In this document: piece after piece, positions 1 to 30,093 of the stretch
Layout of the letters: each line of letters opens with the position of its first letter
Position numbering within the stretch: position 1 is the first letter of the stretch
Virus record (IMG/VR): IMGVR_UViG_3300042356_000067
Span: 1-30,093 of that record
Source of the DNA: a virus
Direction: 5' to 3' (one strand)
Length of the DNA stretch: 30,093 nucleotides
The notes under the pieces: generated by a model
Seen by the model: the letters and a program-made list of their open reading frames with translations, nothing else
Told to the model about the DNA's origin: nothing
The model's database searches: none
Translations under genes and position numbers: made by a program

Positions 1-194
1 TCTCCCTTAGAGTCACGCTCCGGTCCGGGCATGTTCCCCATCCTTGCGAGAAAGCTCGCTCTGCGCGGGTTGTCACCAGCCTTAACAGGCGCTTGCAGGT
101 TCATGCCTTCAGAACGGGCGCTTGCACGACCCTTCTCGTTAAGACCGCCTGTGGGACTCTTGCCTTCTTTTCTCTGCCATGCGGGGGACGCCAT
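1..194 (-). CDS. Small basic phage protein, DUF6321-like (3' end outside window)
   Basis: The product begins MASPAWQRKEGKSPTGGLNE and continues GRASARSEGMNLQAPV, later ARMGNMPGPER. This matches my memory of a small conserved phage protein family (DUF6321) that starts with a SPAWQRKEGK-type motif, continues with a GGLN.KGR segment and has an ARM.GM.GP motif near the end. The function is unknown; it is very basic and Gly/Arg/Lys rich, so nucleic-acid contact or virion packaging is conceivable but only inferred. The ATG at 194 shares one base with the TAA of the preceding gene (TAATG), implying translational coupling. The gene runs off the left edge, so about 64 residues are visible and the C-terminus is missing. 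The family name is from memory and was not searched. Confidence 0.8.
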   Translation of the reverse strand, partial: MASPAWQRKEGKSPTGGLNEKGRASARSEGMNLQAPVKAGDNPRRASFLARMGNMPGPERDSKG

Positions 195-346
195 TATTTT
201 CCCTTTGGCTTTGCCGTCTTGGCAGACTGCTTAAAGTCTTGGGCAGTAGGCGCACCTTTGCTGCCAACCTTGCGCATCTTTTCACCAGAACCTTCTTCGA
301 TTCTTTTTTTCTTTGCTGCGATGTTTGAGTACAAGCCGGGTTTCAT
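194..346 (-). CDS. 50-aa basic phage protein of unknown function
   Basis: The product starts MKPGLYSNIAAKKKRIEEGS and continues GEKMRKVGSKGAPTAQDFKQ, ending in KTAKPKGK. A ribosome site (AGGAG) lies a few bases upstream of the ATG at 346. The composition is about one quarter Lys/Arg. The pattern of a short GLY.NI.AK..RI head, a GSGEKMRK core and a GAPTA..FK tail is one I recognise from many uncultured phage genomes, where it commonly accompanies the SPAWQRKEGK protein, as it does here. No enzymatic motif is present. A role in DNA condensation or packaging would fit the charge but is a guess. The two plus-strand ORFs over this stretch are its shadows. Confidence 0.8.
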   Translation of the reverse strand: MKPGLYSNIAAKKKRIEEGSGEKMRKVGSKGAPTAQDFKQSAKTAKPKGK

Positions 347-354
347 ATCTACTC

Positions 355-564
355 CTATAGTCCTAGAATTTTCTTAACAAACTCGGCAGCAACGCCGGGT
401 CCAAACAGAACTGCCATGATCACGCCGTACAACAGATACTCAATTTTTGTCATGCGCTTATCGCCAGCATCTAGGGAGTCACATATCTTGTTGTAACGCT
501 CTGCACATACAGCTTCGTGTACTGCCAGCTTCGTATCTACTTGTTCCATAAAATCTTTCGGCAT
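355..564 (-). CDS. Small single-pass membrane protein, holin/XhlA-like topology
   Basis: The 69-residue product has a charged, helix-prone N-terminal half (residues 1-38), one hydrophobic segment at about residues 43-62 (YLLYGVIMAVLFGPGVAAEF) and a short Lys-containing tail. This layout resembles XhlA-type accessory lysis proteins, which place a soluble coil before one C-terminal membrane helix, but no diagnostic sequence was recognised, so lysis is inference from topology and from its place at the end of the late operon. The ATG at 564 directly follows the U-run of a terminator hairpin and has no convincing ribosome site; the in-frame ATG at 549, preceded by GAAAGA, is an alternative start. 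Expression probably depends on read-through of that terminator. Confidence 0.65.
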   Translation of the reverse strand: MPKDFMEQVDTKLAVHEAVCAERYNKICDSLDAGDKRMTKIEYLLYGVIMAVLFGPGVAAEFVKKILGL

Positions 565-588
565 TAAAAAACCCGCCGAAGCGGGTTA
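565..588 (-). terminator. Rho-independent terminator after the tail/fibre genes
   Basis: Read on the minus strand this is a 7-bp stem AACCCGC / GCGGGTT closed by a TTCG tetraloop and followed directly by a run of T. UUCG loops are unusually stable, so this is a strong intrinsic terminator. It lies between the stop of the tail assembly chaperone gene at 599 and the ATG of the membrane protein at 564. On the plus strand the hairpin is not followed by a T-run, so it acts leftward. Confidence 0.9.
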
Positions 589-598
589 AGTTATTTGG

Positions 599-1009
599 TT
601 ATGAACTGACTGGTTCAACGGGCCAGTTAATTTCCCAAGGAAATCCTGATTGATCTGTGATGTCGCGCAGTGCTTGACAGTAGTCAATCCATTCTTGTGA
701 TGGTTGTTGGTCGCTGCGAAATTTCCAATCTGTAGCTGTTAAAAAACACAATCTTTGAGCCTTGACAACATTTGATTGAAATACTGCGCCTATTTCTTTT
801 GCAGCATCTAAGTCTGTTTGCACCACACCAAATTCTAGGGCGGTTTGTAAAGTCATAAAACCATGATTTGGATAATTAGCCCAAGTCAAGTCATAAACTT
901 GTTGCTCGCTTAAATCTTTCATTCCTGTAATTGTTCCCCATGTGTCTTGCAAATAACCCGCAGACAAAACTTTTTTTGTGTCTTTTTCAATGCAGTAATA
1001 AATTGTCAT
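599..1009 (-). CDS. Phage tail-fibre assembly chaperone (Phage_tail_APC-like)
   Basis: The 136-residue protein ends with the hallmark of the tail assembly chaperone family (PF16778 type): TDWKFRSDQ, then EWIDYCQALRDITDQ and GFPWEINWPVEP. In that family the C-terminal segment reads like 'TDW..lPD...w..YRQaLRDit...gfP..v.WP..P'. Such proteins assist folding or attachment of tail fibres and usually sit right after fibre genes, which fits its position at the end of the fibre cluster. The start overlaps the upstream stop by ATGA. The N-terminal 60 residues are not recognised. The substrate is probably one of the repeat proteins at 3.1-6.1 kb (inference). Confidence 0.8.
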   Translation of the reverse strand: MTIYYCIEKDTKKVLSAGYLQDTWGTITGMKDLSEQQVYDLTWANYPNHGFMTLQTALEFGVVQTDLDAAKEIGAVFQSNVVKAQRLCFLTATDWKFRSDQQPSQEWIDYCQALRDITDQSGFPWEINWPVEPVSS

Positions 1010-1743
1010 TTTTGATGCTCCAGAAGGTAAGTTTTACGATGGTGAAATAATTTTCGATATGCAGCCCGTACTCGCGTAGGAAAAGAAAAGTGATAAATAT
1101 CAAGGTCATTCTTTGTTGCTGAACCAGTTACAGCTTGCAGCGATTTTCGTTTGTATGGAATGACTTGAAGCAAAGGAGTTCCCGCTGGGATAAAAACTTC
1201 ACATTCTCGCAAAGGTGAAAAAATAAAATTCATAATATGAAAATTTTCATAATCGTTGATGCCACCATAAACATACAAGTCTTTTAAAAAAGGTGAATGG
1301 AAAGTTGCTGGTAAAACCATTGCTGACCAACCAGCGCGTGTTGTTACCATCCAAGGTGTATTTAATTTATGCACTTGCAATGTCATATCTTTTTCAATCG
1401 GTGCGATACCAGTCACAACTTTTGGATTCATTGGTTTTAATGGTTGAGTAAAAGACTTTTCCATTTTCGCAACAGTTCCAACTCGATTTGCTTTTATCCT
1501 AATGTCATCCCATGCGTTGATGATGTAACCGGCTTGCATAAGATCGTGCATACCGGGACAATTTTGAAACTTGTCATAACTGTTTTCGTATTTTCTTTGA
1601 TCAGACAACCAAGTTGGAGTAACTTCGCTTGCCAATTGAATCCTTGTAATTTTTGAAACTTGAGGAGCGCCCACATGAGGTCGAAATGTTATTTCGGGCG
1701 TAGCGCTAAACCAAGAGCGAATTTGAGCCATCATCTTGGGCAT
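1006..1743 (-). CDS. Conserved phage protein of unknown function, paralogue 2 of a tandem pair
   Basis: About 245 residues from the ATG at 1743. An upstream in-frame ATG at 1785 would overlap the preceding gene by 55 bases and is less likely. The protein aligns by eye with its neighbour at 1731-2450: an early W-containing segment (TPTWLSD against IPEWFKQ), a Cys-Pro-Gly-Met-His-Asp motif before M..GY, the shared PWMVTTRAGWSA motif, and a C-terminal AGTPLLQVIPYKRK. The last motif faintly resembles the conserved C-terminal strand of dCTP deaminase/dUTPase-fold proteins, but the catalytic residues of those enzymes are not evident, so no function is assigned. It sits between an oxygenase and a tail assembly chaperone, suggesting a virion or fibre-related role. 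Confidence 0.7.
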   Translation of the reverse strand: MPKMMAQIRSWFSATPEITFRPHVGAPQVSKITRIQLASEVTPTWLSDQRKYENSYDKFQNCPGMHDLMQAGYIINAWDDIRIKANRVGTVAKMEKSFTQPLKPMNPKVVTGIAPIEKDMTLQVHKLNTPWMVTTRAGWSAMVLPATFHSPFLKDLYVYGGINDYENFHIMNFIFSPLRECEVFIPAGTPLLQVIPYKRKSLQAVTGSATKNDLDIYHFSFPTRVRAAYRKLFHHRKTYLLEHQK

Positions 1744-2450
1744 CTCAATTCTTGGGTGTAATAATGACTTCTGCTGTCTTGGCAACGTCTTATCCTGTCA
1801 ATTTCTTTGCCATCAACATCGGTCATTTGACGAACAATGTGATCAATGTTTTGCCGTTTGATTGGTATTGCTGTCACCAAAGGAGTCCCAGCAACAAGGG
1901 TGTCATCAAAATTAGGCTTTAGCCATCTTGCGGGAAAGTTAACTTGTTTTGGATACTTGTCTGTATCAACTAGCCCACCCAAACAAATAAATCTATCCTC
2001 TTCGCTGTTAACTGGAGGTATAAATAAAGTTGACCAACCCGGGGAAGTCTTAACCACCCACGGGTTTATAAACTTTACTGGATCAGCTTTACCAAAAACT
2101 TCCGCATTACCTACTTGTTCTAAACTATGTCTTTCAACAGCCCTGTCAAAACTTGTTGATGTTGGACAAACTTCAATTCGTGATAGGTCGTGATTTGTTT
2201 TAATGTGCTGGCTAATAGCCAAAGGCATCGTAAATCCAATGGTCATTGCATCAATCATTGGCAAACATTTTTTTGCGTTCAATGAAGGTCTTGAATAAGC
2301 ATCCCTATTGGTTTTGCTAACCGGAGGAATTTGTTTGAACCATTCCGGTATGTTCTTACCAGCAGGGCATGGATTTGGTGCAACGCCAAAGTAACGCGCA
2401 TCACAAAAAAACTCAATGATTGGTGTTTTAAAGATTGAAATTAAGTTCAT
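1731..2450 (-). CDS. Conserved phage protein of unknown function, paralogue 1 of a tandem pair
   Basis: The 239-residue product contains NIPEWFKQIPPVSK (about residues 33-46), KKCLPMIDAMTIGFTMPL (about 60-77), NPWVVKTSPGWSTLFIPPVN (about 129-148) and AGTPLVTAIPIKR (about 187-199). The same blocks in the same order occur in the next gene (1006-1743), so the two arose by duplication. I recall similar proteins with a PW.vKT.pGyS..f..P core from uncultured aquatic phages, without a known function. The gene starts five bases after the stop of the 2OG oxygenase and is part of the same transcript. A beta-rich fold is likely from the composition (inference). Confidence 0.75.
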   Translation of the reverse strand: MNLISIFKTPIIEFFCDARYFGVAPNPCPAGKNIPEWFKQIPPVSKTNRDAYSRPSLNAKKCLPMIDAMTIGFTMPLAISQHIKTNHDLSRIEVCPTSTSFDRAVERHSLEQVGNAEVFGKADPVKFINPWVVKTSPGWSTLFIPPVNSEEDRFICLGGLVDTDKYPKQVNFPARWLKPNFDDTLVAGTPLVTAIPIKRQNIDHIVRQMTDVDGKEIDRIRRCQDSRSHYYTQELRCPR

Positions 2451-2455
2451 TGTTG

Positions 2456-3061
2456 TTACCTAAATTTTGGGCCAATAGCCCATGCAGTAAGTGTTAATCG
2501 TTCACCGGAGGTTACGGGAGAAACGCGATGCCCCATAAAAGCTGGAAAAACAATCAAATCCCCTTTGCGAATTTTGAAACTATGAGCTTTATTAGAATCC
2601 CCGTTTACATTCAAATTAAACTCACCCCCTTCGTATCCATCAGGGTCAACCAAACCAAGCACAAATGATAGTTTTCTATGTTCAGGCAAGTTTGGGCCTG
2701 AATCAAAATGCCAGTTGTAATGTCCATTTGTTTTGTATTTACCATATTGAAATGGTTGAAAATGGCTTAAATCAAATTGAAACTTATCGTGATTGATTTT
2801 CGCTGCAATGTTTGTCATTCGTTCATAAATCCATTGCGTGTCGGGATGTGGATGTATCCAAGTAATATCTGTTTCTCTAGTCTCTGCTAAAACTACTGAT
2901 CCTTCGCCCGAACCAATTTGACCTTTTTCGAACTCAGCTAATTCTCCAAAACTTATAACTTTGTTTAGTTCATCTTCGTTAAAACCATTTTGATAAACAA
3001 TGAAGCTGTCTAATGCAATGTGCATTTCTGGAATTCGATTCATGTCAGGAATTTTGTTCAT
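2456..3061 (-). CDS. 2OG-Fe(II) oxygenase, prolyl 4-hydroxylase type
   Basis: The 201-residue protein has the complete iron and co-substrate signature of the P4H/PKHD branch of 2-oxoglutarate dioxygenases: HxD in NWHFDSG (H118, D120), the GGEF turn (145-148) characteristic of P4H-like enzymes, the distal histidine in MGHRV (H178), and the 2OG-binding arginine in SGERLT (R188). These enzymes hydroxylate a side chain, classically proline in X-Pro-Gly, consuming O2 and 2-oxoglutarate. The gene begins two bases after the stop of a protein containing at least a dozen X-Pro-Gly sites (3064-4368), an obvious candidate substrate. Host EF-Tu, nucleic acid or another virion protein remain alternatives. 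The start is taken as the ATG at 3061; in-frame ATGs follow at residues 7 and 13, none with a strong ribosome site. Confidence 0.9.
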   Translation of the reverse strand: MNKIPDMNRIPEMHIALDSFIVYQNGFNEDELNKVISFGELAEFEKGQIGSGEGSVVLAETRETDITWIHPHPDTQWIYERMTNIAAKINHDKFQFDLSHFQPFQYGKYKTNGHYNWHFDSGPNLPEHRKLSFVLGLVDPDGYEGGEFNLNVNGDSNKAHSFKIRKGDLIVFPAFMGHRVSPVTSGERLTLTAWAIGPKFR

Positions 3062-3063
3062 GG

Positions 3064-4368
3064 CTAATTGTTTTGAATTAAGACATAACCACCGCTAGGG
3101 ACAGTGATAGGGGTTCCAGAATTGGAATACTCGACTACAACAGGCACATAACCAATGACAGGTGCTGATGAGTCACTGCTTCCACCGGGCAAAGTCACAC
3201 CCAACACCGAACTTGGTGGAGAGGGGTTGCCGGGGTAATATGGGTTGTAATTAGCATTTCCCGGAACATACGGGTTGTAATTATCATTACCCGGCACATA
3301 AGGATTTATATTAGCATTGCCCGGCACATATGGGTTGTAATTATCATTACCCGGCACATATGGATTTATATTGGCATTTCCCGGAACATACGGGTTATAG
3401 TTATCATTACCCGGAACATAAGGGTTTAAGTTAATATTTCCCGGAACATATGGATTATAAACAGCATTTCCGGGAGTGTAAGGATTATAGTAAGCATTAC
3501 CCGGAACATATGGATTGAAATTAGGGTTGCCGGGGAAATAAGTATTATAGTAAGGATTACCTGCAACGTAAGCATTATAATTAGGATTACCCGGAACGTA
3601 AGGGTTTGAATAAGTATTTCCCGGAGTGCTTGCATTATAATATGTGCCATAAACAACAAAATAAGTATATCCGGGAATGGTTGTATTATCTGAGTAAGTG
3701 GAAGATGGAAAAACACTTCCGGGGTATAAGTCTGTATATGCAGCAAGATAAGGTGAAAAATATTGATAAAGCGTTCCCACAGCATTACCGGGAGTTGATG
3801 GATTAGTTTCAGCATTGCCACCCGATCCGGGATTTGAACCAGATACATTCCCCCCTGATCCCGGATTATCACCAGCATAGTTTCCCCCTGAAGCCGGATT
3901 CATGCCAGAGTAATTACCGGGAGAGCCGGGGTTTTCACCAGCATAATTACCACCCGATCCCGGATTCGCACCAGCGTAATTTCCACCTGTTGTCGGATTT
4001 GTGCTGGCGTAATTTCCCCCGGTCACGGGGTTTGTGCTGGCAAAATTGCCTCCTGTTGCGGGATTTGTATTCGCGTAATTTCCACCTGTTACGGGATTTG
4101 TGTTCGCGTAATTTCCCCCTGTTGCTGGGTTTGTACTTGCGTAATTCCCGCCCGTTATAGGATTGGTACTTGCGTAATTCCCGCCCGTTACAGGGTTTGT
4201 GTTTGCGTAATTCCCCCCGCTTGCATAGTTTCCCGGTTGACCTCGACCTTGCAATAAAAAAGCCGTTCTGCCATATGGGGGATAATAAATTCCGGGTGCG
4301 TTAAACGTAACTGTTTGAAAAACTGTTGACAGGGTTTTCTGTCTTTGTAGGTTTTTTGCAAGCTTCAT
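3064..4368 (-). CDS. X-Pro-Gly/Asn-rich repeat virion protein (probable fibre or adhesin)
   Basis: The product has 434 residues from the ATG at 4368, which has a GAGG ribosome site overlapping the stop of the upstream gene; a longer frame to 4443 would overlap that gene and is rejected. A short head (TLSTVFQTVTFNAPG..YPPYG) looks like a beta-structured attachment segment. It is followed by about a dozen 11-residue repeats of the type GGNYANTNPVT, a linker of about 45 residues, and then 10-residue repeats of the type NPYVPGNDNY. The C-terminus (VPSGGYVLIQNN) is again beta-like. The second array holds 13 X-Pro-Gly-Asn sites (mostly V-P-G-N). It is not collagen: glycine is not every third residue. 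Its position between a repeat fibre and fibre-assembly genes supports a surface-exposed virion role. Direct evidence for function is lacking. Confidence 0.75.
   Translation of the reverse strand: MKLAKNLQRQKTLSTVFQTVTFNAPGIYYPPYGRTAFLLQGRGQPGNYASGGNYANTNPVTGGNYASTNPITGGNYASTNPATGGNYANTNPVTGGNYANTNPATGGNFASTNPVTGGNYASTNPTTGGNYAGANPGSGGNYAGENPGSPGNYSGMNPASGGNYAGDNPGSGGNVSGSNPGSGGNAETNPSTPGNAVGTLYQYFSPYLAAYTDLYPGSVFPSSTYSDNTTIPGYTYFVVYGTYYNASTPGNTYSNPYVPGNPNYNAYVAGNPYYNTYFPGNPNFNPYVPGNAYYNPYTPGNAVYNPYVPGNINLNPYVPGNDNYNPYVPGNANINPYVPGNDNYNPYVPGNANINPYVPGNDNYNPYVPGNANYNPYYPGNPSPPSSVLGVTLPGGSSDSSAPVIGYVPVVVEYSNSGTPITVPSGGYVLIQNN
3230..3628 (-). repeat. 30-bp coding tandem repeat (10-aa NPYVPGN-type units)
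   Basis: About 13 imperfect 30-bp units encode NPYVPGNxNY-type decapeptides. The units in the 3250-3400 region alternate two versions (VPGNDNY and VPGNANI), giving a 60-bp higher-order repeat of near-identical DNA. This suggests recent expansion by unequal recombination. One unit carries A in place of P (VAGN), showing tolerated divergence at the older end. Confidence 0.9.
3804..4231 (-). repeat. 33-bp coding tandem repeat (11-aa GGNYAxTNPxT units)
   Basis: Roughly a dozen 33-bp units encode GGNYA[N/S]TNP[V/I/A]T undecapeptides, degrading towards the 3' side into GGNYAGxNPGS and PGNYSGMNPAS variants. The third-codon differences between units are modest. Together with the 30-bp array in the same gene, this gives a protein built of two unrelated repeat lengths that share the G-N and N-P dipeptides. 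Confidence 0.9.
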
Positions 4369-4376
4369 TGTGTGCC

Positions 4377-6149
4377 TCAGAAGTTTGCGATGGACAATGT
4401 GCCGACATACTGTGTTCCCGCGTTTCGAGTAAAGAAAGTCCAAAGGTCTTGTTTATTTGCAGCAGTAGTTCTTGGAGGTAATTGACCACCCGCCCATGTT
4501 GCTGACGCAGGGAATGAAACGGCATAACCACCAGTGGCATCGTTGACAGTAATAATCGTGAATGAAGTTACATCTGTGCCAGAAGGTGCATTGATAAATG
4601 CCAGTGTTGTGTTTGCAGAAATCGTCACTACAAACGTATTCGCCAAAGATAAATCAATGTTGGTGGTTGCTGAATTTGCAGTGCTGCTTGAAACAAAGTC
4701 TTGATAAACTTTTGATTTTGTAAATTGCGGAGTTATTGTTCCTGAAATATTTACATCAACCGCAGCAATATTATTTGTAGAAAAATTCCCTGAACCATCA
4801 CGCAGAACAATTGTTGAAGCCGTGTTTGTAGTTGCAGCCGCAATCGTTGCGCTATTTGCTTGACTTGTAATTGTTCCAGCAGTCGTTGCAGTTGTTGCAT
4901 TGCCAGTCAAAGCTGCTGTAATGGTTCCAGCAAAAAAGTTACCAGAGCCATCCCGAGCAACAATGGTCGAGGCAGTATTTAAGTCGGTTGCAGTTGTGCT
5001 TGCATTGGCAACAGCTAATGTGCCTCCCAATGTAAGATTTCCCGTTGTTGATACCGAACCAGTTAGTGTTAAGCCGCTGACTGTTCCTGTCCCTCCAACA
5101 CTTGTGACAGTACCTGTGTTTGTTGTGTAGCCACTTGGATTGGATGAGGCATATGCCCCGAGGTTGGTTAATGCTTGTCCTGTTGTCGTTGCACCAGTAC
5201 CCCCTGAAGCCACAGAAAGGGTTGCTGATAAGCCTGACGCAGTGCCTGTTGTGTTTTGATTTAGTAGTGGAATGTCAGCCGCAACAATGCCTCTAAAAGT
5301 AGGTATGCCAGCACTTCCACTTGGTGCTGCAAGGATGTAATTTGCTGATTGTGATGAAAAATCAGATGCCGATACAGCAAGTGTTCCACCAAGGGTGAGG
5401 TTTCCAGTTGAGGTTACAGTTCCTGATAATGTTAAACCGTTGACTGTACCTATGCCAGCCACACTTGTGACAGTGCCTAAAGGATTTACAGCCCATGAGG
5501 TATCAGTGCCATCACTGGTCAAATATTTACCAGAATTACCTGACTGTGATGGAGCAATTGCATTAAATGCCGCATTAGCAGTTGTCTGGCCAGTTCCACC
5601 ATTTGCCAAAGGTAACGCAGTGCCACTGTAAGTTATGGCAAACGTCCCCGAACTTGTTATCGGACTTCCCGAGATAGATAGCAATGAAGGTACTGATAAA
5701 GCAACCGATGTGACTGTGCCTGTATTGCTTGTAAAGCCGCTTGGATTTGTTGCAGGGTAAGCACCCAATGAGGTCAGCGCATTAGCAGCACTTGTTGCGT
5801 TTGTCCCGCCATTGGCAATTGGAAGGATACCTGTGATGCCTGTTGTGAGAGGTAAGCCCGTTGCGTTTGTCAAAGTACCAGAGGAGGGTGTTCCTAACGC
5901 ACCACTTGGGGCAACATAATCAGTGCCAGCCGTTGCCGCGCTGAATGCCAAAGTCCCATTACCCTTGACAATACCTGTCAAAGTAGCAACACCAGAGCCA
6001 CCTTGAGGCACACTCAATGCAGTTGTTAATCCAGACAAAGATGTGATGTCGGAGTTAGCACCGGAGGCCGCTTGACCAGTTAATATGTCACCAGATTGCA
6101 ACTCTTGAACTTGAGTTCCATTGATGACTAAAGGATATCGAGCAGTCAT
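4377..6149 (-). CDS. Repeat-containing phage tail fibre protein
   Basis: The 590-residue protein is Thr/Ser/Gly rich and made of recurrent beta-type motifs: NGGTGQTTANAAFNAI, GGTGATTTGQALTNLGAY, SNPSGYTTNTGTVTSVGGTG and GLTLTGSVSTTGNLTLGGTL. This 'anGGTg.tta..a...lga' repeat family is typical of phage tail fibres and forms trimeric beta-structured shafts. The N-terminus (TARYPLVINGTQVQELQSGD) resembles the virion-attachment heads of such fibres. The last ~110 residues (from VYQDFVSSSTANSA) lack repeats and form a distinct beta-rich terminal domain, plausibly the receptor-contact tip. The ribosome site is GAGG seven bases before the ATG. The gene sits eight bases after a small virion-type gene and directly before the X-Pro-Gly repeat protein. 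Confidence 0.85.
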   Translation of the reverse strand: MTARYPLVINGTQVQELQSGDILTGQAASGANSDITSLSGLTTALSVPQGGSGVATLTGIVKGNGTLAFSAATAGTDYVAPSGALGTPSSGTLTNATGLPLTTGITGILPIANGGTNATSAANALTSLGAYPATNPSGFTSNTGTVTSVALSVPSLLSISGSPITSSGTFAITYSGTALPLANGGTGQTTANAAFNAIAPSQSGNSGKYLTSDGTDTSWAVNPLGTVTSVAGIGTVNGLTLSGTVTSTGNLTLGGTLAVSASDFSSQSANYILAAPSGSAGIPTFRGIVAADIPLLNQNTTGTASGLSATLSVASGGTGATTTGQALTNLGAYASSNPSGYTTNTGTVTSVGGTGTVSGLTLTGSVSTTGNLTLGGTLAVANASTTATDLNTASTIVARDGSGNFFAGTITAALTGNATTATTAGTITSQANSATIAAATTNTASTIVLRDGSGNFSTNNIAAVDVNISGTITPQFTKSKVYQDFVSSSTANSATTNIDLSLANTFVVTISANTTLAFINAPSGTDVTSFTIITVNDATGGYAVSFPASATWAGGQLPPRTTAANKQDLWTFFTRNAGTQYVGTLSIANF

Positions 6150-6157
6150 TTTTTACC

Positions 6158-6706
6158 TCACGCAATTGTGATTTGAATTGTTGTGCCAGAGCGATTTAGA
6201 ATTGGCAGATAACCATTTGAAATTGCAATATGAACAGTCGATGCAGAGCGATCAATGACTGTCAAATATGTTTGCAATGATTTATTTTTCCAAAGGCTTG
6301 TTGCTGATTCATATCTTAGGATTTGATTGTCAGCAACTGATGTAATCTGGACATCTTGAATTTTATTAAGATCAAGATTGGCATTGCCAGAAGCATCTAT
6401 AAAAACAGATTTGTCAGCAGCGTAAGTGACAAAGACCTCTTTTGATCCAGCCGCAAAAGAAACTTTGTTGTCTGAATTGCTTGATTGCAAAACAGTAGTT
6501 CGAGCAAGCGTTAGACCATCACCCGACAGTGTGCCGAGTCCAACTTCAAAATCTGCACCAAGCGAGACTGCGTAATAAGTTGTGTTGCTATTTCCTACGC
6601 CAGCCGAGAATGTCTGAAAGCCTGTTACCGCACCACCCAGAGCAAAGTCACTGGCTCCAGTGGTTGTAGATGTCTCTTTGACCCGATCTGATAAGACTAA
6701 AGCCAT
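6158..6706 (-). CDS. Putative virion/tail-fibre-base protein
   Basis: The 182-residue product starts MALVLSDRVKETSTTTGASD and continues FALGGAVTGFQTFSAGVGNS. I recognise this 'LaDRVkEtt.ttGtg...LgGa.tGFqsF' head from many phage structural proteins encoded just before tail-fibre genes; it is usually labelled hypothetical or virion structural. The middle (ADFEVGLGTLSGDGLTLART) and the rest are beta-rich. The C-terminal part (NQILRYESATSLWKNKSL) resembles the short loops of fibre repeats. No enzymatic motif is present. It probably links the fibre to the tail tip (inference from context). Confidence 0.7.
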   Translation of the reverse strand: MALVLSDRVKETSTTTGASDFALGGAVTGFQTFSAGVGNSNTTYYAVSLGADFEVGLGTLSGDGLTLARTTVLQSSNSDNKVSFAAGSKEVFVTYAADKSVFIDASGNANLDLNKIQDVQITSVADNQILRYESATSLWKNKSLQTYLTVIDRSASTVHIAISNGYLPILNRSGTTIQITIA

Positions 6707-6729
6707 GATTACCTTTCACGGCTTTTGCC

Positions 6730-7146
6730 TTAGTTTTGGATTCGCAGAGGTGAAGTAATGTCAACAGTAAATGTGCCGTTTGTCGAGGTCACATTGCCAG
6801 CAAAATCTAGGTATGCAACCAGATTGTCAGTTGCAGCAGTGCCAGTGGTCTTGTAGATCACAGCAGCAGCAGCAGTCAAAGATGCACTTGCAAAAGAAAT
6901 GTCAGCAAAGTTGATGTCGATGCGATCATTGGCAGTGTCATTGGTTACTGTCACCGCAGAGGCAGCACCTCCAGCAGTGTAGCCAGTGCCACTGATCTCA
7001 TTGGTAACGTCAGAACGCTTTGTGTGCGTGTCTTTGTTTGGGGTGTAACTCGATGTCACAAGGATGATTTTAAAGGAGTTGGTGTCGAAATCAATCGCAC
7101 CAGTTGCCATGTCATTCAAGGCAGAGTTATAAATTAGAGAGGCCAT
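6730..7146 (-). CDS. Putative small virion protein
   Basis: The 138-residue product begins MASLIYNSALNDMATGAIDF and has Thr/Ala/Asp-rich beta-type sequence throughout, with FKIILVTSSYTPNKDTHT followed by NEISGTGYTAGG. Proteins with this 'n.al.dma.gaidfd.d.fkv.Lv.s.ytp..dth..rsdvtnEv.gtgYtagG' pattern are common in siphophage tail regions and are annotated as hypothetical or structural. A good ribosome site (AAAGGAACC) precedes the ATG. It is the first gene after a 74-bp gap that carries a TTGTACAA element, so a promoter may lie just upstream. Confidence 0.7.
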   Translation of the reverse strand: MASLIYNSALNDMATGAIDFDTNSFKIILVTSSYTPNKDTHTKRSDVTNEISGTGYTAGGAASAVTVTNDTANDRIDINFADISFASASLTAAAAVIYKTTGTAATDNLVAYLDFAGNVTSTNGTFTVDITSPLRIQN

Positions 7147-7169
7147 TTTTGGTTCCTTTCAATTGTTAC

Positions 7170-7207
7170 CATTGGGTTTTGTACAAGACTACTTGATTTT
7201 AAATCAA
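7170..7207 (-). promoter_or_regulatory. TTGTACAA element and dyad upstream of the fibre genes
   Basis: The gap contains the palindrome TTGTACAA at 7179-7186 next to a near-perfect 15-bp dyad TTGATTTTAAATCAA at 7193-7207. The plus-strand string CATTGGGTTTTGTACAA (7170-7186) is close to CATTTGGGTGTTGTACAA in the early control region (29153-29170), suggesting a shared operator or activator site. Hexamers at sigma70 spacing are poor here, so any promoter would need an activator. Confidence 0.4.
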
Positions 7208-7220
7208 TAAATAAACTTAA

Positions 7221-7493
7221 TCAATTTTGCAATAGATCGATGAAATGCCACAAGTCTTCATTAAAAAAAGTACCTTCTGGCTTTTCTGGATGCCAAGAGG
7301 GGTTTGCTGAGTTTAATTCGATATACATTTCCCCATTGATAGAAAAAGATTTGAATTGTTGAGGGACAATAAACTTGCCCATATCATCCGTTATGCCCAC
7401 GATGACAATTACTTCTTTATCATCGGGTGATTCTTTTAAGGATTGAATTTCTTGCTTAATTGTCTGTGCAGGGATTGTTATTTCGCGTGACAT
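7221..7493 (-). CDS. Hypothetical 90-aa phage protein
   Basis: The product (MSREITIPAQTIKQEIQSLK ... WHFIDLLQN) is acidic with predicted beta strands around KEVIVIVGITD and GKFIVPQQFKSFSINGEMYI. I do not recognise the family. It begins two bases before the J-like gene ends on the same strand, so it is co-transcribed with the tail hub and precedes the fibre genes. The residues PSWHPEKPEGTFFNEDLW include aromatics common in small tail-associated proteins, but no function can be read from sequence. It is counted as a real gene because of the tight spacing and uninterrupted frame. Confidence 0.65.
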   Translation of the reverse strand: MSREITIPAQTIKQEIQSLKESPDDKEVIVIVGITDDMGKFIVPQQFKSFSINGEMYIELNSANPSWHPEKPEGTFFNEDLWHFIDLLQN

Positions 7494-7495
7494 TT

Positions 7496-10400
7496 TTAAC
7501 CTTTCAACTTTGCTTCTAATGATTCAACTTTTTCTGATAACTCTTGAATCGCTTTTGTCAGTACAGCGATATAAGATGGGTAGTGAATCGTTTTAAACCC
7601 TTTCTCATCGCCTACTTTCCAATTTGGTTCGTGATATACAAGCGATGAACCCAAGTCGATAATCTCTGCAACTTCGTCAGCAATAAATCCATAGCCTTTT
7701 TGATGCTTAGGGTCTGCTTTGAGTTTGTAAGAAACAGGACGTAGTTGGTTGACAAATGCCAAGCCTAAATCGGAATCGGCTATTTCTTCTTTTAAACGTA
7801 TATCAGATGGACTAGATGTTTGAACTTCAATAGTTACAATATTTCCTGTGCCTGATGTTCCAACATAAGCACCAACAATTCCTGTGGATGTACCGCCTAA
7901 GATATTCAAGCCCGACCCACCAGCATTTGCAGTTCCTGAATTGGTTGCAAAAATCCTAGCCCAAGATGCTGGGCTATAACCTCCCAAGGCATTTGAATCA
8001 CTTGCAGTGCTTCCGGTCAACATAAAAGCACTTGCTGCGTTTCCCTGCAAAAAGTTAGCGTTTAAATTTGTAACTTGTGCGTTAGAAGTAATTTGCAAAG
8101 TACCCTGACAATTTATTGCATTGCCTGATGAAGCGTAAGCAATAAGGGCCGTTCCTGTGCTGCCTGTTGCTTGTATGCCCGGGCCATTGCCCAAGTTGTC
8201 CCCAACAATTGCAGCAGTAGCACTAAAGGTACTTGTGTTCTGTGCGTAAATTGTTCTAGCGTTACCTGTGTAAAAAGTAGCTACAGACGCATTAGCAGTG
8301 TTGTTTGCATAAATACAGGCATAGCTTGCAGAACTATAAATGTACTGGCTAACAGAATAGCCGCCAATGACATTGCCAGTTCCGGTTAAAGACAGTTGGC
8401 CTGTAGTAATTAAATCACCATTAAATGATCCTGAAGCCGCAGAAAGTGAACCACTAAATGTTCCTGTTGCCGCTGATAACGAACCACCAAAAGTTCCTGT
8501 CGCTGCGCTAAGAGAACCACTAAATGTTCCTGTTGCCGCTGATAATGAACCCGCAAAAGTTCCAGTTGCACCACTTAATGAACCAGAAAAAGAACCACTT
8601 GCTCCAGTTATATCGCCTCTAAAAATACCATTATTAAAAAAGCAGTTGCCAGTTGTTCTGCTTATGTAATAACCAGCAGTTCCATATGTGCCTGTATTTC
8701 CATATGTGGGAGGAGTGCTTCCATTCCAATTGTCAGAACGAATGTCTTGAAATATGCTTGCTGCAACTGGCCCTGTCCAAGCAGTTGTGTTTGCAGCGAC
8801 TCCATCAATTGTTATTGCAGAACTATTGTATTTGCCTTGGATATACCAAAGCACCTGTCCAACACTAACAACTGGAGCAATCAATGACCAACCGCTTGGA
8901 GCAGCAGAAGCACTGGTTGGGGTTGTAAATGCTGGGGCTGCCAATGACTGACTTTGTTGCAAATAAGCAGTGATCGATGCTAATCCAGTTGCTCCAGTTC
9001 CACCATTCTGAAAACTAATAACTGGACTTGACCAAGTGAGAGTTGTGTCTGTGCCAGTAGTGCCAGAGATCGATGCAACAGATCGAGAAATATAAACTGG
9101 ATCAGTTCCAGAAGGGACAGTGGCCGACCATGTAGATGGTGGAGTCAGTATGTTAGTGGAGAAGTCAAAACTGCCACCAGTCGGAGTGGCTGGAGCAGAT
9201 GCTGATCTTAAAAAAACTGAAACTTCAGCCACAGACAATCCATCTGTGCCATCTTGACCTTCTACTAAAATCGGAGTTTGCCAAGTGTAGTTTGTGCCTG
9301 TGCCAGTGTTTGTGCCAACAGCAGACCACAAAGGATCAGCAGATGCTGGCACAGAGTTGACGTCAGAATACCAACCAGCAGGGGTTCCAGCAGATGCACT
9401 AGGAGTTGCTGGTTGACTTGCTGACCTTTTAAAAACAATATCTACAGAGTCGCCACTTGCACCAACAGCACCATTTTGAAAACTAATCGTTGGGCTTGAC
9501 CAAGTGAGTGTTGTGTCAGTGCCTGTCGTTCCAGAAACTGATGCAACAGCCCTTGAAATATAAACAGGGTCTGTTCCAGAAGGCACACTAGCCGACCAAC
9601 TTGATGGTGATGTCAGTGTGTTTGTTGTAAAGTTAAAGCTGCCGCCAGTAGGTGTTGCTGGTGCGCTCGCTGATCTTAAAAAAACTGAAACTTCAGCTAC
9701 AGACAATCCATCTGTGCCATTTGTGCCATTTGTGCCATTTGTGCCATTTGTGCCATTTGTGCCATCTTGACCCTCAACTAAAATTGGAGTTTGCCAAGTG
9801 TAATTTGTACCTGTGCCAGTGTTTGTGCCAACAGAAGACCACAAAGAATCAGAAGATGCAGGGACAGAGTTGACATCTGTATACCAGCCAGCAGGGGTTC
9901 CAACTGATGGGCTTGGAATTGTTGGTTGACTTGCTGACCTTTTGAAAACAATGTCAACCGAATCACCGCTTGCCCCATTCGTGCCGTTAGTGCCGTTAGT
10001 GCCGTTAGTGCCGTTAGTGCCGTTAGCACCATTTTCAAAACTAATTGTTGGAGTTGACCAAGTGAGGGATGAATCAGTCCCTGTGGTTCCAGAAACTGAT
10101 GCAACAGCCCTTGAAATATAAACAGGATTTGTTCCAACAGGAACACTAATCGACCAAGATGCTGGTGCAGTCAATGTGTTGGTTGTAAAGTTAAAACTGC
10201 CACCACTAGGTGTTGCTGGTGCGCTTGCTGATCTTAAAAACACTGAAACTTCAGCAACCGATAATCCGTCATTTCCGTTTGCACCATTTTGACCCTCAAT
10301 CTGGAGAGGTGTCTGCCAAGTGTAGTTTGTACCTGATCCAGAGTTTGTTCCTACCGATGACCAAATTGGGTCAGACGATGCAGGGACAGTGCCGACATCT

Positions 10401-12541
10401 GAATACCAACCACTAGGAGTTCCAATCGATGGGCTTGGAATTGTTGGTTGACTTGCTGACCGCTTAAAAACAATATCAATTGAGTCACCACTTGCACCAG
10501 CAGAATCGGTGGTTGCACTTGCCACACTTGAAAAGCCAGAAACATTGCGAGAAAAATCAACGGCCTTCAGCCAATAATATTTGGTTGTCGAATCAGTCAA
10601 ACCAGATCGAGCAATTGTAGAACTAGAAACCTCACCAATTTTTGTGGCAGTCGCTGAATTGTTTGAGGTGTTTTCCCAAATCTCGTTATAAAACCAGTCA
10701 GCAGCAGATGGATTTGTCCAAGACAACTGAATGGTTTTAAAAGAACCAACAGCAGTCAAACTTGTCGGAGCAGCAGGGGCAGTCGTATCACCAGACAATG
10801 TGTGATTGATATTTGATGAGAATGGGCCTTCTTTGTCAGAGAAAATTGCTCTCACTCGGAGGTTATAAACAAGCGCAACCTCTTGTTGACCAGCATAGTC
10901 ATAAACATTTTGAGAGGTAAAAATTGACTGCCAAACAGTGTCAGTGCTGAGTTTGAATTGCAACTCATATCCTGTCACATAAGCCGATGCAACCGCTGTC
11001 CAAGTCACATGGACTGCTGGCAATATTGTTCCATCTGGAAAAGTAATGTTCTGATTTGTCGCAGTTAATCCAGTCGGTGCGATCTGAGTTTGAATCAGCG
11101 TCAGGCTTGTGTTTGGTGCGCCATCGATAGCGTCAGAGGTCAACCAGTCATAAGCAGTTGAGTCTTCCTCTTTAAGAACCAGATCAACTCCGATGTCCTC
11201 ATTCAGCTTCCACTCCATCACCCTGAAATATTTACCAGACCATCCCAATTGAGCAATGGTCAAGGCAACAACATCGCCAGCAGTAATGTTTAAACAAGTT
11301 GGCTTGCATGAAATATTGACGACAATGCCTTGCCTAGACTTTAAGAGATTGATCTTTGCAAGTCTCTCAGCTTCCAATATATTTGTGGTGAAGTTTAGAT
11401 CGAGTTGAGCAGTTAACTCTTCACCGCCATCCTCAGCCTTGTAAGCGTTTGAGGCAATGGCTGGATATTCTGTCGCTGAATAAAGTTTGTCTGCGTCAGC
11501 AAACACACCAATCACTCGGTTGAAAAGATTGGCTTTTTCATTAGCGCATGACAACTGGACATCGCCTCGCAAATCATCCACAGTTATTGTCTGGACAGAA
11601 TTTGAAAATGCACCCACGACTAATTTATATTTGCCAGAGGAATAAATAAGCATTCCCGCGCAAGTCGAGAGCATATCTTGCAAGACTTCCCGAGGACTCT
11701 TTGAAGTGTCAACCACACCATTTAATGTGTAGCGTTTCTGAGTGACAGCAGTTTTGGCAGTGACTGTCTCATCACAGATATTTGCAGCAGCAATGAATGA
11801 GGCTGAGTCGATCTCATCCGATGTGACCCGCATCCCATAGTCGGACATGATGTAATCGCGGATACAAAGGGCAGGGTTGTCAGACCAAGCCGTTGTTGTC
11901 GTTCTTGGGTCATAAACTAACTTACCCTTAACCAAAGCCCTGACTGTTGGAATGCTTGTGAATATCGAGGTGTCATACTGCATCCGCACATAAACTGAGG
12001 AAATTCCAGTCAGTTTGTGACTCGATGTCCATTTGTTTGTGATGCCAGCAGTCTCAGTGACAAGATCAGCATAAGCAGTGCCACCAGTCAAAGAGTTTTG
12101 AATTCTTGCCTTGCCTGAATAGCGACCAGAGGAGACACTGCCAGAGACAGTTCCAAGGTCTTCATCCCCAAAATAGACTTTTTCAATTGAGTGGATTTGG
12201 TGATCTGCTAATCCAAAAACAGTGTGCAAATATTCGTTTGTATTTCCTGTGGTGGCAGCGTAGAACATCACGCCACCCACTAGGCTTTGACCATATATCA
12301 GTTGCCTTGGGGCTGTAGATGATCTGACATTGATTGTCTGACCCTTTAGTTCATTGGCAGTGCTGCCACCAATCAAACCAATGTTTTGAGCCACTTTTGT
12401 CGTAACAATAAAAGAGCCAGCATATATTGCAGCCCTCAAAAAAGTCACAGAGATTCCACTATTGGCAAGGCCAATAATGAATGTACTTGTTACTTGAGCC
12501 GCTAACCACTCAGCCCCTAGATAGACAACTAATTCAGGCAT
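7496..12541 (-). CDS. Tail hub / host-specificity protein J-like, with C-terminal S74 chaperone domain
   Basis: The 1681-residue protein carries, in order: a hydrophobic N-terminus (about 15-55), a gpJ-type core with VRSSTAPRQLIYGQ near 72-85 and a tail-protein III region (LCIRDYIMSDYGMRVTSDEI, about 215-330), fibronectin-III-like modules (about 490-680), three tandem adhesion modules (each with GDSVDIVFKRSASQP, WYSDV, EGQ and LSVAEVSVFLRSASAP motifs) joined by Gly-Thr-Asn collagen-like linkers, a run of GSLSAATGTF decapeptides, and a peptidase S74 intramolecular chaperone. The S74 dyad is visible as SDIRLK (S1579, K1584); autocleavage before S1579 would release about 103 residues ending in a coiled coil. 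In lambda-like phages gpJ forms the tail tip and binds the receptor. It follows the K-like gene directly. Confidence 0.93.
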   Translation of the reverse strand: MPELVVYLGAEWLAAQVTSTFIIGLANSGISVTFLRAAIYAGSFIVTTKVAQNIGLIGGSTANELKGQTINVRSSTAPRQLIYGQSLVGGVMFYAATTGNTNEYLHTVFGLADHQIHSIEKVYFGDEDLGTVSGSVSSGRYSGKARIQNSLTGGTAYADLVTETAGITNKWTSSHKLTGISSVYVRMQYDTSIFTSIPTVRALVKGKLVYDPRTTTTAWSDNPALCIRDYIMSDYGMRVTSDEIDSASFIAAANICDETVTAKTAVTQKRYTLNGVVDTSKSPREVLQDMLSTCAGMLIYSSGKYKLVVGAFSNSVQTITVDDLRGDVQLSCANEKANLFNRVIGVFADADKLYSATEYPAIASNAYKAEDGGEELTAQLDLNFTTNILEAERLAKINLLKSRQGIVVNISCKPTCLNITAGDVVALTIAQLGWSGKYFRVMEWKLNEDIGVDLVLKEEDSTAYDWLTSDAIDGAPNTSLTLIQTQIAPTGLTATNQNITFPDGTILPAVHVTWTAVASAYVTGYELQFKLSTDTVWQSIFTSQNVYDYAGQQEVALVYNLRVRAIFSDKEGPFSSNINHTLSGDTTAPAAPTSLTAVGSFKTIQLSWTNPSAADWFYNEIWENTSNNSATATKIGEVSSSTIARSGLTDSTTKYYWLKAVDFSRNVSGFSSVASATTDSAGASGDSIDIVFKRSASQPTIPSPSIGTPSGWYSDVGTVPASSDPIWSSVGTNSGSGTNYTWQTPLQIEGQNGANGNDGLSVAEVSVFLRSASAPATPSGGSFNFTTNTLTAPASWSISVPVGTNPVYISRAVASVSGTTGTDSSLTWSTPTISFENGANGTNGTNGTNGTNGTNGASGDSVDIVFKRSASQPTIPSPSVGTPAGWYTDVNSVPASSDSLWSSVGTNTGTGTNYTWQTPILVEGQDGTNGTNGTNGTNGTNGTDGLSVAEVSVFLRSASAPATPTGGSFNFTTNTLTSPSSWSASVPSGTDPVYISRAVASVSGTTGTDTTLTWSSPTISFQNGAVGASGDSVDIVFKRSASQPATPSASAGTPAGWYSDVNSVPASADPLWSAVGTNTGTGTNYTWQTPILVEGQDGTDGLSVAEVSVFLRSASAPATPTGGSFDFSTNILTPPSTWSATVPSGTDPVYISRSVASISGTTGTDTTLTWSSPVISFQNGGTGATGLASITAYLQQSQSLAAPAFTTPTSASAAPSGWSLIAPVVSVGQVLWYIQGKYNSSAITIDGVAANTTAWTGPVAASIFQDIRSDNWNGSTPPTYGNTGTYGTAGYYISRTTGNCFFNNGIFRGDITGASGSFSGSLSGATGTFAGSLSAATGTFSGSLSAATGTFGGSLSAATGTFSGSLSAASGSFNGDLITTGQLSLTGTGNVIGGYSVSQYIYSSASYACIYANNTANASVATFYTGNARTIYAQNTSTFSATAAIVGDNLGNGPGIQATGSTGTALIAYASSGNAINCQGTLQITSNAQVTNLNANFLQGNAASAFMLTGSTASDSNALGGYSPASWARIFATNSGTANAGGSGLNILGGTSTGIVGAYVGTSGTGNIVTIEVQTSSPSDIRLKEEIADSDLGLAFVNQLRPVSYKLKADPKHQKGYGFIADEVAEIIDLGSSLVYHEPNWKVGDEKGFKTIHYPSYIAVLTKAIQELSEKVESLEAKLKG
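9713..9766 (-). repeat. 9-bp tandem repeat encoding Gly-Thr-Asn triplets (array 1)
   Basis: Six copies of a 9-bp unit (plus-strand GTGCCATTT) encode successive NGT triplets in the linker after EGQDG of the second adhesion module. Copies are identical except at the last. In-frame gain or loss by slippage would change linker length without breaking the gene. Confidence 0.95.
9981..10025 (-). repeat. 9-bp tandem repeat encoding Gly-Thr-Asn triplets (array 2)
   Basis: Five copies of a different 9-bp unit (plus-strand GTGCCGTTA) encode the same NGT triplet in the linker before GASGDSVDIV. It uses AAC/ACT where array 1 uses AAT/ACA. The amino-acid repeats are therefore the same but the DNA repeats expanded independently. 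Confidence 0.95.
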
Positions 12542-12934
12542 TTAAATACTCCAAGCCTTTTCACAATTTAAAGTGGGTTGCATGATCACCCCAGACTCAG
12601 CCACAAAAGCCGACAACTCTCCGACACAAATTCCAAGCAATTCGCGGCCATCATTTGTTAAACAAACCACATCACCCCTTTGAGCCAAGAGGATTGACTT
12701 GGACTCGCCAAAGTATTTGTCAGCCGCGCCAATCATGCCGCCATGCTCATTCATCAACTCAGCCGCTTTTCTGGCTGTTTGGTATTCAAAGAGAGTCGTC
12801 AAGTCTTTGTCTGAAATCACATTGACTGCGTGAATAGAGAACTGCCAACAATCATTTGTTCCCCAATCAAAAGGGATATCTTTTTTCTCAATGATGTAGT
12901 CCTCAAGCAATCGAGGCCAGTTTTCTTTTCTCAT
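12542..12934 (-). CDS. gpK-like small tail tip protein, DUF6950/NlpC-P60-like fold
   Basis: The 130-residue protein has the PFDWGTNDCWQFSIHAV motif at residues 20-36. The G.nDC core corresponds to the Cys nucleophile region of NlpC/P60-like peptidases and is the hallmark of the DUF6950 family of small phage proteins encoded just before gpJ. A later ...AQRGDVVCL... segment (about 85-92) matches the GDvv strand where family members often carry their second motif, but a clear catalytic histidine is not visible, so activity on peptidoglycan is uncertain. The place in the L-K-J order fits a tail-tip role as in lambda gpK. The ATG overlaps the preceding stop by ATGA. Confidence 0.75.
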   Translation of the reverse strand: MRKENWPRLLEDYIIEKKDIPFDWGTNDCWQFSIHAVNVISDKDLTTLFEYQTARKAAELMNEHGGMIGAADKYFGESKSILLAQRGDVVCLTNDGRELLGICVGELSAFVAESGVIMQPTLNCEKAWSI

Positions 12935-13560
12935 CTGAGCATGACTCCAGCAGTATCGCCACCGACATTGGGATTGCCACCGCCACCCCCATTGGCTCCA
13001 GTCGGATCAGTGCGACCCCAATTTATATCGAGATTCTCGATGGCCACAACATATTGCAGCCCTTCGTCAGTGGCATCTCTGATCTTTTGCTCCTCATAAG
13101 TGAATCGCCTGATCTTTGGCCTTCCAGCGTCAATCAATTGATGTTCAATAGACAGAGAGATTGTTGCAGTCTCACCAAGGTTGATTGACATCACGTCCAT
13201 GCGACCAGTAAACATCAGGTGAGCAGACACTAATTCGTGATTGCTATCGAGCAAAGCAAAATAAATCTTTGCAGAGCGACCTTGATAATTCTCACCCAGA
13301 GCGATTGCAATGTGATTAGGATCGATTCCAGATAAAGTTAGGCTCAGACCCTTGGACTCTAGGTTTGATGTCTCAGAAATTGTGTTGATGCCACCAAGTC
13401 CACCGACTGCCAAGTAAGTGTTGCCACCATAGACAATTGCCTTGCCGCCATTGGTGTAATAAATGTGGCCAGACGAAAAGTCTAAATCCACCAAAAAGCA
13501 AACAGTCAGATTGCTGTTTGTGATAGCCGATGTAATCGCACCCGCGAGGCTTCGTGTCAT
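12931..13560 (-). CDS. gpL-like tail tip protein (DUF2163-like)
   Basis: In this 209-residue protein the N-terminal half (VCFLVDLDFSSGHIYYTNGG, GGNTYLAVGGLGGINTISET, LTLSGIDPN) is typical of the beta-barrel of phage tail tip proteins in the DUF2163/gpL position, with 'v.ldf..g.i.yt....i.y.g.tY.....l..i..i.E...'. The C-terminal tail is Gly/Asn rich (GANGGGGGNPNVGGDTAGVM). Lambda gpL carries four cysteines holding an iron-sulphur cluster in its C-terminal domain; this protein has a single Cys near its start and cannot hold one, so it is related by position and N-terminal fold only. ATGA overlaps join it to both neighbours. Confidence 0.7.
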   Translation of the reverse strand: MTRSLAGAITSAITNSNLTVCFLVDLDFSSGHIYYTNGGKAIVYGGNTYLAVGGLGGINTISETSNLESKGLSLTLSGIDPNHIAIALGENYQGRSAKIYFALLDSNHELVSAHLMFTGRMDVMSINLGETATISLSIEHQLIDAGRPKIRRFTYEEQKIRDATDEGLQYVVAIENLDINWGRTDPTGANGGGGGNPNVGGDTAGVMLR

Positions 13561-14117
13561 ATCGCCTCCAAAAAGCCAGCAGTGACCGAATAGACCCCTT
13601 CTAGGGTCTTATTGATCGAGACAGAGCTTCCATCAAGTCGCATGATCGCAGAGGGGCTGTTGTAAGTCACCGAGGTTGAGGCACTTGGCAGAGTTCTGAA
13701 AGGTGGCTCAATAGTAAAAACATTGCTGGCCTTGCCAACAATCATCTTGACCTCGTAATTTGCAAACTGAACAAAATCGCCAATTGACAGACTTGATGAG
13801 GAAAGAGTCGCAGTCGATCCTGTGGAGGAGGTCACAGTGATTGATCCAGAGACAGTTCCGATTGGAGCAGTCTCACCAAATCGAGGCAAATAGACTGTGT
13901 TTGCCATGCCCCTCATTTTGTAAAACAATGCCTGAATCGGAGCCATCTCAGCGCGAGACAAATTATTCCAAGCCACTGAGCAAAACCACTTTGCACCAGT
14001 CAACTCAACTGTCTGAGACTGACCACTCAAAGGAGAGGTGAAAATCTGTGTGTTTGACCTTAACTCCCAAAGAGCTGACTGAGGTGTTTTGACACTAGGC
14101 CAATAAAAGGTTGTCAT
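13557..14117 (-). CDS. gpM-like tail tip protein
   Basis: The 186-residue, beta-rich protein contains FYWPSVKTPQSALWELRSNT at its start, WFCSVAWNNLSRAEMAPIQALF (residues 44-65) and a C-terminal segment ending VYSVTAGFLEAI. The position between the tape measure and gpL-like genes corresponds to lambda gpM, a tip protein that joins the tape measure/tube to the hub. I recognise the W.a...w..l.r.e...i.a.f..lrG pattern from related siphophage tail proteins, but no named domain is certain. Its ATG overlaps the tape-measure stop (ATGA) and its own stop overlaps the next start. Confidence 0.65.
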   Translation of the reverse strand: MTTFYWPSVKTPQSALWELRSNTQIFTSPLSGQSQTVELTGAKWFCSVAWNNLSRAEMAPIQALFYKMRGMANTVYLPRFGETAPIGTVSGSITVTSSTGSTATLSSSSLSIGDFVQFANYEVKMIVGKASNVFTIEPPFRTLPSASTSVTYNSPSAIMRLDGSSVSINKTLEGVYSVTAGFLEAI

Positions 14118-16078
14118 GCAAACGCTCCACCAGATTTCATTGATCTGTAAATTTCAGCTTTGGCTTGCTCTTTGGCTTGGTTCATTGCAGCCATGATCGA
14201 GGCTCTATCTGAGCGCGAGTCAATTGAAATGTTTTGAACGACAGTCACACCACCGCCACCGAGTTTGTTGTTTGGCACGATACTGCCAGAGCCATTAGGC
14301 ACAAAGAGTTCAGGGCCACGCTCACCGACCATGTAAGGGGTGTTGGATGAAACAGGGCCACCTAAAGCTCTGCCACCAAAGCCTTTAAATAAATCTGTCA
14401 GAAAACTCACACTTGGATCACTGATGTTTTTCTTAATCAACATTCTCAAAATGTCGCGCTGGATTGAGTCAACCATGTCTTTGAAACTAACTTTGCCACC
14501 CATAAAAGCTGTGGTTAAAGTGCTGGTGAACTCATTGCCAAAGCCATTGATTGCATCTGTCAAAATGTCAATATCAGATTTGCCCTTCTCAGTGAAGCTT
14601 GTCAATTCCTTGTTTGCCAAGCCAACCGCCCGACTGAAAGTGTCAGGATCAATTAAACCTTTACCAAGAATTGCTTGAAGGTTTTGGATTTTCTGAGTGT
14701 AGTTTTCAAGAGGTGTGCGAGTGTCATCAAAAATCTTCTTGATTGCATCAGCTTGATCTTTAGCATCCTTGGTTATTTGCTCATCATATTTCTGCTGCTT
14801 TAAATCATTTTCAAGTTTTTCTTTATCAGCTTGAGTAATGTTTTTAATCAAATCAAGATACAACTCATACGCTTTAATTTGCTCCTCAGATGCACCAGTT
14901 CTAGCAAACTGAGCAACCTTCAGTGCGTCCTCGCCATCTGTTAATTTAATGATCTGATCTGTGACTGCCAAGTAAGAATTTTGAATTTGCTGAAGTTGCT
15001 TATCAACCTCTTCCTTTTCTTTTTTGGGTTTTTCTCCACCCAAAGCTGGCAGTGCTTTTGTTGTGCGTTTATCAGTTCCAAGAAATCGCCTATCCATGCC
15101 GCTTGCTTCTCCTTGCCTTGGAGTGGCAAACATTTCATTTCGTTGAATTGCCTTTAAATAATTTAAGCGATTCTGTAAATGCTCGTTATATTTATCAAGA
15201 GAGGAAGTGTCGGAATTAGCTTTTTTATAACGCTCAATGGCATCGTTGTTTGAGTCAATCTCTTCTCTAACAGTTTTGAGATTTTCTTCAGTATTTTTGA
15301 AAGGATTGATTGTTCCAAAATTTCTGATCGCATCAAGAAAACCACTTGAATACTTCGTGCCTTCTTGAAACTCCACAATCATCTTAGAAAGGGCTGGAAG
15401 CAGTGGATTGATGGCATCAACTAAAAGAAGTTTTAATTGCTGATTGATTTTTGTAATGTTGTCATTAAATTCCTCAGCATTTTTTGCAAACTCATCACCA
15501 AAACTTGCACCAAATTCTTTGATGCCTTGTTTGCCAGTATTAAGAAAAGGAATGAGGTCAGCACCAGCCTTGCCAAACAAAGCCATTGCATATTGGGTCT
15601 TTGTCGCTCCATCGGCTGCACCACTGAATGCTCCCGCAACATCACCAAGGATGTCAGCAGTTGGCCTGATATTGCCATTTGCATCTTTGACACTAATGCC
15701 CAGATTCTTGAACGCTTCAGATTGTTCTTTGCTACCCGATGCCGCCTCAGCAATGCTCTTGTTTAATTTAATTAGAGCCGAGCCTAGTTGCTCGTTTGAG
15801 ACACCAGCCAGATCAGCAGTGTTTGCAAGTGATGATAATTCGCTGACAGCAATGCCTGTCTTCTGTGACAACTTCACCATGTTGTCAGCAGAGTCGATTA
15901 AGCCCTTGATCTGAGCCGCGCTACCAATAGCCGCCAAGACAGCAGTCAGGCCAGCAATCTTGCCCGTGACCATGCCCACACTGGAGGACATATCACTCAG
16001 ACCACCCTTGACTGATCTGAATGCCGCGCCAGTCTTGTCTTGAGCAACAATGTCAATGCTTACGTCTTTACTTGCCAT
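14114..16078 (-). CDS. Tail tape measure protein
   Basis: The 654-residue protein opens with an alanine/glycine-rich helical region containing SVGMVTGKIAGLTAVLAAIG (about 32-51), then LSQKTGIAVSELSSLAN and SKEQSEAFKNLGISVKDANG, the classical head of phage tape measure proteins of the TIGR01760/lambda H type. The middle (about 270-500) is charged and coiled-coil-like. The C-terminus has the family's RALGGPVSSNTPYMVGERGP segment followed by ELFVP. At about 0.15 nm per residue it would set a tail of about 100 nm (family rule of thumb). It is the last step of the G, G-T, H translational unit, its ATG lying inside the frameshifted T extension. Confidence 0.95.
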   Translation of the reverse strand: MASKDVSIDIVAQDKTGAAFRSVKGGLSDMSSSVGMVTGKIAGLTAVLAAIGSAAQIKGLIDSADNMVKLSQKTGIAVSELSSLANTADLAGVSNEQLGSALIKLNKSIAEAASGSKEQSEAFKNLGISVKDANGNIRPTADILGDVAGAFSGAADGATKTQYAMALFGKAGADLIPFLNTGKQGIKEFGASFGDEFAKNAEEFNDNITKINQQLKLLLVDAINPLLPALSKMIVEFQEGTKYSSGFLDAIRNFGTINPFKNTEENLKTVREEIDSNNDAIERYKKANSDTSSLDKYNEHLQNRLNYLKAIQRNEMFATPRQGEASGMDRRFLGTDKRTTKALPALGGEKPKKEKEEVDKQLQQIQNSYLAVTDQIIKLTDGEDALKVAQFARTGASEEQIKAYELYLDLIKNITQADKEKLENDLKQQKYDEQITKDAKDQADAIKKIFDDTRTPLENYTQKIQNLQAILGKGLIDPDTFSRAVGLANKELTSFTEKGKSDIDILTDAINGFGNEFTSTLTTAFMGGKVSFKDMVDSIQRDILRMLIKKNISDPSVSFLTDLFKGFGGRALGGPVSSNTPYMVGERGPELFVPNGSGSIVPNNKLGGGGVTVVQNISIDSRSDRASIMAAMNQAKEQAKAEIYRSMKSGGAFA

Positions 16079-16552
16079 TGCTTCTCTCCGACTGAAACTT
16101 AATCCACACTTGCCATTCTAGGAACTCCTCAACTGGCATCTCCTCGATCTCGCCAACTGTTTTGTGCAGCTTCTCAGCAAGATAAAAAATGAACTGCCGT
16201 TCAGGAGTCTCCCTTAGTTTTTTTCGAGTTCCTTGAAATCAACTCGCATGATTTCTGTTGAAACTCTTTCCAAAATTGAAGCATCAACCATGTTTCGCAA
16301 AACTGGTTTGTCTTCGATGGTGAAAATCTTTCCACCTTCTTTGTCGAGGCACTTCATCACCAACAACTCAACCAGAGTGTCAGCCTCAGAATTGCCCAAT
16401 CGAGTCACCGCCTGAAGTCTTGCTTTGTCTTTCAGTGTGAAAGGCTCAACGTAAACGATCAGAGGGCCATTCTCATCACCCCATTCAGGCACTTCAATCG
16501 CCTTAATTTGGAGTGATTTGAAGTGGGCTTTAGCTCGATCAATTGCACTCAT
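16068..16552 (-). CDS. G-T tail assembly chaperone, made by -1 ribosomal frameshift
   Basis: The ribosome reads the G frame from 16552 to the slippery heptamer at 16217-16223, shifts back one base and continues for 49 codons in the -1 frame to a TAA at 16070-16068. The extension begins LRETPERQFIFYLAEKLHKT and goes on VGEIEEMPVEEFLEWQVWIK, ending FQSERSNGK. This matches T-type extensions of siphophage chaperones (EieeMpveEf.eW..w). The full product is about 161 residues. Its C-terminus overlaps the tape-measure start by 11 bases. In lambda G-T keeps the tape measure soluble and recruits tube protein. The shift is inferred from the canonical heptamer in the correct frame, the conserved-looking extension and synteny. 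Confidence 0.88.
16214..16552 (-). CDS. G-like tail assembly chaperone (unshifted form)
   Basis: The 112-residue protein starts at the ATG at 16552, which shares one base with the TGA of the tube protein gene (TGATG); a TTG one codon upstream is not needed. The sequence (SAIDRAKAHFKSLQIKAIEV, PLIVYVEPFTLKDKARLQAV, ILERVSTEIMRVDFKELEKN) resembles the small acidic chaperone 'G' of siphophages that act on long tails, with the typical 'p.tlkd...l' centre. Position between tube and tape-measure genes is diagnostic. The unshifted stop TAA directly follows the slippery sequence, so most ribosomes make this form. It is expected in excess over the G-T fusion and absent from mature virions. Confidence 0.88.
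   Translation of the reverse strand: MSAIDRAKAHFKSLQIKAIEVPEWGDENGPLIVYVEPFTLKDKARLQAVTRLGNSEADTLVELLVMKCLDKEGGKIFTIEDKPVLRNMVDASILERVSTEIMRVDFKELEKN
16217..16223 (-). promoter_or_regulatory. -1 ribosomal frameshift slippery site A-AAA-AAC
   Basis: On the minus strand the codons are GAA AAA AAC TAA, giving the canonical X-XXY-YYZ heptamer A AAA AAC in the correct phase, immediately before the zero-frame stop. A back-slip of one base gives CTA AGG GAG ... open for 49 codons. A stop directly after the heptamer is often seen with such sites and may promote pausing. No strong downstream hairpin was worked out. Confidence 0.85.
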
Positions 16553-16941
16553 CAAGTAGCAGTGCTGAGAGTCAATGCACCAGTGCCTTGCAATGTGATT
16601 GAAGCCTCGACCATGCCATCAAAAGATGAGTTCACAGTCAGACCAGTCACGATTGCCGAGCCTGTGTAATATTTGTCACCAGCAGTTGCACCCTCTGGAT
16701 AAGCAGAGAATGTAGTGCTTGCACCCACTATGAGTGCCATTTGACCAACATCAGCCTCATCCCAGAAAACATCGACTGAGCCAGTGAAGGTTGTCAGTGA
16801 GGGTTTGTAGGTGCGAGCCACATCGCCCATCGATGTGTCTTCAAGAGTGTCAGCAGACTCGGAAATCGAGAAACTGCGAATCTCGCCAATGGTGTTTGCA
16901 CCCACTTTAAGTGTGCCTTCTGAACCAGTATGAGTAGCCAT
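16552..16941 (-). CDS. Major tail tube protein (gpV-like)
   Basis: The 129-residue, beta-rich protein (ATHTGSEGTLKVGANTIGEI, then RSFSISESADTLEDTSMGD, TYKPSLTTFTGSVDVFWDE, ending QGTGALTLSTAT) has the pattern of siphophage tail tube proteins: a short N-arm, 'G..ige..sfs..e..d..d.t..gd..r.y.psl...tGs.dvfwd' and a C-terminal strand. It lies between the tail terminator and the chaperone pair, as gpV does in lambda. A good ribosome site (AAAGGGG) precedes the ATG, in line with high expression, and a weak terminator lies just upstream. It has no C-terminal Ig-like domain, unlike lambda gpV. Confidence 0.85.
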   Translation of the reverse strand: MATHTGSEGTLKVGANTIGEIRSFSISESADTLEDTSMGDVARTYKPSLTTFTGSVDVFWDEADVGQMALIVGASTTFSAYPEGATAGDKYYTGSAIVTGLTVNSSFDGMVEASITLQGTGALTLSTAT

Positions 16942-16961
16942 AATTAAGCCCCTTTCAAGTT

Positions 16962-16987
16962 AAAAAATTTGCTGCATTAAACAGCAA
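16962..16987 (-). terminator. Possible weak terminator before the tube protein gene
   Basis: On the minus strand a 6-bp stem TTGCTG/CAGCAA with a 7-base loop is followed by A and six T. It overlaps the stop codon of the tail terminator gene. The short stem suggests partial termination or 3'-end protection rather than a complete stop. Confidence 0.5.
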
Positions 16988-17420
16988 CTTCAAGATCATT
17001 TTCTTTTGTTGAGTAAGTTACCTCAACAGTGAAACGTCCAACACCCACCACCTGTTCTCCATCACCTGAGTAATCAGATTCAAAAGCGACTGTGTTGATG
17101 TCCTTTGCCTTGCCACCCAGCGTGATGTTTTGATAAAGGGCTTCCTCTACCTCCACAGCAATGGTGTCAATTGAATTGTCGAAATTAGTGTTTGCCATGA
17201 CATAACACTCAACCATCACCTCAAGCACTCTCAATTGAGTGCGAGGTCTGGTTAGGGTTTCATTTGTTGATGTCTCTGACTTTGTGTAAACAATGAGAGC
17301 TGGCAATTTTCCAGACTCAAATGGATAAACCCGAGACTTAAAAACTCTTGTGCCTGTCGTTGTCAGACCCGTCAAGGCAGTGACAACCGCATCCCTGATT
17401 TGTTGTCTTACATGGCTCAT
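16977..17420 (-). CDS. Tail terminator (gpU-like) protein
   Basis: The 147-residue protein begins SHVRQQIRDAVVTALTGLTT and continues TGTRVFKSRVYPFESGKLPA, LIVYTKSE, with a central LRVLEVMVECYV strand and a C-terminal FTVEVTYSTKEND. This is the classic arrangement of gpU-type tail terminators ('R..Ir..v...l.g.tt.g..v...r.ypl....lPai.vyt..e'). These form a hexameric ring that ends tube polymerisation and docks the tail to the head. The position, directly after the head-tail joining gene with an ATGA overlap and before the tube gene, fits. Confidence 0.85.
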   Translation of the reverse strand: MSHVRQQIRDAVVTALTGLTTTGTRVFKSRVYPFESGKLPALIVYTKSETSTNETLTRPRTQLRVLEVMVECYVMANTNFDNSIDTIAVEVEEALYQNITLGGKAKDINTVAFESDYSGDGEQVVGVGRFTVEVTYSTKENDLEVAV

Positions 17421-17719
17421 TGCTTTTCCAACACAATCATCGTCATGCCAGTTCCATCGTCCTGAACAATTCTGGACTTGTAACTAACTCGATCAATCAG
17501 GAAAGCGTCACCCTCAGTGCATGAGGCCACATCAGAGGTGCGAACCATGAGTCTGGGTTGCTGAATAGCAAAGCCAACATCACCACCAGCCTCGACATCG
17601 ATGAACTGGTTGTCAAATATTCCTCGAATAGTCTTTGGGACTCCATTCTGGATTGTGTATTTCACATCAAGTCCAAAGTCTTTCAAGTACATCAAGCGAT
17701 CAGCAGCAGACTCAAACAT
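17417..17719 (-). CDS. Head-tail joining protein (gpFII-like)
   Basis: The 100-residue product from the ATG at 17719 begins MFESAADRLMYLKDFGLDVK and has later strands IRGIFDNQFIDVEAGGDVGF, AIQQPRLMVRTSDV, and C-terminal TGMTMIVLEKQ. Lambda FII-type attachment proteins share this pattern ('fd...a......lG..v.y......p..i.gifd.......g...v....p...v...dv...gd.l.i....Y.v......g.g...v.L'). An upstream in-frame GTG at 17737 would add six residues; the ATG is preferred because it overlaps the previous gene by only eight bases and follows a GGGAGG tract. It lies exactly where FII lies in lambda-like maps. It attaches to the neck before the tail docks. Confidence 0.8.
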   Translation of the reverse strand: MFESAADRLMYLKDFGLDVKYTIQNGVPKTIRGIFDNQFIDVEAGGDVGFAIQQPRLMVRTSDVASCTEGDAFLIDRVSYKSRIVQDDGTGMTMIVLEKQ

Positions 17720-17921
17720 TTTTCTTTGGCCTCCCACGCTTGATTGGCTTTGTTTCCTCAGACAGACCGATTGATCGATCCACTAATTCTTGATATACAT
17801 AAGGAACACAGCGAGCATTCTTCACCAAATCAAAAGCTTCTTGATCTGGCAAATCTAAGACTTGCCCAATACGGGCATTTCCAGTGCTGGTCATTGTGTT
17901 TCTTATGAATTCAAGTTTCAT
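17712..17921 (-). CDS. Small head-associated protein (FI position)
   Basis: The 69-residue product starts MKLEFIRNTMTSTGNARIGQ, continues VLDLPDQEAFDLVKNARCVP and ends with the basic tail KRGRPKKNV. The head (a strand, then 'G.vldLpd.eA..Lv..g.A') is a pattern I recall from short phage proteins located just after the major capsid gene. The function is unknown; some are placed near the capsid-neck boundary. The RGRPKK end is AT-hook-like (R-G-R-P core), so DNA contact is conceivable but only inferred. It follows a terminator-like hairpin behind the capsid gene, so its level should be lower than that of capsid. Confidence 0.65.
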   Translation of the reverse strand: MKLEFIRNTMTSTGNARIGQVLDLPDQEAFDLVKNARCVPYVYQELVDRSIGLSEETKPIKRGRPKKNV

Positions 17922-17924
17922 ATT

Positions 17925-17954
17925 AAAAGCCCCGAGAGGTTTCCCCCTCGGAGC
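17925..17954 (-). terminator. Attenuating terminator after the major capsid gene
   Basis: On the minus strand an 8-bp stem GCTCCGAG/CTCGGGGC (one G-U pair), extendable by three inner pairs, is followed by TTTTAA. It lies between the capsid stop at 17964 and the next ATG at 17921. The short U-run suggests partial termination, which would lower downstream gene expression relative to capsid. Confidence 0.75.
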
Positions 17955-17963
17955 ATTTAGACA

Positions 17964-19061
17964 TTAGGCAATGTCTGCATCGCCATAGCAGAATGAAACC
18001 GCATTGCGAACTGCAATGTCAGTGTCTTGCAAGGCAACCACGCGCATAGTGCCGCTTGTGGAGTTGCTGTAAGGATCGACCATCAAGTCAAGACCGCTAA
18101 AGAAACCAATCAACAGATCAGCAAAGTTGCCAAAGAACACATCACCAGCAGTCACTTGGGCTGAGGTTTCTGTGCGATAGCCGTTTACTGTGTTGCCAGT
18201 TTCCCAGACGAATTGACCAGTAGATGTGGATGACTTCTCAGTTGTCTTCAATGCACCACGTTGGGCAGGGTTGAACAAATAAGTCATCGTGCCGATGTCA
18301 GCATTGTCAATGGCCAACTCAGACTCCATCGCCACCAACTCAGCAAAAGTTGGGTTTGTGGCTGCAAAGTCTTTTGTGTTGATGCCAGATTGCAACTTGA
18401 TACCTGTGGGCTGGTTGTTTGCACCAGTGCCGTATAGGGCAGCAGTGTCAATCGCCAAGGCAATCACAGTGGCCAAGTCTCTGCGAACCATGCTCTCGAT
18501 GTCAATCGAGGACTGGATCATCAACTTGCGTGAGAAGTCAGTGTAAGCACCGACAGTCTTTGGAGACATAGTGACTTGAGCAAGAGTTTGTTGGCTCTCA
18601 GTAGGTGCGCCTGACTCTGCGACCCAATAAGCAGTGGCCGCGCCAGATTGCTTAGGGATTGCCACATTACCAACCAGACCATTCAAGACTGTTGCACCAG
18701 CACGTTGAACAACTGATCGGTTGCGGAGCATCTCGATGAAAGATGCGGCCAGCAGATCGGTTGCCACAGTGAAGCCACCAGCAGAGTTTGTGCCGACAGT
18801 CAAGTCACGCTTTGCATAGGTGATTTCGTTTGGTACGAAAAAGCCTTGAGCAGAGCGACCATAAGTCTTTTGAGCAGCCTCAGAGACTTCACGCTCGAAA
18901 GCAGCATTTGCCCATGCGCGTTTGTCTTGGGGGTTAGCCATGGCATTGATTGCGCGAACAAATGAATACTGACGAACTTCCTTTTGTGTCAAGCCAACTT
19001 CAGCTTGAATAGGAGCGTCATAAGCGCGACTTTCAGTCGCAACAGTTACAGAGTTTTCCAT
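17964..19061 (-). CDS. HK97-type major capsid protein from internal start
   Basis: Inside the protease-capsid fusion, codon 256 is an ATG at 19061 preceded by AAAGGA seven bases upstream, a strong ribosome site. Starting here gives a 365-residue protein (MENSVTVATESRAYDAPIQA...), the usual size of an HK97-fold major capsid protein with its N-terminal delta region. The body has family motifs: NSAGGFTVATDLLAASFIEM, RNRSVVQRAGATVLNG, AAYWVAESGAPTESQQT and MSPKTVGAYTDFSRKLMIQS. This would provide capsid subunits in excess of the protease fusion, like the internal start that gives Nu3 within lambda C. Whether the major product comes from this start or from proteolysis is not decided by sequence. 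Confidence 0.75.
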   Translation of the reverse strand: MENSVTVATESRAYDAPIQAEVGLTQKEVRQYSFVRAINAMANPQDKRAWANAAFEREVSEAAQKTYGRSAQGFFVPNEITYAKRDLTVGTNSAGGFTVATDLLAASFIEMLRNRSVVQRAGATVLNGLVGNVAIPKQSGAATAYWVAESGAPTESQQTLAQVTMSPKTVGAYTDFSRKLMIQSSIDIESMVRRDLATVIALAIDTAALYGTGANNQPTGIKLQSGINTKDFAATNPTFAELVAMESELAIDNADIGTMTYLFNPAQRGALKTTEKSSTSTGQFVWETGNTVNGYRTETSAQVTAGDVFFGNFADLLIGFFSGLDLMVDPYSNSTSGTMRVVALQDTDIAVRNAVSFCYGDADIA

Positions 19062-19826
19062 TTTTCTTTCCTTTGGGGTTTCGGTTTCAGCGACTTGCGC
19101 TTCAACCAAAGTTTCGGTAATTTGTGATGTTTCCACCACCGCTTCAGAGGTTGCCTCGATCTCCGCACTTCGACCCACACCGACTGACACATCGGCTGGA
19201 ATTGAAACAATTGAGACTTCAACAGGCCGCCAATTTGTTGCGCGATAAGTTCTGCCATCGTTCTCTTTCACCATCTTGGCAATTGAGTAACCAATGGAAA
19301 CATTACCGCGAATCAAATCCGCGACATCTCCATAAACCTCTGAAGCCAATGCGCTCTTACCGAAACGCACTGTCGCTCGCAACTTGCGAGCCGAGCCATC
19401 GAGACTTACAGATTCGATAACACCAATTTGTCGCTCAGGATCGTGATCCATGAGGAGTGGTGCGCGACCAGAGTTCAAGAAACTCAAGTCGATTGATTCA
19501 GGGTTGTGGTCTAGCACTTCCTCACCATAAGATCGGCCAACTGGCATCTCGGAGGAAATAGACATTGAGACTCTGCGAGCATCGAGGCTTTCGACTCGGG
19601 CTTCCATCGCATCACTGCGAGTCACGCGAGAGTTAGATTTGCGCTCTTCGTCATAGTCCATGCTGGATACTTCCTCAATGTCACCATTGAGAATTGTACT
19701 ATCTGAAGTTTCAGCAGAAACTACCTCTTCTGGCTCTTCTGCCATTTCAGGCATTTGAGCCAATTCATGCTCTTCTGTTTCAACAGAAACCATGACAGTG
19801 ACCATTGCTCTTTCTTCATCGCTCAT
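17964..19826 (-). CDS. Prohead protease - major capsid protein fusion
   Basis: The 620-residue protein fuses two functions usually on separate genes. Residues about 55-255 are an HK97/S78-type prohead protease: RAPLLMDHDPERQIGVIESV with catalytic H128, the GNVSIGYSI block with catalytic S177, and the closing VEVSIVSIPADVSVGVG strand. The first 50 residues are very acidic. Residues about 256-620 are an HK97-fold major capsid protein. The protease would cut the scaffold/delta parts during maturation, probably including the junction near 255. The start ATG at 19826 has AAGGA five to six bases upstream. An internal ribosome site at the junction suggests two translation products. It lies between the portal and FI/FII-like genes as expected. 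Confidence 0.92.
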   Translation of the reverse strand: MSDEERAMVTVMVSVETEEHELAQMPEMAEEPEEVVSAETSDSTILNGDIEEVSSMDYDEERKSNSRVTRSDAMEARVESLDARRVSMSISSEMPVGRSYGEEVLDHNPESIDLSFLNSGRAPLLMDHDPERQIGVIESVSLDGSARKLRATVRFGKSALASEVYGDVADLIRGNVSIGYSIAKMVKENDGRTYRATNWRPVEVSIVSIPADVSVGVGRSAEIEATSEAVVETSQITETLVEAQVAETETPKERKMENSVTVATESRAYDAPIQAEVGLTQKEVRQYSFVRAINAMANPQDKRAWANAAFEREVSEAAQKTYGRSAQGFFVPNEITYAKRDLTVGTNSAGGFTVATDLLAASFIEMLRNRSVVQRAGATVLNGLVGNVAIPKQSGAATAYWVAESGAPTESQQTLAQVTMSPKTVGAYTDFSRKLMIQSSIDIESMVRRDLATVIALAIDTAALYGTGANNQPTGIKLQSGINTKDFAATNPTFAELVAMESELAIDNADIGTMTYLFNPAQRGALKTTEKSSTSTGQFVWETGNTVNGYRTETSAQVTAGDVFFGNFADLLIGFFSGLDLMVDPYSNSTSGTMRVVALQDTDIAVRNAVSFCYGDADIA

Positions 19827-19880
19827 ATAGTTCCTTTCGGATTTTTCGTGATTTTAACCATGCTTTTTGAATTTGAGAAG

Positions 19881-21332
19881 TTAAGCATCTGCGCTCACTT
19901 CAGCAACAGTTGGCAGCTTGTCACCAAATGGCTCAAAGGCCATCTTGAGGCCATACATTGCAGCCAATTCTTTCTCAGCATTGATGGCCGAGAAGGTTTC
20001 TTCGACATCCCGACCATATTGATTGGCCACATCTTGCATCGAGAGAATGCCGTTTTGCATACCGATGACAGCCGCATTCATTTCTTTCAGTGGATCAACC
20101 CACTGGAAGCCCCGCGCCCTGAAGATGGCTGCATCTGCAAACTTGTCAAACCGAGTTGATGGGATGTTGATCACGCCATTCTCCATGACAGACATTAAGA
20201 ACTCTCGGAATATTGGCTCAACAAAGTGTTGGATCAAAATGTCTTGAACCATTTTCCACTGATCCCTGTCCTCAAGAGTGCCTTGCCTGATCGATGAATA
20301 TGAGACACCTTCCAGATTGTTCGCCAGTGATGTGTAGCTGACACCCAAGCCTGAAGCAATACCGCGCAAAACAGCTTTTTCAAACTCAGCAAATGCACCA
20401 GTCGGATGAGTCGGATCAAACTGCTGGAAGTTCACGCCCTCTGGCAATTGGTGGAAAGTCCCGGGATCGGCTTGCATGATTGGCACGTTGTCAATCTTGT
20501 CATCAGCCGTGAAACCATCCCCCTGTGGAGAGGTAAAAAATCCCATCTTGGACGCACCAACCCGAGCCGCCACCAACTCAGCTTCTCTATAGCCATTAAG
20601 CATTTTGAGGCTGGTTAGAACTGGAGCCATCCAAGGCACTCCTCGGGTTTGCTGCGCTCGCTCACCAACAAAGCAGTGGATGATCCTGTCAGCAGGGACT
20701 CTAATCCTTGGCTCAGAGAATGTCTGGCTGTATGCGTCAAAGGGATGCCTAGTGAGCAAGTGATAAGCAACTGGTCTGCCAAACTGATCCAATTCCACAC
20801 TCATCCGAATGCGGTTTCCATTTGGTAGGTTGTCGTTGTAATTCTCATCTAAGTAGTCAGGCTCAAGAAACTCAAGAGCAAAGTCAAACTTGTTTGGATA
20901 ACGCACCTTGCGACACAAAACCTCACCATCGCGCACCAGAGATTCGACAAAGAATCTTTGAGCATCAACCCATGAATATTTGCCATCGACAGTGCAGACA
21001 CCAAGCCTTGACCACTGGTTAAAAGCATTCTCGATCTGGTCGTTGCCAATGCTGTCCATTAAGCCGTTGTCGTTTCTGGCCTTGATCTGGACAGTCACAC
21101 CTCGCTCACCAACAACATTGATTTTGGCAAGGTTAATGAATCGCTTGGCATATTCATTGTTTCGGGATAAATCTCTGGAGCGATCACGCAAGATTCTGAT
21201 CGCTGGCCTGATCTCTTCGTCAGCAGATTTGCTCGATTGAATAAAGTCACTGAACAATCTTCCAACATTTGCACCCGCATAACTGCGCTTTTTGAGAGAT
21301 TTCTTTTTGGAAAAAATGTCTAGTATTCCCAT
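19881..21332 (-). CDS. Portal protein (lambda gpB family)
   Basis: The 483-residue protein begins with a basic head (MGILDIFSKKKSLKKRSYAG) and has portal-family segments: RDRSRDLSRNNEYAKRFINL (about 48-67), RDGEVLCRKVRYPNKFDFAL, LEFLEPDYLDENYN, RIIHCFVGERAQQTRGVPWM, and ASGLGVSYTSLANNLEGVSY followed by SSIRQG. These match the phage portal, lambda family (TIGR01539 type), which forms the dodecameric ring for DNA entry and tail attachment. The ATG shares its A with the TAA of the gpW-like gene (TAATG), and the capsid fusion follows 54 bases downstream. The length is close to that of lambda gpB. No separate gpC protease follows because protease is fused to capsid. Confidence 0.95.
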   Translation of the reverse strand: MGILDIFSKKKSLKKRSYAGANVGRLFSDFIQSSKSADEEIRPAIRILRDRSRDLSRNNEYAKRFINLAKINVVGERGVTVQIKARNDNGLMDSIGNDQIENAFNQWSRLGVCTVDGKYSWVDAQRFFVESLVRDGEVLCRKVRYPNKFDFALEFLEPDYLDENYNDNLPNGNRIRMSVELDQFGRPVAYHLLTRHPFDAYSQTFSEPRIRVPADRIIHCFVGERAQQTRGVPWMAPVLTSLKMLNGYREAELVAARVGASKMGFFTSPQGDGFTADDKIDNVPIMQADPGTFHQLPEGVNFQQFDPTHPTGAFAEFEKAVLRGIASGLGVSYTSLANNLEGVSYSSIRQGTLEDRDQWKMVQDILIQHFVEPIFREFLMSVMENGVINIPSTRFDKFADAAIFRARGFQWVDPLKEMNAAVIGMQNGILSMQDVANQYGRDVEETFSAINAEKELAAMYGLKMAFEPFGDKLPTVAEVSADA

Positions 21333-21919
21333 TATCCGAACCTCACCTGAATGGTTGAGCCAGTGGGCTTGCCCTTGGCAATATTCTCAGCAATCATTTC
21401 TTTTTGTCGCTCTCGTTTGTAATAGTCCCGAGCGTCTGTCAATTCTCTGAGTGACATCTTTGAAAGGCTGCGACCAGCAATTGAGTAACTAGAAACATCC
21501 GAGTCAGCGCGACCAGACAAAACACTTTCAATCTTGCCGATCATTATTTGTGCATGAGTCCTCAGATCAGCAGAGGTGAGGTTTAGATCAGCAACGATGT
21601 CCCAATATCCCTTGTCCACAGTCACCCGAGCCGCATCAGAGTTTCGCTCGATATCCGCTTGCCAGACATAACTACCCTTGAGGAAAGCCGCGCTCGTTGC
21701 GCTGGTGATGGTGGCTAAAAAGTCAGTGCCACTGGTTGTGGCTGTGATGTTTATTTCAGCGTCACCACCGCCTTGCACTCGGGCTGTGTATTTGAGTGTG
21801 TAAAGTGTAGGAGGGTAGTCAACCCCGAGATCGGTGCGTTTCCATTGCTGGAAACTGCCAATCACAATAATTTCTGGCTCCGTTATCGGTGCAGTGCTTG
21901 AGTCAAAAAGGTTAGCCAT
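21332..21919 (-). CDS. gpW-like head-tail connector with an N-terminal beta domain
   Basis: The 195-residue protein occupies the lambda W position between terminase and portal. Residues about 140-180 (SSYSIAGRSLSKMSLRELTD then ARDYYKRERQKE) resemble the gpW core of two helices and a hairpin with a 'gRs..k.slreL...r' motif. The N-terminal ~130 residues are beta-rich (IIVIGSFQQWKRTDLGVDYP, GTDFLATITSATSAAFLKGS, YVWQADIERN) and have no counterpart in 68-residue lambda gpW, so this is an enlarged or fused version. gpW closes the portal after packaging. The fusion could add a decoration-like or scaffold function (inference). The overlap with the portal start indicates coupling. Confidence 0.7.
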   Translation of the reverse strand: MANLFDSSTAPITEPEIIVIGSFQQWKRTDLGVDYPPTLYTLKYTARVQGGGDAEINITATTSGTDFLATITSATSAAFLKGSYVWQADIERNSDAARVTVDKGYWDIVADLNLTSADLRTHAQIMIGKIESVLSGRADSDVSSYSIAGRSLSKMSLRELTDARDYYKRERQKEMIAENIAKGKPTGSTIQVRFG

Positions 21920-21949
21920 TAGCCCCCCGTTTGGGAAATATACACGATT

Positions 21950-23797
21950 CTAACGCCAACCATTGACAAATGACGAATTTGGCTTTTCTCGACTGATTGG
22001 TTTGGTTGTTTGAACTACCTCAGCCGCCTGTTTTCGAAGTGCAGCCCTTTTTGCCAATGATGCAAGATTGACATTTAAAAGGGAAAGGGCAGCCATTGCA
22101 TAGACCCGAACATCGAGTGCTTCGTTTCGCGTCCGAGTCTTTACAAACTCACGCCTAGCAAAACCTTTGTGATATCGGGTTGCAATTTTCTCAGCAGTCA
22201 GTTGCTTGAAATATTCATCCTCCCTGCCAACAGGGAAGTGGCAATATCCCGCGCCAGCTTCTTGAATCTTGAAGCGAGAGAACAAAAGTAGTTTGACAGT
22301 ATCAACACCCACGGGAAACAGTTTGATCTTGCCGATGTTGTTCTTTGATGGCTTGCCAACAATTGGCTTACCTTCACCGCCCACACCCTTAATCGCAAAT
22401 ATGCGCTTGCCTTCTCGCGGGTGGACATATTTGTATACCGCTTGAGTGTTGTGGCCGCCAGAGTCCACACAAGTTGCCCTGACAATCATGTCCTCGCCTG
22501 ACTCATGCTCATAAGTCTGCAACAAGAATTCATCGAGGTCTTTCCAGATGTGGGGGGCAGAAGGATCGCCATAAAAGGTTTTATAGGCAATTGACCAAGA
22601 TTCCTCATCTAAGCCCCAGCCAACCACCTCAGCCTCAAGTCGATCATCCTGAACGTCAACTCCAGCAGTCAATAAAAGCACATCCTGTGGCACTGTGTCC
22701 CATTCCTCAGCCCTGTTTGACAATGAGTAGTCATCGACTTGCTCACCATCCTCCTCCCAAGACTCACCAAGATAAGTATTGATCCAGACCCTCAGAGTGG
22801 CTGGTTGTTTCTTGGCCTCAAGGAAGTCTCTGACCCCATCCTCTAAAGGACTCCAAGGGCTATAAAGTGCAGACAAGTGAAAGCCAGCGATCTTGCCTGT
22901 TGGTTTGCTTGCGATCCAGCGACCTTTCTTGATGGCCTTGGCTCTTTGGTTATCGTCCCAAAGTGACCCGCATTCCTCGCAAACATATTTAGCTGTCTGA
23001 GGCTTGTCAGTTTCCCACTTCACTTGACCCCATTTCAAGGTCTGCTCATGTTGACAGTCTGGACAATCAATGTGAAACCTTCTCTGATCGCTTTCCTCAT
23101 AAGCCGATTCAATCCGACTTGCTCCTTTATTAGTGGGAGTCGAGACAAGTAAGATTTTTCGGTTCCAAAATGTCGTTGCCCTTTTTCTCGCCAATGAAAC
23201 TGGATCACCCTCAGTGCCAGCAGAGACAGGGTAGCGATCCACCTCATCACAGAAAACCACCCTGACTGGCCTCGATGCCAAGCTCGATGGAGAGTTTGCA
23301 CCGCAAGCAGTTACATGGCCACCAGCAAAGACTTTGTGCAGTGTCGTGTTGCCTGAGTCCCTTGACCTTGGGTCTTTGACCAAGCCAGCCAGAATGGGAG
23401 TGTCTCGCAGCATGGGAGCCAATCGATCTTTGCTCCAAGTCTGAGCCATGTCCAGAGTTGGCTGCACCACCAACATGGGGCTTGGGTCTTGAGAGATAAA
23501 GAAACCAATGGCATTGTTTAGGATTTCAGTCTTGCCCACCTGAGCCGATGACATCATCACCACAGTCTCAATGCTGTGGTCAGACAGAGCGTCCATCACG
23601 CCTCGTTGATATTCAGCGCGAGAGGTGTTCCAAGTGCCAGCTTCAGCCGAGGACTCAGGACTTAATTTGCGATAGCGATCAGCCCAATCAGAAATCGACA
23701 GTTTCGTTGGTGGCTTCAGTCTCTTCCAAATCTGCCTCTGAATCGCCTTCTGCAAACTCTCCCTCTGAATTGTTCTGACCGATTCCTCTAATTTCAT
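21950..23797 (-). CDS. Terminase large subunit (GpA family)
   Basis: The 615-residue protein has all GpA-type features: the adaptor-like head SDWADRYRKLSPESSAEAGT (36-55), Walker A SAQVGKT (84-90), Walker B VVFCDEVDRYP with D184/E185, a four-cysteine zinc module (C245, C248, C273, C276), and the nuclease strand LLTAGVDVQDDRLEAEVVGW with D381. The ATPase drives DNA into the prohead, and the nuclease makes the cos cuts, so cohesive-end packaging is expected for this family. The called ATG overlaps the small terminase gene by 110 bases. Shorter starts, including a TTG at residue 15, are possible because the conserved part begins near residue 30. Confidence 0.96.
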   Translation of the reverse strand: MKLEESVRTIQRESLQKAIQRQIWKRLKPPTKLSISDWADRYRKLSPESSAEAGTWNTSRAEYQRGVMDALSDHSIETVVMMSSAQVGKTEILNNAIGFFISQDPSPMLVVQPTLDMAQTWSKDRLAPMLRDTPILAGLVKDPRSRDSGNTTLHKVFAGGHVTACGANSPSSLASRPVRVVFCDEVDRYPVSAGTEGDPVSLARKRATTFWNRKILLVSTPTNKGASRIESAYEESDQRRFHIDCPDCQHEQTLKWGQVKWETDKPQTAKYVCEECGSLWDDNQRAKAIKKGRWIASKPTGKIAGFHLSALYSPWSPLEDGVRDFLEAKKQPATLRVWINTYLGESWEEDGEQVDDYSLSNRAEEWDTVPQDVLLLTAGVDVQDDRLEAEVVGWGLDEESWSIAYKTFYGDPSAPHIWKDLDEFLLQTYEHESGEDMIVRATCVDSGGHNTQAVYKYVHPREGKRIFAIKGVGGEGKPIVGKPSKNNIGKIKLFPVGVDTVKLLLFSRFKIQEAGAGYCHFPVGREDEYFKQLTAEKIATRYHKGFARREFVKTRTRNEALDVRVYAMAALSLLNVNLASLAKRAALRKQAAEVVQTTKPISREKPNSSFVNGWR

Positions 23798-24239
23798 TGA
23801 GTGCCTCGTTTATTGCGTCTTCTAAAATAGACTTTATTTCCTGAGTGTTGTCAGCCGTGTAGATTTGGGCTGCACACTTGCTTGGGATTGAAATCATCTT
23901 TGCCCTGAAGTTGGTCAACTGCTCACCAAAATCATTGGCCACCTTTTCAATCTCAACCAAGACCCCTTGCTCTTTCATCAAGTTAAGTTCAGCAAGTCCA
24001 GCCTCAGCCGCCATCTTTCTCCGCTTGGCTTCCTCCAAGTCGATTGCGTCTTGGTTGCCGATCAGGTTCTCAACCTTTTTCTTTTCCATCCAAGCCACGA
24101 CATCTGCTGTCATGAATTGCGATCCCAATCTGCCCCGACCTTTCTTGACAATTGGGAAATCATGCAAGCCCTGCATATCGGTAATCCACTTTTCAGAGCG
24201 TCCGATGATTTCAGCAAGTTGAGTTTTGTTGACTATCAA
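23688..24239 (-). CDS. Terminase small subunit (Nu1-like)
   Basis: The 183-residue protein begins MIVNKTQLAEIIGRSEKWIT followed by DMQGLHDFPIVKKGRGR, a Nu1-type winged-helix head that binds cos DNA, then a helical region (EEAKRRKMAAEAGLAELNLM, GEQLTNFRAKMISIPSKCAA) matching the 'y.eer.rl..a.ae..el......g....v..' Nu1 core, and an acidic tail. The start codon is TTG at 24239, supported by AAGGA six bases upstream; no in-frame ATG fits. The C-terminal 37 codons overlap the large subunit frame. The non-coding DNA just upstream is the natural place for cos. Length is close to lambda Nu1 (181). Confidence 0.9.
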   Translation of the reverse strand: MIVNKTQLAEIIGRSEKWITDMQGLHDFPIVKKGRGRLGSQFMTADVVAWMEKKKVENLIGNQDAIDLEEAKRRKMAAEAGLAELNLMKEQGVLVEIEKVANDFGEQLTNFRAKMISIPSKCAAQIYTADNTQEIKSILEDAINEALNEIRGIGQNNSEGEFAEGDSEADLEETEATNETVDF

Positions 24240-24365
24240 TTGTCATCCTTGTGCATTAAAACCGACAAAGGTTAGGGTTATCACTAGGCGAAAGTCGTGC
24301 TCGCGTATTACCCGCAAGGGTACTTGCGTCACAGTACCTTGGAGGGGGGGTGTTGTCAGCGTATA
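24240..24365 (-). other. Non-coding gap upstream of small terminase: candidate cos region
   Basis: In this 126-bp gap no gene is seen. It holds nested inverted repeats: CGCAAG-GGTA-CTTGCG at 24313-24328 and GGTAC-N10-GTACC at 24319-24338, followed by a GGAGGGGGGG tract at 24341-24350. GpA/Nu1 phages package from cos, and in lambda cos lies immediately before Nu1. A symmetric element plus a GC-rich tract here is what one would look for. No homology to a known cos was recognised. Confidence 0.45.
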
Positions 24366-25010
24366 TCACTTTGCACTTGCCATCGCTCGTTTTAGGTTCT
24401 GCCTGAACTTCATCGCATAGCCATCATTTCGAGAGAAGACCACACCCTCAACGAACGTCCCCATCGGGAACTTTGGTGTGTATTGAGCCTTGTCTGCATA
24501 CTTGGCAACCATCCTGATCTTTTCACCGCTACCCTTTGACTTGCGTCCATAGCGTTCCCAGATGCCCTCGTATTGCTCACCAGTCCGACCACTTGGGATT
24601 CCCTTAAAGAACTTACCTTTATCGTCAATCATTTGCTTCAAGACTCCCCTTGGGATGTTGCCGTATTGGTTCAGCTTGGACTGCTTAGTCGCCACAAGGA
24701 TTGCTTTGCGTTTGGGAAATCTTGTGCCGCCTTGCACCATGAACTTCATGTATTCAGCGCGAGCAGGGTCAATAAACACTGTGGCAATAAGGTCACGTTT
24801 GTTCGAGCGTTTGTAACGAAAGCCCTTGCGTGTAAATGGTGTCGCACCACCCTCGAATGTCTCCTGAGTCTTATTAGGCAATACCTTCTGACTTAGGTTG
24901 AACGCGATGTCGTTCAGGGTCTTGCTGGCTGCAAAGGGAATCTGATCCTTTTGCACTGTGTTCAAGAATCTGGTGGCCTTGTCAATGTCAACCTTTACAT
25001 TGATTTGCAT
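24366..25010 (-). CDS. gpZ-like minor tail / virion protein, displaced upstream of terminase
   Basis: The 214-residue basic protein begins MQINVKVDIDKATRFLNTVQ and continues DQIPFAASKTLNDIAFNLSQ, which resembles the gpZ-type start ('...l..v....iP.Aaa.alN..a......'). The rest is Lys/Arg rich (ERYGRKSKGSGEKIRMVAKY) and ends FRQNLKRAMASAK. In lambda Z lies between FII and U; here FII-like and U-like genes abut and this gene lies before the small terminase, suggesting relocation. gpZ is needed for correct DNA positioning in the tail connection. GGAG five bases before the ATG, immediately after a terminator U-run, is its ribosome site. A general virion morphogenesis protein is the alternative. Confidence 0.6.
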   Translation of the reverse strand: MQINVKVDIDKATRFLNTVQKDQIPFAASKTLNDIAFNLSQKVLPNKTQETFEGGATPFTRKGFRYKRSNKRDLIATVFIDPARAEYMKFMVQGGTRFPKRKAILVATKQSKLNQYGNIPRGVLKQMIDDKGKFFKGIPSGRTGEQYEGIWERYGRKSKGSGEKIRMVAKYADKAQYTPKFPMGTFVEGVVFSRNDGYAMKFRQNLKRAMASAK

Positions 25011-25019
25011 GGTGTCTCC

Positions 25020-25045
25020 AAAAAAAAGAGGGCATGACCCCTCTT
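25020..25045 (-). terminator. Rho-independent terminator between early and late genes
   Basis: On the minus strand a 7-bp stem AAGAGGG/CCCTCTT with a 6-base loop is followed by a T-run. It lies ten bases before the ATG of the gpZ-like gene and after the SSB-tailed gene. It would stop leftward early transcripts before the morphogenesis genes, so late expression needs read-through or a promoter downstream. Confidence 0.85.
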
Positions 25046-25140
25046 AAAGTTCAATGGCAACTGAACGTAATTGATTCTAGGGAGCAAATAAGTTTTGTAC
25101 ATTGGGTTGCCTTTAATTCGAGCATCATTCGTGCTGCAAT

Positions 25141-25428
25141 TTAAAATGGAATATCAGAGTCATCGCTCTGGAATATCGGTTTAATCTTTGCTGTTGGATT
25201 ATCTATAGCATTATCTTCACGCTTGATCTTTGGCTTTCCAATCTTAATTTGAAACCACCATTCACCTTTTTGTGTCTTAGCTGGTTTGAGGTTGAGATAA
25301 TGAACATCTCCATTTGGCAAGATAATCTCACCAGAATATGGATAGTGCCAGTCTTCTGTCTTGTCTACGTTGACAAATGCCGATCCATCGCCAGCTCTCT
25401 TTTCATATTTTTTGTCGTATGCCATCAT
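25141..25428 (-). CDS. Small phage protein with SSB-type acidic C-terminal tip
   Basis: The 95-residue protein (94 from the second ATG at 25425) has a beta-rich body (DWHYPYSGEIILPNGDVHYL, NLKPAKTQKGEWWFQIKIGK) like short OB-type or SSB-like proteins of phage replication modules, and ends SDDSDIPF. The tip DIPF after acidic residues is the signature by which bacterial SSB recruits its partners (PriA, RecO, exonuclease I, pol III chi). Either this is the phage's own small SSB or it is a decoy/recruiter for the host SSB interactome. The ribosome site AAAGGAG is nearly ideal, implying high expression. It follows a repeat-rich putative origin region, in keeping with replication. Confidence 0.7.
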   Translation of the reverse strand: MMAYDKKYEKRAGDGSAFVNVDKTEDWHYPYSGEIILPNGDVHYLNLKPAKTQKGEWWFQIKIGKPKIKREDNAIDNPTAKIKPIFQSDDSDIPF

Positions 25429-25813
25429 CTATCTCCTTTGGTTAAAAATCTGTCCGTTGTGTACAAACCTCATAAAACGCGCTGTAAGCCTTTGGGAAGT
25501 GTACAGGCTACCACCCTAGCCACCCATGTTTTTAAAGGGCAGGGCAGTGGCTTCTGTGTGCCTTCAAATCGATTTGTGACTGTCATGGTGTGTTGTGTAT
25601 TCATCTGCATCTTTTTTAAAACTCTGTTCTGCGTGACCAAGCCTGTAAACGCTGTGAAAACCTTGGTTACGCTGAAGACATTAGGTTAACCTCTTAAAGA
25701 TTAAAGTATTAAGTTAAATGTTAACCTTATGGTGTGTTCATCTGTTTAGCGTAACCTGCTGGTTACCAACATGGTTACCAACACGATGTTTTCATGGGTA
25801 ACCTGCTGGTTAC
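25429..25813. other. 385-bp intergenic region, repeat-rich, largely non-coding
   Basis: No convincing long gene lies here. The right part (25660-25814) has clustered GGTTACC-type repeats, listed separately. The middle has a partly repeated string (ATGGTGTGTT...CATCTG at about 25585 and 25729) and one short minus-strand frame (25470-25604). The left part has TGTACA sites at 25460 and 25500 and the ribosome site of the SSB-tailed gene. A plus-strand frame across the region looks like a shadow: it has no ribosome site and Cys/Val/Phe-rich composition. Confidence 0.6.
25470..25604 (-). CDS. Doubtful 44-aa ORF in the intergenic region
   Basis: The frame starts MNTQHTMTVTNRFEGTQKPL and continues PCPLKTWVARVVACTLPKGL. 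It has no clear ribosome site, and an internal ATG at 25586 is an alternative start. It ends in an ATGA overlap with an even shorter frame. The Pro-Cys-Pro and Trp-Val-Ala-Arg segment looks protein-like but no family is known. It may instead be chance coding over a regulatory or origin region. Confidence 0.25.
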   Translation of the reverse strand: MNTQHTMTVTNRFEGTQKPLPCPLKTWVARVVACTLPKGLQRVL

Positions 25814-25814
25814 C
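25660..25814. repeat. GGTTACC/GTAACC repeat cluster: candidate origin or operator
   Basis: Two copies of the 17-bp palindromic string GTAACCTGCTGGTTACC lie at 25751-25767 and 25798-25814, 47 bp apart. Around them are GGTTACCAAC at 25761 and 25773, TTGGTTACG at 25663, the 10-bp palindrome AGGTTAACCT at 25683 and GTTAACC at about 25720. That is at least seven related half-sites in 155 bp. The cluster directly adjoins the 3' end of a winged-helix replication-like gene, the usual setting of phage or plasmid iterons. Autoregulatory operator sites are the alternative. Confidence 0.6.
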
Positions 25815-26290
25815 TAAGAACTCCTGTTTTTGAGCATTTGAATGTGTTCTTTCATTGCCCGAACTGTCGGACTCTCAGTCCCTTTGTTTGTGCTTGGGCT
25901 GTCCAGTTGAGGCTGCTTGTTGAATGCTTTGCTGATCATCTGGATCACATTTTTTTGTGCTACAACATCTATGCTTTTATCATCAACCTCTAGTTGACTA
26001 ACATTAGGTTGAGACTCTTCAAACAGCACTCTCAAGGTGTTGCTGTGATTATTGCGATAACCCTTTTTGATTATCTCGATATAGCCTAAGTTTCTCAGCA
26101 ATATAATCTGTCTAGTAATGGCTGGCCGAGAAACTCCCATGTCTTCAGATAATGACTTCTGACTCACCCAAGTAATCCCTTGCTTGTTGCAATAACTGCA
26201 AACAAGGCAAAGAATTCTGAATGAGTTGTCGCTTAATCTCATGTCATTTAATGCCCTGATTGGGGCAATAAAGAACTGCCTAGAAGTCAT
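25814..26290 (-). CDS. Winged-helix protein, replication initiator-like
   Basis: The 158-residue protein starts MTSRQFFIAPIRALNDMRLS, followed by DNSFRILCLVCSYCNKQGIT and WVSQKSLSEDMGVSRPAITR, then QIILLRNLGYIEIIKKG. The segment from about 20 to 80 is a winged helix-turn-helix of the type found at the N-terminus of phage replication proteins (lambda O-like / HTH_36), with S-x-x-x-L-A/S-E recognition layout. The C-terminal half is polar and poorly conserved. Its stop codon overlaps a cluster of palindromic repeats, a likely binding site if it initiates replication. A transcription regulator is the alternative. Its ATG lies inside the methyltransferase end (11-base overlap). Confidence 0.7.
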   Translation of the reverse strand: MTSRQFFIAPIRALNDMRLSDNSFRILCLVCSYCNKQGITWVSQKSLSEDMGVSRPAITRQIILLRNLGYIEIIKKGYRNNHSNTLRVLFEESQPNVSQLEVDDKSIDVVAQKNVIQMISKAFNKQPQLDSPSTNKGTESPTVRAMKEHIQMLKNRSS

Positions 26291-27008
26291 TTAAGAGTCT
26301 CCATGCGGTTGCTGCACAAAAGGCCACTTGCCCGTTGCCAGCGGCTTTAAGTCTGTCCATCCTGTCGGCCACCCCATTAACCATTCGTAGAGGTTCGGGT
26401 TTATTGAATGTGGGATATGAGTTCCATTCTTGATTGCATTTTTGTACGCTCCAGAACCTCCGCAATTCCCGCCTCCGCTTGGAGTTGTTGGCGTGGGCCA
26501 ATTGTCGGGGGGGGGGGGCGTGAGCGACAATCCAGATTCGATCCCTTTGGTGTTTTGCACCAACGTCTGCTGCTCCCACAACTCCCCATCTAGCATCAAA
26601 CCCCATTTGGGCAAGATCGCACAAAACTCTGTCGAGTCCTCGAATAGTAAGCATTGGGGAGTTCTCAATGAATGCGTATCTGGGTTGTACTTCGCAAATG
26701 ACCCTTGCCATTTCCTTCCAGAGTCCTGATCGCTCGCCATCAAGTCCTGCGCCTTTTCCTGCGGCTGACAAATCTTGGCAAGGGAATCCTCCTGAGACAA
26801 CATCGATTTTTCCTCTCCATGGCTTCCCATCGAATGTACAAATGTTGTCCCAGATAGGGAATCGAGGTAGGAATCCATCAGCTTGCCGTTGCAGTAAAAC
26901 TCTGCGTGGGTAATCTTCGATTTCAACGGCACACACAGTTCTCCACCCGAGCAAATGTCCTGCAAGGATTCCTCCTCCTGCACCCGCAAATAATGCCAAC
27001 TCATTCAT
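26280..27008 (-). CDS. DNA (cytosine-5) methyltransferase, phage orphan type
   Basis: The 242-residue C5 methyltransferase has motif I LALFAGAGGG (4-13), the catalytic PCQ in GGFPCQDLSAAGKGAG (C77), motif VI ENS (115-117), motif VIII QRDRIW (154-159) and a C-terminal motif X block GVADRMDRLKAAGNGQVAF. The target-recognition segment is only about 55 residues, so the enzyme is short for the family. No restriction partner is near; protection of phage DNA from host restriction is likely. Just after motif VIII the codons run through 12 consecutive C on this strand (encoding PPP), so a one-base change would alter the C-terminus. A second, nearly full-length frame overlaps it (see 26291-27004). The start overlaps the preceding gene by ATGA. 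Confidence 0.93.
   Translation of the reverse strand: MNELALFAGAGGGILAGHLLGWRTVCAVEIEDYPRRVLLQRQADGFLPRFPIWDNICTFDGKPWRGKIDVVSGGFPCQDLSAAGKGAGLDGERSGLWKEMARVICEVQPRYAFIENSPMLTIRGLDRVLCDLAQMGFDARWGVVGAADVGAKHQRDRIWIVAHAPPPRQLAHANNSKRRRELRRFWSVQKCNQEWNSYPTFNKPEPLRMVNGVADRMDRLKAAGNGQVAFCAATAWRLLNDF
26291..27004 (-). CDS. Overlapping second frame of the methyltransferase gene (possible dual coding)
   Basis: An open frame of 237 codons lies almost entirely within the methyltransferase gene, offset by +1 base and starting four bases downstream (ATGAATGAG carries both starts). Its C-terminus reads NWPTPTTPSGGG...SINPNLYEWLMGWPTGWTDL, which resembles the 'LPTP...GG...LNPaFVEWmMGlPaGW' segment found in-frame in other C5 methyltransferases. 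The N-terminal part has no known motif. It could be a translated overprinted protein, or an evolutionary echo constrained by the conserved main frame. I rate translation as unproven; the main frame is certainly the methyltransferase. Confidence 0.3.
   Translation of the reverse strand: MSWHYLRVQEEESLQDICSGGELCVPLKSKITHAEFYCNGKLMDSYLDSLSGTTFVHSMGSHGEEKSMLSQEDSLAKICQPQEKAQDLMASDQDSGRKWQGSFAKYNPDTHSLRTPQCLLFEDSTEFCAILPKWGLMLDGELWEQQTLVQNTKGIESGLSLTPPPPDNWPTPTTPSGGGNCGGSGAYKNAIKNGTHIPHSINPNLYEWLMGWPTGWTDLKPLATGKWPFVQQPHGDS
26507..26518 (+). repeat. 12-base G homopolymer inside the methyltransferase gene
   Basis: Twelve consecutive G on the plus strand (C on the coding strand) at residues 164-168 of the methyltransferase. 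Tracts of this length are prone to slippage in replication and transcription, and to sequencing or assembly error. At 12 bases the methyltransferase frame is intact through motif X; loss of one base would move translation into the overlapping frame. Confidence 0.95.
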
Positions 27009-27241
27009 GCAACCCGTTCATTGTTTCTTATCCACCGCATCCACTGGCGTATCCGCTGCTCTGCGTTTTCTCCATAGACTTTTTCTGATGTAGCTAAGTG
27101 CCTGTCCACTAAGGCTTTGTCTTTGTTGCTCAACTCGTAAGTCGTCAGCAACTCCCTTGCTCTGGCTATCTCCAAGATCGTCCGATCTGGCTCCACTGGC
27201 CCTTTGTGTTTGTGCTTGTGTGGCTGCCATGTTTTTTTCAT
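27005..27241 (-). CDS. Hypothetical 78-aa basic helical protein
   Basis: The product from the ATG at 27241 begins MKKTWQPHKHKHKGPVEPDR, then TILEIARARELLTTYELSNK, and ends with a basic helix (QRIRQWMRWIRNNERVA). The N-terminus is Lys/His rich. The family is not recognised. It overlaps the C-terminal 75 codons of the winged-helix gene at 27018-27461 in another frame, and its stop overlaps the methyltransferase ATG (ATGA). The regular amphipathic helices and the terminal overlap make it look real, and the overlapping tail of the other gene looks less protein-like. An upstream GTG at 27277 would lengthen it by 12 residues. The ribosome site is weak. Confidence 0.6.
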   Translation of the reverse strand: MKKTWQPHKHKHKGPVEPDRTILEIARARELLTTYELSNKDKALVDRHLATSEKVYGENAEQRIRQWMRWIRNNERVA

Positions 27242-27461
27242 CTGGTTTTGGGCAATGTTGAGGAACTTCGACCACACACCACACAGCAGCCCACTGGCCT
27301 CGATGTGGGCCTGTCCATCTGTCTATGTATGCGTCACCCATCGACTTAATGGACTTATTCAAAGTTCTTACGTCAATCTGCAATGACCACTGAATTTGTT
27401 TGACTGTTAAGCCATCAGACCCAGCCAGCAGTTCTCTGATCTTTTGGTGGTGTGCGTTCAT
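27018..27461 (-). CDS. Winged-helix-like early phage protein
   Basis: In this 147-residue protein the first ~75 residues form a compact domain: MNAHHQKIRELLAGSDGLTV, KQIQWSLQIDVRTLNKSIKS, MGDAYIDRWTGPHRGQWAAV, then WCVVEVPQHCPKP. The helix-turn-helix pattern followed by 'MpDAYIDRW......aVWCvV.vPe.CP.P' is one I recall from small early phage proteins; they look like DNA-binding regulators with unknown targets. The last ~70 residues are low-complexity (Gln/Ala/Ser/Arg) and share DNA with the 27005-27241 gene, so they may be a run-on tail. The ATG overlaps the upstream TGA (ATGA). Confidence 0.7.
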   Translation of the reverse strand: MNAHHQKIRELLAGSDGLTVKQIQWSLQIDVRTLNKSIKSMGDAYIDRWTGPHRGQWAAVWCVVEVPQHCPKPDEKNMAATQAQTQRASGARSDDLGDSQSKGVADDLRVEQQRQSLSGQALSYIRKSLWRKRRAADTPVDAVDKKQ

Positions 27462-27733
27462 TGATGGCTCCTTGTTCTAATTGCCTGAGCAACGTCTGGC
27501 AACTCATAAGCATCACAAAGCCTTGCGCAGTTCTCGCGCTCGGTATTGATTGCGGATTTAATTGTTGAATGCAAAAGGTGCGCTTGGGCTGTCAAATCAA
27601 ACTCATCCTGAGCCTTTAATCCCGCTTTTATTGCGTCAATGGCAATCTGCCAATCTGCTTGGCAACCACAGCAATCAGGAGGATTAGGGCCAAGCGCATC
27701 CAAGGCAATCCTTAGTGCTTGTTCTTTTGTCAT
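27458..27733 (-). CDS. Hypothetical early protein, 91 aa
   Basis: The start is taken at the ATG at 27733, which has GAAGG seven bases upstream and an ATGA overlap with the zinc-ribbon gene; the longer frame to 27778 is rejected. The product begins MTKEQALRIALDALGPNPPD and has CCGCQADWQIAIDAIKAGLK and TERENCARLCDAYELPDVAQ followed by AIRTR. The 'reacAklCd......p..aa.aIRaR' ending is common in small phage early proteins, where it is often attached to varied N-termini. Cysteines CC.C and C.LC could bind metal but spacing is irregular. No function assigned. Confidence 0.7.
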   Translation of the reverse strand: MTKEQALRIALDALGPNPPDCCGCQADWQIAIDAIKAGLKAQDEFDLTAQAHLLHSTIKSAINTERENCARLCDAYELPDVAQAIRTRSHQ

Positions 27734-27903
27734 TTGTAAGCCTTCATCTTGTCCACCCAGCAGACTGCGCAATACCACCGCTGAGTGCTTGTTTGAACTC
27801 CACCTTCTGGTGGTTTCTTAGCCTCACACTTGTGACAATGTTTGTATTGACTGCTATTTTTTAGACTGTTTGGCAGTGAAATTTGGTGTGCAGCAAAGCT
27901 CAT
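27730..27903 (-). CDS. Small zinc-ribbon protein, 57 aa
   Basis: The frame starts MSFAAHQISLPNSLKNSSQY and continues KHCHKCEAKKPPEGGVQTST, then QRWYCAVCWVDKMKAYK. Two CxxC pairs (C23-C26 and C45-C48) 18 residues apart form a classic zinc ribbon. It has ATGA overlaps at both ends, with the nuclease stop upstream and the next gene's ATG downstream, which strongly supports translation. Such small ribbons in phage early operons may bind DNA or partner proteins; this one lies next to a nuclease and may act with it (inference). Confidence 0.8.
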   Translation of the reverse strand: MSFAAHQISLPNSLKNSSQYKHCHKCEAKKPPEGGVQTSTQRWYCAVCWVDKMKAYK

Positions 27904-28166
27904 TTAATTACCTTTAGCATTCGCAGTGCCGACTCAGGACTGTCAATTCGTGCCAGAGTGCCGCCCTTCCAGTTTTCAAAGAAGTCATCCTGTAAAGGGG
28001 TAAATTTCTTCTTTGAATTTGTTTTTATCTCCACCAAAAACGTGTGGTTTCGGTAACCGACCAGGAGGTCAACGGGTAAGCCAATGATCCAGACGTATGC
28101 CCCCACAGCCCGCAAAGCAGAAACAATGGCCTGTTGGTTAGCGTCAACCCTTGCAGCCAGTCTCAT
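27900..28166 (-). CDS. PD-(D/E)XK nuclease (VRR-NUC/Holliday-resolvase-like)
   Basis: The 88-residue protein has the compact nuclease core: an N-terminal helix (ANQQAIVSALRAVGAYVWII), then GLPVDLLVGYRNHTFLVEIK, with D33, E46 and K48 forming the PD-(D/E)XK triad, and a following helix with SKKKFTPLQDDFFENWKGG. The tail has strands and a helix as in VRR-NUC-type enzymes. Such phage nucleases cut branched DNA or degrade host DNA. The motif IV Gln/Phe (PLQ..F) is typical. ATGA overlaps at both ends tie it to the early operon. Confidence 0.85.
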   Translation of the reverse strand: MRLAARVDANQQAIVSALRAVGAYVWIIGLPVDLLVGYRNHTFLVEIKTNSKKKFTPLQDDFFENWKGGTLARIDSPESALRMLKVIK

Positions 28167-28339
28167 AACAGGCCAGCCTCTCTCATTGCACCCAAAAAGT
28201 TTTCAAGCTGAGGGCAGGGGACATCACGAATGATTGGGGCATCGCCTGTCATATAGAGAGCCTCATTGACGATTTCCGATGGCACTGGCTCACCCTTGCG
28301 AACCATATTCAAAATGAGGTTGGCTTCCCTGTATGTCAT
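28163..28339 (-). CDS. Hypothetical 58-aa early protein
   Basis: The product begins MTYREANLILNMVRKGEPVP and continues SEIVNEALYMTGDAPIIRDV, ending LENFLGAMREAGLL. It is mostly helical with a short acidic C-terminus. No family or motif is recognised. The start overlaps the stop of the gene at 28336 and its stop overlaps the nuclease ATG, both as ATGA, which is the main reason to trust the gene. The beginning 'ey.ea..iL..v..G..vp..iv..aL..tGD' resembles short phage proteins I have seen, without known function. Confidence 0.7.
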   Translation of the reverse strand: MTYREANLILNMVRKGEPVPSEIVNEALYMTGDAPIIRDVPCPQLENFLGAMREAGLL

Positions 28340-28611
28340 GGGGTGTTGTCCTTGAAATGAGCTAATGCTTTACGCTCTATTTGGTCTAAAAATGTTGTTG
28401 CAATGAATGACTGAATGTCTGAATCAGGCCGAGCAACGTAGACAGCCAGCAAAACCATTGACTCATCGATGTCTGGCTCGTATGGATCGCCTAGTGAGCC
28501 TCTGGAGCCTTGCTCTGCTGGCACATAGTCAAGATGACAAATGAAATCAATGTCACTGATAGTGATCTCAGCTTCAAATGCACCTTTCGGGCAGTCAGGA
28601 ATAGGTTTCAT
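28336..28611 (-). CDS. Hypothetical acidic early protein, 91 aa
   Basis: From the ATG at 28611 the product starts MKPIPDCPKGAFEAEITISD and continues IDFICHLDYVPAEQGSRGSL, DPYEPDIDESMVLLAVYVAR. The longer frame to 28653 would overlap a small membrane-protein gene and is rejected. The strands around ITISDIDFICHLDYVPAEQG followed by a GDPYEPDidE region are a pattern seen in small phage proteins of unknown role with a 'v.Y.pa..g......dp..pe.pe.v.l..v' shape. The net charge is acidic. The start and stop are both in ATGA overlaps. Confidence 0.7.
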   Translation of the reverse strand: MKPIPDCPKGAFEAEITISDIDFICHLDYVPAEQGSRGSLGDPYEPDIDESMVLLAVYVARPDSDIQSFIATTFLDQIERKALAHFKDNTP

Positions 28612-28700
28612 TTCATGCCCAATCCAATGAAATAAATGACCATTGCCCAGCAAGCAAGGTTAAAAATGACAAGCAAAGTGAACACAACTCTGTTGCTCAT
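28608..28700 (-). CDS. 30-aa single-pass membrane protein
   Basis: The frame MSNRVVFTLLVIFNLACWAM continues VIYFIGLGMK. Almost the whole length (about residues 5-27) is hydrophobic, a single membrane helix with a short N-terminal polar end. ATGA overlaps on both sides place it in the coupled early operon, which is strong evidence for such a short gene. Function unknown; a small early membrane peptide could affect the host envelope or superinfection (inference). Confidence 0.7.
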   Translation of the reverse strand: MSNRVVFTLLVIFNLACWAMVIYFIGLGMK

Positions 28701-28933
28701 GTCTTGTCCCTTGCTTCCAACATTGCGTCTGCTAACGTATATGCTCGACTAGCTACTATTTCTCTTTCGTTTTTATCCCAATTAAAAAATGTGCCTTCAT
28801 TTTCAAAATCATGCTTGACCATAAACATGGCTGTTTGAATTGAATGAGCCGCAAAGTAGTCACGCAAGGTCATGCCGTGTTCGTGCTCTGCCAAGTCAAT
28901 GTGCATGGCGGGGAATGCGTAAGAGTTGTTCAT
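28697..28933 (-). CDS. Hypothetical early protein, 78 aa
   Basis: The product (MNNSYAFPAMHIDLAEHEHG, then MTLRDYFAAHSIQTAMFMVK, and YTLADAMLEARDKT) matches a widespread phage pattern, 'GMTLRDYFAAkamq......AY.iADAMLkAR', known only as hypothetical. It is helical and has no catalytic motif. It is the second gene of the leftward early operon, after the ribbon-helix-helix regulator, joined at both ends by ATGA overlaps. Confidence 0.8.
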   Translation of the reverse strand: MNNSYAFPAMHIDLAEHEHGMTLRDYFAAHSIQTAMFMVKHDFENEGTFFNWDKNEREIVASRAYTLADAMLEARDKT

Positions 28934-29118
28934 GCTTGTGGCTCAGTCTCAGGTTTAAGGCCATCCAGAGTGCCGTAGCGATACCCCAACTGAACCCTCA
29001 CAGACTCATCAATCAGGCTTGAAATCGATCTGCGCTGATCCTCTTTGGCCTTAACCAGCAGACTCTTTGTCTCTGGCTTTAATCGCATCAGAAAGGGCTT
29101 TGTTTTGGCAATTTTCAT
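28930..29118 (-). CDS. Ribbon-helix-helix (Arc/CopG-type) regulator, 62 aa
   Basis: The start is taken at the ATG at 29118; the longer frame to 29220 would run across the promoter and is rejected. The product MKIAKTKPFLMRLKPETKSL continues LVKAKEDQRRSISSLIDESV, RVQLGYRYGTL. The strand KPFLMRL followed by two helices with RRSISSLIDESV is a classic ribbon-helix-helix DNA-binding fold. It is the first gene of the leftward early operon and faces the recombinase homologue, so it may repress its own promoter at the TTGTACAA sites (inference). It is possibly an Arc-like lysis-lysogeny or timing regulator. Its ribosome site is weak. Confidence 0.8.
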   Translation of the reverse strand: MKIAKTKPFLMRLKPETKSLLVKAKEDQRRSISSLIDESVRVQLGYRYGTLDGLKPETEPQA

Positions 29119-29145
29119 GGTGTATGTCTGGAAGATATATCCGCA

Positions 29146-29174
29146 AATATAGCATTTGGGTGTTGTACAAACAA
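29146..29174 (-). promoter_or_regulatory. Leftward early promoter
   Basis: On the minus strand TTGTTT (-35, 29174-29169), a 17-base spacer and TATATT (-10, 29151-29146) match sigma70 well. The spacer carries a TTGTACAA palindrome (29163-29170), so a repressor bound there would block the promoter. Transcription would begin about 20 bases before the ribbon-helix-helix ATG and run through the early operon. Confidence 0.7.
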
Positions 29175-29257
29175 GCCTTGAGTGAAAATAATTTAAAAAA
29201 TATGCAATTGAGGCTTGCACAAGTTAAATTGCTGATATACATTTAGGACTTGTACAA
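29163..29257. promoter_or_regulatory. Operator-like TTGTACAA sites in the divergent region
   Basis: Three related palindromic sites occur in the divergent region: TTGTACAA at 29163-29170, CTTGCACAAG at 29214-29223 and CTTGTACAAC at 29249-29258. They lie in the leftward promoter spacer, over the rightward -35, and just downstream of the rightward -10. This arrangement lets one protein control both promoters. Confidence 0.65.
29215..29243 (+). promoter_or_regulatory. Rightward promoter for the recombinase homologue
   Basis: TTGCAC (29215-29220), a 17-base spacer and TACATT (29238-29243) form a plausible sigma70 promoter. The -35 lies inside the CTTGCACAAG site and the likely start point falls in the TTGTACAA site at 29250. 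Expression is therefore probably repressed by a factor binding these palindromes. Confidence 0.65.
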
Positions 29258-29286
29258 CAGAGCAGATAAAGCTCAGAAAGCAAAAA

Positions 29287-29961
29287 ATGACCACCCAAAA
29301 TCGAAAGTTTGTCGCGTATTACAGGCTGTTTGCAAAGGTGAAAACCTCCAACAGCTTGGCTTCGCAAAAGCAAACAGTTGATAAGTTTCTGGTTGAGAAC
29401 AAAGCAGTTCTGGTTGCTGACTACACAGAGAACGAAACCAAGTTTGCCAAGACTCGCCCAGCCCTTGCAGAGGCCATAGCAGTCTGCAAAAAGAAAAAGG
29501 CCAAGCTCCTGATCGCCACCCTAGATAAGCTCAGTACAGATGCAGCTTTCACAGAGGTCTTGCTTAAAGACACCAAGGCTGAATTTGTCTGCGCAGACTT
29601 CCCAGCAGCCACCCGTGAGATGCTGGTCATGCGACAAGTATTTCAGGAATGGCAAAACAAGAGAATTGGTGAAAAGACCAAGCTTGCACTGGCCAAGATC
29701 AAAAAGGAAGGCAAGATAAAACTTGGTTCACCAAGGCCAGAGATTGGCTCTAAAGCTGGCAATGCAGTCAACTCTGCTAAGGCTCAAAGTTTTGCAGAGA
29801 GAGTGGCTCCAACTGTAAAAGCGATCCTCAAAAAGAATCGCAATGCTTACACCCTCAGAGAGATCGGTGCAGTTTTCACAGCCGAGGGGCTAACTACGCC
29901 AAGGGGCAACCTTGAGTGGAGTCCAACTCAAGTCAAGCACTTGCTGTCGAGGATTAAATAA
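29287..29961 (+). CDS. Serine-recombinase homologue, catalytically dead (putative DNA-binding regulator)
   Basis: The 224-residue protein aligns along its length with resolvase/invertase-type recombinases (FVAYYR, then TRPALAEAI, AKLLIATLDKLSTDAAF, ALAKIKKEGKIKLGSP, and a C-terminal domain with LREIGAVFTAEGLTTPRG and a final WSPTQVKHLLSRI). However, the nucleophile serine of the YxRVS motif is phenylalanine (YYRLF, F15), and the two catalytic arginines of DRLSRD are K81 and T84 (DKLSTD). Strand exchange therefore seems impossible. The DNA-binding tail is kept, so a role as a repressor, architectural or partition-like protein is likely (inference). Its stop codon lies in the first of three 32-bp direct repeats that could be its binding sites. 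It is the only plus-strand gene. Confidence 0.88.
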   Translation: MTTQNRKFVAYYRLFAKVKTSNSLASQKQTVDKFLVENKAVLVADYTENETKFAKTRPALAEAIAVCKKKKAKLLIATLDKLSTDAAFTEVLLKDTKAEFVCADFPAATREMLVMRQVFQEWQNKRIGEKTKLALAKIKKEGKIKLGSPRPEIGSKAGNAVNSAKAQSFAERVAPTVKAILKKNRNAYTLREIGAVFTAEGLTTPRGNLEWSPTQVKHLLSRIK

Positions 29962-30050
29962 ATGTTTTATATACAGGAACAGTGTTCTTATAAATGTTCT
30001 ATATACAGGAACAGTGTTCTTATAAATGTTCTCTATACCGGAACAAAAAA
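29959..30050. repeat. 32-bp direct repeats with TGTTC-N9-GAACA dyads
   Basis: Two nearly identical 32-bp units (29959-29990 and 29991-30022) are followed by a diverged third (from 30023). Each holds TGTT[C/T], nine bases, then GAACA; the first two also continue into GAACA-G-TGTTC. Dyads repeat every 32 bp, about three helical turns, so proteins bound there would lie on one DNA face. The first repeat includes the TAA of the recombinase homologue. An operator, iteron or recombination-site remnant is possible. Confidence 0.85.
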
Positions 30051-30093
30051 TGTGTCAAATGTCCATGACAAAACCATGTAGCAACTTAAGGAT

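Follow-up and report, generated by a model that had tools for sequence, protein, structure and literature searches.

A phage cassette that places a putative prolyl hydroxylase directly behind an exchangeable tandem-repeat fibre: a likely fibre-modification operon

Mimivirus encodes a collagen and L230, a lysyl hydroxylase/glycosyltransferase, and so resembles the locus described here in that the virus appears to supply a repeat fibre together with the enzymes for its hydroxylation and glycosylation, but it differs in that lysine rather than proline is modified, by another enzyme family and in a eukaryotic giant virus. Among phages, S16 gp38 is a Gly-rich tail-fibre adhesin with polyglycine II domains, and adhesins of this type share with the architecture predicted below a small beta scaffold with long Gly-rich loops at the fibre tip. 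Unlike those adhesins, the repeats here are rich in Pro and Asn and are paired with a hydroxylase, and the fibre gave no sequence or fold match to them in Pfam, Foldseek or VIA. In the Skp1 pathway of Dictyostelium and Toxoplasma (PhyA and Gnt1), a cytoplasmic PHD-type P4H acts first and a GT60 enzyme then places GlcNAc on the hydroxyproline (PMC6939170). The viral P4H of PBCV-1 acts on peptides in a sequence-specific manner; no hydroxyproline was found in PBCV-1 virions despite the enzyme (PMC7019647), and the virus is not known to have a fibre operon comparable to the phage cassette. In viruses of the Baltic water column few “auxiliary metabolic genes” are more frequent than P4H genes, P4HA being present in 62% of stations, and the same study considered that their use by viruses “remains cryptic” (PMC9301287).

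The window, by which we mean the whole 30,093-base IMG/VR virus record analysed here, comes from an aquatic bacteriophage and carries a siphophage structural module on its minus strand. Comparison of portal proteins places it closest, among isolates, to small Roseobacter phages such as CRP-406 (57% identity, 29 kb), which have ordinary fibres and no cassette like the one described below. The cassette lies downstream of the central fibre J gene and a tail-fibre-like gene and upstream of a fibre-assembly gene, as follows.

Minus strand: structural module genes (terminase, portal, major head, tail terminator, major tail, tape measure, distal tail and central fibre J)
4377..6149, minus strand: tail fibre-like protein directly upstream of the cassette (phrog_9017, phrog_7760, phrog_11393, tail fibre)
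3064..4368, minus strand: tandem-repeat fibre protein, the proposed P4H substrate, 434 amino acids, ATG 4368 being the most plausible start
4219..4341, minus strand: conserved N-terminal end of the fibre, residues 10-50, 'TFNAPGIYYPPYGRTAFLLQGRG' (family alignment; confident beta strands in the AF2 model; dN/dS 0.07)
3784..4218, minus strand: 11-residue tandem array of the GGNYANTNPVT type, GN spacing 11
3226..3630, minus strand: 10-residue tandem array of the NPYVPGNxNY type with 13 X-Pro-Gly-Asn sites, GN spacing 10
3067..3213, minus strand: conserved C-terminal end of the fibre, residues 386-434, 'VLGVTLPGG...TVPSGGYVLIQNN' (family alignments; pLDDT ~90)
2456..3061, minus strand: P4H/PHD-like 2OG-Fe(II) oxygenase, 201 amino acids (PF13640 8.4e-16, above cut-off; phrog_61 2e-40)
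1731..2450, minus strand: DUF6065 type 1 (phrog_7084), with a predicted dUTPase fold (PF19541 4e-8, above cut-off; phrog_7084 2e-41)
1006..1785, minus strand: DUF6065 type 2, a phrog_7084 paralogue (3e-28) with a probable start at ATG 1743, overlapping the type 1 gene
599..1009, minus strand: tail-fibre assembly chaperone-like gene, next in the operon (PF16778 1.2e-12; tail fibre assembly PHROGs)

A sequence-only reading of this DNA had described an oxygenase with a complete P4H-type active site two bases after a gene for an X-Pro-Gly repeat protein. Both observations stand: two bases separate the oxygenase ATG at 3061 from the end of the repeat gene's stop at 3064, and Y109, H118, D120, H178 and R188 are all present. 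We scanned IMG/VR with the oxygenase, took the best 80 loci of 237 matches and, after dereplication, retained as a core set the 46 homologues scoring at least 224 bits against the P4H profile. All five residues are invariant in 46/46 of these, and the HxD...H iron triad of the PF13640 domain (H118, D120, H178) is also kept in 16/16 outer homologues. Collagen, algal and chlorovirus-type P4Hs bind the C5-carboxylate of 2-oxoglutarate through a Lys, whereas position 188 is Arg in all 46, as in PHD/PiuC-type enzymes and in the alignment with PiuC. The closest solved structures by profile were PiuC-type (PKHD), followed by PPHD, PBCV-1 (5c5t) and algal P4Hs. Because PiuC-type structures are the nearest by sequence, proline is not proved as the target, and we describe the enzyme as a member of the P4H/PHD superfamily of 2OG-Fe(II) oxygenases and a putative prolyl hydroxylase. 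In a contig whose oxygenase is 85% identical (L004), the pairing and the reading frames are conserved, and dN/dS was ~0.11 for the P4H; the DUF6065 genes gave 0.06-0.12 and the two ends of the repeat protein 0.07. Given these values and the invariant active sites, the P4H and DUF6065 genes are under strong purifying selection.

The repeat protein contains 16 PGN sites, whereas 2000 composition shuffles averaged 1.5 and never exceeded 7. Thirteen of them belong to the C-terminal array, where the 10-residue period is exact, and NP occurs 28 times overall, in agreement with the 13 X-Pro-Gly-Asn sites and many N-P sites noted earlier; that reading had passed over the N-terminal half of the protein, a second array with GGN in place of PGN. 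With periods of 10 and 11, the window repeat lacks uninterrupted Gly-X-Y triplets and is not collagen-like by that measure. True GXY partners do occur in a sister clade, and the description of the system as one for a non-collagen repeat consequently fits the window but not the family. What members of the family have in common is their ends, FNAPG..xPYGxxxxxVxGxGxxG at the N-terminus and LGVTxPG...VxVPxGGYVxI at the C-terminus, with the middle swapped wholesale between many phages. Its classes comprise PGN decamers, NGPQNFNAPT decamers, TNYNxAYPxANQPEASRP, NPPNPGSYTPG, Tyr-rich, GGN and collagen-like GXY triplets. Because the AF2 model of the window fibre is confident only at its strand-forming ends (residues ~10-50 and 376-434, pLDDT ~90) and falls below 50 in the repeat, the architecture is likely that of a small beta domain bearing a long exchangeable repeat. 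The repeat protein had no usable fold match in Foldseek or VIA, and matches to CsoS2_M (E 0.008) and to E. coli phage AVIO78A were rejected as low-complexity.

Applying to upstream genes the criterion that N+G+P+Y+T exceed 45% of residues, we found a repeat fibre directly upstream of the P4H in 43 of the 46 dereplicated core homologues drawn from the best 80 of 237 IMG/VR matches; in the other three a DUF6065 gene intervenes. The 16 more distant homologues, among them the enzymes of cyanophage GC 412 and pelagiphage HTVC023P, have no repeat-fibre gene directly upstream. The cyanophage 2OG-Fe(II) oxygenases (phrog_61, T4-like GC 412) are of the same family by profile and 32-41% identical, but they adjoin uvsW, hub or other genes. 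A reverse search, independent of the P4H and using the fibre C-terminal end alone as query, found 46 loci, and in 26/26 of those examined the P4H is next to the fibre, followed by two DUF6065 genes (in some, with a sulfotransferase first). In the sister clade, wherever 2 kb or more of sequence was available upstream of the P4H (8/8), a giant Gly/Pro repeat fibre and a DUF6065 gene precede it, and in an outer group a Gly-rich low-complexity ORF lies 0.9-4.5 kb upstream of 40/42 P4Hs. The linkage persists through complete change of the repeat and down to ~35% P4H identity. Neighbour labels are strongly clustered on the tree, with 7 changes against 30 in shuffles; the neighbourhood is inherited and the counts are accordingly not independent, so that 43/46 reflects a few inherited associations kept over long divergence rather than 43 separate events. 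The earlier reading had called the pairing dedicated and had proposed as its refutation a survey in which oxygenase genes lacking the repeat protein were as common as those accompanied by it. That survey has now been run from both directions, and the pairing survived.

One exception is found on the fibre side, in a contig (G006, locus L041) with two PGN paralogues, in tandem at 1969-3579 (minus strand), and no P4H or DUF6065 in its 85 kb. A tblastn search of 50,697 phage records found the cassette in no isolate, and a scan of bacterial genome contigs with DUF6065 returned a single contig with the cassette, from a Chitinophagaceae MAG (L200), which is probably a phage fragment. In the open-access literature we found no publication linking a phage P4H to fibre repeats. 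The earlier claim that no such case had been described needs qualifying, as single parts have precedents in the PBCV-1 P4H, the Skp1 pathway and the mimivirus collagen, but a phage operon in which a hydroxylase is dedicated to a fibre with an exchangeable repeat, with a GT60 or sulfotransferase in relatives, was not found described in that literature.

We favour, with reasonable confidence, a fibre-modification operon: the P4H would hydroxylate prolines of the fibre, and some lineages would add a sugar or sulfate. In this model, a late tail-module cassette would build and modify a tandem-repeat fibre or adhesin of the virion, the two conserved ends of which would pack into a small beta domain with the long Pro/Gly/Asn/Tyr repeat between them, and the oxygenase from the next gene would hydroxylate the repeat prolines using Fe(II) and 2-oxoglutarate. 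Related phages would then probably add GlcNAc to the hydroxyproline with a GT60-type enzyme, or sulfate with a sulfotransferase; the window phage would end at hydroxylation. Viral P4Hs would gain from this a specific candidate substrate, the product of the adjoining gene, together with a testable pathway. The recurrence of the fibre/P4H order in dozens of related phages, often with sugar or sulfate genes, suggests a purpose for the widespread viral prolyl hydroxylases.

A GT60 gene (PF11397, E 1e-23 to 1e-28) stands at the end of 24 dereplicated cassettes, in most of which it overlaps DUF6065-2 by 4 bases, and a PF03567-type sulfotransferase lies between the P4H and DUF6065 in three other dereplicated lineages; the two were never found together among the dereplicated cassettes. 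The window phage (G000) and its relatives G001 and G003 gave no match to either. These enzymes of the relatives, like the DUF6065 pair, were absent from the earlier reading. The acceptor of the Trypanosoma cruzi polypeptide GlcNAc-transferase is Thr. That enzyme also belongs to GT60, so the phage GlcNAc could go on Thr, while the GT60 enzyme Gnt1 adds GlcNAc to the hydroxyproline of Skp1 in dependence on the prolyl hydroxylase PhyA (PMC6939170). The presence of both P4H and GT60 families in related cassettes is the likeness to the Skp1 pathway; the differences are that the proposed phage substrate is the virus's own many-site repeat fibre rather than one Pro of a ubiquitin-ligase subunit, and that the window phage has no GT60. 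In the clade with collagen-like partners, a conserved run of small enzymes and a CxxCxxC protein lie downstream of the P4H (L135 984-4699; L072 7226-9880, minus strand); some of the enzymes resemble 2OG oxygenases by eye, and the run possibly represents further modification genes. In the same clade a small conserved protein of ~100 aa, glutaredoxin-like by eye, is found near the fibre and DUF6065 (L072 10112-10417, minus strand; L125 7681-8031), and the L072 copy has no Pfam match.

The proline content and placement of the partner fibres bear indirectly on the target residue. Pro makes up a median of 12.4% (minimum 6.1%) of the 43 partners compared with a median of 4.2% in other ORFs. In the nine collagen-like partners, 348 prolines are at the Y position before Gly and 49 at X (61 and 1 in L124), whereas the counts for non-partner collagen-like tail proteins of these loci are 10 (Y) and 1172 (X). 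The shift is visible within single genomes: the L130 partner has 3 at X and 8 at Y against 49 and 50 at X, and 1 each at Y, in its two other collagen-like proteins, and the corresponding X/Y counts in L122 are 3/8 and 51/1. The Y position is the site of animal collagen P4H action. A crude rule that counts any collagen-like fibre within 2.2 kb upstream of the P4H as partner gives 12/17 (P = 2e-5), because it catches five neighbouring central fibres as well; restricting it to the fibre immediately before the P4H/DUF6065 pair gives 12/12, a definition chosen after the data were seen. The earlier suggestion that X-Pro-Gly is the general target did not hold, as 9/43 partners have less than 15% of their prolines before Gly and some (L114-L121, L174-L179) are almost without PG; either the site preference varies with the partner or the rule is broader. 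Candidate P4H substrate peptides include NPYVPGNANY, NGPQNFNAPT and TNYNVAYPIANQP.

It is conceivable, though we think it unlikely, that the oxygenase targets another repeat residue, such as Asn, with the Pro richness merely reflecting an extended PPII/PGII-like structure. Asn ranks first or second in abundance among the residues of many partners (median 14.2%), NP/GN sites are as numerous as PG sites in the window repeat, and the sequence of a PiuC/PHD-like enzyme does not reveal its specificity. However, Asn drops to 3.4% in one partner while Pro never falls below 6%, Pro is shifted to the pre-Gly position specifically in the collagen-like partners, and GT60 has a known hydroxyproline acceptor.

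Both DUF6065 proteins match the family profile (PF19541/phrog_7084). The AF2 model of type 1 (pLDDT 88.6, 37 sequences) matches dUTPases in all 50 best Foldseek and VIA rows, the best VIA match having Z 10.4 over 119 residues at 3.0 A, and we predict a dUTPase (beta-clip) fold of the trimeric type for DUF6065. No Pfam dUTPase match was obtained at E 0.01, and a search of open-access papers found none that mentions DUF6065. A motif-III-like 'GLVDTDKY' with an invariant Asp162 is kept in both paralogues, whereas by eye motif IV looks altered and a Gly-rich motif V was not seen. The idea that DUF6065 is another 2OG oxygenase or a cupin was rejected on the fold prediction. Relatives occur in ~50 haloarchaeal tailed viruses, and in the two examined it adjoins fibre genes, close to a Gly-rich putative adhesin, with the PF13640 oxygenase absent from both genomes.

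L142 7905-8738: DUF6065 homologue of halovirus HRTV-24
L143 7905-8789: DUF6065 homologue of halovirus HF1

The dUTPase fold could also be taken to mean that the oxygenase and DUF6065 work on a target in the host or on a small molecule, in auxiliary metabolism or the nucleotide pool, with the tail region merely accepting cargo genes. The PiuC-like oxygenase sequence would suit such a role, as would the cyanophage homologues beside uvsW or the baseplate hub, and the usual annotation places these enzymes among auxiliary metabolic genes (PHROG category; PMC9301287). We give this explanation only a slim chance, as it is difficult to reconcile with the near-perfect immediate adjacency that searches from either gene revealed in diverged phages, the genes overlapping or almost touching, or with the different placement of proline in partner and non-partner collagens. 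That the repeat is a self-sufficient PGII/PPII fibre, its enzymes recruited once and now decaying passengers, would accommodate the enzyme-free PGN fibres of G006 and the oxygenase-free haloviruses, but is very improbable in view of active sites invariant in 46/46 and dN/dS of 0.06-0.12.

Within the favoured fibre-modification operon, the two DUF6065 proteins, probably trimeric, may aid the folding or assembly of the fibre. We tentatively prefer this putative role to one in the chemistry because DUF6065 follows a Gly/Pro-rich fibre even where there is no hydroxylase. A bolder proposal, plausible although we would not yet rely on it, is that aquatic phages subject their own virions to a Skp1-like pathway, the P4H hydroxylating tens of repeat-fibre prolines, GT60 capping them with GlcNAc (or a sulfotransferase sulfating the fibre) and the dUTPase-fold pair serving as a dedicated assembly factor, in a bacterial-virus counterpart of collagen or extensin manufacture. 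If the fibre-modification reading is true, hydroxyproline, possibly glycosylated or sulfated, would commonly form part of the tails of environmental phages, and this would bear on fibre stability, on receptor binding and on the reading of “metabolic” genes in viromes.

Several further features of these genomes deserve mention. In Pelagibacter phage HTVC023P (L138 5947-10897), the annotation lists three 2OG-Fe(II) oxygenases near a tail gene, along with a 'putative ferrochelatase'. The central fibre J of the window (7496-12541, minus strand) has a proline-free NGTNGTNGTNG-type collagen-like stretch and a C-terminal Peptidase_S74 auto-chaperone. The sole well-supported plus-strand gene of the window, at 29287-29961, is serine recombinase/DNA-invertase-like (PF00239 2.5e-11, phrog_125), and its product might invert part of the genome, for example the fibre genes.
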